Origin: an uncultured Burkholderiales bacterium
Lineage (GTDB): Bacteria; Pseudomonadota; Gammaproteobacteria; Burkholderiales; Casimicrobiaceae
Direction: 5' to 3'
Length of the DNA: 43,850 nucleotides
Assembly: GCA_937944385.1 (NCBI GenBank)
Contig: CALDYQ010000033.1
Coordinates: forward strand, 1-43,850
Shown: positions 1 to 43,850 of the stretch, one piece after another
How positions within the stretch are numbered: position 1 is the stretch's first letter
How the letters are laid out: every line of letters begins with the position of its first letter
Program-made: the position numbers and the translations under genes
The notes under the pieces: model-generated
Told to the model about the DNA's origin: nothing
The model's database searches: none
What the model saw: the letters and a program-made list of their open reading frames with translations, nothing else

Positions 1-604
1 GCGGCGAGACGAGCACATGGCTCAGCTGGTCCTGCGGTCGGCCATAGAGGCTCATGGCCGCGCCGAGCAGGTAGCCCATCGTCTTTCGGCCGCCGGCGAT
101 CGAGGCGTGCACCTCGGTGTGCGCCTCGGCAGTGAGCTGCCGCACGAACTCGGCAATCGTGCTGGCCGCGCTGTCGTTGTCGGCGTCATTGCGGATGTCG
201 TCGAGCGCGTTGCCCTGTGCGTCTTTGATCACATGGATGTGCGCTTCGTCGAATCGGATCGGCGGCAGGCTGTAGTCGCGCAGCAGCCGGGAGAACCAGC
301 CGGGCTCGGGGGAGAGGAGCCGCAGCGAGGCGTTCTGGACGCCCCGCTGCGTGGTGATCAGGTGGACTTCATCCGGAATCCATGCCGGCGTCCGCTGCGT
401 GAGGGCATAGACGGTCTCGGTGACGATCTGCGGGGACAAGCCGGTGACGCAGAGCAGGATGCGCCGGCGGAGTGTTGTGGGCGCGCTCGCTTCGGCAGCG
501 GTTCCGTCTTGCGCGCCCGTGGGCGCTGCAGCGGGGTCAGGCCGGCGCCGCACTGCGCGGCGGGCGGGCGACTGCTTTGAAGGGGACGGGGGCTTCGTGG
601 TCAT
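1..604 (-). CDS. CRISPR-associated CARF protein, NE0113/TIGR02584 (ring nuclease/Csm6-like) family, 3' part outside window
   Basis: Translating the minus strand from an ATG at 604 gives about 201 residues that stay open to the left edge. After a basic, Pro/Ala-rich extension of about 48 residues comes a Rossmann-like start, ILLCVTGLSPQIVTETVYAL, then EVHLITTQRG and later SIAGGRKTMGYLLGAAMSLYG and RPQDQLSHVLVS. These are hallmark segments of the NE0113 family, a CARF-domain group associated with type III CRISPR systems and annotated as ring nuclease/Csm6-like. Such proteins bind, and in some cases cleave, cyclic oligoadenylate messengers. The GGRKTMG segment matches the CARF ligand-site loop. 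An in-frame ATG at 619 is an alternative start; neither has a strong ribosome site. No cas gene or array is visible, so any partner would lie left of the window. The family call is strong; the activity is inferred. Confidence 0.85.
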   Translation of the reverse strand, partial: MTTKPPSPSKQSPARRAVRRRPDPAAAPTGAQDGTAAEASAPTTLRRRILLCVTGLSPQIVTETVYALTQRTPAWIPDEVHLITTQRGVQNASLRLLSPEPGWFSRLLRDYSLPPIRFDEAHIHVIKDAQGNALDDIRNDADNDSAASTIAEFVRQLTAEAHTEVHASIAGGRKTMGYLLGAAMSLYGRPQDQLSHVLVSP

Positions 605-868
605 GGCCACGCATTCCATCCCGAAAAATGGCAATGACGCGCGTTGGCAAGCTTGCGGCAAGGCTCCCGCCCCGGTGCGACTCCCGCGCTTGGATGCTTT
701 GCGTCCGAGTTGAGCGCAGCGGCTCCCCCCTTGTCGAGGCTTCCCCCTGATGCCATGGCTGCATCGGCTCTTGTCCTTTTGCGCGGCATTTTGAGGCAGG
801 TGCAGACGCTTGAAAAGTCCACAATCTTCTTGTCGGTCCCCCCATCGGTCCGCCTACACTCGGACGCG
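605..868. other. Intergenic region between the CARF gene and liuR
   Basis: These 264 bases separate the divergent CARF gene and liuR. I found no credible gene, no CRISPR repeat and no terminator. A weak candidate promoter for liuR (TTGTCG at 830-835, TACACT at 855-860, 19-base spacer) ends only 8 bases before the liuR ATG, so it would imply a nearly leaderless message. Confidence 0.5.
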
Positions 869-1315
869 ATGAAACGAAAGACCGCACCCCCCGCCGCGCG
901 CCGCGCCGAGCCCACGCCGCAGGCGCGGGCCGAGTGCTACACGATCACCGAACTCGCGCGGGAGTTCGCGCTAACTTCGCGAGCGATTCGCTTCTACGAG
1001 GACCGAGGGCTCATCGCGCCCGAGCGGCGTGGCAACCGTCGGATCTATCACGCGCGCGACCGGGTGCGGCTCAAGCTCATCTTGCGTGGCAAGCGGCTCG
1101 GGATGAGTCTCGCGGAGATTCGGGAGATCCTCGATCTGTACGATGCCGACAAAACGGAGCGGGCGCAGCTCGAGCGGTTCGTGGAGGTGCTCGCGACGCG
1201 GCGTGCGGTGCTCGAGCAGCAGCGCGAGGACATCGATGCGGTGCTGGCCGAGATCGTCGCCGTGGAGCGGGACTGCAGGCGGCGCTTGCGGGCAGTGAGC
1301 CAGCGATCGGAATGA
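869..1315 (+). CDS. liuR: MerR-family transcriptional regulator LiuR of the leucine/isovalerate catabolic operon
   Basis: This is a 148-residue MerR-type regulator. After a short basic tail, the winged helix-turn-helix begins at YTITELAREFALTSRAIRFYEDRGLI, followed by the typical RIYHARDRVRLKLILRGKRLGMSLAEI stretch and a C-terminal coiled coil from about residue 85. It lacks the cysteines of metal-sensing MerR proteins. In proteobacteria LiuR controls branched-chain amino acid degradation, probably responding to acyl-CoA intermediates. Here it lies directly upstream of liuA, and a 20-base palindrome of the LiuR type (1321-1340) sits between the two genes. The ATG at 869 is chosen because the frame upstream does not look protein-like. 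No clear ribosome site precedes it. Confidence 0.9.
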   Translation: MKRKTAPPAARRAEPTPQARAECYTITELAREFALTSRAIRFYEDRGLIAPERRGNRRIYHARDRVRLKLILRGKRLGMSLAEIREILDLYDADKTERAQLERFVEVLATRRAVLEQQREDIDAVLAEIVAVERDCRRRLRAVSQRSE

Positions 1316-1320
1316 ACCAA

Positions 1321-1354
1321 ACTTGACGTAAACGTCAAGTTGCGCCCGTAAAAT
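1321..1354 (+). promoter_or_regulatory. LiuR operator within a MerR-type promoter for the liu operon
   Basis: ACTTGACGTAAACGTCAAGT (1321-1340) has perfect 9-base inverted arms around a 2-base centre. It matches the known form of LiuR sites in proteobacteria. The left arm contains a -35-like TTGACG (1323-1328), and TAAAAT at 1349-1354 can serve as -10. The spacer is 20 bases, longer than normal, as expected for promoters remodelled by MerR-type activators. The liuA start lies 40 bases further on. Confidence 0.8.
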
Positions 1355-1393
1355 CGCCCGCAGCGTCGGGTGTTCGCAGCACGAGGAGGGATG

Positions 1394-2557
1394 ATGGACT
1401 TTCCGCAACTGAGGTTCGATCTGGGGCCCGACATCGCGGCCCTGCGCGAGTCGGTGCAGGCCTTCGCCCGGGCGGAGATCGCCCCGCGTGCGGCCGAGAT
1501 CGATCGGACGAACGCCTTTCCGATGGACCTGTGGCGCAAGCTGGGTGAATTGGGGCTGCTCGGCATCACGGTGCCCGAGGACTTCGGTGGCGCCGGTCTG
1601 GGCTATCTCGCGCATTGCGTGGCGATGGAGGAGGTCTCCCGCGCGAGCGCGTCGGTTGGGCTGTCCTACGGGGCCCATTCGAACCTCTGCGTGAACCAGA
1701 TCAACCTAAACGGTACCGAGGCGCAGAAGAGAAAGTACCTGCCCAAGCTCGTCTCGGGCGAGCACGTGGGCGCGCTCGCGATGAGCGAGCCCGGCAGCGG
1801 CTCGGACGTGGTCTCCATGCGATTGCGGGCCGAACTGCGCGGCGATCGCTATGTGCTCAATGGCAGCAAGATGTGGATCACCAACGGGCCGGATGCCGAC
1901 GTTCTCGTGGTCTACGCCAAGACCGACCCCGAGGCCGGGCCGCGCGGCATCACCGCCTTCATCGTGGAGCGCAGCTTTCCCGGCTTCTCCACTGCGCAGA
2001 AGCTCGACAAGCTCGGTATGCGCGGCTCCAACACCTGTGAGCTCGTCTTTCAGGACTGTGAGGTGCCCCTCGAGAACGTACTGCGCGAGGTGGGCAAGGG
2101 CGTGAACGTGCTCATGAGTGGGCTCGACTATGAGCGGGCCGTGCTCGCCGCGGGACCGGTGGGCATCATGGCGGCTTGCCTCGATGTGGTGCTGCCGTAT
2201 GTGCACGAGCGCAAGCAGTTCGGCCAGCCGATCGGGGAGTTTCAGCTCATGCAGGGCAAGCTCGCCGACATGTACTCGACCTACTCCGCCTGCCGCGCGT
2301 ATCTGTACGCGGTGGCGCAGGCCTGTGACCGGGGCGAGGTCACACGCAAGGATGCGGCCGGGGTCATCCTCTATTGCGCCGAGAAGGCCACCTGGATGGC
2401 GGGCGAGGCGATCCAGGCCCTGGGCGGCAACGGCTACATCAACGACTACCCGACCGGCCGCCTCTGGCGTGACGCGAAGCTCTACGAGATCGGCGCGGGC
2501 ACCTCGGAGATTCGCCGCATGTTGATCGGCCGCGAACTGTTCAACGAGACGAAATAG
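1394..2557 (+). CDS. liuA: Isovaleryl-CoA dehydrogenase
   Basis: A 387-residue FAD-dependent acyl-CoA dehydrogenase that oxidises isovaleryl-CoA to 3-methylcrotonyl-CoA, passing electrons to ETF. The flavin signature [12 protein letters not shown] is at 127-138, with KMWITNG at 159-165. The catalytic base appears to be Glu247 in GLDYERAV, the position used by isovaleryl-CoA dehydrogenases. The usual C-terminal position instead carries YEIGAGTSE (about 364-372), without the MCAD-type glutamate. This feature separates IVD from most relatives. AGGAGG at 1384-1389 precedes two ATGs (1391 and 1394); 1394 has the better spacing. It is the first structural gene after the LiuR operator. Confidence 0.95.
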
Positions 2558-2893
2558 GTGCACCGGATGCTCCGCCTTGGCGCGCTGCTGCTCGGTTTTC
2601 TGCTCGTCATCGTCGGCATGGTGATGTTCGGTTTTGCGCCGGGCCTGGGCCGGCTGCTCGTGGTCGGCGGGGCGCTCCTCGTGTGGGGCGGGCTCGCGCG
2701 GGCACTCGAAGCAAAGCCCTGGTCCGCACCGAGTCGGCGCCTGCTGCACGTGGTCCTCGGCGCGAGCGTGCTCGCCGTGGCGGCTTCAGCGATCGCCCCG
2801 GACTTGATGGACATCATCGTGGCGTCAGCTTTCGGCGGCATGCTGGGCGCCTTTGCGCCAGAATGGGTCCGTCGCTTCTCGTCCAGGCCGTGA
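2558..2893 (+). CDS. Small membrane protein of unknown function
   Basis: The product is a 111-residue hydrophobic protein that I do not recognise. It begins at a GTG immediately after the liuA stop, or at ATG 2567. Segments near residues 5-24, 30-50, 62-82 and possibly 85-102 look membrane-spanning. The loop between the second and third is basic and short, and the C-terminus (EWVRRFSSRP) is positively charged. Zero spacing to liuA indicates co-transcription and coupled translation. It is not a standard liu gene, and no enzymatic motif is visible. Confidence 0.65.
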   Translation: MHRMLRLGALLLGFLLVIVGMVMFGFAPGLGRLLVVGGALLVWGGLARALEAKPWSAPSRRLLHVVLGASVLAVAASAIAPDLMDIIVASAFGGMLGAFAPEWVRRFSSRP

Positions 2894-2969
2894 CGGATCA
2901 GGCTTCACCCACGGCGCAGCCCTTTTCTTTTGCTCTTCGTCGAACACAACCCAATCCGTGGAGGAAATC

Positions 2970-4148
2970 ATGTCTGACCCCATCGTCATCGTCAGCGCTG
3001 CCCGTACGCCCATGGGCGGCATGCTGGGGGATCTTGCCCCGTTGAGTGCGTCGGATCTCGGCGCGATCGCAGTCAAGGCAGCTGTTGCGCGCGCCGGTGT
3101 GGCGCCCGAGGCTCTGGATGAGGTGATCCTCGGCAACTGCCTCATGGCCGGCCAGGGCCAGGCCCCTGCGCGGCAGGCCACGCTCAAGGCGGGGCTGCCC
3201 AAGTCGGTGGGCGCCATGACCATCACCAAGATGTGCGGCTCGGGGATGAAGGCGATCCAGCTCGCCTGTGATGCGCTCGCCGCCGGCTCGCGCGAAGTCG
3301 TGGTCGCGGGCGGCATGGAGTCGATGACCAACGCGCCGCATCTCCTGCTCAACGCGCGCAAGGGCTACCGCTACGGCCATGTGAAGGCCTATGACCACAT
3401 GGCCATGGACGGGCTCGAGGACGCCTATGACCATCAGGCCATGGGCGTGCACGCCGAGAACTGCGCGAAGAAATACAGCTTCACGCGCGAGGCGCAGGAC
3501 GCGTACGCGATCGAATCGACCCGTCGCGCCCAGGCGGCGATCAGCAACGGCTGGTTCAAGTGGGAGATCGAGCCGGTCACGATCAAGGGCCGTGCGGGCG
3601 ACACCGTGATCGAGCATGACGAGCAGCCGCCCAAGGCCAAGATCGACAAGATCCCCGGCCTCAAGCCCGCATTCCTGAAGGATGGCACGATCACCGCGGC
3701 CAATGCCTCGTCCATCTCCGACGGCGCCGCCGCGCTCGTGCTCATGAAGGCATCGAAGGCGCAGGCCCTTGGGCTTACGCCAATCGCGAAGATCGTCGCC
3801 CACGCCGAGTACAGCCAGGAACCGGAATGGTTTACCACCGCCCCGGCGGGCGCGATCCGGAAGGTCTTCGCCCAATCCGGCTGGACGCCCGAGTCGGTGG
3901 ACCTCTACGAAATCAACGAGGCCTTCGCCACGGTGACCATGGCCGCCATGGCGGAGTTCAACCTGTCGCACGAGAAGGTCAACATCCACGGCGGCGCCTG
4001 TGCGCTCGGGCACCCGATCGGCGCTTCGGGTGCACGCATCGTCTGCACGCTGCTCGGTGCACTCAAAAGGACTGGCGGCAAGAAAGGGGTGGCCGCGCTC
4101 TGCATCGGCGGTGGCGAGGGCATCGCAATGGGCATCGAGATGCTCTGA
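2970..4148 (+). CDS. Acetyl-CoA C-acyltransferase (thiolase II, AtoB/PhaA type)
   Basis: A 392-residue biosynthetic-type thiolase. The nucleophilic cysteine is Cys89 in KMCGSGMKA. The NEAF motif is in YEINEAFATV, His348 is in GHPIG, and Cys378 is in LCIGGGEG, completing the catalytic set. It would interconvert acetoacetyl-CoA and two acetyl-CoA, so it can finish leucine breakdown once acetoacetate is activated. It could also feed polyhydroxybutyrate synthesis, though no phaB or phaC is nearby. GGAGG at about 2960-2964 lies close upstream of the ATG. There is a 76-base gap after the membrane protein gene with no obvious promoter. Thiolase class is certain; substrate range is inferred. Confidence 0.92.
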   Translation: MSDPIVIVSAARTPMGGMLGDLAPLSASDLGAIAVKAAVARAGVAPEALDEVILGNCLMAGQGQAPARQATLKAGLPKSVGAMTITKMCGSGMKAIQLACDALAAGSREVVVAGGMESMTNAPHLLLNARKGYRYGHVKAYDHMAMDGLEDAYDHQAMGVHAENCAKKYSFTREAQDAYAIESTRRAQAAISNGWFKWEIEPVTIKGRAGDTVIEHDEQPPKAKIDKIPGLKPAFLKDGTITAANASSISDGAAALVLMKASKAQALGLTPIAKIVAHAEYSQEPEWFTTAPAGAIRKVFAQSGWTPESVDLYEINEAFATVTMAAMAEFNLSHEKVNIHGGACALGHPIGASGARIVCTLLGALKRTGGKKGVAALCIGGGEGIAMGIEML

Positions 4149-4176
4149 GCCGCGCGGCCAAAAGCGGGACCGAACG

Positions 4177-4851
4177 ATGCCGAAAACGATCCTGATTGCC
4201 GGGGCCAACCGCGGCCTTGGTCTCGAATTCGCCCGCCAGTACGCTCTAGCGGGCGAAAACGTGATCGCCACCTGCCGCCGCCCGGCCGAGGCGAGCGAGC
4301 TCAGGCGACTCGGCGTCACGATCGAGACGCTCGACACCTCGACCGCATCGTCGATCGAAGCGCTCGCAAAGAAGCTCGAAGGCGAGTCGATCGACGTGCT
4401 CGTCTGTAACGCGGGCGTCTACGGCCCGCGCAGCGAGCAGTTGACCGACATGCCGACCGAGGATTTCGACCTGGTCATGCGCACCAACGTGCTCGGCCCG
4501 CTGCGGCTCACGCTCGGCTTTGCCGACGGGGTCGCCCGGGCGCGGGGCGTGATGGCGTTTCTCTCCTCGCGCATGGGCTCGATCGGCACGATGAGTAGCG
4601 CCTCGGGCATTGCCTACCGGGCGAGCAAGGCCGCGTTGAATGCCGTGGTCAAGGCCGCCTCGCTCGAGCTCGGCAAGCGCGGCGTCCGTGTGCTCGCGCT
4701 GCATCCGGGCTGGGTGCGCACCGACATGGGCGGGCCGCAAGCGACGCTTACGCCCGAGGAGAGTGTCGCCGGGATGCGGGAAGTGATCGCGAACGCGAGC
4801 GCGCTCCATGGCGGCTTCTACGACAACACCGGTGCCGCGATTCCCTGGTGA
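4177..4851 (+). CDS. SDR-family oxidoreductase
   Basis: A 224-residue classical-type short-chain dehydrogenase/reductase. The cofactor motif GANRGLG is at 9-15, followed by NAG at 78-80, catalytic serines at 130-131, and YRASK with Tyr147 and Lys151. Arg13 and the basic CRRP at 33-36 would favour NADP(H). Overall it resembles short C-factor-like SDR proteins. It ends with a typical WVRTDMGG proline-loop region. It is co-directional with the liu genes and the next gene begins within 30 bases. The substrate cannot be told from sequence; a role in acyl or carbonyl turnover beside leucine breakdown is only inferred. Confidence 0.88.
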
Positions 4852-4880
4852 GCGTGCGCGGCGATCGAGGGGAACGAGCG

Positions 4881-6032
4881 ATGCGGCTTAGCGAAGAACA
4901 GCGCCTGATCCGCGACAGCGTGCGGGCCTTCGTTCGCGAGCAGATCGCGCCTCACGCCGCGCGTTGGGATCGCGAGCACACCTTTCCGCGCGAGGCGCTC
5001 GCGGGTCTCGCCGAACTCGGCTGCTTCGGTATTGCGGTCCCGGACACCTGGGGCGGCGCTGGACTCGACGATGTGGCGCTCGCGATCATCCTCGAAGAAA
5101 TCGCCGCCGGGGACGGCGGCACCTCGACCATCATCTCGGTGAACAACTGCCCGGTTTGCTCCATCCTCATGGCTTTCGGCAACGAGGCGCAGAAGCGGGA
5201 CTGGCTCGTGCCGCTCGCTCGTGGCGACAAGCTCGGTGCCTTTTGCCTGACCGAACCGCATGTCGGCTCGGAGGCGAGCGGGCTCAAGACCACGGCGCGG
5301 CGGGACGGCGACACTTATGTGCTGGCCGGCGTCAAGCAGTTCATCACCTCGGGCAAGCATGCGGATGTGGCGATCGTGATGGCGGTCACCGACCCCGCGG
5401 CCGGCAAGCGGGGGATCTCGGCGTTTCTCGTGCCCACGGACACGCCCGGCTACACGGTCGCGCGGCTCGAGGAGAAGATGGGCCAGCACTCGAGCGACAC
5501 GGCGCAGATCGTGTTCGAGGACTGCCGGGTGCCCTCCGCCCTACGCCTGGGCGAAGAGGGTGAGGGCCTGAAGATCGCCCTCTCCGGGCTCGAAGGCGGA
5601 CGCATTGGCATTGCCGCGCAGTCGGTCGGGATGGCGCGCGCGGCTTTCGAGGCCGCGCTCGCCTACGCGAAGGATCGCGTGGCCTTTGGCAAGCCGATCT
5701 TCGAGCACCAGGCGGTGCAGTTTCGCCTCGCCGACATGGCCACGCGCATCGAAGCGGCGCGGCAGCTCCTCTGGCATGCCGCAACGCTCAAGGATGCCGG
5801 CGAGCCCTGCCTCACCCAGGCCGCGATGGCAAAGCTCTACGCCTCCGAGATGGCCGAGCGCGTCTGTTCGGACGCGATCCAGATCCATGGCGGTTACGGC
5901 TACGTGGCCGATTTTCCGGTCGAGCGCATCTACCGCGATGTGCGCGTCTGCCAGATTTACGAAGGCACGAGCGACGTGCAACGCATCCTGATCGGGCGGG
6001 GGCTCGCCTCCGGGGCGTATGAATACAACTGA
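4881..6032 (+). CDS. Acyl-CoA dehydrogenase, short/branched-chain type
   Basis: A second FAD-dependent acyl-CoA dehydrogenase of 383 residues. The flavin loop [14 protein letters not shown] is at about 120-133. The catalytic base is Glu361 in [10 protein letters not shown], the standard position for butyryl-, isobutyryl- and 2-methylbutyryl-CoA dehydrogenases. The position used by LiuA carries glycine here (GLEGGRIG, about 236-243). It is therefore not a duplicate isovaleryl-CoA dehydrogenase. GAGGGGAA at 4867-4874 supports the ATG at 4881 over the GTG at 4848. It probably handles isobutyryl-CoA, 2-methylbutyryl-CoA or short straight acyl-CoAs. Confidence 0.92.
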
Positions 6033-6056
6033 CCTACACGACGCAGGGGAGAGGCG

Positions 6057-6671
6057 ATGACCGGACGCGGCATCGATTTCTATTTCGACTTCGGCTCGCC
6101 CTACGGCTACCTCGCCGCCGAGCAGATCGAAGCAGTGGCCGTCCGGGCCGGGGCCGAGGTCGTCTGGCGGCCGATCCTGCTCGGGGCGATCTTCAAGACG
6201 ACTGGCGGCGCGCCGCTCACCGATTCGCCGCTCAAAGGTGAGTACGCACTTCGCGATTTCCGGCGCTCGGCCGCGTTCTACGGCGTGCCCTACCGGCAGC
6301 CGAGCCGTTTCCCGATCGGCACCGTGCTCGCGGCGCGCGCAATCCTCTGGGCGCGCACGCATGCCGCCGCGCGCTACAAGGCGCTGGCGCTCGCGTTCTA
6401 TCGGGCCTACTTTCGCGACGATCGCGACCTGAGCCAAAGCGAGGTCGTGGCCGATGTGCTCCGGCGCGAAGGCCTCGATGCGGATGCCGTGCTCGCCGCG
6501 TGCGCGGAGGAAGCACTCAAGGCGGAACTCAAGGCCGAGGTCGATCAGGCGATCGCGCGGGGCGTCTTCGGCTCGCCCACTTTCATCGTCGATGGCGCGG
6601 AGCCGTTTTGGGGCGCCGATCGGCTGCCGATGCTCGAAGCGTGGCTCGCGCGCGGCGGCTGGTCGTATTGA
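6057..6671 (+). CDS. DsbA-family 2-hydroxychromene-2-carboxylate isomerase-like protein
   Basis: A 204-residue protein of the kappa-class glutathione transferase / HCCA isomerase type. The N-terminus IDFYFDFGSPYGYLAAEQI carries a serine in SPY where DsbA has its cysteine pair. The late segment GVFGSPTFIVDG is the cis-proline region of the thioredoxin fold. Relatives perform glutathione-dependent isomerisation in naphthalene breakdown, but many sit in fatty acid or acyl-CoA clusters with no known substrate. There are no aromatic degradation genes here, so naphthalene breakdown is unlikely. GGGGAGAGGCG lies just before the ATG, and liuB starts 6 bases after its stop. Confidence 0.88.
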   Translation: MTGRGIDFYFDFGSPYGYLAAEQIEAVAVRAGAEVVWRPILLGAIFKTTGGAPLTDSPLKGEYALRDFRRSAAFYGVPYRQPSRFPIGTVLAARAILWARTHAAARYKALALAFYRAYFRDDRDLSQSEVVADVLRREGLDADAVLAACAEEALKAELKAEVDQAIARGVFGSPTFIVDGAEPFWGADRLPMLEAWLARGGWSY

Positions 6672-6677
6672 GTCGCC

Positions 6678-8285
6678 ATGGCCCGGCTCGAATCCAAGCT
6701 GAATCCGCGCGACCCGCAGGTCATCGCATCGACGGCTGCAATGCAGGCACTCGTCGAAGACTTGCGAGAGAAACTCGCGCGCGTCGCCCAAGGCGGAGGG
6801 GAAGAATCCCGCCGCAAGCATGTCGCCCGCGGCAAGCTCCTGCCGCGCGAGCGTGTGGCGATGCTGCTCGACCCCGGCTCGCCGTTTCTCGAACTTTCCG
6901 CGCTCGCCGCCTTCGGCATGTATGAGGATGCCTCGCCCGGCGCGGGCATCATCACCGGCATCGGCCGCGTGAGCGGTCGCGAGTGCGTGATCGTTGCCAA
7001 CGACGCGACCGTCAAGGGCGGAACTTACTACCCGATGACGGTGAAGAAGCATCTCCGAGCCCAGGAGATCGCGCGCGAGAACCGGCTGCCCTGCATCTAT
7101 CTCGTGGATTCCGGCGGCGCAAACCTGCCGAATCAGGACGAGGTCTTCCCCGATCGCGAGCACTTCGGGCGAATCTTCTACAACCAGGCGACGATGAGTG
7201 CCGAAGGCATCGCCCAGATCGCCGTGGTCATGGGCTCCTGCACGGCCGGCGGGGCCTATGTGCCGGCGATGAGTGACGAGTCGATCATCGTGGCCAACCA
7301 GGGCACCATCTTCCTCGGCGGACCGCCGCTCGTGAAGGCCGCAACCGGCGAAGTGGTGAGCGCCGAGGACCTCGGTGGCGGCGATGTGCACACCCGGCTC
7401 TCTGGCGTCGCGGATCATCTCGCGCTCAGCGATGCCCATGCCCTCGGCATCGCGCGCTCGATCGTGGCCGATCTCGGGCGTCGCGTCTCGACGCCAGTTG
7501 CATCGAAGCCAGCCGTGCCGCCCCGCTACGACCCGAAGGAACTCTACGGCGTCATTCCGACCGATACCCGAAAGCCCTTCGACGTGCGTGAGGTGATCGC
7601 GCGAATCGTGGATGCGAGCGACTTCGACGAGTGGAAGGCGCGCTACGGCACGACCCTCGTCACGGGTTTTGCGCACATCGAAGGCATGCCGGTCGGCATC
7701 ATCGCCAACAACGGCGTGCTCTTCTCGGAGTCCGCCCTGAAGGGCGCGCACTTCATCGAGCTCGCCTGCCAGCGCAGGATTCCGCTCGTCTTCCTGCAGA
7801 ACATCACGGGCTTCATGGTCGGCCGCAAATACGAGAACGAAGGCATCGCCCGAAACGGGGCCAAGATGGTGACCGCGGTGGCCTGCGCGGCCGTACCCAA
7901 GTTCACGGTCATCATCGGCGGGAGTTTCGGCGCAGGCAACTACGGCATGTGTGGCCGCGCCTACGGGCCGCGCTTTCTCTGGATGTGGCCGAATGCACGC
8001 ATCAGCGTGATGGGCGGGGAGCAGGCGGCGAGCGTGCTTGCCACCGTGCGGCGCGAGGCGATCGAAGCGAAAGGAGGCAGCTGGAGCGCCGAAGAGGAAG
8101 ACGCCTTCAAACGCCCGATCCGCGAAAAGTACGAACGCGAAGGCCACCCCTACTACGCGACCGCCCGGCTCTGGGACGATGGTGTGATCGATCCGGCCGA
8201 CACGCGCCGGGTGCTCGCGCTCGGGTTGGCCGCGAGCCTCAATGCGCCGATTCCCGAGACGCGCTTCGGTGTGTTCAGGATGTGA
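6678..8285 (+). CDS. liuB: 3-Methylcrotonyl-CoA carboxylase, carboxyltransferase (beta) subunit
   Basis: This 535-residue carboxyltransferase moves the carboxyl group from biotin (on LiuD) to 3-methylcrotonyl-CoA, forming 3-methylglutaconyl-CoA. Conserved segments are [21 protein letters not shown] near residue 50-70, [35 protein letters not shown] (about 140-155), the [16 protein letters not shown] oxyanion loop, and [15 protein letters not shown] in the C-terminal half. The DSGGANLP type distinguishes methylcrotonyl- and geranyl-CoA carboxylases from propionyl-CoA carboxylase. Leucine genes on both sides favour methylcrotonyl-CoA. It lies 135 bases before liuC. Confidence 0.95.
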
Positions 8286-8365
8286 GCGATGGTAGGCCAC
8301 CCGTCGCGATGGGGCTGTCGCGCACGACGTCCGGATTGGCCATGGGCCCGTTGTGCGGCGCCGAA

Positions 8366-8379
8366 GTCACGAATGTGAC
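8366..8379. repeat. Inverted repeat in the liuB-liuC gap
   Basis: GTCACGAATGTGAC consists of 5-base arms around GAAT and lies 41 bases before liuC, in the only sizeable gap (8286-8420) inside the liuB-C-D-E block. It resembles half-sites of dimeric regulators but does not match the LiuR palindrome. It may be chance. Confidence 0.3.
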
Positions 8380-8420
8380 CCGATTGCTCTTTTCCTCGGC
8401 ACGACGTTTCTGGAGTGGCC

Positions 8421-9227
8421 ATGCCCGACCTGCAGACCCTTCGCATCGAGTACGACCCGCGCGGGATCGCCTGCGTGCGCTTCGCGCGGCCCGAGGTCCA
8501 CAATGCCTTCGACGAGACGATGATCCGCGAGGTGATCGAAGCCTTCCGCGATCTCGGGCAAGAGGCGCGCGTGCGCGTGATCGTGATCGCGGCCGAGGGC
8601 AAGAGCTTCTGCGCCGGGGCGGATCTCCACTGGATGCGCCGCGCGGCGGGCTATGACGAAGAGCGCAATCGCGAGGATGCGGGCGAGTTGGCACTCATGC
8701 TGAACGCAATCTACGCCTGCCCGAAGCCCGTGATCGCACGGGTGCAGGGCAATGCCTTCGGGGGCGGCGTGGGCGTGGTCGCCGCGGCGGACATCGCGGT
8801 CGGCGTGGGCACGGCTGTGTTCTCGCTCTCGGAGGTGAGGCTGGGCATCATCCCCGCGGTCATCAGCCCCTATGTCATCGAAGCGATCGGCGCGCGTCAC
8901 GCCCGCCGTTACTTCGTCACAGCGGAGCGCCTGAGCGCAACAGAGGCGCAACGCATCGGCCTTCTGCACGAGCTCGCAGCCGACGAGATCGAGCTCGATG
9001 CGCGGATCGATGCCATCGCCAGCGCGCTGCTCCAGAACGGCCCGAAGGCGATGGAGGCGGCCAAGGTCCTGATCCAGGCGGTCGCGCAAAAGCCGCTCGA
9101 GGATGAGCTGATCGAGGACACGGTCGAGCGAATCGCGCAGATCCGCGCCACGGCCGAGGCCAAGGAAGGCATCGCCGCTTTCCTCGAGAAGCGGCCCCCA
9201 GCTTGGGCGCCCGCGTCCAAGGAGTGA
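8421..9227 (+). CDS. liuC: Methylglutaconyl-CoA hydratase (enoyl-CoA hydratase family)
   Basis: A 268-residue crotonase-fold protein that hydrates 3-methylglutaconyl-CoA to HMG-CoA. The first oxyanion-hole segment is IAAEGKSFCAGADLHWM (about 52-68). The second is QGNAFGGGVGVVAAADIAV (about 108-126), followed by EVRLGIIPAVISPYV. LHWM and the position between liuB and liuD point to the leucine pathway rather than general beta-oxidation. CTGGAG at 8410-8415 supports the ATG at 8421 rather than the GTG at 8415. Its stop is 4 bases before liuD. Confidence 0.93.
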   Translation: MPDLQTLRIEYDPRGIACVRFARPEVHNAFDETMIREVIEAFRDLGQEARVRVIVIAAEGKSFCAGADLHWMRRAAGYDEERNREDAGELALMLNAIYACPKPVIARVQGNAFGGGVGVVAAADIAVGVGTAVFSLSEVRLGIIPAVISPYVIEAIGARHARRYFVTAERLSATEAQRIGLLHELAADEIELDARIDAIASALLQNGPKAMEAAKVLIQAVAQKPLEDELIEDTVERIAQIRATAEAKEGIAAFLEKRPPAWAPASKE

Positions 9228-9231
9228 AGGC

Positions 9232-11259
9232 ATGTTCGAAAAGATCCTGATCGCCAACCGAGGAGAGATTGCCGTTCGCGTGGCCCGCAGTGCGCGCCGG
9301 CTTGGTGTGCGGACGGTGGCGGTCCATTCGGACGCCGACCGTGACGCATTGCACGTGGCGATGTGCGATGAGGCGGTCGCAATCGGTGGCGCAGCACCCA
9401 AGGATTCCTACCTGCGGGCGGAGGCGATCCTCGAGGCCGCCCAACGCACCGGCGCACAGGCCATCCACCCGGGCTACGGTTTTCTCTCCGAGAACGAGGG
9501 CTTCGCTCGCGCCTGTGCCGAGGCGGGGGTCGTCTTCATCGGCCCACCGCCCGAGGCGATCGAGGCGATGGGACTCAAGGCCGAAGCCAAGCGCTTGATG
9601 GAACAGGCTGGGGTGCCGCTCGTTCCCGGCTATCACGGGGTCGATCAGGATCCGGCGCTGCTCGCGCGCGAAGCCGAGCGGATCGGCTTTCCTGTGCTCA
9701 TCAAAGCGAGTGCGGGCGGCGGCGGCAAGGGCATGAAGGTCGCTGAAAGCGCGGCCGAGTTCGCCGATGCGCTCGCCTCGGCGCGACGGGAAGCGCTCGC
9801 GAGCTTCGGTGACGAGCGCGTACTGATCGAGCGCTATCTGGATCGGCCACGCCACATCGAAATCCAGGTCTTTGCCGATCGGCACGGCCACTGCGTTTAC
9901 CTCTTCGAGCGCGACTGTTCGCTCCAGCGGCGGCATCAAAAGGTGATCGAGGAGGCCCCGGCACCGGGGCTGCCCGAGGCGATCCGCCGCCGGATGGGCG
10001 AAGCCGCCGTGGCGGCGGCGCGCGCGGTGGGCTACGTTGGCGCCGGCACGGTCGAGTTCATCGCCGAGGCGGATGTGGCCGAAAGTGGCCGCTTCTATTT
10101 CATGGAGATGAACACGCGGCTTCAGGTCGAGCATCCGGTGACCGAGATGATCACCGGCCTCGATCTCGTCGAGTGGCAACTGCGCGTCGCCGCGGGCGAG
10201 CCACTGCCGCTTCGGCAGGAAGAGCTGGTCATCCACGGACACGCCTTCGAGGCGCGCATCTACGCCGAAAACCCCGACGCCGGGTTCCTTCCGGCCACAG
10301 GCACGATTGCCCGCCTCGCGCTCCCCGAGACCGGGCCCGCGGTGCGCATCGATCTGGGCGTGCGTGAGGGCGATGAAATCACGCCCTACTACGACCCGAT
10401 GATCGCCAAGCTCGTCGTGCATGGGGCGACCCGCGTGGAGGCCCTTGGGCGGCTCGCGCAGGCGCTCGATCGCTTCGCGGTCATGGGCTTTGCCAACAAC
10501 GTGGCTTTCCTCGGCCGCGTAGCGCGGCATCCGGAATTCGTCGCAGGACGGGTAGATACCGGCTTCATCGCGCGCCATGCCGAGGCGCTCATGCCGCCGC
10601 CCGCCACGACGATCGATTCCGAGGCGCTCGCGGCGGTGGCCCTCGCCGACTGGCTCGCACTTCGCGTGGCGTCGGCCGACGATCCCTCGCCGTGGGCACG
10701 GGTGGATGCCTTCTGGCTCGGGCAGCCGGATCATGCGATCGCGTTCGACTATTGTCTCGGCGAGCAGACCGTGCGGGTGCGACTCGCCCCCCGGGGCGCG
10801 GCGGGGTTCTGGCTCGAAGGACTCGAGGGGCCGGGCGAGCGCCAAGGCGTTGCCGTCGAGGGGACATCGCCCGAGGCGGAACTCGCCATCACGCTCGGCG
10901 GCCGCCGCTTCCGGGCGCGCGTACTGCGCTACGGCCGAGAACGATTGGTGCTTCTCGACGGGCGGAGGGTCGCGATCGAAGCCGTCGATCCCTACGCCCC
11001 GCCCGCAGTCGAGGACGCCCACGGCGGGCATCTCGCCGCACCGATGCCCGGCGCGATCGTGGCCGTGCACGTGAAGCCGGGCGACCGGGTCGAGCGCGGC
11101 CAGCCGCTCCTCGTGATGGAGGCGATGAAGATGGAGCACACGATCGTCGCCCCTTTCGCCGGGACGGTGGAGGCGGTCTACTTCGCCCCGCGCGAGCAGG
11201 TGAAAGAGGGCGCCGAACTGGCCGCCCTGCGCCCGGCGGCAAGCATCACGCCCGCATAG
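9232..11259 (+). CDS. liuD: 3-Methylcrotonyl-CoA carboxylase, biotin carboxylase/biotin carrier (alpha) subunit
   Basis: A 675-residue biotin-dependent subunit. The order is biotin carboxylase N-domain (from FEKILIANRGEIAVR), ATP-grasp domain with KASAGGGGKGMK at about 159-170 and EMNTRLQVEHPVTE near 289-302, a C-domain, a central BT-like linker, and a C-terminal biotinyl domain with the acceptor lysine in VMEAMKMEH (about Lys633). It carboxylates biotin with bicarbonate and ATP and pairs with LiuB. The length and the adjoining liuB and liuE fit MccA/LiuD rather than AccC, which is shorter and lacks the carrier domain. Confidence 0.96.
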   Translation: MFEKILIANRGEIAVRVARSARRLGVRTVAVHSDADRDALHVAMCDEAVAIGGAAPKDSYLRAEAILEAAQRTGAQAIHPGYGFLSENEGFARACAEAGVVFIGPPPEAIEAMGLKAEAKRLMEQAGVPLVPGYHGVDQDPALLAREAERIGFPVLIKASAGGGGKGMKVAESAAEFADALASARREALASFGDERVLIERYLDRPRHIEIQVFADRHGHCVYLFERDCSLQRRHQKVIEEAPAPGLPEAIRRRMGEAAVAAARAVGYVGAGTVEFIAEADVAESGRFYFMEMNTRLQVEHPVTEMITGLDLVEWQLRVAAGEPLPLRQEELVIHGHAFEARIYAENPDAGFLPATGTIARLALPETGPAVRIDLGVREGDEITPYYDPMIAKLVVHGATRVEALGRLAQALDRFAVMGFANNVAFLGRVARHPEFVAGRVDTGFIARHAEALMPPPATTIDSEALAAVALADWLALRVASADDPSPWARVDAFWLGQPDHAIAFDYCLGEQTVRVRLAPRGAAGFWLEGLEGPGERQGVAVEGTSPEAELAITLGGRRFRARVLRYGRERLVLLDGRRVAIEAVDPYAPPAVEDAHGGHLAAPMPGAIVAVHVKPGDRVERGQPLLVMEAMKMEHTIVAPFAGTVEAVYFAPREQVKEGAELAALRPAASITPA

Positions 11260-11292
11260 CGGGCAAGAGGGCGATCAATCCAGGAGACGTTC

Positions 11293-12204
11293 ATGAGCCC
11301 ACTTCCCCGCCACGTTCACCTCGTCGAAGTCGGCCCGCGCGATGGGCTTCAGAACGAGAAGCAGGAGATTCCCGCTGCGGTCAAGATCGCGCTCGTCGAC
11401 CGGCTCACGGCGGCGGGCTTTGCGAACATCGAGGTAGGGGCATTCGTCTCGCCCAAGTGGGTGCCGCAGATGGCGACCTCGGCCGAGGTCTTCGCGGGCA
11501 TCACGCGCAAGCCTGGCGTCGTCTATTCGGCGCTCGTGCCGAACATGAAGGGCTTCGAGGCGGCGCTCGCCGCCGGGGCGGACGAGGTCGTGATCTTCGG
11601 CGCGGCCTCGGAGGCGTTTTCGCAGAAGAACATCAACTGCTCGATCGCCGAGTCGGTCGAGCGCTTCCGGCCCGTGGCCGTGGCTGCGAAGGCGCACGGC
11701 AAGCGGCTTCGCGCTGCAGTGTCCTGTGCGCTCGGTTGCCCGTATCAAGGCGAGGTGCCCATCGAGGCGGTGGTCGAGGTCGTCCGCCGCATGGCCGATC
11801 TGGGCTGCGATGAGATCGGCATTGCCGACACGATCGGTGTGGGCACGCCGCGCCGCACGAGCGCGGTGTTCGAAGCCGCGGCCCGGGTGTTTCCGCTCGG
11901 CCATCTCTCGGGCCACTTTCACGACACCTACGGGCAGGCACTCGCAAACATCCTCGCCTGTCTCGAGCTCGGCGTGGCCACCTTCGACACGTCAGTCGCG
12001 GGCCTGGGCGGCTGCCCCTATGCGAAAGGGGCGACCGGCAACGTAGCCACCGAGGACGTGCTGTACATGCTGCACGGGATGGGCATCGAGACCGGCATCG
12101 ACCTCGACGCTGTCTGCGCGGCCGGCGAGTTGATCTCGGCCGCTCTCGGCCGTCCACCGCACTCGCGCGTCAACCGCGCGCTGGCCGCGCGCAAGGCGGC
12201 CTGA
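11293..12204 (+). CDS. liuE: Hydroxymethylglutaryl-CoA lyase
   Basis: A 303-residue TIM-barrel lyase that splits HMG-CoA into acetoacetate and acetyl-CoA, the last step of the liu pathway. The N-terminal VEVGPRDGLQNEK holds the catalytic Arg-Asp pair and the first metal ligand. SGHFHDTYG supplies metal-binding histidines, and the family signature GLGGCPYAKGATGNVATED contains the active-site cysteine at about residue 241. CAGGAGA (11281-11287) is the ribosome site. It is the last gene of the plus-strand operon and converges with metK, whose stop lies 19 bases away. No terminator hairpin was seen between them. Confidence 0.96.
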   Translation: MSPLPRHVHLVEVGPRDGLQNEKQEIPAAVKIALVDRLTAAGFANIEVGAFVSPKWVPQMATSAEVFAGITRKPGVVYSALVPNMKGFEAALAAGADEVVIFGAASEAFSQKNINCSIAESVERFRPVAVAAKAHGKRLRAAVSCALGCPYQGEVPIEAVVEVVRRMADLGCDEIGIADTIGVGTPRRTSAVFEAAARVFPLGHLSGHFHDTYGQALANILACLELGVATFDTSVAGLGGCPYAKGATGNVATEDVLYMLHGMGIETGIDLDAVCAAGELISAALGRPPHSRVNRALAARKAA

Positions 12205-12223
12205 GCATGCCCGCGCTACGGTC

Positions 12224-13402
12224 TTACAGCCCCGCAGCGGCGCGCAGCGCCTGAGCCTTGTCCGTTCGTTCCCAGGTGAACTCGGGCTCGTCGCGGCCGA
12301 AGTGGCCGTAGGCTGCGGTTTTCGCGTAGATCGGCCGAAGCAGGTCGAGCATCTGGATGATGCCCTTCGGGCGCAGGTCGAAGTGCGCGTCGACGAGTTG
12401 GGCGATCTTCTCGTCGGGGATGACGCCGGTGCCTTCGGTGTAGATGGTCACGTTCATCGGCTTGGCCACGCCGATCGCATAGGCGACCTGCACCTGGCAT
12501 TGGCGGGCAAGGCCTGCGGCGACCACGTTCTTCGCCACATAGCGCGCGGCATAGGCGGCCGAGCGGTCGACCTTGGAAGGGTCCTTGCCCGAGAAGGCGC
12601 CGCCGCCGTGCGGGCAGGCGCCGCCATAGGTATCGACGATGATCTTTCGCCCGGTCAGGCCGCAGTCGCCCTGCGGGCCGCCGATCACGAAGCGCCCGGT
12701 CGGGTTGACGAGATAGCGCGTGTTGACGAGCCACTCCTTGGGCAGCACCGGCTTGATGATCTCTTCGATCACCGCTTCGATGAAGCTGGCCTTCAGCTTG
12801 GTTGGCGTTTCGCTTTGGTCGGGGCTGTGCTGGGTGGAGAGCACCACGGTGTCGACCGAATGAGGCTTGCCGCCGACATAGCGCATGGTGACCTGGCTCT
12901 TTGCGTCCGGCCTGAGGAAGGGCAGCCGTCCGTCCTTGCGCAGCATCGCCTGCCGTTCGACCAGACGATGCGCGTAGTAGATCGGCGCGGGCATGAGTTG
13001 CGGCGTCTCGTCGCAGGCGTAGCCGAACATGAGGCCCTGGTCGCCGGCGCCGGTGTTGAGGTAGTCGTCACTGGCGTGATCGACGCCCTGCGCGATGTCG
13101 TTGGACTGCTTGTCATAGCACACCATCACGGCGCAGCCCTTGTAGTCGATGCCGAACTCGGTGTTGTCGTAACCGATGCGCTTCAAGGTCTGGCGCGCGA
13201 CGTCGATGTAGTCGACGCGTGAGTTGGTCGTGATCTCGCCCGCAAGCACGACGAGACCGGTGTTGCAGAGCGTCTCGGCGGCGACCCGCGAGTGCGGGTC
13301 CTCGGTGAAGATGGCGTCGAGGATGGCATCCGAGATCTGGTCGGAGACCTTGTCCGGGTGGCCTTCGGAGACCGATTCGGAGGTGAAGAGGTAGTCGCTC
13401 AT
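12224..13402 (-). CDS. metK: S-adenosylmethionine synthetase
   Basis: A 392-residue methionine adenosyltransferase that makes SAM from methionine and ATP. Visible signatures are [21 protein letters not shown] at the N-terminus, the hexapeptide region [12 protein letters not shown] (about 120-131), and [19 protein letters not shown] (about 265-283), the phosphate-binding loop. All three domains are present and the length is normal. GGAAAGG about 11 bases before the ATG is a plausible ribosome site. It faces away from the lipid A acyltransferases, an arrangement common in Burkholderiales. A hairpin in its leader is listed separately. Confidence 0.97.
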
Positions 13403-13430
13403 GGGCTCGTGTGCCTTTCCATGCTGTACG

Positions 13431-13465
13431 GTTCACTTCGACTCGTTCGGCGAGCCGGTGTGAAC
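13431..13465 (-). promoter_or_regulatory. Hairpin in the metK 5' leader
   Basis: An outer stem pairs GTTCAC (13431-13436) with GTGAAC (13460-13465). An inner stem pairs CTCG (13442-13445) with CGAG (13451-13454) around a 5-base loop. On the minus strand this lies about 28 bases upstream of the metK ATG. I could not match it to a known SAM or SAH riboswitch class. It may be a leader control element or chance structure. Confidence 0.35.
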
Positions 13466-13586
13466 TTCGGTCCACGAGCGGCGACGCTTTAGCGGAAGTT
13501 AGACAACCCGCGAGCGGCCCTGCGATGGCCTGGTCTTGGATTGCGGCGGCCCCCGCAAGTAGTCGAATAACTCGGGCCGCTTCGAT

Positions 13587-14591
13587 GTGCAACCTAGAAT
13601 TTTGCCACTTCGTGACAGGCGTCCCTCAACAGGCGACCTCCGACAGGCGAATCTCTTGCGCGCTCCATCGACCTCCGACCTTCAGGCGAGCGCGGGCTCC
13701 CGCCGCGCTCGCGTCGCCGTGGCCGTCGCCGAATGGCTCGCTCGACGCCCGCTCCGTACGCAGTACCGGATCGGCGGCTGGCTGGGGCGGCTCGCCCTTC
13801 TCTCCGCGGGTTTGCGCCGCCGCCTGCGGGAAAACCTCGCGATCGCGGGCTACAGTGGGCGCGTGTCCCTGCTCGCCGTGGGCGCCAACCTGGGCCGCAT
13901 GGCCGTCGAGACGCTCGCGCTCTGGCGTACGCCGGATGCACTCGCCCAGTCGCGTCTGATCGAGGTCTACGGCTGGGACGAGGTGCGTGCGGCGCGTCGG
14001 GCCGGCCACGGCGTGATCTTCCTGACTCCGCATCTGGGAACGTTCGAATACCCGGCTCGCCTCATCGGTGCCGAGATGCCAGTCACGGTCATGTACCGAC
14101 CGCCGCGTGAAGCCTGGGCGGATGCCCTCATGCGCGAGGGGCGAACCCGTCAGCAGACCCGCGCCGTTCCGGCCGATCTCTCGGGCGTGCGTGCGATGCT
14201 CGGCGCGCTCCGGCGCGGGGAGGCGATCGGCATCCTGCCCGATCAGGTGCCGGATGCCGATCGGGGCGGGGACGGTGTCTGGGCTCCGTTCTTTGGCCGT
14301 CCCGCGTACACGATGACGCTCGTGCCCACGCTCGCGGCGCGGACCGGAGCGCGGGTGTTCATGGTGAGCACGATCCGGCTTCGTCCCGGGGCGGGCCGGC
14401 GGGCGGGATTTCGCGTGCACTTCGATCCGGTGGACGGGTTGACCGCGCCGCCCAGCGAAGCCGCGCGGGTGTTGAATGCCGCCGTCGAGCGTGCGATCGC
14501 CTACGCACCCGAGCAATACCTCTGGAGCTACAACCGCTACAAGGTACCGCGTGGCGCTCCCGAACCGCCGCCCTGGAAGCCTGTGCCATGA
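13587..14591 (+). CDS. LpxL/HtrB-family lipid A biosynthesis acyltransferase (first of two)
   Basis: Up to 334 residues from a GTG at 13587. The first 44 residues look unlike the family, so the true start may be a GTG at 13719 or nearby. The catalytic motif H-x4-E is HLGTFE (about 149-154), followed by MYRPPR, the ILPDQVP segment and WSYNRYK near the C-terminus, all typical of late lipid A acyltransferases. These inner-membrane enzymes add secondary acyl chains from acyl-ACP to the lipid A precursor. The next gene, a paralogue, overlaps its stop by four bases. If the later start is right, about 316 bases (13403-13718) between here and metK hold only the metK leader. Confidence 0.88.
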   Translation: MQPRILPLRDRRPSTGDLRQANLLRAPSTSDLQASAGSRRARVAVAVAEWLARRPLRTQYRIGGWLGRLALLSAGLRRRLRENLAIAGYSGRVSLLAVGANLGRMAVETLALWRTPDALAQSRLIEVYGWDEVRAARRAGHGVIFLTPHLGTFEYPARLIGAEMPVTVMYRPPREAWADALMREGRTRQQTRAVPADLSGVRAMLGALRRGEAIGILPDQVPDADRGGDGVWAPFFGRPAYTMTLVPTLAARTGARVFMVSTIRLRPGAGRRAGFRVHFDPVDGLTAPPSEAARVLNAAVERAIAYAPEQYLWSYNRYKVPRGAPEPPPWKPVP

Positions 14592-15493
14592 GTCTCGCGG
14601 AATCGGGTATCGCCTCGGCGGTTGCGTTGCTCGCGCGGCTTCCCGTGCGCTGGATGCGCCCGCTGTCGCGCGTGCTGCTCGTGCTGGCCTGGCCGTTTGC
14701 CGGATCGCGACGTCGTATCGCACTCACCAATCTTCGGCTGTGCTTTCCCGAGCGGTCAGAGGCCGAACTGCGGGCGATTCAGCGTGAACATCTGCGTGCC
14801 TATCTGCAGGCGGCGCTCGAGCATGGCCTGCTCTGGCGCGGCAGCGCGCAGGCGATTCGCGACTACGTCCAGCTTCATGACGAGCAGGAGTGGCGGCGCT
14901 TCCGCGAGGGGCCCGAGGAGACGCGCCGGCCGGTGATCTGGCTCTGCCCGCACTTCATTGGGCTCGATGCGGCTGCGATCCGGATCTCGGTCGATACCTC
15001 GGGCTGTTCGCTCTACTCTCGCCAGTCGAATGCCGAGTTCGACCGACTTCTGCTCGCCGGCCGCACGCGGTTTGGTGCCTCGAAGATCATCGCGCGCACC
15101 GAGGGCGTGAAGCCGATCATCCGAGCGATGCGCGAGGGGCTGCCCTTCTACTATCTCCCCGATATGGATTTCGGCGCCAAAGATTCGGTGTTCGTGCCCT
15201 TCTTCAACGTGCCCGCGGCGACGATCACCGGCGTGTCCCGGATCGCGCGGCTCACCGGTGCGGTCGTGGTCCCGGTGATCGCCACCCAGCGAGCCGACGG
15301 CACGGGCTACGACGTGCGCTTTCACCCGGCCTGGGAGGACTTCCCCTCGGGTGATGATGCCGCCGACGCGCGGCGCGTCAACGCCTTCATCGAGAGCCAG
15401 ATCACGGGCGACGGCGGCGTGCGGCTCGCGCAGTACCTCTGGACCCACCGTCGCTTCAAGACCCGGCCGCCGGGTATGGGTCGGGTCTACTGA
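14588..15493 (+). CDS. LpxL/HtrB-family lipid A biosynthesis acyltransferase (second of two)
   Basis: A 301-residue paralogue of the preceding gene, starting inside its stop codon (ATGA overlap). The N-terminal hydrophobic segment at about 7-40 is a membrane anchor. The H-x4-D catalytic motif is HFIGLD (122-127); further family segments are YYLPDMDFG and the C-terminal LWTHRRFKTRP. The D form is the commoner catalytic version, while its neighbour carries E. The pair probably installs the two secondary chains of a penta- or hexa-acylated lipid A. Which one is LpxL and which LpxM cannot be settled here. Confidence 0.92.
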   Translation: MSLAESGIASAVALLARLPVRWMRPLSRVLLVLAWPFAGSRRRIALTNLRLCFPERSEAELRAIQREHLRAYLQAALEHGLLWRGSAQAIRDYVQLHDEQEWRRFREGPEETRRPVIWLCPHFIGLDAAAIRISVDTSGCSLYSRQSNAEFDRLLLAGRTRFGASKIIARTEGVKPIIRAMREGLPFYYLPDMDFGAKDSVFVPFFNVPAATITGVSRIARLTGAVVVPVIATQRADGTGYDVRFHPAWEDFPSGDDAADARRVNAFIESQITGDGGVRLAQYLWTHRRFKTRPPGMGRVY

Positions 15494-16527
15494 TGGCCCG
15501 CCGTGCTCGCGATCTCGAGGAAGCGCTCGCCACGCTACGCGAGGGTGGGCTCGTCGCGATCCCGACCGAGACGGTCTATGGGCTTGCGGGGGATGCCTCC
15601 CGGCCCGAGAGCGTGGCCCGCATCTTCGCGCTCAAGGGACGACCGGCCGATCATCCGCTCATCGTGCATGTGGCCTCGCTCGAAGCGGCGCGCGCCTGGT
15701 CGAGCGCCTGGCCCGAGGAGGCAGAACGGCTCGGGCGTGCGTTTTGGCCCGGGCCGCTCACGCTCATCGTGCCCAAGGCACCCGCGGTGCTCGATGCAGT
15801 GACCGGAGGGCAATCGAGCGTGGGCTTGCGGGTACCTGCGCATCCGCTCGCGCACGCGCTGCTCACGGCCTTTGGCGGCGGGCTCGCCGCGCCCTCGGCC
15901 AACCGCTTCGGGCGGGTGAGTCCGACCACGGCCGAGCATGTCCTCAACGAATTCCGGGACGTCGATGATCTGCTTGTCCTCGACGGTGGTGCCTGCGCAG
16001 TGGGCGTGGAATCGACCATCGTCGACGTCACCGGCGCGCGGGTGCGCATCCTGCGGCCCGGACGCATTCGCGCCGCCCAGATCGAGTCCACGTTCGACGG
16101 CGCGCTCGATGCCTCGCTCACTGGCGCGCCCCGCGCCTCAGGCACGCTCGCGAGTCACTATGCGCCGTCGCGGCCGACCTTCGCCTTCGCCGGTGAGGGA
16201 CTCGCGATCCTGCTTCAGGCCATGGCGGATGCGGGCAAGCGTGTGGGGTTCGTTCACCATGGCGAGACCGGCCGCGATCCGATGCTCGCGAAAGCCGTGG
16301 CCCGCGCCGTCACGAGCCGTATGCAGCTCCCGGCTGCTTCCCCTGAAGCCTGGGAACACGATCTCTACGCGGCGCTTCGTGCGCTCGACCGTGATGGCAT
16401 CGATGTGATCGTCGTCGAAACCCCGCCCAGCGGACCGGACTGGGAGGCCGTGCAGGACCGGCTTCGGCGGGCGACGGCACCGACCGGCCCGTCGCCGGAG
16501 GGAACAGGCCGCGCCGCGAACGGCTGA
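15493..16527 (+). CDS. L-threonylcarbamoyladenylate synthase (Sua5 type)
   Basis: A 344-residue enzyme that makes threonylcarbamoyl-AMP from threonine, bicarbonate and ATP for the t6A modification of ANN-decoding tRNAs. The YrdC/TsaC domain spans about 8-200, with IPTETVYGLAGDA, KGRPADHPLIVHV and APSANRFGRVSPTTAEHV. A Sua5-type C-terminal domain follows, with the linker SGTLASHYAPSRP and residues to about 330. The second domain makes it the long Sua5 form rather than short TsaC. Its start overlaps the acyltransferase stop by one base (TGATG), so translation is probably coupled. Confidence 0.94.
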   Translation: MARRARDLEEALATLREGGLVAIPTETVYGLAGDASRPESVARIFALKGRPADHPLIVHVASLEAARAWSSAWPEEAERLGRAFWPGPLTLIVPKAPAVLDAVTGGQSSVGLRVPAHPLAHALLTAFGGGLAAPSANRFGRVSPTTAEHVLNEFRDVDDLLVLDGGACAVGVESTIVDVTGARVRILRPGRIRAAQIESTFDGALDASLTGAPRASGTLASHYAPSRPTFAFAGEGLAILLQAMADAGKRVGFVHHGETGRDPMLAKAVARAVTSRMQLPAASPEAWEHDLYAALRALDRDGIDVIVVETPPSGPDWEAVQDRLRRATAPTGPSPEGTGRAANG

Positions 16528-16530
16528 CTC

Positions 16531-17679
16531 ATGAAGATCGTCATCGCGCCGGACTCCTTCAAGGGCTCGCTCCCGGCCACCCGAGTGAGCGCGGCCATCG
16601 CCCGCGGCGTGCGTGCCGTGTGGCCTGCGGCTGAGGTGGTCGAGCGGCCCATGGCCGACGGTGGCGAAGGCACGCTAGATGCGTTCGTGAGTGCGCTTTC
16701 GGCGGCAGGTGCCCGGCGCAAGCAGGCACTCGTGCGCAATGCTGCCGGCGAGAGCGCGGAGGCTGCCTATGTGCTCTTCCGCGACGGGGTGTACGAGGCA
16801 GCGCTCATCGAGGTCGCGCAGATCGTCGGCATCGAGTCCGCAGCCAATCGCGCCCGCCCGGTCGAAGCGCGCACGACGGTCGGCGTGGGGGAGCTGATGC
16901 GGCTTCTGCTCGACGAGGGCATCCGGCACTTCACGATCGGTCTCGGCGGAACCTCGACCAACGATGGCGGGGCGGGGCTTCTGGCTGCGCTCGGCGCCCG
17001 CTTCACCGGCACCTTCCGGCGCGCGGTCGAGCCGACCCCGGAAGGCCTCGCGAAGCTCATCTCGGTCGATGTGACCGGGCTCGATCCCCGCCTTCACGCC
17101 TGCACGATCCGGCTTCTGACCGACGTGGACAATCCGCTGCTCGGTCAGCGCGGGGCGACGGCGGTGTTCGGGCCGCAGAAGGGCGTGGCGCCGGAGGCGG
17201 TCGAACGGCTCGACGCGATCCTTGCGAACTACGCCGACCGGCTCGAGGCTGCGCTCGGCCGGAGCGCCCGGGAGGCGCCGGGAACCGGTGCCGCGGGCGG
17301 GCTCGGCTATGCGCTCCAGCTTCTGGGTGGGCGCTTCGAATCCGGCGCCCGCACCGTGGCCTGGCTGATCGGGCTCGAGGCCGCCTGCGCCGACGCCGAC
17401 TGGCTCATCACCGGCGAAGGCCGGAGCGACGCGCAAACCCTCTCCGGCAAGACACCGATGGTCGCAGCCGAGATCTTTCGCGCAGCCGCACGGAGCGGCG
17501 CCAAGGTCACGCTGCTCTCGGGCGGCATCGCCGAGGATGGCGGCGAGGCGCTCGAAACCGCATTCGACGGCGGCGTCTTCTCGATCGTCCCCGGGCCCAT
17601 GCCGCTCGAGGCGGCCGTCACCCACGCCGAGGCGCTCATCGAACGCTCGGCGCGGCAGCTTGCGCGGCTCAAAAGCTGA
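16531..17679 (+). CDS. Glycerate kinase (GlxK/GarK family)
   Basis: A 382-residue kinase of the bacterial class I glycerate kinase family, which phosphorylates D-glycerate to phosphoglycerate. Family motifs are KIVIAPDSFKGSL at the N-terminus, MADGGEGT near residue 36-43, GLGGTSTNDGGAGLLAALG (about 132-150), and LITGEGRSDAQTLSGKTP near 292-309. It begins 3 bases after the Sua5 gene and is probably in the same transcript, although the functions are unrelated. The operon ends convergently with the BLUF gene. There are no glyoxylate genes nearby to show the carbon source. Confidence 0.93.
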   Translation: MKIVIAPDSFKGSLPATRVSAAIARGVRAVWPAAEVVERPMADGGEGTLDAFVSALSAAGARRKQALVRNAAGESAEAAYVLFRDGVYEAALIEVAQIVGIESAANRARPVEARTTVGVGELMRLLLDEGIRHFTIGLGGTSTNDGGAGLLAALGARFTGTFRRAVEPTPEGLAKLISVDVTGLDPRLHACTIRLLTDVDNPLLGQRGATAVFGPQKGVAPEAVERLDAILANYADRLEAALGRSAREAPGTGAAGGLGYALQLLGGRFESGARTVAWLIGLEAACADADWLITGEGRSDAQTLSGKTPMVAAEIFRAAARSGAKVTLLSGGIAEDGGEALETAFDGGVFSIVPGPMPLEAAVTHAEALIERSARQLARLKS

Positions 17680-17695
17680 TCTGGCTCGTCGGGCG

Positions 17696-18127
17696 CTAGG
17701 CGCGAAGTTCCATCCGCTCGGTCCGCTCGCAGAGCTCCTCGATCACGTTCTCGATCAGGTCGCTTTCGACGAGGAACGGATTGAAGCCCGCCTCATCCCG
17801 CCACCGTGGTGACGCAGGCGCGGCGCTCGAGAGTTCCGACGAGTAACCCATGGCCCAGGCGGCGAACAGCCGCCGCCAGGGCTCGACGTAACGGATGAGC
17901 GTCACCGAATGGTGCCGGGGGTCGCGCACGATGCGACTGTAGACATCGTTCACCGCCTCGCGCGGCCCTTCCAGACACTGCAGGGCGTAACGCGGTGACA
18001 CGCAGAGGAATCCCGTGACGCTCTCCGCGCTGTTGCGGCGCACGCTGGCGGCGAGGATGCCCTGCAGCGTCGTGCGCGGGAGCGGCTCCGCAAGCTGGCT
18101 GGCGTAGACGAGGCGCACGAGTTTCAT
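17696..18127 (-). CDS. BLUF-domain blue-light sensor protein
   Basis: A 143-residue protein that is almost entirely one BLUF domain, a flavin-binding blue-light receptor fold. The key residues fall exactly as in AppA: Tyr8 (AppA Tyr21), Asn32 (Asn45), Gln50 (Gln63), Trp91 (Trp104) and Met93 (Met106), with identical spacings. Other matches are CLEGPREAV and IVRDPRHHSV. There is no fused output domain; the C-terminal 45 residues are acidic and end in a short helix (DLIENVIEELCERTE). It would therefore act through a partner protein. It faces glycerate kinase convergently and is downstream of the glutathione transferase gene. Confidence 0.93.
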   Translation of the reverse strand: MKLVRLVYASQLAEPLPRTTLQGILAASVRRNSAESVTGFLCVSPRYALQCLEGPREAVNDVYSRIVRDPRHHSVTLIRYVEPWRRLFAAWAMGYSSELSSAAPASPRWRDEAGFNPFLVESDLIENVIEELCERTERMELRA

Positions 18128-18226
18128 GGGACCGGACTGCTTTGATGGCTTGGGGCGAGCGGACGATTAGCGAAATGTAGTCGCGGCAACGTTGGACGCG
18201 CGAGCCCTCGACAGCCGATCGTTTGT

Positions 18227-18949
18227 TCAGCTTGGCGTCCGTGGACCGAGTCCGAACAGCATGCGTCGCGCCTCGTCGCTCGCCGCGGTCGATCGAGCGG
18301 CGGGCTGGGTGGCCATCCGGCGGCCCAGTTCGTAGGCACGCTGCGTGGCCGGACGCGCTGCGATGGCTTCGAACCAGCGCTTGAGATGCGGAAAATCGTC
18401 CAAATTCACCTGTTGGCGTGCGTGAGGCACGATCCAGGGATAGCAGGCCATGTCCGCTATCGAATACGCCCCGGCGATGAATTCCCGGTCCGAAAGCCGG
18501 CGATCCAGGACGCCGTAGAGGCGTGCGGTCTCGGCCACATAGCGCGCGGTGGCATACGGGATGCGCTCGGGCGCGTACTGCACGAAGTGATGGTTCTGCC
18601 CGGCCATCGGGCCCACCCCCCCGACCTGCCAGAACAGCCACTGCAAGGCCTCCTTGCGCCAGAAAGCGCGCTTGCGGTCGAGGAAGCGCCGACGCTTGTC
18701 GGCCAGGTAGAGCAGCATGGCGCCGCTTTCGAACAGACTCATGGGTGCGCCATCCGGCATCGGCAAGAGCGGCTCGTGATCCACGAGGGCCGGGACCCGG
18801 TTGTTCGGCGAAATCGCAAGGAAAGCCGGATCGAACTGCTCTCCCCGACCGATGTGGACGGGAATGACGCGATAGCGCAGGCCGCACTCCTCGAGCATCA
18901 TCGTGATCTTGTGACCGTTCGGTGTGGGCCAGTAGTAGAGGTCGATCAT
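18227..18949 (-). CDS. YfcG-like (Nu-class) glutathione transferase / disulfide reductase
   Basis: A 240-residue protein closely resembling E. coli YfcG throughout. It starts MIDLYYWPTPNGHKITMMLEE, placing Thr9 and Asn11 at the YfcG active-site positions. Further matches are ISPNNRVPALVDH, LFESGAMLLYLA and LQWLFWQVGGVGPMAGQNHHF. YfcG relatives bind two glutathione molecules and reduce disulfides rather than conjugate substrates. The start at 18949 is chosen by that alignment; an earlier in-frame ATG at 18994 would add 15 poorly matching residues. It is divergent from the unknown gene at 19119 and followed by the BLUF gene 99 bases on. Confidence 0.93.
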   Translation of the reverse strand: MIDLYYWPTPNGHKITMMLEECGLRYRVIPVHIGRGEQFDPAFLAISPNNRVPALVDHEPLLPMPDGAPMSLFESGAMLLYLADKRRRFLDRKRAFWRKEALQWLFWQVGGVGPMAGQNHHFVQYAPERIPYATARYVAETARLYGVLDRRLSDREFIAGAYSIADMACYPWIVPHARQQVNLDDFPHLKRWFEAIAARPATQRAYELGRRMATQPAARSTAASDEARRMLFGLGPRTPS

Positions 18950-19055
18950 GAGTTGACACGCGGGAAGTGACAGTCCGCCCATTCTCCGCGGCAAGCACCG
19001 CGCGCGGCGGCTCGCGTGTCATCCTCGGGTGGGCGAAGCGCGTTTGCGCATGTGC

Positions 19056-19071
19056 TGGCACGATCCTCGCT
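19056..19071 (+). promoter_or_regulatory. Candidate sigma-54 (RpoN) promoter
   Basis: TGGCACGATCCTCGCT matches the -24/-12 consensus TGGCACG-N4-TTGCT with one mismatch (C for T in the -12 element). The invariant GG (19057-19058) and GC (19069-19070) are separated by exactly 10 bases. It predicts a transcript start near 19082, ahead of the ribosome site and ATG of the 107-residue gene at 19119. Confidence 0.45.
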
Positions 19072-19118
19072 TGAAAATGCGCAGCCGCGCCCGCACCTGA
19101 GTGACCGGAGGTTGAACG

Positions 19119-19442
19119 ATGTCCCGTTCCAGCAAGACAGTCCGCCCCGGCCGTCGCGAGCCCCAAGCGCTTCCGCGCGCGGTGCTGCCGCGCGTACTCT
19201 CGGCGGCCATGTCCGACGCTTCCCACGTGGTCGTGGGTGGTGTTGTCTTCAGCGCCGACTACCTGCAACCGCCGGATGAATTCACCCAGCCGGACGATGT
19301 GCTGGTCGAAGGCAGCAGCGAGCAGGCGGACCTGCTCCTGACCCAGCGCGACTTCGAGGGCGCGCGCCTGATCGGCGAGGCCGATCTCGCGCTGGCCGAC
19401 GGCACTGTCGTACGATTCCTGCGTCCCGCGTCTGTCCACTGA
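19119..19442 (+). CDS. Hypothetical protein, 107 residues
   Basis: I do not recognise this protein. It has a good ribosome site (GGAGGT, 19107-19112) six bases before the ATG. The first 30 residues are very basic and Pro/Arg-rich (RSSKTVRPGRREPQALPRAV). The remaining 75 form an acidic, probably folded part rich in V, A, D and E (VVVGGVVFSADYLQP, LTQRDFEGARLIGEADLAL). There is no cysteine, membrane segment or signal peptide. It lies behind a sigma-54-like site, divergent from the glutathione transferase and before the YgiB/YgiC/DUF350 module. The coding call rests on the ribosome site and the amphipathic composition of the second half. Confidence 0.6.
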   Translation: MSRSSKTVRPGRREPQALPRAVLPRVLSAAMSDASHVVVGGVVFSADYLQPPDEFTQPDDVLVEGSSEQADLLLTQRDFEGARLIGEADLALADGTVVRFLRPASVH

Positions 19443-19531
19443 GACGCGCGTTTCGGCTTTTGCCCACACCTTCAACGTGCCGCTGCGTTGTGCCGCGGCC
19501 CGGCGCGTGGATACTCGCGCGGGTGGGTGGT

Positions 19532-19560
19532 TTGACACTGGATCGTCGCGGTCCTAAAAG
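19532..19560 (+). promoter_or_regulatory. Sigma-70 promoter for the ygiB-ygiC-DUF350 genes
   Basis: A perfect -35 TTGACA (19532-19537) is followed after 17 bases by TAAAAG (19555-19560) as -10. It lies 51 bases before the GTG start of the DUF1190 gene. This is the best housekeeping promoter seen in the window. Confidence 0.7.
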
Positions 19561-19611
19561 CCATGAGAGATCGCATGTCAGGCAGCGTGCGATCGAATTC
19601 TGGGGGAAAAC

Positions 19612-20079
19612 GTGAAGGACGATCAGGAGCTCGCGAACGGGCAGGACGGCCAGTCGACGACGGCGGAATCGAACGTTCCCGCCTCGCCCGCACCAACCCC
19701 GCCTCGCCGCGGACGAAGGCTCCGGTCGCGCCATCTCACGCTCGTGCTGATCAGTGCCGCAGTCGCGGCCGGCATGACCGGTTGCGGTCGGCTCGAGTCG
19801 GGCAGTGCGACCCAGCGCGACGTGTATGCCTCGATGGAGGATTGCCAGGCCGACTGGGGTCGACCGGAGGACTGTGAGCGGGTCGATGAAGGCCGATCGG
19901 CCACCGGAAGCACGGTCTGGTACGGGCCGCGCTACAGCTCCCGCACGCACTCGTCGAGTGGGTATTCCACCACCCCGCGGCCCGGGTCGCGCAGCAAGGG
20001 GACCGTCTCGTCCACACCATCGCGCGGCGGGTTCGGTGCGTCGGCTTCGCGGCACAGGGGCGGAAGTTCCGCCAGTTGA
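19612..20079 (+). CDS. YgiB/YjfM-like DUF1190 family membrane or lipoprotein
   Basis: A 155-residue protein resembling E. coli YgiB. After a cytoplasmic, acidic N-tail of about 32 residues and a basic cluster (PPRRGRRLRSRHLT) comes one hydrophobic segment at about 43-57, ending in TGCGRLES, which could be a lipobox or a membrane anchor. Next is a cysteine-containing repeat-like region, YASMEDCQADWGRPEDCE, then a Ser/Gly/Arg-rich low-complexity tail with the family's SRGGFGASA motif. The start is GTG, with GGGGGAA before it. In E. coli the homologues sit next to ygiC/yjfC and DUF350 genes, as here. The function is unknown, probably at the envelope. Confidence 0.8.
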   Translation: MKDDQELANGQDGQSTTAESNVPASPAPTPPRRGRRLRSRHLTLVLISAAVAAGMTGCGRLESGSATQRDVYASMEDCQADWGRPEDCERVDEGRSATGSTVWYGPRYSSRTHSSSGYSTTPRPGSRSKGTVSSTPSRGGFGASASRHRGGSSAS

Positions 20080-20091
20080 AGGTTCAACACC

Positions 20092-21219
20092 ATGAAGCGT
20101 GAGCGCGTGACCCAACGGCCCAACTGGCAGAAGCGCTGCGAGGATGCAGGCTTCCATTTCCACTCGATCGACGGTGTGTACTGGGACGAAGGGGTCTGCT
20201 ACCGCTTCAGCGAGCGGCAGATTCTCGAGCTCGAGCGCGCGACGGCAGAGCTCTACGACATGGCGATGGCCGCTGCGGAGCACATCATCGAGCGCGAGCG
20301 CTTCGCCGAACTGGGCATTCCTCAGGTGGCCTGGTCCCTGATCCGCGAATCGTGGGATCAGGATCACCCGTCGCTCTACGGGCGATTCGACCTCGCTTGG
20401 AACGGCGAAGGCTCACCCAAGCTGCTCGAGTTCAATGCTGACACGCCAACCGCGCTCATCGAGGCCTCGGTCGTGCAATGGCATTGGCTCGAGGACGTCA
20501 AGCCAAAGACCGACCAGTTCAACAGCCTGCACGAGAAGCTGATCGCCCAATGGCAGTGGCTCAAGCGCGAGCACGGCTACGACGAGGTGCACTTCGCCTG
20601 CGTCGAGGACAGCGACGAGGATGCGGGCAACCTCGACTACCTGCGGGATACCGCCATGCAGGCAGGCGTGCTCGCCCCGTGGCTCACGATCGACGAGATC
20701 GGGTGGGCGGAGGCTGAGCTCGCTTTCGTCGACACCGACAATCAGAAGATCGACTGCCTGTTCAAGCTCTACCCGTGGGAGTGGCTCATCGCCGACGAGT
20801 TCGGCGCGCACCTCCGCAAGACGCCGATGCGGCTGATCGAACCGGCCTGGAAGATGGTGCTCTCGAACAAGGGGCTCCTGCCCATCCTTTGGGAACTCTA
20901 CCCGAAGCACCCGCTACTCCTGCCCGCAGCGTTCGAGCGGCACAAGGTGCTCGGCGATTTCGTCAGGAAGCCGCTTCTTTCCCGCGAAGGCGCAAACGTC
21001 GAGATCCACCGGGGGGGCGAGGTGTTGCGTGCCGAAGGGACCTACGGCGAGGAGGGCTACATCTACCAGCAATACACGCCGATTGCGAACTTCGACGGCA
21101 ACTTCGTCACGATCGGCAGCTGGATCATTGGGGATGAGCCCGCTGGCATGGGGCTGCGCGAGGACGCCTCCGAGATCACCATGAACACCTCGCGCTTCGT
21201 GCCGCACTACTTCACCTGA
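20092..21219 (+). CDS. Glutathionylspermidine synthase-like ATP-grasp protein (YgiC/YjfC family)
   Basis: A 375-residue member of the family related to the synthetase domain of glutathionylspermidine synthase. Family segments include YWDEGVCYRFSE, PSLYGRFDLAW, KLLEFNADTPTALIEASVVQW (about 113-133, ATP/metal site), LFKLYPWEWL, EPAWKMVLSNKGLLPILWELYP and PLLSREGANV, ending GSWIIGDEPAGMGLRED. It lacks the N-terminal amidase domain of the bifunctional enzyme. It probably ligates an amine to a carboxylate using ATP, but the true substrates of the E. coli homologues are not settled as far as I know. It follows the DUF1190 gene by 12 bases and precedes DUF350 by 19. Confidence 0.92.
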   Translation: MKRERVTQRPNWQKRCEDAGFHFHSIDGVYWDEGVCYRFSERQILELERATAELYDMAMAAAEHIIERERFAELGIPQVAWSLIRESWDQDHPSLYGRFDLAWNGEGSPKLLEFNADTPTALIEASVVQWHWLEDVKPKTDQFNSLHEKLIAQWQWLKREHGYDEVHFACVEDSDEDAGNLDYLRDTAMQAGVLAPWLTIDEIGWAEAELAFVDTDNQKIDCLFKLYPWEWLIADEFGAHLRKTPMRLIEPAWKMVLSNKGLLPILWELYPKHPLLLPAAFERHKVLGDFVRKPLLSREGANVEIHRGGEVLRAEGTYGEEGYIYQQYTPIANFDGNFVTIGSWIIGDEPAGMGLREDASEITMNTSRFVPHYFT

Positions 21220-21238
21220 ACATGCTCGAAGGTCCACC

Positions 21239-21652
21239 ATGCAATACACGCTCGGCGACTCCGTCCGCTACATCGATGACTTCCTCATCTACTACGCGAT
21301 TGCGCTCGCGCTCTTCGCCGCCTTCACGCTGATCTACACGTGGATCACGCCGCACCGGGAGTTTGTGTTGATCCGAAGCGGCAACGTGGCCGCGGCGATT
21401 TCGATGGGTGGCGCGATGATCGGCTTCTCCCTGCCGCTGTCGGCCGCGCTCGAGTACTCGGTCAACCTCGCTGACATGGTGCTTTTCGCCGTAGTGGCGA
21501 CCGTGGTGCAGCTGGCCACCTTCTTCATCGCGCGGGCACTGCTGCCGGGACTGCCGCAGTCAATCGAGCAGGGCAACGTGGCCAAGGCCATTTTCTCGGC
21601 TGCGCTCGCGATTGCCGTCGGGCAGTTGAATGCGGCCGCGCTGGTTTACTGA
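21239..21652 (+). CDS. DUF350 (YjfL-like) integral membrane protein
   Basis: A 137-residue protein with four predicted membrane helices (about 13-35, 50-68, 78-98 and 112-134). The motif EFVLIRSGNVAAAISMGGAMIGFSLPLSAAL between helices 1 and 2 is the DUF350 core, and the second half repeats it as IEQGNVAKAIFSAALAIAVG, giving an internal duplication. Members occur with YgiC-type ligases and DUF1190 proteins, sometimes with PspA-like proteins. The transport or sensing role is unknown. Its stop overlaps by 7 bases the end of the convergent TANGO2 gene, so no terminator separates them. Confidence 0.9.
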   Translation: MQYTLGDSVRYIDDFLIYYAIALALFAAFTLIYTWITPHREFVLIRSGNVAAAISMGGAMIGFSLPLSAALEYSVNLADMVLFAVVATVVQLATFFIARALLPGLPQSIEQGNVAKAIFSAALAIAVGQLNAAALVY

Positions 21653-22443
21653 GCGCGCGGAGACAGCCGCACACGCGCGTCGCTGAACGAGCCGTCTGCG
21701 GACCACGTTCGCTCGAGCATTACAACCTGCCCGCCGGCGTCGATGGCGATCACCGTCGAAGCGCGCGTCCCATACTCCGGGCGATCGACGAAGATCGGAG
21801 AGAGCGCACGCTCCCACTCGATTGGCACGCCCGTGCGCGGCAACTCGCTGTCAGGTGCATGTTGTCGGTTGGCGAGAGCACGCAACAGACGCGACTCGCG
21901 TCGACTCGGCTCGCGCTCCGCGCGCGCATGGGCGAGCGCTTGCCGGAGCCGCACGACCTTGGGCCAGGGCGTGTCGAGCGAGGCGTTCGATACTCCGTAG
22001 AGCCCGGGCGGCAGGGCACGCGGTCGCCCCTCGAGACTGTTCAGGAAGGCCAGTGAGGCGCCCACGGGCCCGACTTCACCGACGAGCAGATTGAAGCCGT
22101 CGTACTCGCCCGCGTGCACGGAGAGGCCGTCAAGGTATGCAACGGGCGATTGCGCGCTACGCAGGAAGCGCGGTACGAGGGGGCCGCGTGACGGCGCGCC
22201 GGCCTTCCGGAGTGCGGGATTGCGGATGTTGGTGACGAAGCCGAAACGCGCCGTCAGACCATCGTCGCCCCGTAGGACAGCGAGCCAGGTGCCGCCGCTT
22301 GCGAGGTCGCGACCGCCGACGACGTCGCCTTCCTCCCAGCGTGCCAACGGTGCGCTCGGTCTTGCGCGGAACTCGTCACGGTTGGCCGCCAGCAGCAGGG
22401 GCTCGGCTGCGTCGGGGTCCCAGAGAAATGCAGCGACACACAT
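21646..22443 (-). CDS. TANGO2/NRDE family protein
   Basis: A 265-residue protein of the NRDE (TANGO2) family. It starts MCVAAFLW at a possible N-terminal nucleophile cysteine, with the name-giving NRDE at 21-24, then GGRDLASGGTWLAV (about 43-56), GFVTNIRNP, SRGPLVPRFL, FNLLVGE and LYGVSNASLDTPWPKV. The Cys2 position fits an Ntn-hydrolase-like fold. Eukaryotic TANGO2 is linked to heme or lipid handling, but the bacterial role is unclear. It is convergent with DUF350 and divergent from the IclR gene; a cytochrome oxidase operon is 1.2 kb away. Confidence 0.92.
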   Translation of the reverse strand: MCVAAFLWDPDAAEPLLLAANRDEFRARPSAPLARWEEGDVVGGRDLASGGTWLAVLRGDDGLTARFGFVTNIRNPALRKAGAPSRGPLVPRFLRSAQSPVAYLDGLSVHAGEYDGFNLLVGEVGPVGASLAFLNSLEGRPRALPPGLYGVSNASLDTPWPKVVRLRQALAHARAEREPSRRESRLLRALANRQHAPDSELPRTGVPIEWERALSPIFVDRPEYGTRASTVIAIDAGGQVVMLERTWSADGSFSDARVRLSPRAQ

Positions 22444-22723
22444 GGGTGCGGATTGACGGGCTCCCGTCGCGCTAGCCGCAGGACCCGCTGCGCGAACCGG
22501 CGCCTTCGGTCAGGCAGCGAGGGCTTCGAACACCCCAAACGGGCAAATCGTGTAAAGATCGCATGCGCCGGGATGTCGCGGCCTGCTGGGTGACCCAAAG
22601 CGAATCTCGAGGTTCCGTTTTTCGAGAAACGTGCATAATCAATGGAGCGTTGTCATACCTCACCTGCTAGCCAGAGACTCCGGCGAGAGGGTTCGGCCAG
22701 CGAGGGAGACGAGGAGTGGAGCG
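22444..22723. other. Intergenic region between the TANGO2 gene and the IclR gene
   Basis: These 280 bases separate two divergent genes. They hold the palindrome and -10 element listed at 22616-22639 and the ribosome site GAGGAG (22711-22716) of the IclR gene. No additional gene, repeat or terminator was seen. Confidence 0.6.
22616..22639 (+). promoter_or_regulatory. Palindromic operator and -10 element of the IclR-type gene
   Basis: CGTTTTTCGAGAAACG (22616-22631) is a palindrome with 14 of 16 positions matching. CATAAT (22634-22639) directly after it resembles a -10 hexamer; no good -35 is seen, which suits a regulated promoter. An overlapping site of this kind is typical of autoregulated IclR-family genes. 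Confidence 0.5.
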
Positions 22724-23506
22724 GTGGAGGATCACGACGAGCCGCGCAATGGCAAGGAGGCGGGTTCGGCCGCGCTCCGGTCGCTTGCGATTATGGAGTT
22801 CGTAGCCAACAGCGAGCGTTCGGTGAGCCTCACCGAGATCATGCAGGCCGTCAAATTGCCCAAACCGACGGTCTTCCGCATTCTGAACACGCTCGAGGAA
22901 GCCGGGATCCTGCTTCGGGAGCCGGAGGCCAAGCGCTACGTGCCGGGTGAGCGGCTCACCGCGCTGGCGGGCAACGTGCTGCTCAATTCGCCGTGGCGTT
23001 CGGCCCGGCGCGCGATTCTCGAAGAACTGGTCGAGCGGCTGGGCGAGACGTGCAACCTGACCGTTCCGAACGGCCACCACGTGATGTATATCGAACGGGT
23101 CGAGGCCCATTGGCCACTCCGGATCAACTTTCATGCGGGGTCGAAGGTTCCGCTCTACGCGAGTGCGAGCGGCAAGCTGTTCCTTGCTCACGCAGCCAAG
23201 CGCGTCCGAGACCGCCTGCTCACGAGTGCGCCCCTGATTGCCCAGACGCGGCACACGCTCACTTCGCTCTCGGCCCTTGAGACGGAGTTTGCGAAGATCC
23301 GCCGCCTGGGTTATGCGGTGGACAACGAGGAGTACCTCGCAGGGATCCGTTGCGTGGCCGTACCGGTCGTGAATGACCAAGGCAAGGTGGTCGCGGGCGT
23401 CTCCGTCCATGGCCCGAGCACGCGCATGAACCTGGCCAACCTGGACGAGATCCTTCCTGCCCTACGAGACGCCGCGGAGCAGGTCAGCCAGACGCTCGAC
23501 TGGTAG
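22724..23506 (+). CDS. IclR-family transcriptional regulator
   Basis: A 260-residue regulator. The N-terminal winged helix-turn-helix spans about 14-75 (SLAIMEFVANSERSVSLTEI, then KLPKPTVFRILNTLEEAGIL). The IclR effector domain follows, with HVMYIERVEAHWPLRI, GSKVPLYASASGKLFLA, YAVDNEEYLAGIRCVAVPV and a late VVAGVSVHGPSTRM. The start is a GTG at 22724, chosen because GAGGAG lies 7 bases upstream and the protein then begins a normal distance before the helix-turn-helix. No catabolic operon adjoins it, so the effector (usually a small aromatic or organic acid) and targets are unknown. The cox operon starts 131 bases downstream. Confidence 0.92.
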   Translation: MEDHDEPRNGKEAGSAALRSLAIMEFVANSERSVSLTEIMQAVKLPKPTVFRILNTLEEAGILLREPEAKRYVPGERLTALAGNVLLNSPWRSARRAILEELVERLGETCNLTVPNGHHVMYIERVEAHWPLRINFHAGSKVPLYASASGKLFLAHAAKRVRDRLLTSAPLIAQTRHTLTSLSALETEFAKIRRLGYAVDNEEYLAGIRCVAVPVVNDQGKVVAGVSVHGPSTRMNLANLDEILPALRDAAEQVSQTLDW

Positions 23507-23572
23507 CCGAATGCGCCGGTTCGTCGCGGCGCGAATCGCGACTCGAATATTCAGCCGTCTCGACGATAGCGA

Positions 23573-23586
23573 TTGACGCAGATCAA
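23573..23586. promoter_or_regulatory. FNR/Anr-type binding site before the cox operon
   Basis: TTGACGCAGATCAA matches the FNR-family consensus TTGAT-N4-ATCAA at 9 of 10 defined positions. It lies 51 bases before the DUF2244 start, in the 131-base gap after the IclR gene. The location suits oxygen-dependent control of a low-affinity oxidase, but whether it activates or represses cannot be read. Confidence 0.6.
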
Positions 23587-23637
23587 GGTGCTGCAGCAAT
23601 TCGCTACAAGCCAGTTGGAACGTTTTCGTGAGGCAGT

Positions 23638-24084
23638 ATGAGCACGACACGTCTGGCATGGCAGCGGCAGCTGGCGAGTGATCGCAGGTTGCGCTGGGGG
23701 GTGTTCGCGGGGTTGGCATTCCTCTCAGTCACGGCCGGATTGTGTTTGGCCGTTGCGACGCGGGGGTGGCTCATCCTGCCTTTCGTGGGGATCGAACTCG
23801 CGGCGATTCTGGGCGCATTCCTCTGGATTGAATGTCTTGCCTTCGACCGTGACGACGTGGAGATCGACGATCGCGCGGTACGTGTCCGACGCTGTCGCGG
23901 CCTGCGTGTGGAGCAACACCGGTTCGATCGGGCGTGGGTAACGGTCGCCGTGGAAGACGGCGGCACTGCACGGGAGCGCTTGGCGATGCGGCAATCCGGG
24001 CGGGAGGTTGCCCTCGGGGAGTTCCTGCCGATCGAGGCGCGTCGGCAGATGCTCCGGCAGCTACGTCACGCGATTGCGGCATGA
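23638..24084 (+). CDS. DUF2244 family membrane protein at the head of the cox operon
   Basis: A 148-residue protein with two adjacent membrane helices (about 20-40 and 45-63), followed by a soluble domain containing LAFDRDDVEIDDRAVRV, QHRFDRAWVTVAVE and an EVALGEFLPIEARRQMLRQLRHAI tail. This matches DUF2244, a family often encoded beside cytochrome oxidase genes in alpha- and betaproteobacteria, with no established biochemical role. Its stop overlaps an ATG at 24081 in the coxB frame, and coxB itself probably starts at 24171. It is the first gene after the FNR-type box. Confidence 0.85.
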   Translation: MSTTRLAWQRQLASDRRLRWGVFAGLAFLSVTAGLCLAVATRGWLILPFVGIELAAILGAFLWIECLAFDRDDVEIDDRAVRVRRCRGLRVEQHRFDRAWVTVAVEDGGTARERLAMRQSGREVALGEFLPIEARRQMLRQLRHAIAA

Positions 24085-24170
24085 ACGCCACGGCGCACCA
24101 GTATTTCCGAGCGAGCGCCAGAGCGGCGCATTCATTCAGTTGGGATCACGTGAAGTTTGAGCAGCAGCAC

Positions 24171-25457
24171 ATGAAAGCAAGAGCCAGCACCATTTACGGA
24201 CGTTTTCTGAGTCGCCTTGGCGTGGTCGCCGGCGCACCGCTTGCTGCCGGCCCGGCGGCGGCCGATTGGGCCATAAACCTGCAGCAACCCAATTCGGCGG
24301 TCGCGCAGCAGATGTACGACCTGCACATCCTCATCACGATCATCTGCGCCGTGATCTTCTGCGGTGTCTTCGGCGTGATGTTCTATTCGCTCTATGCGCA
24401 CCGGAAGAGCAAGGGCCACAAGGCGGCCAACTTCCACGAGAGCACCACCGTCGAGGTGATCTGGACCGTCATCCCGTTCCTCATCCTTCTCGGCATGGCC
24501 TTTCCGGCGACCAAAGCGGTGCTCGACATGCGCGACAGTTCGGCGCCCGAGATGACGGTCAAGGTTACCGGCTACCAGTGGAAGTGGGGCTACGACTATA
24601 TCCACGAGGGCTTTGGCTTCATGTCCACCCTGTCCACGCCGCTTGCACAAATCATGGGGCAGGAGGCGAAGGGCGAGAATTACCTCCTCGAAGTCGACAA
24701 TCCGATGGTCGTGCCGGTCGGCACCAAGGTACGCGTGCTGGTTACCGCCAATGATGTGCTGCACGCATGGTGGGTGCCCGCGCTTGGCGTAAAACAAGAC
24801 GCCATTCCCGGCTTCGTGCGCGACGCCTGGTTTCGCGCCGACCGTCCCGGCATCTATCGTGGAAACTGTGCCGAATTGTGCGGCAAGGAGCACGGCTACA
24901 TGCCCATCGTCGTGGAGGTCAAGACCAAGGCCGATTACGACAAGTGGCTCGCCGCTGAGAAAGAAAAGCGCGGATTGGGCAAGGCTGCTGCGGCCGCAAC
25001 CGTCATCGACGACAAGGTCTACACCAAGGAGGAACTGGTCGCCCACGGCGAACAGGTGTATCAGTCCGCCGGTTGTGTCGGCTGTCACCAGGCCAATGGC
25101 AAGGGCGCGGGCAGCTTCCCTGCGCTCGATGGATCGAAGCTCGTGAACGGCCCGAAGGATCCGGTCATCGCACTGCTGCTCAATGGTAAGCCAGGGACCG
25201 CTATGGCCTCGTTCAAGCACCTCTCGGACAAGGATCTCGCCGCGGTCAAGGCCTACATCGGCGCCTCGTGGTCCAACAAAGTGACCGACCTCGCGCAACC
25301 GATCGATTTCACGAAGGCCCGCAATGGCGGACAGCTACCTGCTGGCGCGCAGACGTCGGCCGCTTCGGGATCCTCGTCAGGCGCGGCACCGGCCGCGACG
25401 GCTGAGGCGAACTCGGAAGGGGCTCCCCGCCAAGCTCTATTTCGCCCCCGGCAGTAA
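24171..25457 (+). CDS. coxB: Cytochrome c oxidase subunit II with fused cytochrome c domain (C-terminal OmpA domain out of frame)
   Basis: A 428-residue subunit carrying the CuA electron-entry site. After a signal peptide (to about the AAA before DWAINLQQ) come two membrane helices near 45-70 and 88-110. The CuA ligands are His in HAWWVPALG, then Cys233, Cys237, His241 and Met244 in CAELCGKEHGYM. A class I cytochrome c domain follows with heme motif CVGCH at 302-306 and a distal MASF methionine. The ATG at 24171 puts the signal peptide at the N-terminus; 24081 would add 30 residues. The frame ends early at 25457, while an OmpA-like domain continues in the next frame (see 25419-25734). One extra base near 25419-25428 would explain this. 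Confidence 0.93.
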   Translation: MKARASTIYGRFLSRLGVVAGAPLAAGPAAADWAINLQQPNSAVAQQMYDLHILITIICAVIFCGVFGVMFYSLYAHRKSKGHKAANFHESTTVEVIWTVIPFLILLGMAFPATKAVLDMRDSSAPEMTVKVTGYQWKWGYDYIHEGFGFMSTLSTPLAQIMGQEAKGENYLLEVDNPMVVPVGTKVRVLVTANDVLHAWWVPALGVKQDAIPGFVRDAWFRADRPGIYRGNCAELCGKEHGYMPIVVEVKTKADYDKWLAAEKEKRGLGKAAAAATVIDDKVYTKEELVAHGEQVYQSAGCVGCHQANGKGAGSFPALDGSKLVNGPKDPVIALLLNGKPGTAMASFKHLSDKDLAAVKAYIGASWSNKVTDLAQPIDFTKARNGGQLPAGAQTSAASGSSSGAAPAATAEANSEGAPRQALFRPRQ

Positions 25458-25734
25458 GGATTTGCCCCGTGACGCCAAGCCGGCGTTGGATGCCGCGCTC
25501 GCGTTCCTCACCGCCAAACCCGACGCCAGGGTCGACATCACGGGTTATACGGACAAGACGGGCAGCCGGAACGCCAACCTCGAGCTCGCCAAGGAGCGGG
25601 CCAAGGCGGTCCGTGATGCGCTGGTTTCCGCCGGCGTTGCGCGGGAGCGCATCAACATGAAGCCACCGGCAGAAATCACCGGCGGGAGCGACGACCGTGC
25701 CGCGCGTCGCGTGGAAATCAACCCCGGCAGCTAA
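25419..25734 (+). pseudogene. coxB: OmpA-like C-terminal domain of CoxB, separated by a one-base frameshift
   Basis: In the frame shifted by one base from coxB, the sequence from about 25430 reads AKLYFAPGSKDLPRDAKPAL, then VDITGYTDKTGSRNANLELA and ERINMKPPAE, ending DRAARRVEINPGS. This is a complete OmpA/MotB-type domain of about 100 residues. It has no start codon of its own in a sensible place, and it joins smoothly onto coxB if one base is removed from the GGGG (25419-25422) or CCCC (25425-25428) run. Some betaproteobacterial CoxB proteins, as I recall, carry such a domain after cytochrome c. The break may be a sequencing error, a real mutation or recoding. Confidence 0.75.
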
Positions 25735-25801
25735 ACCCAATTCGGTCGCGCGCCAGAGCCTTGGCGTGCAACCTGTAGTCGACGTTCAGGAGCAGTAAAT
25801 C

Positions 25802-27409
25802 ATGGCCAGCGTTCCGCACGATCACACCCACGGGCACGGACACGACGCCGCGCACGATCACGATCATCATCCAACCGGCATCATGCGGTGGGTCACCACG
25901 ACCAACCACAAAGACATCGGAACGATGTACATGCTGTTCAGCTTCGTGATGTTCATCGCGGGCGGCATCATGGCCCTCGGCATCCGGGCTGAGTTATTCC
26001 AACCAGGCTTGCAGGTCGTGCGCCCGGAACTGTTCAACCAGCTCACGACGCTCCACGGTATCGTCATGATCTTCGGTGCGATCATGCCGGCGTTCGTCGG
26101 CTTCGCCAACTGGATGCTTCCGTTGCAGCTCGGAGCGCCCGACATGGCGTTTGCTCGGATGAACAACTGGTCATTCTGGCTCCTTCCGCCCGCAGCTATC
26201 CTGTTGATCAGTTCTTTCTTCGTCCCAGGCGGCGCGGCTGCGGGGGGATGGACGCTGTATCCGCCGTTGTCGATTCAATCGGGCATCGGCATGGACATGA
26301 TGATCTTTGCCGTTCACATCATGGGCGCATCGTCGATCATGGGCTCGATCAACATCATCACGACGATCCTCAACATGCGGGCACCGGGAATGACGCTCAT
26401 GAAGATGCCGATGTTCGCGTGGACCTGGCTCATCACGGCCTTTCTGCTGATCGCAACGATGCCCGTGCTCGCCGGCGCAGTGACGATGTTGCTGACTGAT
26501 CGCCACTTCGGTACCACGTTTTTCAATGCGGCCGGCGGTGGTGATCCGGTGATGTTCCAGCACATCTTCTGGTTCTTCGGTCACCCGGAGGTCTACATCA
26601 TCGCGCTTCCGGCGTTCGGTGTCGTCTCGCAGATCATCCCGGCCTTCTCGCGGAAGCCGCTGTTTGGTTACGCCTCGATGGTGTACGCCACCGCCTCGAT
26701 CGCGATTCTGTCGTTCATCGTCTGGGCGCATCACATGTACACGACCGGTCTTCCGGTCGCCGGCCAGCTCTACTTCATGTACGCGACCATGCTGATTGCT
26801 GTTCCGACCGGGGTGAAAGTCTTCAACTGGCTGGCGACCATGTGGCGCGGTTCGATCACACTGGAAACGCCCATGCTGTTCTGCCTCGGCTTCCTGTTCC
26901 TGTTCACCATGGGCGGCTTCACTGGCCTCGTTCTGTCGCTTACGCCGGTAGACATTCAGCTGCATGACACCTACTACGTCGTAGCCCACTTCCACTACGT
27001 AATGGTGGCCGGCGCGCTATTCTCGGCCTTTGCCGCGGTGTACTACTGGGGCCCCAAGTGGACAGGGTGGATGTATGAGGAGAAGCTCGGCAAGATCCAT
27101 TTCTGGTGGTCGCTGATCGCCTTCAACGTTACGTTCTTCCCCCAACACTTCCTGGGTCTCGCCGGCATGCCGCGGCGTATCCCGGATTACAACCAGCAGT
27201 TCGAGAACTGGAACATGATCTCGTCGGTTGGCGCGTTTGCCTTCGGCCTCGCTCAGGTCTTCTTTATCTGGGTCGTGTGGCGGATGGCGACCGGTAAAAG
27301 TGGCATTCGCGCTGCGGCCAAGCCTTGGGATGGGGCTGAAGGTCTCGAGTGGACAGTGCCGTCGCCGGCGCCATATCACACGTTTGAAACTCCGCCTGTA
27401 GTCAAGTAA
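25802..27409 (+). CDS. coxA: Cytochrome c oxidase subunit I
   Basis: A 535-residue catalytic subunit of an aa3-type oxidase, with about 12 membrane helices. It starts with a His/Asp-rich tail ([10 protein letters not shown]...), then [11 protein letters not shown]. The low-spin heme ligand is in TLHGIVMIF. CuB and the cross-linked tyrosine are in [14 protein letters not shown], further CuB histidines in [11 protein letters not shown], and the heme a and a3 histidines in [12 protein letters not shown]. The E of GHPEVY marks the D-channel glutamate of A1-type oxidases. AGGAGCAG precedes the ATG. The His-rich N-terminus might hold metal, but that is speculative. Confidence 0.98.
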
Positions 27410-27428
27410 TCACGGGGCGAGTGCGCGC

Positions 27429-27572
27429 ATGGGCTCTCATGCCGTCATCAAGGATCGAGATCGCGCCGACGCCGTTCGGCGCCGCGCCCGGGTAACGGGC
27501 CTCGCCCTTGCGGCACTTGCGCTTTTCTTCATGGTCTCGGTCGGCGTCGTCAAGCTCTGGGGAAGAATGTGA
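27429..27572 (+). CDS. Small cytochrome oxidase assembly protein (47 residues)
   Basis: A short gene between coxA and ctaG. The product has a basic N-terminal half (VIKDRDRADAVRRRARV) and one membrane helix (about 23-40, LALAALALFFMVSVGVV), ending KLWGRM. Burkholderiales commonly encode a protein of this size and topology at this place, annotated as a cytochrome oxidase small assembly protein. Its TGA overlaps the GTG start of ctaG, which suggests translational coupling. There is only a weak ribosome site. The call depends on position, topology and overlap more than on sequence identity. Confidence 0.65.
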   Translation: MGSHAVIKDRDRADAVRRRARVTGLALAALALFFMVSVGVVKLWGRM

Positions 27573-28159
27573 AGTGGCTCGAGTTCGCCAACAAGACGAT
27601 GCTGCGCAAGCTCGTCGTCTTCACCTTGGTGATGTTCGCATTCGGGTTTGCACTCGTCCCGATCTACCAAAAGATCTGTGAGATCACGGGCGTCAACGAG
27701 TTGTTACGTCCCGACCAGGTGAAGAACACGCAGGTCGATGCGTCTCGCACGATCAAAGTGGAGTTCGACGCCAATCTGCGTGGTGACAGCATGTGGACCT
27801 TCAAGCCGGAAGTCACCGTGCTCAACCTTCATCCCGGCGAGTTGGCTACAGTAGTCTACGAAATCACAAACACCGCGAGTCGCGACATCGTCGGACAGGC
27901 TATTCCGAGTTACATGCCCATGCTAGCAGCCGAGCACTTCAAGAAACTCGAGTGCTTCTGTTTTGCGAAGCAGACCTTCGCGGCAAACGAGACGCGAAAG
28001 ATGCCGGTCGTCTTCCTCATCGATCCTGCACTTCCTCCCGATGTCAACACGGTTACGCTGTCCTACACTTTTTTTGAAATGCCCGGGGGGGCGCCGGCCG
28101 CCAGCCGGGCGCCAGCCGGCAAGCTCGAGGCCGCGCAACCGGTCGTCGAACCCAGCTGA
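27569..28159 (+). CDS. ctaG: Cytochrome c oxidase assembly protein CtaG/Cox11
   Basis: A 196-residue copper chaperone that delivers copper to the CuB site of subunit I. It has one N-terminal membrane anchor (about 14-33, VVFTLVMFAFGFALVPIYQKICEIT) and a periplasmic immunoglobulin-like domain. The copper-binding pair is Cys129 and Cys131 in ECFCF, with a further cysteine near the membrane in KICEITG. PVVFLIDPALPPD and TLSYTFFE are family signatures. The C-terminal 25 residues are Pro/Ala-rich. The start is the GTG that overlaps the preceding stop. The DUF2970 gene often found between ctaG and coxC in relatives is missing here. Confidence 0.95.
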   Translation: MKWLEFANKTMLRKLVVFTLVMFAFGFALVPIYQKICEITGVNELLRPDQVKNTQVDASRTIKVEFDANLRGDSMWTFKPEVTVLNLHPGELATVVYEITNTASRDIVGQAIPSYMPMLAAEHFKKLECFCFAKQTFAANETRKMPVVFLIDPALPPDVNTVTLSYTFFEMPGGAPAASRAPAGKLEAAQPVVEPS

Positions 28160-28194
28160 TCGCTTTCACGTTTGTGCACTGACTGAGACCTGAC

Positions 28195-29055
28195 ATGGCT
28201 TCTTCATCAAACACCAATTCGGGACACTATTTCGTCCCCCAGCCCTCGCACTGGCCGATTGTTGGCTCGATTGCGCTCTTGACTTCCGCATTCGGTGCGG
28301 TCGGCACCATGAATCACTTTGGCTGGGGTCTACCGGTTCTCCTCTCGGGACTGGGCATCCTCGTGTTCATGATGTTTGGATGGTTTGGCTCCGTCATCAA
28401 GGAGAGTGAAGGCCGCCTGTACGGAGCCAACGTGGATCGCTCATTCCGCTGGAGCATGAGCTGGTTCATCTTCTCCGAGGTGATGTTCTTTGCCGCGTTC
28501 TTCGGTGCTCTCGGACTTGCGCGTCTGCATGTCGTCCCGGACTTGGCCAGCATCGACAACAAGTTGCTCTGGCCGGAGTTCGCGGGCACGTGGCCGACCA
28601 CCGGGCCGTATATCGATTCGCCTTTCACGCCCATGGGCGCGTGGGGAATCCCGGCGATCAACACCGCACTGTTGCTTACCTCAGGTGTCACACTCACCAT
28701 CGCGCATCACGCTCTCCTCAAGAACGAGCGCAGCAAGACGATCACTTGGCTCGCCGCGACCATCGTGCTCGGCTTGGTCTTCCTTGGCCTTCAGGTCTAC
28801 GAGTACATCCACGCATACTCCGACCTCAACCTGAAGCTCACCTCGGGCATCTTTGGTTCGACCTTCTTCATGCTCACCGGCTTCCACGGCTTCCACGTGA
28901 CCGTGGGTGCGATCATGCTCGCGGTCGTCATGTTGCGTCTGATGCGTGGACACTTCGACGCGAAACATCATTTCGCGTTCGAGGCGGCAGCTTGGTATTG
29001 GCACTTCGTCGATGTGGTCTGGCTCGGTCTCTTTGTCGTCGTTTACATGATGTGA
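28195..29055 (+). CDS. coxC: Cytochrome c oxidase subunit III
   Basis: A 286-residue subunit with seven predicted membrane helices. Family segments are HYFVPQPSHWPIVGS, WSMSWFIFSEVMFFAAFFGAL (helices 2-3, with the conserved Glu facing the lipid-filled cleft), GVTLTIAHHALL, GLQVYEYIHAYSDL, TGFHGFHVTVGAIML and FEAAAWYWHFVDVVWLGLFVVVY. It stabilises subunit I and the proton-uptake path. It is the last gene before a strong terminator and so probably ends the main cox transcript. No clear Shine-Dalgarno sequence precedes the ATG. Confidence 0.97.
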   Translation: MASSSNTNSGHYFVPQPSHWPIVGSIALLTSAFGAVGTMNHFGWGLPVLLSGLGILVFMMFGWFGSVIKESEGRLYGANVDRSFRWSMSWFIFSEVMFFAAFFGALGLARLHVVPDLASIDNKLLWPEFAGTWPTTGPYIDSPFTPMGAWGIPAINTALLLTSGVTLTIAHHALLKNERSKTITWLAATIVLGLVFLGLQVYEYIHAYSDLNLKLTSGIFGSTFFMLTGFHGFHVTVGAIMLAVVMLRLMRGHFDAKHHFAFEAAAWYWHFVDVVWLGLFVVVYMM

Positions 29056-29080
29056 CGCGACGATACGCGAGTCCGACGCG

Positions 29081-29107
29081 AGAGCGGCCCCTCGGGGCCG
29101 CTCTTTC
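29081..29107 (+). terminator. Rho-independent terminator after coxC
   Basis: AGAGCGGCCCC (29081-29091) and GGGGCCGCTCT (29094-29104) form a perfect 11-base stem with a two-base spacer, followed by TTTCATTT. It lies 26 bases after the coxC stop and would also work poorly in reverse for the DUF2909 gene. Confidence 0.9.
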
Positions 29108-29146
29108 ATTTGGATGGCCTACCGTGCAATCGGCGCGGCCTGAGCC

Positions 29147-29350
29147 TTACTTTATACCCTGCGGGCCAATCAGCCCAAACTTGTATCCTGCCATGAGGAA
29201 CACGAAGAGTCCCACGGACAGCGCGACCCGCAGTGCCAGGGCCCGAACCATGCGGTGCCTTCCCTCACCGGCATCGCGGTAAAGAAATACCAGAGCCGAG
29301 GCCATGGAGACGATGATGGCGACGAGAACAGCAATGACCACCCAGCGCAT
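29147..29350 (-). CDS. DUF2909 twin transmembrane protein
   Basis: A 67-residue protein with two hydrophobic helices (about 3-23 and 43-61) joined by a basic loop (RDAGEGRHRMVRAL), ending KFGLIGPQGIK. This matches the DUF2909 small membrane family found beside cox assembly genes in betaproteobacteria. It is read opposite to the cox genes and divergent from surf1, whose start is only 28 bases away, so the two promoters must overlap each other's coding starts. The function is unknown. Confidence 0.82.
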   Translation of the reverse strand: MRWVVIAVLVAIIVSMASALVFLYRDAGEGRHRMVRALALRVALSVGLFVFLMAGYKFGLIGPQGIK

Positions 29351-29378
29351 TTGCGGATTCTAGTTGCCGACCAAGGCC

Positions 29379-30125
29379 ATGCGCTTGACTGTCATGAATC
29401 GCGAATTTCGGCCTCGCCTGTGGGCCTTGCTCCTCACGGGCGGGTTCGTTGCACTGACGATCCGTCTCGGCAACTGGCAAGGCGAACGCGCGGCCTACAA
29501 AGTCGCGCAGCAGGCGCTCATCACCGAGGCGCAGCAACGGCCGACACTGTCACCTGCTGACGCGGCAGAAAAGGGGGCTGAGGCGCGCTATCAGCCGGTT
29601 CGCGGCCGGGGTCGGTTCATCGCCGAACCGATCTGGTTCCTCGATAACCGCATCTATGAGGGACGCGCCGGCTACGCGGTACTGCAACTGTTCGAACCCG
29701 AGCGCCTCAACGACGATGCGCTGCCCCGCGAAAATCGCCTTCTCCTCGTGGACCGCGGCTGGGTTCCCGTGGGGGTCGACCGCTCGGTTCTGCCCAAGGT
29801 CGAAACCCCCAAGGGCGTCATCACGATTGTGGGTCGCCTCAATGCTCCGCCGTCGCGCAATCCTGGCACAGCAGACAATGAAATCGGTCCCCGCCTCAAC
29901 TACATCGCGATCGAGGAGCTAACCCGCCGCATCGACCGACCGCTTTCGCCGCTGATGGTCGAACTCACCGAGGGTGAAGGATGGCTCGGCACGACGCCGC
30001 CGCCGCCTGCGGCGAGGATCGACCACCACTACGCCTATCGAGTGCAGTGGTATTCCATGGCAGCACTGGCCGTGGTCCTGTTTATCGTTTTCAGCTTCCG
30101 AAAGATCGAAGATTCCCCGCAATGA
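29379..30125 (+). CDS. SURF1-family cytochrome oxidase assembly protein
   Basis: A 248-residue protein of the SURF1 (Shy1) family, which assists insertion of heme a into subunit I. It has an N-terminal membrane helix (about 14-30) and a C-terminal one (about 220-238), with the family segments RLGNWQGERAA, FLDNRIYEGRAGYAVLQLFE, LLLVDRGWVPVG and HHYAYRVQWYSMAALAVVLF. The ATG at 29379 is preferred; 29394 is an alternative. Its stop overlaps the next start (ATGA), linking it with the SCO-like protein. Confidence 0.93.
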   Translation: MRLTVMNREFRPRLWALLLTGGFVALTIRLGNWQGERAAYKVAQQALITEAQQRPTLSPADAAEKGAEARYQPVRGRGRFIAEPIWFLDNRIYEGRAGYAVLQLFEPERLNDDALPRENRLLLVDRGWVPVGVDRSVLPKVETPKGVITIVGRLNAPPSRNPGTADNEIGPRLNYIAIEELTRRIDRPLSPLMVELTEGEGWLGTTPPPPAARIDHHYAYRVQWYSMAALAVVLFIVFSFRKIEDSPQ

Positions 30126-30685
30126 GAGCACCACCGCAACCCGCCACAACTGGCTCGAATGCCTCCACCCGGGCGATGATCCTGCTCGTGGCGCTCGTGT
30201 GCGCCGCGCCATTCCTCGCCGCTTGGATCGCCTACTACGTAATCAAGCCGCAAGGCGGTGAGAGCTATGGTCAGTTGCTCAAAACGGCTCCCGTGCCCGC
30301 GCTGCAACTTTCGGGCGACGCGGCCGAACGCCTGCGGAAACGTTGGATCATCCTGATGCGTGCCGACGGGCCTTGCACCGCAGAATGCGAACAGCTGCTC
30401 TACGCCACGCGCCAGGCGCACACCATGCTGGGAAAGGAGCGCTCCCGTGTCCAGCGCGTCCTCATCGGAGCGCCGGAACTGACCGAGGAACAGGCACGTG
30501 CGCACCCCGATCTCATAGTGGGTCGCGTGCCAGCGCCTTCGCCGGAAATCGACCAGCTGCTGCGTGAGCGCGCGGTGCTCATCGATCCGCTGGGTAACCA
30601 GGTCATCGCCTGGCCGCTCGATCCCGACATCAAGAAACTCAATGGGGACCTGATGCGGCTGCTTCGCGCATCCAGAATCGGCTGA
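30122..30685 (+). CDS. Membrane-anchored SCO/thioredoxin-like protein of the cox assembly cluster
   Basis: A 187-residue protein with one N-terminal helix (about 18-41) and an exported domain. The segment RWIILMRADGPCTAECEQLLYATRQ has a C-x3-C pair at the place where Sco copper chaperones have CxxxC. It then continues with RVQRVLIG and VLIDPLGNQVIAWPLDPDI, matching the end of a thioredoxin-like fold. The distal histidine of true Sco proteins is not obvious. In related bacteria a gene like this lies between surf1 and ctaA. Here ctaB follows directly after a 42-base gap. Copper delivery to CuA is a reasonable but unproven role. Confidence 0.75.
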   Translation: MRAPPQPATTGSNASTRAMILLVALVCAAPFLAAWIAYYVIKPQGGESYGQLLKTAPVPALQLSGDAAERLRKRWIILMRADGPCTAECEQLLYATRQAHTMLGKERSRVQRVLIGAPELTEEQARAHPDLIVGRVPAPSPEIDQLLRERAVLIDPLGNQVIAWPLDPDIKKLNGDLMRLLRASRIG

Positions 30686-30727
30686 CGAACCGCCGATGGA
30701 TCAGGCCCACAAGCGCTGCCTCTTGCC

Positions 30728-31675
30728 ATGAGCACACCGCGAGACGAACCCGCCATTGCGCGTGAACTGCAAACCGCAGCCAACACGACAGCCTCCACCT
30801 CGCGCTTGCGGGACTACTGGACCCTGACCAAGCCTCGCGTCACGCTGCTCGCGGTCTTCACTGCCTTCATCGGCATGCTGCTCGCGCAACCAGCCGTGCC
30901 CTCGCCAAGCCTCCCGCCCTGGCCCACGATGCTCGGCGGCGTGGCGGGCATCTGGCTCCTCGCGGGCGCAAGCTTCGCCCTCAACTGCCTGCTCGAGGCG
31001 GCGGTGGACGCCCGCATGCGTCGGACGCGCGGCCGACCCTCGGCGCAGGGACGGCTCACGACCACCGAGATCGTTCTTTTTGCATTGGCACTGGGGGCTG
31101 CTGGTTCCGCCGTGCTCGTCGTATTCACGAATCTTCTCACGTGGGCACTGACGCTCGCCACGTTCTTTGGCTATGCCTTTGTCTACACGCTCTACCTGAA
31201 GCCCAACACCCCGCAGAACATCGTGATCGGCGGCGCAGCGGGGGCCATGCCACCCCTCCTCGGTTGGACGGCGATCGCGAACGAAGTCACCGCCGGGCCG
31301 CTTCTGCTCGTGCTCATCATCTTCGTCTGGACGCCCCCTCATTTCTGGGCGCTGGCACTTTACAGGCAGGAGGATTACGAGCGCTCCGGGCTGCCGATGC
31401 TGCCCGTCACGCATGGCCGCGACTTCACGCTGCTGTCGATGCTGCTCTACACATGGCTGCTGCTCGGGGTATCGCTGCTGCCGGTCGCGATTCGCATGAG
31501 CGGCTGGCTCTACGGGCTGATCGCCCTGATTCTCGGCCTGCGTTTCATCCTGCTCGTTCACCGCTTGCGCCGCAACTACAGCGACGACCGCTCACGGGCG
31601 GTCTTCAAGTATTCCCTGACCTATCTCTCGCTGCTCTTTGCGGCACTGCTCGTCGATCACTATCTGATTGCCTGA
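30728..31675 (+). CDS. ctaB: Protoheme IX farnesyltransferase (heme O synthase)
   Basis: A 315-residue UbiA-superfamily prenyltransferase that converts heme B to heme O. The prenyl-diphosphate motif is N-x3-E-x3-D (Asn86, Glu90, Asp94 in [15 protein letters not shown]), with a second loop in [28 protein letters not shown] and [18 protein letters not shown]. About nine membrane helices are predicted. Heme O must be oxidised to heme A by CtaA for an aa3 oxidase, yet ctaA is not in this cluster. It is convergent with the rubredoxin gene 13 bases away. Confidence 0.96.
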
Positions 31676-31688
31676 GCAAGGCACGAGA

Positions 31689-31853
31689 TCAGATTTCCAC
31701 CATGTCGAAGTCGTCCTTGCGCGCGCCGCACTCCGGGCACGTCCAGTTCAACGGGACGTCCTCCCAGCGGGTCCCCGGAGGCAGACCGTCCTCCGGCGCA
31801 CCAGTCGCTTCGTCATAGATCCAGCCGCAGATCAGGCACATGTACTTTTTCAT
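31689..31853 (-). CDS. Rubredoxin
   Basis: A 54-residue iron protein with one Fe(Cys)4 site. The ligands are the two cysteine pairs CLICG (near residues 6-9) and CPECG (near 39-42), with the standard spacing, the hallmark YDEATG and W-containing core [21 protein letters not shown]. The start at 31853 gives the standard length; an ATG at 31871 would add MPAPAF. It transfers single electrons, in other bacteria to alkane hydroxylase or oxygen-defence reductases, none of which lie nearby. It is divergent from gspE and convergent with ctaB. Confidence 0.95.
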
Positions 31854-31958
31854 GAAGGCGGGGGCGGGCATCAAGCGCAGCCCGTGATTCTAGGTGAACC
31901 CACTTTCCTCCTTAGAATCAGAGGGTTATCCGCACGCTGTCCTCTCGGACTAACGCTC

Positions 31959-33707
31959 TTGGACCCTGCTCTCGCCCAAGCCCCGCAATCCGCAGGCGCC
32001 CAGAACGCGCGTCCGCGGCTGGGCGACATCCTCGTCAGCCGCGGCAGACTCGATCCGCAGCAACTCGAGCGCGTGCTTCGGCTCCAGTCGACGGGCGGAC
32101 GCCGCGATCCGATCGGCGTCCTGCTCGTCACCATGGGTGCCGTCTCGGCCCGCGATGTCGCCATGGCGCTCGCCGAGCAATCGGGCCTTGACTTCGTGGA
32201 GTCCTCGGCCTTTCCCGAAATCCCCATTCTCGAAGAGCAGATTTCCGCCCGCTTCCTTCGCGATGCACGCGCCTTGCCGATCGCGGAAGACGCCGAGACG
32301 CTGACACTCGCCGTCGCCGACCCCTACGACCAAACAGTCGAGCACGCCTTTCGCCTAGTCAGCGACCGCCGGATCGTGCGCATGGTCGCGATCGGCAGTG
32401 ACGTCGATGCCGCCATCGAACGGCTCTATGGGGGCGGTCGCGCGGATGTCACCGAACTCGCCGACGGTGCGATCGAGGCGCGGCTCGATGGCGAAGCACT
32501 GACGGCCGACGTCCAGCAGCTCAAGGACCTCGCCTCCGAAGCGCCCGTCATCCGCCTAGTGAGCCTGTTGATCGGCAACGCGCTCGAGGCACGCGCATCG
32601 GACATCCACATCGAGCCTTTTGAAAACCGACTGGTCGTGCGCTACCGGATCGATGGCGTGCTGCACGAGATCGAGTCGCCGCCCAAGCGCATGGCGGCGG
32701 CGGTCATCTCGCGCGTGAAGATTCTCGCCAACCTGGACATCGCCGAACGCCGCCTACCGCAGGACGGCCGCATTCGACTCCGGGTGCAGGGCAAGGACAT
32801 CGATCTGCGGGTATCGACCGTGCCGACCATGCACGGCGAGAGTGTGGTCATGCGGATCCTCGACAAGGGGGCGGTTGCGCTCAATTTCGCGCGCCTGGGT
32901 TTCGAGCCGAACGTGCTCAACGCGTTCCAGCGTGCCATCGCCGAACCCAATGGCATCGTCCTCGTCACGGGGCCCACCGGTTCCGGCAAGACGACAACGC
33001 TTTACACCGCGCTTGACCAGTTGAACAAGCCCGAGGTCAAGATCCTGACCGTGGAAGATCCGGTCGAGTACCAGATGGCAGGCGTCAACCAGATCCAGGT
33101 CAAGCCGCAGATCGACCTGACCTTCGCCAACGCGCTGCGCTCGATCGTCCGGCAAGACCCGGACGTCATCATGATCGGTGAGATCCGCGACTTGGAGACG
33201 GCTGAAATTGCCGTGCAGGCCGCACTCACCGGGCACCTGGTGCTCTCGACCCTGCACACCAACGACGCGCCCTCCACGGTGAGTCGGCTGCTCGACATGG
33301 GCGTGGAAGATTACCTGCTGACCTCAACCCTGGTCGGCGTGCTGGCGCAGCGGCTCGTGCGAACGCTCTGCGACCGCTGCCGGGAGCCCTACCAGCCCGA
33401 AGCGGCGTTCGTCGAAGAGGTCGGCCTCGCAAGACTCCTCGAGCACGGCGCCCGCCCGACGCTCTACCGTGCCGTGGGATGCCGTGAGTGCTCGCACACC
33501 GGGTTCAACGGCCGCATGTGCATCGCCGAGATGATGCCGCTCTCGGAGGCGCTCCGTCGGCTGATCATGAGAAAGGCCAGCGCGAGCGAGCTGAGGCAGC
33601 AGGCGCTCGCTGAGGGCATGGAGAGCATGTATGACAACGGCCTGCGCAAGGTGCTCGCCGGAGTGACCACCATCGAAGAGGTCCTGCGCGCGACGCGGGA
33701 GGGGTGA
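31959..33707 (+). CDS. gspE: Type II secretion system ATPase GspE
   Basis: The cytoplasmic ATPase of the type II secretion system, about 582 residues. The N-terminal domain RLGDILVSRGRLDPQQLERVL (about 22-42) belongs to the family that docks to GspL. The ATPase core has VTGPTGSGKTTT (Walker A, about 336-347), the Asp box, and IMIGEIRDLETAEIA (Walker B). A zinc-binding C-module has CDRC near 470 and CREC near 507. The frame is open far upstream; the TTG at 31959 is chosen because the sequence before it is not family-like, but no ribosome site is clear. It heads the gsp operon. Confidence 0.94.
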   Translation: MDPALAQAPQSAGAQNARPRLGDILVSRGRLDPQQLERVLRLQSTGGRRDPIGVLLVTMGAVSARDVAMALAEQSGLDFVESSAFPEIPILEEQISARFLRDARALPIAEDAETLTLAVADPYDQTVEHAFRLVSDRRIVRMVAIGSDVDAAIERLYGGGRADVTELADGAIEARLDGEALTADVQQLKDLASEAPVIRLVSLLIGNALEARASDIHIEPFENRLVVRYRIDGVLHEIESPPKRMAAAVISRVKILANLDIAERRLPQDGRIRLRVQGKDIDLRVSTVPTMHGESVVMRILDKGAVALNFARLGFEPNVLNAFQRAIAEPNGIVLVTGPTGSGKTTTLYTALDQLNKPEVKILTVEDPVEYQMAGVNQIQVKPQIDLTFANALRSIVRQDPDVIMIGEIRDLETAEIAVQAALTGHLVLSTLHTNDAPSTVSRLLDMGVEDYLLTSTLVGVLAQRLVRTLCDRCREPYQPEAAFVEEVGLARLLEHGARPTLYRAVGCRECSHTGFNGRMCIAEMMPLSEALRRLIMRKASASELRQQALAEGMESMYDNGLRKVLAGVTTIEEVLRATREG

Positions 33708-33714
33708 GTCACTC

Positions 33715-34950
33715 ATGCCCTTGTTCGCCTACCAAGCCGTTCGCGGTGACGGATCGCAGGTGGCTGCGCAGATCGATGCCGCCACCGAGCGCGAAGCGGT
33801 CGAGCGCGTCCGTGACCAGGGGCTGATCCTGCTTGCCATCGCCCCTGCAGCGCAGGCGGCACTGGCCTCGGTCGAGCGCAACGGCTCGTTCCTCGGCCGA
33901 CTCGCAGCGTCCCGCCGGGTCACTCCGGCCCAGATCATCGCGACGACGCGCGATCTTGCCAACCTGGTCGGCGCGGGATTGCCGCTCGATCGTGCCTTCG
34001 AGCTCTTGATCAGCCTCGCCGAGACGAAGCCTTTGGCGTTGCTACTTCAAGACCTGCGCGATCGTGTGCGCGGGGGACGAGCGCTGTCGCAGGCGCTGGC
34101 CGAACATCCGCGGCACTTCGATCGCCTCTACGTCAACCTCGTCCGGGCGGGCGAGGCAAGCGGCACCCTCGGCCCCACACTCGCCCGCATCTCGGAGTTC
34201 CAGGAGCGCTCGGCCGAGCTTCGCAGCAACGTGCAATCCGCGTTGATGTATCCGGTCGTGCTCGTGCTCGTCGCCATCGTCGCGGTCCTCGTGATGATCT
34301 TCTTCGTGGTGCCGAAATTCGAAGCCACGTTCCGGCAGTTCGGAAAGGCGCTGCCTGCGTCCACCGAGAACCTGCTTTCGCTTGCCCACTTCCTGCGCAG
34401 CGACGGCTGGATGCTGCTCGTCGGACTCGCGGCGCTCGCAATCCTCGTCCGTGGCCGGTTTCGCACGCCCGCGGGGCAGCTGGCCTGGCATCGCCGGAAA
34501 CTCACGCTGCCGATCCTCGGTCCACTCTTCCAGAAAATCGAAGTGGCCCGCATGACCCGTACCCTCGGCACGCTCGTCGGCAATGGCGTGAGCCTGCTCC
34601 CGGCACTCGCCATCGTGCGCGACTCGCTGGACAACCGCGCGCTCGCCGACGCGCTCGAGTCGGTCACTGCGCGGCTCAGGGAAGGGCATGGCTTTGCACG
34701 TCCGCTCATGGAGAGCGGACTCTTCCCAAAGCTCGCAGTGCACATGGTCGCCGTCGGTGAGGAAACCGGCCAGCTCGACCGCATGCTCATCAAGGTGGCC
34801 GACATCTATGACAGCGAAGTCAACATTGCGTTGAAGCGCGCGTTGTCGATGCTGGAGCCCGTGCTCATCATCACGCTTGCCGTCGTGGTGGGCGGCATCA
34901 TCTACGCGCTCCTCAATGCGCTCCTCGGTCTCACCGACCTCACCGGCTGA
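33715..34950 (+). CDS. gspF: Type II secretion inner-membrane platform protein GspF
   Basis: A 411-residue polytopic protein of the inner-membrane platform. It has two repeated helical cytoplasmic domains (about 70-195 and 275-395) and three membrane segments (about 175-200, 225-245 and 375-400). Segments FAYQAVRGDGSQVAAQID, RDLANLVGAGLPLDRAFELL, MYPVVLVLVAIVAVLVMIFFVVPKF and the repeated GEETGQLDRMLIKVADIYD are family-typical. It couples ATP use by GspE to pseudopilus assembly. It starts 7 bases after gspE. Confidence 0.96.
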   Translation: MPLFAYQAVRGDGSQVAAQIDAATEREAVERVRDQGLILLAIAPAAQAALASVERNGSFLGRLAASRRVTPAQIIATTRDLANLVGAGLPLDRAFELLISLAETKPLALLLQDLRDRVRGGRALSQALAEHPRHFDRLYVNLVRAGEASGTLGPTLARISEFQERSAELRSNVQSALMYPVVLVLVAIVAVLVMIFFVVPKFEATFRQFGKALPASTENLLSLAHFLRSDGWMLLVGLAALAILVRGRFRTPAGQLAWHRRKLTLPILGPLFQKIEVARMTRTLGTLVGNGVSLLPALAIVRDSLDNRALADALESVTARLREGHGFARPLMESGLFPKLAVHMVAVGEETGQLDRMLIKVADIYDSEVNIALKRALSMLEPVLIITLAVVVGGIIYALLNALLGLTDLTG

Positions 34951-34974
34951 ATCAGCCCCCTCCGGAAACGAATC

Positions 34975-35421
34975 ATGAAACAGACCCTGTCTTTGCGCCG
35001 CAGTCCCTTCGCCGCACGTGAACGCGGCTTCACCCTCATGGAACTGCTTGCCGTGATCGTCATCATCGGCGTGCTTGCCGCCACGATTGGCGCGCGTTTC
35101 CTCGGCCAGTCCGAAGGCGCCAAGGCCAATGCGGCCAAGGCCGAGATGGGCCAGATCGTCCAGGCGCTCGACCTGTTCAAGCTGGAAATCGGCCGCTACC
35201 CGAACACGCAGGAGGGACTGAACGCGCTCATCAAGAACCCGGGCAACCTGCCGAACTGGAACGGGCCCTACTTCCGCAAGGACAACATCAAGGACCCGTG
35301 GAACAACGACTACCTCTACCAAAGCCCAGGGCCGAACAACACGCCCTTCGAGCTCAAATCTTTGGGGGCGGATGGTCGCGAAGGAGGCGAGGGGGCAAAC
35401 GCCGATATCGTTCGCACCTGA
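34975..35421 (+). CDS. gspG: Type II secretion major pseudopilin GspG
   Basis: A 148-residue major pseudopilin. The prepilin peptidase site is after Gly18 (RERG/FTLME), with the conserved Glu at +5 and a hydrophobic helix to about residue 40. The C-terminal domain has IGRYPNTQEGLNALIKNPG, DPWNNDYLYQSPG and LGADGREGGEGANADI, the calcium-binding loop typical of GspG. Mature length is about 130 residues. It polymerises into the pseudopilus that pushes substrates through GspD. It starts 24 bases after gspF. Confidence 0.97.
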   Translation: MKQTLSLRRSPFAARERGFTLMELLAVIVIIGVLAATIGARFLGQSEGAKANAAKAEMGQIVQALDLFKLEIGRYPNTQEGLNALIKNPGNLPNWNGPYFRKDNIKDPWNNDYLYQSPGPNNTPFELKSLGADGREGGEGANADIVRT

Positions 35422-35454
35422 TCCGGGCCGACAACGAGTGACAGCGCCCTCACC

Positions 35455-35970
35455 ATGCAACCGCGCTTTGCAGGCCCCGCCCGCCAGCAACGACGGCCCG
35501 TGCGACTGGCAGTGCGCGTTCGTGGGTTCACGCTCATGGAATTGCTCGTCGTGCTCTTGCTGGTCGCCGTCATCGTGGCGCTCGCGCCGCCCCTCTGGAG
35601 CAACGCCGTGCCTGCCGCAGAACACCGCGCGGCCGCACGGCAGATCGCACAGATGCTCAAGGCCGCGCGCAGCGAGGCGGTTGCCCGGCGCACCGACGTG
35701 CCAGTAGAGTTCGATTTGACGGCGCGCCAGATTCGACTCGCAGCCCCGCAGGGCGCTGCAATCGTGAACCGGGTCTACACCCTGCCGGAAGGTATCGCGC
35801 TTGAACTGACCACGACCGTCGCCGAAACACAGAGCCCGGAGCGCGCATCGGTGCGTTTCTATCCGGACGGCGGCTCGAGCGGCGGGCGCGTCACCCTGCG
35901 GGTCGGAGAGCGGGGCTATCGGGTGGACATCGACTGGTTGAGTGGTCGCATCGCGATCGATGAGGCTTGA
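35455..35970 (+). CDS. gspH: Type II secretion minor pseudopilin GspH
   Basis: A 171-residue minor pseudopilin with a long basic leader; cleavage is expected after Gly24 (RVRG/FTLME). The helix VVLLLVAVIVALAPPLW follows. The C-terminal part contains ARQIAQMLKAARSEAVARRTDVPVEFDL and SVRFYPDGGSSGGRVTL, which match the GspH/FimT beta-sandwich signature. It is one base away from gspI when that gene starts at 35972. Confidence 0.9.
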   Translation: MQPRFAGPARQQRRPVRLAVRVRGFTLMELLVVLLLVAVIVALAPPLWSNAVPAAEHRAAARQIAQMLKAARSEAVARRTDVPVEFDLTARQIRLAAPQGAAIVNRVYTLPEGIALELTTTVAETQSPERASVRFYPDGGSSGGRVTLRVGERGYRVDIDWLSGRIAIDEA

Positions 35971-35971
35971 C

Positions 35972-36388
35972 ATGCGACTCCGGACGGAGCGCGGCTTCAC
36001 GCTGATCGAGGTCGTCGTGGCGATCGTCGTCGCTGCACTGGTGCTTGCGGCGCTGGCGGGCGTTTTTGCGGGGGGCGTGCGCTCGGCGGGTGCCGCGCGG
36101 GACTTGGCCGAGCTCGCGGTGGCGGCCGAGTCGGTGCTGGCTGCGGCCGGGCTCGAGCGGCCCCTCACCGACGGCACCGAAACCGGCAGCGATCCCGATC
36201 GTCGGCTCAGTTGGACGCTGACGGTCGCACCCGAGCCGACCACCGACAGCGACAACCCGATCCGTCCGCCGCTCGAACTCAAGCGGCTGACCGTGAGCGT
36301 CACGCGCGCAGATCGCCTGACTCCGGGGGTGACACCCCGCAGCTTCGAGCTGTCCACCGTGCGTGCCGTGCCCCGTCGGGAGCCATGA
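35972..36388 (+). CDS. gspI: Type II secretion minor pseudopilin GspI
   Basis: A 138-residue minor pseudopilin. The short leader is cleaved after Gly8 (RTERG/FTLIE). The hydrophobic helix VVVAIVVAALVLAALAGVFAG follows, then SLDLE-like GspI regions are weakly visible, such as LAELAVAAESVLAAAG. GAGG at 35962-35965 supports the ATG at 35972 over 35960. It overlaps gspJ by four bases (ATGA). Gene identity depends largely on the order H-I-J-K. Confidence 0.85.
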   Translation: MRLRTERGFTLIEVVVAIVVAALVLAALAGVFAGGVRSAGAARDLAELAVAAESVLAAAGLERPLTDGTETGSDPDRRLSWTLTVAPEPTTDSDNPIRPPLELKRLTVSVTRADRLTPGVTPRSFELSTVRAVPRREP

Positions 36389-37089
36389 AATCGCGCCTTG
36401 AAACCCGTCGGCCGCATCGTGGCTTCACGCTGATCGAAATCGTCGCGGCGCTCGTGCTGCTCGCACTGCTCGCCACCGTGCTCTTCGGCATCGTCGGCAA
36501 CGCCGAACGCAGCGTCACGGCGGCGACGGCGGCCCAAGAGCGCGCCGAGCAAGCCTTGCGTCTCAGGCAATTCCTTCGTGATCACGTCGGCGGCATGCTC
36601 CCCCTGCGCTGGCGGCGCGAACTGGGACAGCCCCTGCGTTTCGAGGGTCGAAGCGCGAGCGTGACCTTCCTCGCGCCGGTGCTTTCGCACATCGCCGAAG
36701 GCGGGGTCATGTGGTGGCGCCTCGAAGTCGACCCCGGCGAACGCGACCGGCCACGACTGGTCATCCGGCGTCTGCCCCAGAACCCCGAAGTGGCCGAGAT
36801 CCCCGATTTCCGCGAGGCGGAGACGATCGTGCTGGCCGAGCCGGTCGCGGAGCTGGCGCTCCGCTACTTCGACCCGGGTTCGAACCCGGTCGAGGAGCCC
36901 GAGGCAGGCCGCTGGGTGACGAGCTGGGAGGAGCCGGGCCGTTCACCTTCCGCGATCGAAGTGACCCTGCGCGACCGACAAGGCGCAGTGATCCTCGCCA
37001 CCGTAGTTCAGCTCCATCTGAGCCCCTCGATCGGCTGCAATTTCGACTTCCAGCGCGGGCGCTGCGTGATTCCGGGGGTCGCGCCATGA
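36385..37089 (+). CDS. gspJ: Type II secretion minor pseudopilin GspJ
   Basis: A 234-residue minor pseudopilin. The leader is cleaved after Gly13 (RPHRG/FTLIE) and the hydrophobic helix runs to about residue 36. Its size, larger than GspG, H and I, and the large C-terminal domain with FLRDHVGGMLPLRWR and LAELALRYFDPG fit GspJ. With GspI and GspK it should form the tip complex of the pseudopilus. Both ends overlap neighbouring genes through ATGA junctions. Confidence 0.88.
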   Translation: MKSRLETRRPHRGFTLIEIVAALVLLALLATVLFGIVGNAERSVTAATAAQERAEQALRLRQFLRDHVGGMLPLRWRRELGQPLRFEGRSASVTFLAPVLSHIAEGGVMWWRLEVDPGERDRPRLVIRRLPQNPEVAEIPDFREAETIVLAEPVAELALRYFDPGSNPVEEPEAGRWVTSWEEPGRSPSAIEVTLRDRQGAVILATVVQLHLSPSIGCNFDFQRGRCVIPGVAP

Positions 37090-38042
37090 GTCCTGTCCCA
37101 CGCTTGCGCCGCGAGCGAGGCCTCGCGCTGATCCTCGTGCTCGGTCTGGTCATCTTCCTGACGCTCGTCGCGTTGAGCCTCTCGGACACGCTTCGGCTTG
37201 GCAATGCGATCGTCTCCAACGCCGTCAGCGCCATCCGTGCCCAGGCGGCAGCGGACGGTGCGGTTCATCGGATGCTGGTCGAGTTGCAGCGCCCGCGGGA
37301 GCCGGTGAATCCGGACAATCCGGCCTGGCGGCCGAACGGCAAGCGCTACGCCTGGGTGGAGGTTGACCTCGCGATCGAGGTTTCGGCCCAGTCGGAGGCT
37401 GCTAACATTGACTTGAACTTTGCCGCCGAGCCGTTGCTCAGACAGCTCTTCGTCTCGGCCGGCGCGTCGGAAGACGAGGCGAACGCCATCGTTGCCGCCA
37501 TCCGTGACTGGACCGATGCCGACAGTTTGACCCGCCCGAACGGGGCCGAGTCGGACGAATACCGCGCTCAGGGTCGCAAGACGCTGCCCGCCAACGAGCT
37601 GTTCGTTGCTGTCGAGGAACTCAAGAACGTGCTTGGTATTACCCCTGAGCTTTACGCGGCGGTCGCGCCGAAGCTGACGGTTCACAGCCGGAGCGCGGGT
37701 GTGGACCCGCTCGTGGCGTCGCTCGACGTGCTCCTCTGTGTGCCGGGATTGGATCCCGGACAGGTGAGCGCCTGGGTGGCCGAGCGGGATGCGGCGATCG
37801 ACGCAGACCTGCCACCCCCGCCGCTGCCGTTTTCTTCGCCTTACCTGTCGGGCGGTGGTGCCGGTGCCGTACGCATCAAGGCTACCGCCACCGCGGCCGA
37901 CGGCACTCGCGCTGTACGCGAGGCGAGTGTGCGTCTGGGCTCGGCACGAAGGGTGGCTCCCCAGTTCCAGCTCTGGCAGCGCGCGGCGCGCTCAGCCGGC
38001 CAGCCTCTGAACCCCGCGCCGGAGGCGGGATCGCGTGAGTGA
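37086..38042 (+). CDS. gspK: Type II secretion minor pseudopilin GspK
   Basis: A 318-residue minor pseudopilin. Cleavage is expected after Gly12 (RRERG/LALIL). The +5 residue is Leu rather than Glu, as in GspK elsewhere, which lets it sit at the tip. The large globular domain includes NIDLNFAAEPLLRQLF, DWTDADSLTRPNGAESDEY and a helix-hairpin part KNVLGITPELYAAVAPKLTVHS, all typical of GspK. Its stop lies 8 bases inside gspL. Confidence 0.93.
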   Translation: MSPVPRLRRERGLALILVLGLVIFLTLVALSLSDTLRLGNAIVSNAVSAIRAQAAADGAVHRMLVELQRPREPVNPDNPAWRPNGKRYAWVEVDLAIEVSAQSEAANIDLNFAAEPLLRQLFVSAGASEDEANAIVAAIRDWTDADSLTRPNGAESDEYRAQGRKTLPANELFVAVEELKNVLGITPELYAAVAPKLTVHSRSAGVDPLVASLDVLLCVPGLDPGQVSAWVAERDAAIDADLPPPPLPFSSPYLSGGGAGAVRIKATATAADGTRAVREASVRLGSARRVAPQFQLWQRAARSAGQPLNPAPEAGSRE

Positions 38043-39318
38043 TTCCTTGCTCCGTCCGGGTCAGGGACGTCTGTTTCTCGATTGGTGGGTCGAGCATCTC
38101 GCTCGCGCGTTGCCGGCGGCGCTTGCTGGCGACCGCCGAGGAGCGGCCCGAGCAGCTCGGGTTTCGGTCACGCAGGATCGCTATTGGGCGGCCGGTGCCA
38201 AGGACGCCGAAGGTCGCCCGTTGTCTGCCGCGCCGGCCGGCGGCGCGGTCGCTCTGCTTCTCGACGATGCCAACGGCTTCCGGCGCCGCGTGACGCTACC
38301 CATCGCGGTGCACCGTTCGGTGCGCCAGGTGTTGTCGCATGATCTCGATCGCCTCACGCCGCTTCGGGCAAACGACCTCTATTTCGACGCCCATGTCGTC
38401 GCGCGTGATTGGGGGGCCGGAACCTGCGTGGCCGAACTGGTGGCGGCCCCGCGAGCCCGGGTCAAGCAGCAGATCGAAGCGGTCGAAACACGCGGGCTCA
38501 CGGTTGAGCGGGTCGTGCTCCGGGCGGACGATCTGACGACCGGGGTGAATCTGCTGCCCGCGCAAGCGCGCGCCGACACGGACTGGCGACGCGGACGCAT
38601 CCTCACTGGCGCCCTGCTGATCGCGTGCCTTGTTCTTGCCCTGGCGCTCGCCGCCTTCCCCATCTGGCAGGCGCGGGAACGGGTCATCGCGCTGCAGGCG
38701 GCCGAGGCCCAGGCCCGAATCGACGCCGAGCAGACGAGCGTCCTGCAGCGGCAAGTCGAGAAGCAACTCGGCGAGTACAACTTCCTGCTCGAGCGCAAGC
38801 ACTCCACGCCACTGGTGGCGCAGCTGCTCGACGATCTCACCAAGCGCCTGCCTGACGACACCTGGGTGCAGACCTTGGAGATCAAGTCGAACCCGCAGAC
38901 CAAGGCACGCGAGGTGATCGTGCAGGGCGAGACCGGCAGCGGCGCGCGCATCGTTCAGATCGTCCAGGAGTCGCCGTTGATCAAGGAGCCGGTACTCAAG
39001 GCGGCCATGACCCGTCTCGCGCCCAACGCGGAACGCTTCCATATCGGCGGGGAACTGGTGCTCGCCGAACTGCCGGAAAAGTTGAAGCCCACCGAGGCCA
39101 CGAGTGCAGTGACCGTACCGCTCGCGCCGGCGCCTGCGGCGGGCGCGCCGACTACGACGGCACCCGCAGGGCCCAAGGCACCCGAGACGAAGGCTGGCGA
39201 AGGTAAAGCCGACACGAAGGCCGAGCCTCGTCCCTCCCCTGCGCCCGCTGCTTCTGCCACGTCTGCCGGCGCTGCTCAACCCGCGTTGCCTCCTGGAGCT
39301 CCGGGAGTGAAGCCATGA
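38035..39318 (+). CDS. gspL: Type II secretion protein GspL-like with PilN-type C-terminal half
   Basis: A 427-residue GspL-like protein starting at a GTG inside gspK. The cytoplasmic half (about 1-180) has the segments DWWVEHLARALPA, RRVTLPIAVHRSVRQVLSHDL and QIEAVETRGLTVERVVLRADDL. A membrane helix at about 190-215 is followed by a coiled coil and a PilN-like periplasmic domain (VEKQLGEYNFLLERKHSTPL, LPDDTWVQTLEI). A long Pro/Ala/Lys-rich tail ends the protein. It should link GspE to the inner-membrane platform. The second half resembles PilN of type IV pili more than enterobacterial GspL. Confidence 0.82.
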   Translation: MSDSLLRPGQGRLFLDWWVEHLARALPAALAGDRRGAARAARVSVTQDRYWAAGAKDAEGRPLSAAPAGGAVALLLDDANGFRRRVTLPIAVHRSVRQVLSHDLDRLTPLRANDLYFDAHVVARDWGAGTCVAELVAAPRARVKQQIEAVETRGLTVERVVLRADDLTTGVNLLPAQARADTDWRRGRILTGALLIACLVLALALAAFPIWQARERVIALQAAEAQARIDAEQTSVLQRQVEKQLGEYNFLLERKHSTPLVAQLLDDLTKRLPDDTWVQTLEIKSNPQTKAREVIVQGETGSGARIVQIVQESPLIKEPVLKAAMTRLAPNAERFHIGGELVLAELPEKLKPTEATSAVTVPLAPAPAAGAPTTTAPAGPKAPETKAGEGKADTKAEPRPSPAPAASATSAGAAQPALPPGAPGVKP

Positions 39319-39965
39319 CGCTGCCGACGGGTCGACAGGGCATCTGGGCAGCCTGGGCACTGGCGCTCGCCTGCGCTGCCGCGGTGGTGGCCGCGATTGC
39401 GGTCCCCGCGTGGGTTGCGTGGAAGCGCTACGACGCCATCGCCACGGATGCCGCGGAGAAGATCGAGCGTTACCGCCGCATCTCGGTCAACCGTGAGGAT
39501 TACCAGCGCGCCTTGGACACCGTCAAGGCCCGCGAGAGCGCGCGCTTCTTCCTCAGGAACACAGCCTCGACCCAAGCCGGAGCCGAACTGACCGATCTCG
39601 TTCGTGCGGCCGTGGAGTCGAACGGCGGGCGGCTTTCATCCATCCAGCCGGCCACAGTAAAGGACGACTCGGGCTACCGCCTCTACACGCTGCCGGTGGG
39701 GTTCGTCGCCACCCCGGCCAACCTCACGCGGATCCTGCTCGCGCTCGAGACGACGCTGCCGTATCTGCTGCTCGACCAGGTCACCCTCCGCGCGACCGTC
39801 CCCCGGGGCTACAAGGGTGTGCCCAATGTCGAACCCGAAGTGTCTGTCACGCTCGAGGTTCAGGCCTATGGCCACAAGGATGCGGCCCGCGCGGCTGCAC
39901 GGACACCGGCGACCTCCGCGGCGACACCGGGCGCTGTCTCTGGCACCCCGGGAGGTGCGCGATGA
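39315..39965 (+). CDS. gspM: Type II secretion protein GspM-like
   Basis: A 216-residue bitopic protein with one N-terminal helix (about 11-32) and a periplasmic coiled coil (RYDAIATDAAEKIERYRRIS), followed by a ferredoxin-like domain with GAELTDLVRAAVESNGGRLSSIQP and LLALETTLPYLLLDQV. This pattern matches the betaproteobacterial GspM subtype rather than the enterobacterial form. It partners GspL. ATGA overlaps link it on both sides. Confidence 0.82.
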   Translation: MTLPTGRQGIWAAWALALACAAAVVAAIAVPAWVAWKRYDAIATDAAEKIERYRRISVNREDYQRALDTVKARESARFFLRNTASTQAGAELTDLVRAAVESNGGRLSSIQPATVKDDSGYRLYTLPVGFVATPANLTRILLALETTLPYLLLDQVTLRATVPRGYKGVPNVEPEVSVTLEVQAYGHKDAARAAARTPATSAATPGAVSGTPGGAR

Positions 39966-40738
39966 AGGTCCTCAACCTTGCGCTTGCCGTGCTGGCCGCC
40001 GCGCTTGCGGGTGCGTTCGGGTGGCTCACCGAATGGGGACAAGCATTCACCCGCACGGTCGATGTCCCCGCCAAAAGCGCCCCCAAGGGCGACGTGGGTG
40101 GGTTGTTGCCCGACTTCCGCATCGCGACGGACGCTTCGGCCTACGGCGCGATTGCCGAGCGGCCGCTGTTCAATCCCACGCGCCGCCCAGCACCGACGGC
40201 CCCCGTGGCCGCCGCGCCGGAGCCTCCGAAGCCGCAGATCCGGCGTGGGCTCTACCAACTCGTCGGCATCTCGGATCTCGGGGCGGTCCGGGTCGCTCAG
40301 GTCAAGGAAATCGCGACCAACATGACCCGCTCGGTCCGTGCCGGTGACATGCTTCAGGAACTGAAAGTCGACTCAATCACGGCGGATTCGGTGCGGCTTA
40401 CCTTCGCTGGTGAGGCCGACGTCCTCACGCTGCCGAAGTTCACCGCCTCGGGGCGTGTTCCGCAGCCGCCGGCACCGGCGACACCGCTCCAACCCACACC
40501 CGCGCCGCAGGCTGCTGCATCGCCGCCCCCGGAAGCTGCTGCGGCGCAGGCGCGACCACAACAGCCGATCGCGCCACAAGCAGCGGGCACGGCGGCGGCG
40601 CCTGCCGGAATGACGCCACCGGCCGCCGGCGCGACCGCAGCCAGCCCTGGTTCCGGGGCCGAGCAAAGCAGTGCGCCGCATCCCAATCGTGAATGGGCAC
40701 GCATGCGTGCATTGCGCGCTGGAGTTCAACCGCAGTGA
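39962..40738 (+). CDS. Type II secretion protein GspC/N-like (HR-domain connector)
   Basis: A 258-residue protein with one N-terminal membrane helix (about 5-22) and a periplasmic HR-like domain. The segment AERPLFNPTRRP (about 63-74) is the typical beginning of a GspC homology region, followed by GLYQLVGISDLGAVRVAQVKE and VRAGDMLQELKVDSITADSVRLTF. It then ends in a Pro/Ala/Gln-rich tail of about 95 residues. It probably connects the inner platform with the GspD secretin. No PDZ domain is seen. It occupies the place between gspM and gspD, where some authors call it gspN. Confidence 0.8.
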   Translation: MKVLNLALAVLAAALAGAFGWLTEWGQAFTRTVDVPAKSAPKGDVGGLLPDFRIATDASAYGAIAERPLFNPTRRPAPTAPVAAAPEPPKPQIRRGLYQLVGISDLGAVRVAQVKEIATNMTRSVRAGDMLQELKVDSITADSVRLTFAGEADVLTLPKFTASGRVPQPPAPATPLQPTPAPQAAASPPPEAAAAQARPQQPIAPQAAGTAAAPAGMTPPAAGATAASPGSGAEQSSAPHPNREWARMRALRAGVQPQ

Positions 40739-43164
40739 GCTTCGTCGACCAGACAATGAGATCAGAACAGACATCCGAAACCGCTGTGCGTCTGAGCCGT
40801 TGGATTCGGCCTATCAGCCTGACGGCCGCATGCGCGGCAGTCCTGATGCATGCACCCGCGGGCGCCCAAGGCGCTCTGGCGACCGAGCTTGCACCCCGTC
40901 CACCGGCCAGCGCGCCCCAGACGCCAACGGCGGACCGGCCTGACCTGCGTTGGGGTGCCTCGGGCCAGCGAAATGGCGGCGCGCCCGCGGCCGCAACGTC
41001 TGTCGCATCGGGAGCTCCTGCGCCCACGTCCCCCAGCGTGGTGCGGCCGACGCAGCCTGCGGCCGCGCAGGCCAATCCGCCCGCACAGGCCGCGAGCGAA
41101 GACATGATGCTGGGGACCGGCAAGCTGTTCAACGCGCCCAGAACGCAGACCGCTCGTCCCGGCAGCGGCCGACCCGTGTCGTTCTCCTTTGAAAATGGCG
41201 ACATCCGGGAGATAGTGAAGAACATCCTCGGAGATCTTCTTGGCGAGAACTACATCATCGATCCGCGCGTGCAGGGTCAGATCACCATGCGGACGGCCAA
41301 GCCCATCCCCGAGTCGGATGCGGTGGCCATGCTTGAGTCGATCCTGCGGGGTCTCGGACACGTGCTCGTGCGTGAAGGAGCCTACTGGCGCGTGATGCCG
41401 GCTGCAGACGCGCGGGGGCTGATTAGTCCGGTGCCCGCGACCATGGATGCCCAACGCGGCATGGTCACTACGATCTACCCTGTCAAGTCGATCGGGGTGA
41501 ACGAGGCCAGGCGCCTGGTGGAGCCTTTCGTGCGTGACCCGCAGGCGACGTTGCGCGTCGATGAGTTGCGCAACCTGCTGTTCATCACCGCTTCCCAGCC
41601 CGAGACCCAGCGCATCCTCGAGGTGGTCGACATGTTCGATGTCGACCTGCTCGAAGGCATGTCCTTTGCCTTGTATCGACTGCAGAACGGCGACGTGAAG
41701 TCCGTGGTTGCCGACTACGAGCGTATCGTCGGCGGACAGGCCAACCCCTTCGCGGGGCTCCTGCGCGTGCTGCCGATCGAGCGCATGAACGCCGTGCTGC
41801 TGATCTCGCCTCAGGCGAAGGTGGTTCAGGATGCGCGGGTCTGGTTCGAGCGGCTCGACGCAGGCGGTGCGGAGACCGGATCCGGCCAGCGTCTTTACGT
41901 CTACAACTTGCAATACACGCAGGCCGAAAAGCTGCAGCCGGTCTTGCAGGCCGCGCTTTCCGGGCGCAGCACCGCCACACCTGCGCCGACGGTGGCACCC
42001 GGACAGCAGCAGAGCACTATCACCGCCCCGGTGAATCCCATTCCCGGGCAGCCGATCGTACAGCCAGGCAATGTTGCTGGCACACAACAGCAGCGGCCGC
42101 AGGCCGCGGGTGCAGCTGGAACCTCCGCGGCCGCTGCCGGGCAAGCGCTCGCACGCAATGCCACGATCGTCGCGGACAAGGACCGCAACGCCCTCCTGAT
42201 CGTGGCGACAGCGGCGGAGTACAACGCGATCGAGGCGGTCATCCGACGCCTCGACGTGCCGCCCAAACAAGTGGCCATCGAACTTCAGATCGCACAGGTG
42301 GCGCTCACCGGGGATTTCAAGTTTGGGCTGCAGTCCTATCTCCAGTCCGGAAAGTTCGATGCACCCGGCAACAACCTGAGCATCAATGAAGGCGCGCTCC
42401 GCGCCAATGCGAGTGGTTTGTTCACCTACACGTGGGGCAAGGGCGACGTGGTCAAGGCCATCCTGAGCGCGAGCCAGACCAAGGGGCAGACCCGAACCAT
42501 TGCGCAGCCGACGCTGATCACCATCGAGAACCAGAAGGCCACCTTCAATTCCGGAAAGCAGGTCTCCGTGCGTACGCAGACGTCCACCGGCACGGGCACC
42601 GTGGCGGGCACCGACTCCTTCCAGTACATCAACACCGGCATCAACATCAACTTCACGCCGCGTGTGACGGGGCGCAACATCCTGCTCGAGATCCAGCAGG
42701 AGATCAGCGATTCACAGCCGTCCAGCAATCCCGGCAACCCGAACCCAGACATCCTCCGCCGTGCCGCCTCGACCACGGTCATGGTGAGCTCGGGCGACAC
42801 GATGCTGATGGGTGGGCTGTTCGAGGAATCAGGTGGCAATGGCAGTTCGGGGTTTCCGCTGTTGTCGACCATCCCGGTGGTGGGCGCCCTCTTTGGCCAG
42901 CAAACTTGGAACCACAACCGCAGCGAACTGGTCATGTTGATCACGCCGCGCATCCTCGAGAACGAAGAGGACACGCGGCAGGTCGTCGATGAGCTCCGTA
43001 AGCGCCTGCAGGCGATCGAGCGCAACGCGCCCAGCGCATCCACCGAAGTGCTGCCCACGCGGGCGACCGATCGCGAGCGGATCGCCCGAGAGATTCGCGA
43101 ACTCGACGGCTCCCTGCGGGCGAGCGACCCCCCTCGTCAGCCTGAAACCGGCGGCCACAACTGA
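40735..43164 (+). CDS. gspD: Type II secretion outer-membrane secretin GspD
   Basis: A secretin of about 809 residues, forming the outer-membrane channel. The signal peptide ends near PAGAQG. After a Pro/Ala-rich linker come the N0 domain (VSFSFENGDIREIVKNILGDLLGENYIIDP), N1-N3 domains (including YPVKSIGVNEARRLVEPFV and NAVLLISPQAKVVQ), and a Gln/Pro/Ala-rich insert inside N3. The C-terminal secretin domain has VAIELQIAQVALTGDFKFGL, VSVRTQTSTGTG and SELVMLITPRIL. GTG 40735 is chosen for the GTGA overlap and GGAG ten bases upstream; ATG 40756 is an alternative. No GspS-type pilotin gene is seen. Confidence 0.94.
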   Translation: MSFVDQTMRSEQTSETAVRLSRWIRPISLTAACAAVLMHAPAGAQGALATELAPRPPASAPQTPTADRPDLRWGASGQRNGGAPAAATSVASGAPAPTSPSVVRPTQPAAAQANPPAQAASEDMMLGTGKLFNAPRTQTARPGSGRPVSFSFENGDIREIVKNILGDLLGENYIIDPRVQGQITMRTAKPIPESDAVAMLESILRGLGHVLVREGAYWRVMPAADARGLISPVPATMDAQRGMVTTIYPVKSIGVNEARRLVEPFVRDPQATLRVDELRNLLFITASQPETQRILEVVDMFDVDLLEGMSFALYRLQNGDVKSVVADYERIVGGQANPFAGLLRVLPIERMNAVLLISPQAKVVQDARVWFERLDAGGAETGSGQRLYVYNLQYTQAEKLQPVLQAALSGRSTATPAPTVAPGQQQSTITAPVNPIPGQPIVQPGNVAGTQQQRPQAAGAAGTSAAAAGQALARNATIVADKDRNALLIVATAAEYNAIEAVIRRLDVPPKQVAIELQIAQVALTGDFKFGLQSYLQSGKFDAPGNNLSINEGALRANASGLFTYTWGKGDVVKAILSASQTKGQTRTIAQPTLITIENQKATFNSGKQVSVRTQTSTGTGTVAGTDSFQYINTGININFTPRVTGRNILLEIQQEISDSQPSSNPGNPNPDILRRAASTTVMVSSGDTMLMGGLFEESGGNGSSGFPLLSTIPVVGALFGQQTWNHNRSELVMLITPRILENEEDTRQVVDELRKRLQAIERNAPSASTEVLPTRATDRERIAREIRELDGSLRASDPPRQPETGGHN

Positions 43165-43206
43165 TCCTTCCGCAGACGTTGTCCAAAGCGTCAATCACCA
43201 ACGTCC

Positions 43207-43850
43207 ATGACCACCATGACTGAAACAGTGATCCGATCCACCCCATCCCGACTCGACGTGCCAGCCGTGGTGATGGCAGCCTTCGTTGCTGGCGTTTTTT
43301 CCGCTGCGGTCGCGGCATCTACATCCACCGCCGAGCCGTCCCGCCAGGAGGCCGCGCCCGGCACCCCGGTCACACCCGGCGCCGTCCAGACCGCCGAACC
43401 TGCAAAGCCTGCCGAACCCGCAAAGCCCGCTGAGACCGCCAGTGAGGCGGCCAAATCGAGCGGGGCGCTCGAGCCGCCCCGTCGCCGCTGGGAGCCGCCG
43501 CCACCGCCGCCTCCGGCCACTGAGCGCGACCTGGAGCAGCAGGAGCGGGTGCTCAAGCGTGCCGCTGCCCGCTGGGAAGCCATCCGATCGAAGCAGTACG
43601 ACCGAGCTTACGAGTTCCTGAGCCCCGCGGGGCGGCTCGTGGTCGGCAAGGAGCGTCACATCGAGGCGCTCAAAGGCCTGCCGGTCCTTGACGCGCAGGT
43701 GACCGATGCCCTCTGCCGCAACGACAAGTGCCGGGTCACCGTCATGCAGACGGTCGAGATGACCGTGCCGCGTGTTGGAAAAAAACAACTCCGGTCCGCC
43801 GCCTTCGAGCAGTGGATCGTCGAAGGCGATCAGGTCTGGTTGCTCGTGCG
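43207..43850 (+). CDS. Pro/Ala-rich exported or membrane-anchored protein, 3' end outside window
   Basis: At least 214 residues, open to the right edge. A hydrophobic segment at about 18-38 (AVVMAAFVAGVFSAAVAAS) is a signal or anchor. It is followed by a linker with the repeated unit AEPAKP (about 65-80), then a Pro stretch (PPPPPPP) and a folded domain starting ERDLEQQERVLKRAAARWEAI. Within that, FLSPAGRLVVGKERHIEALKGLP and QVTDALCRNDKCRVTVMQTVEM contain a cysteine pair. I do not recognise the family. It begins 42 bases after gspD and may belong to the same transcript. Confidence 0.78.
   Translation, partial: MTTMTETVIRSTPSRLDVPAVVMAAFVAGVFSAAVAASTSTAEPSRQEAAPGTPVTPGAVQTAEPAKPAEPAKPAETASEAAKSSGALEPPRRRWEPPPPPPPATERDLEQQERVLKRAAARWEAIRSKQYDRAYEFLSPAGRLVVGKERHIEALKGLPVLDAQVTDALCRNDKCRVTVMQTVEMTVPRVGKKQLRSAAFEQWIVEGDQVWLLV

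Follow-up and report, generated by a model that had tools for sequence, protein, structure and literature searches.

An NE0113-family CARF gene at a contig edge as a candidate messenger-sensing activator of type III CRISPR-Cas promoters

The gene analysed here has its closest described counterparts in the NE0113 family of CARF proteins (TIGR02584, PF09623; CARF5 in PADLOC), which it resembles in sequence, CARF motifs and type III neighbourhood and from which it differs by a putative N-terminal tail of 48 codons. Transcription control has been predicted for NE0113, with no site named in the relevant part of that work (Makarova 2014; PMC4012209), and regulators are left for later in the corresponding part of another study (Hoikkala 2024; PMC11229360); neither a functional study of NE0113, TIGR02584 or PF09623 nor a report of the box described below was recognised in the literature searched. 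Csa3 has a messenger-sensing CARF domain fused to a DNA-binding winged helix and regulates transcription (PMC8844856, PMC8699464), and CalpL/T/S, as outlined in the corresponding part of PMC11229360, give a type III system a transcriptional response that the messenger triggers, similar to the role proposed here. Our main reading, to which we assign a probability of about 0.6, is that the gene at the left edge of the window (the whole stretch of 43,850 nucleotides that was analysed) encodes a transcription activator that senses the alarm molecule and acts on its own type III-B locus, which the assembly would have split between contig C33, carrying the gene, and contig C82 of the same genome.

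The window gene and its relatives

From an ATG at position 604, a minus-strand frame stays open for 201 codons and leaves the window at base 1, where C33 begins as well (from stop to stop, the frame has 284 codons as far as the contig end). The features discussed in this paper are the following.

2..604, minus strand: 5' part (201 codons) of the NE0113-family CARF gene, truncated by the contig end
5..460, minus strand: CARF domain, profile match to TIGR02584 positions 1-156 of 209
74..94, minus strand: GGRKTMG, invariant CARF motif, from sequence and alignment
461..604, minus strand: N-terminal Pro/Ala/Arg-rich tail of 48 codons, in frame, absent from the nearest relative
613..618, minus strand: -10-like hexamer TGGAAT, at +37 from the palindrome as is typical of the family, without A at +38
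647..656, no strand assigned: palindrome GCAAGCTTGC, candidate activator site; the first base of CAAGCTTG is at 655 on the minus strand, 51 bases before the ATG
869..1315, plus strand: MerR-like regulator (assigned by eye), divergent right neighbour, genus-conserved and outside the CRISPR locus

The original prediction held that this frame is an NE0113/TIGR02584 CARF protein with the GGRKTMG motif, and the profile search suggested along with it confirms this: TIGR02584 matches residues 49-200 at 195.4 bits (E 1.1e-57), the curated cut-off being 80.65 bits and the fragment covering profile positions 1-156 of 209 only. PF09623 is also matched far above its cut-off (E 7.4e-38), the PADLOC profile CARF5 gives E 4.8e-75, and GGRKTMG is unchanged in every row of a 74-row alignment that includes the window fragment. 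On these profile matches we consider membership of the known NE0113 family to be real. The ring-nuclease label that the original prediction also used is putative and goes back to a database name.

The Pro/Ala-rich N-terminal region of about 48 residues, also pointed out in the original prediction, is open in frame, yet it is not conserved in the nearest relative (locus L005, 70% identical over the common part), which starts four residues ahead of the core, and its GC content by codon position is flat (73/79/75%, vs 67/45/89% in the core). Among 79 relatives, the first possible start would give a tail of at most 30 residues in 57, of 31-47 in three and of at least 48 in 19, and in 73 the closest ATG is no more than 30 residues away from the core, all these starts being predicted ones. 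The palindromic box provides another reference point: in the 47 NE0113 genes that have box and -10, an in-frame start lies at +49 to +53 in ten and at +49 to +80 in 27, and because these distances cover the 51 bases found in the window, ATG(604) is a plausible start.

Only the CARF part of the window protein is present, its C-terminal half having been cut off by the assembly. A search with the C-terminal profile did not find this half elsewhere in the genome, returning three short matches limited to profile positions 10-55 that are probably response regulators. No overlap of the contig end with another contig was found; the two other matches are brief and of low significance (E 0.002 and 0.004), and one of them falls, in our own reading, in the CARF motif of a C82 gene.

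The structure prediction recommended with the original prediction was obtained for the complete relative L005, in an alignment with 73 further sequences, one of them the window fragment; the model (pLDDT 94.8, pTM 0.87) confidently suggests a CARF domain followed by a winged helix of what we take to be OmpR/PhoB type. Foldseek returned 19 rows at E <=0.001, comprising chains of Cad1 (the top match), Csm6, Cam1 and Csx1-Crn2, with Sso2081 at E 0.0047 and query-normalised TM-scores of CARF matches not above 0.36. Modelled alone, the C-terminal domain (pLDDT 93.1) matches BaeR (E 0.0043), OmpR, ArlR and YycF, the others at E 0.19 or worse. Its profile, searched against the PDB, retrieves 41 sequences at E <=10, all named response regulators or similar (best E 0.0012), most of the matches spanning approximately positions 13-56 of 157. 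The modelled resemblances to response regulators are consistent but weak one by one, and the profile result is the clearer of the two. With the full-length family profile, response regulators are among the top PDB matches, mixed with others; phmmer with a single sequence found no solved relative, and Pfam scans of single members matched Trans_reg_C in 2/73 (best E 0.12) and HTH_36 in 3/73 (best E 0.034). The architecture of CARF plus winged helix, by which Csa3-like proteins are recognised, is thus found in relatives only, and the winged helix of the window protein is assumed from them.

The loci of these relatives named here are the best 80 of 159 found in one scan. Their genes were grouped by clustering; the names cas6, card1, csx16, duf1874 and those of some cas10 and RAMP families derive from profile matches, the label cmr4 is backed by 38 plasmid matches of its query, nearly all annotated cmr4, and the labels cmr1, cmr3, cmr5, csm1 and csm2-5 are our own presumed assignments. 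With these labels, a cas-type gene is found near the NE0113 gene in 71 of the best 80 loci, interference genes in 58 and a cas10-type gene in 52, and cas6 directly precedes the NE0113 gene in 29. Within the class, 30 of 369 sampled genomes have NE0113 above the family cut-off. It is present in 16 of 22 Cmr1-positive genomes, a figure biased toward co-occurrence by the derivation of the Cmr1 profile from NE0113 loci, and in 8 of 9 genomes positive for Csm1 above cut-off (10 of 17 for all Csm1 matches). Plasmid members of the family (L205 14049-15359, L206 14595-15387 and L207 15800-16924) are publicly named 'ring nuclease Csm6'.

A palindromic box at fixed promoter spacing

The palindrome CAAGCTTG is found in the 300 bases upstream of 51 of 79 NE0113 genes, vs approximately 0.6 in shuffled sequence, and the next three bases on each side, usually CGG/CCG, are complementary in 41, 31 and 35 of the 51 cases (27, 18 and 27 expected). 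Across 88 loci it precedes NE0113 in 49/84, cmr1 in 24/33, csm1 in 9/14, cas6 in 15/48 and the outer cas2 in 8/15, genes with a profile match starting past position 25 having been left out of these counts. Unit-leading genes have it in 105 of 194 cases vs 4 of 198 for ten chosen internal families, a comparison in which both sets were picked after the table of counts was seen and loci were counted as independent, ignoring relatedness. Outside both sets, boxes precede k30 (4/6), k29 (3/6), duf1874 (2/6), csx16 (1/17) and k21 (1/7); none precedes the inner cas2 (0/18), the second cas1 (0/10), two further cas10 families (0/15) or seven unnamed families. Sites near cmr4 and csm3 were discarded as candidates, 19 lying within cmr3 in one frame (18 at K-L near the gene end) and three inside csm2 likewise in one frame; these were omitted from the internal-gene count because the protein sequence may explain them. 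Sites within cas6 (14, ten in one frame) and NE0113 (ten, several frames) were kept if they precede the following gene.

Within cas spans the box reaches a density of 231 per Mb, vs 28 elsewhere; for 18 control palindromes the densities are 0-29 inside and 0-33 outside. Sites of the same locus agree in flank type in 59 of 66 pairs, vs 44 expected. In a second sample the box precedes 14 of 22 NE0113 genes; this sample of 29 loci, with the gene start missed in seven, includes a duplicate of a training locus (L125, of L055), a locus having short stretches in common with another (L128, with L035) and two one-genus pairs (L132/L133 and L135/L136), and once the duplicate and one member of either pair are removed, the count is 12/19. 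Six of the eight misses have no site even at one mismatch.

Across 115 upstream sites, two positions downstream of the palindrome are conspicuous, +38 with A in 67% and +42 with T in 68%, and no -35 element is conserved between box and -10. This A/T pair is at 38/42 in 74 sites and at 39/43 in 29, one or the other in 102 of the 115, other offsets reaching at most 11; after removal of similar windows, the fixed spacing is retained in 96/109. Among later-sampled loci, 27 of 85 oriented sites have the geometry (both orientations being counted), the next best offset having ten, and of all palindromic 8-mers with -10 geometry before target genes, CAAGCTTG accounts for 96 and the next for one. A strict scan for the full promoter retrieves 95 exact copies inside cas spans and six outside in the loci; it scores no copy in the window, on C82 or in the initial 20 kb of contig C74. 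The window -10 is imperfect, and C82 has a one-mismatch copy of the box before its outer cas2, with CACCAT at +37. A genome-wide regulon in the window genome was discarded as a reading: GCAAGCTTGC occurs nine times there, close to the seven of its reversed control, and on neither strand does any of the nine copies combine A and T at 38/42 or 39/43.

The centre of the palindrome lies about 45 bases upstream of the predicted transcription start. A site so placed occupies the position typical of class II activators. The -10-like box at fixed spacing after the palindrome is, on sequence grounds, an activator geometry; a role of the palindrome as RNA hairpin was discarded, the box being upstream of the predicted start and so not in its own transcript. 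An activator-type promoter common to type III loci appears to be new, and the case for it is strong as far as sequence evidence goes.

In the mechanism that we propose, the window gene heads a type III-B CRISPR-Cas locus split by the assembly between C33 and C82. The N-terminal CARF domain would dimerise and bind cyclic oligoadenylate made by Cas10, and the C-terminal OmpR/PhoB-type winged helix of the twofold dimer would bind the palindrome CAAGCTTG. Bound in this way, the dimer would recruit RNA polymerase by class II activation at promoters having box and -10 but no conserved -35, namely those of cmr1 or csm1, of cas6, of the cas2-cas1 unit and of the regulator gene itself. On infection the messenger would rise and change the dimer, and transcription of the whole defence locus would increase. 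Extended to the family, which we consider an even bet, NE0113 proteins would be messenger-sensing class II activators in positive feedback, with Cas10 sensing viral RNA and making cyclic oligoadenylate, which would activate type III and adaptation promoters, as well as some non-cas ones, via CAAGCTTG placed 37/38 bp before the -10.

The link between protein and box was followed in genomes with and without NE0113. On plasmids (8 of 38 records examined), two of three NE0113-positive loci have geometry boxes before cas6 or other genes and all five NE0113-negative loci have none, two of the latter having one palindrome each; the sole palindrome of an NE0113-positive Aeromonas plasmid lies inside cas10, with the geometry on the antisense strand. 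Among the sampled genomes without NE0113, G068 and G332 (one genus) keep palindromes with -10 geometry, and G250 keeps the palindrome but not the geometry, these three assemblies being 97-98% complete. For genomes positive for Cmr1 or Csm1, the palindrome is present in the stretch examined in 16/24 with NE0113 vs 4/9 without, a contrast that does not decide the matter; of the four negatives with palindrome, G372 has its site without context and G176 has a sub-cut-off NE0113 match (E 7e-6). Residues of the recognition helix do not clearly track box variants; a reading of the flank type by this helix was discarded, since its R327 has the second rank among the alignment columns, yet the highest-ranking columns are not concentrated in the winged helix. 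We judge NE0113 likely to be the reader of the box.

The best surviving alternative, still an unlikely one in our estimate, is that NE0113 proteins are mainly ring nucleases or messenger sinks that degrade or buffer cyclic oligoadenylate, their winged helix aiding dimerisation only and another factor reading the box. The NCBI family name 'ring nuclease Csm6', the resemblance of the CARF fold to Csm6 and more weakly to Sso2081 (E 0.0047), and the retention of the palindrome before cmr1 in three NE0113-free genomes all speak for such a role, but 15 of 80 loci also have csx16 or duf1874 clusters, i.e. separate ring-nuclease-type genes, a DUF1874-type protein is already encoded on C82, and the box is found at the family's own promoters. 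Somewhat less probable again is repression, with the apo-protein blocking polymerase at the box until the messenger frees it: a palindromic site near the promoter core, in autoregulatory position, would suit a repressor, but its constant distance ahead of the -10 and the lack of a conserved -35 are better explained by activation than by blocking.

Several further sites were recorded. The type III-B loci L180, L181 and L182 belong to NE0113-free genomes and have the CAAGCTTG palindrome before cmr1 or cas6. Three NE0113 genomes without canonical box at the tested genes (L115, L166, L176) have CAGGCCTG at the same -10 spacing; copies so spaced lie close to cmr1 (G206, G413) or to NE0113 (G381). 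As a box variant, CAGGCCTG is suggestive only and was set aside: in the main set, none of its copies ahead of target genes passes, and L007, L010, L049 and L063, which have the normal box, contain copies at this spacing too. Geometry boxes also lie before non-cas genes of Allochromatium plasmids (L206 11909 and 13787; L207 11571, 13449 and 18807 on the minus strand), namely a hypothetical/radical-SAM unit, an EcsC-family gene and, for L207, a DUF488-containing unit; these boxed genes are candidates for new type III accessory genes. Two more (L012 1359 and L032 2370, the latter on the minus strand) precede unannotated genes outside the recognised cas span, that of L032 being GTPase-like by eye.

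Contig C82 and the genomic setting

Contig C82 of the window genome, reached by a Cas1 search, has 7,479 bases with all genes on the minus strand. It carries the end of a CRISPR array with three repeat copies, cas2, a diverged second cas1, cas1, cas2 and cas6; it also encodes a DUF1874/STIV_B116-like protein (PF08960, E 1.1e-19), probably a ring nuclease, and a CARF-adenosine deaminase that matches PADLOC CARF_ADA at E 1.3e-183 and A_deaminase at E 1.2e-36. At the right end a frame of 146 residues runs off the contig, its residues 3-47 matching the end of Cmr6 (PADLOC, E 2.6e-4). The two cas2 and two cas1 genes (L090, i.e. C82, 449-3282) form one adaptation unit, in which one cas1 best fits the PADLOC profile 'diverged variant, second in the loci'; similar sets are found again in several relatives. 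The deaminase frame overlaps that of the DUF1874-type protein (L090 4397-7118).

The window gene reads leftward off its edge, on a strand compatible with C82. The GC content of C82 is similar (67.8% vs 66.1%), and its tetranucleotide distance of 0.095 lies near the top of the spread for pieces of the window (0.052-0.099). As the simplest map, we infer the adjacency of C33 and C82, such that the start of the gene on C33 would be followed by a gap with cmr and cas10 genes and then by C82; the deaminase and the DUF1874-type protein would then probably share a locus with the window gene. The genes of this gap were not found in the assembly, the cmr6 tail excepted: a RAMP search of the window genome had no match, Cmr1 and Csm1 searches had none at 1e-10, and a search for the Cas10 palm gave two doubtful matches only, one just above cut-off. 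The latter, on C18 (29.2 bits, cut-off 27) and C54 (below it), were dismissed as probable GGDEF proteins, an E. coli control matching too. Of what had been suggested to be sought beyond the left edge, repeats and a cmr tail thus turned up on C82, and cas10, Cmr1 and Csm1 did not turn up in the assembly.

To the right, the MerR-like gene is shared by 12 of the 17 genomes that represent the genus, the window genome included, and is accompanied by an acyl-CoA dehydrogenase gene in all five regions compared; its far side differs among the five, two of which have one set in common. A search of the 16 other members of the genus found no NE0113 in any of them, in keeping with acquisition of the locus.

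The original prediction had left two options, a CRISPR locus ending at the contig edge or a stand-alone CARF protein. The type III-B part on C82 and the relatives, mostly in type III loci, favour the first. The second, a CARF protein outside any CRISPR locus, is improbable in our view: it would accord with the ordinary metabolic genes to the right, with the assembly having no RAMP, no Cmr1 or Csm1 match at 1e-10 and two doubtful palm matches, and with the nine of 80 relatives that have no cas-type gene in the stretch examined, but C82 is a broken type III-B locus of compatible orientation that ends at the cmr6 tail. Because C82 bears CRISPR repeats, cas genes and this tail on the matching strand, the window gene is probably not stand-alone.

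Significance and comparison with known systems

If the activator reading is true, the box would define a type III regulon common to many Gammaproteobacteria (the class as delimited in the genome collection). NE0113 genes are labelled nucleases in databases, and the box geometry makes switching of the locus accessible to a reporter and binding experiment. The box would also be a sequence signature for unknown co-controlled genes, for example the EcsC-family and radical-SAM genes of the Allochromatium plasmids.

A Csm6-type ribonuclease effector, which the NCBI name and the CARF similarity to Csm6 would suggest, is very improbable, since no HEPN domain is seen in the relative's model or the family profile, the C-terminal half of the relative models as a winged helix instead, and the 74-row alignment has no nearly invariant histidine past residue 153. 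With the predicted winged helix in place of a HEPN domain, the database name 'Csm6' probably misleads for the NE0113 family.

Compared with Csa3, which is tied to type I systems in the account consulted for this point (PMC9704534), NE0113 is modelled with an OmpR/PhoB-like winged helix and has its candidate sites at type III promoters. Cad1, the CARF-adenosine deaminase in the relevant part of PMC11645235, is the top CARF fold match and has a counterpart on C82, but carries a deaminase in place of the winged helix. CalpL/T/S, again as outlined in PMC11229360, operate through a protease, an anti-sigma and a sigma factor rather than a direct DNA-binding sensor. The PhoB/OmpR response regulators have a C-terminal winged-helix fold like that modelled for NE0113, which differs from them in carrying CARF instead of a receiver domain and in the palindromic nature of its putative site. 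These regulators activate transcription from positions next to the core promoter.
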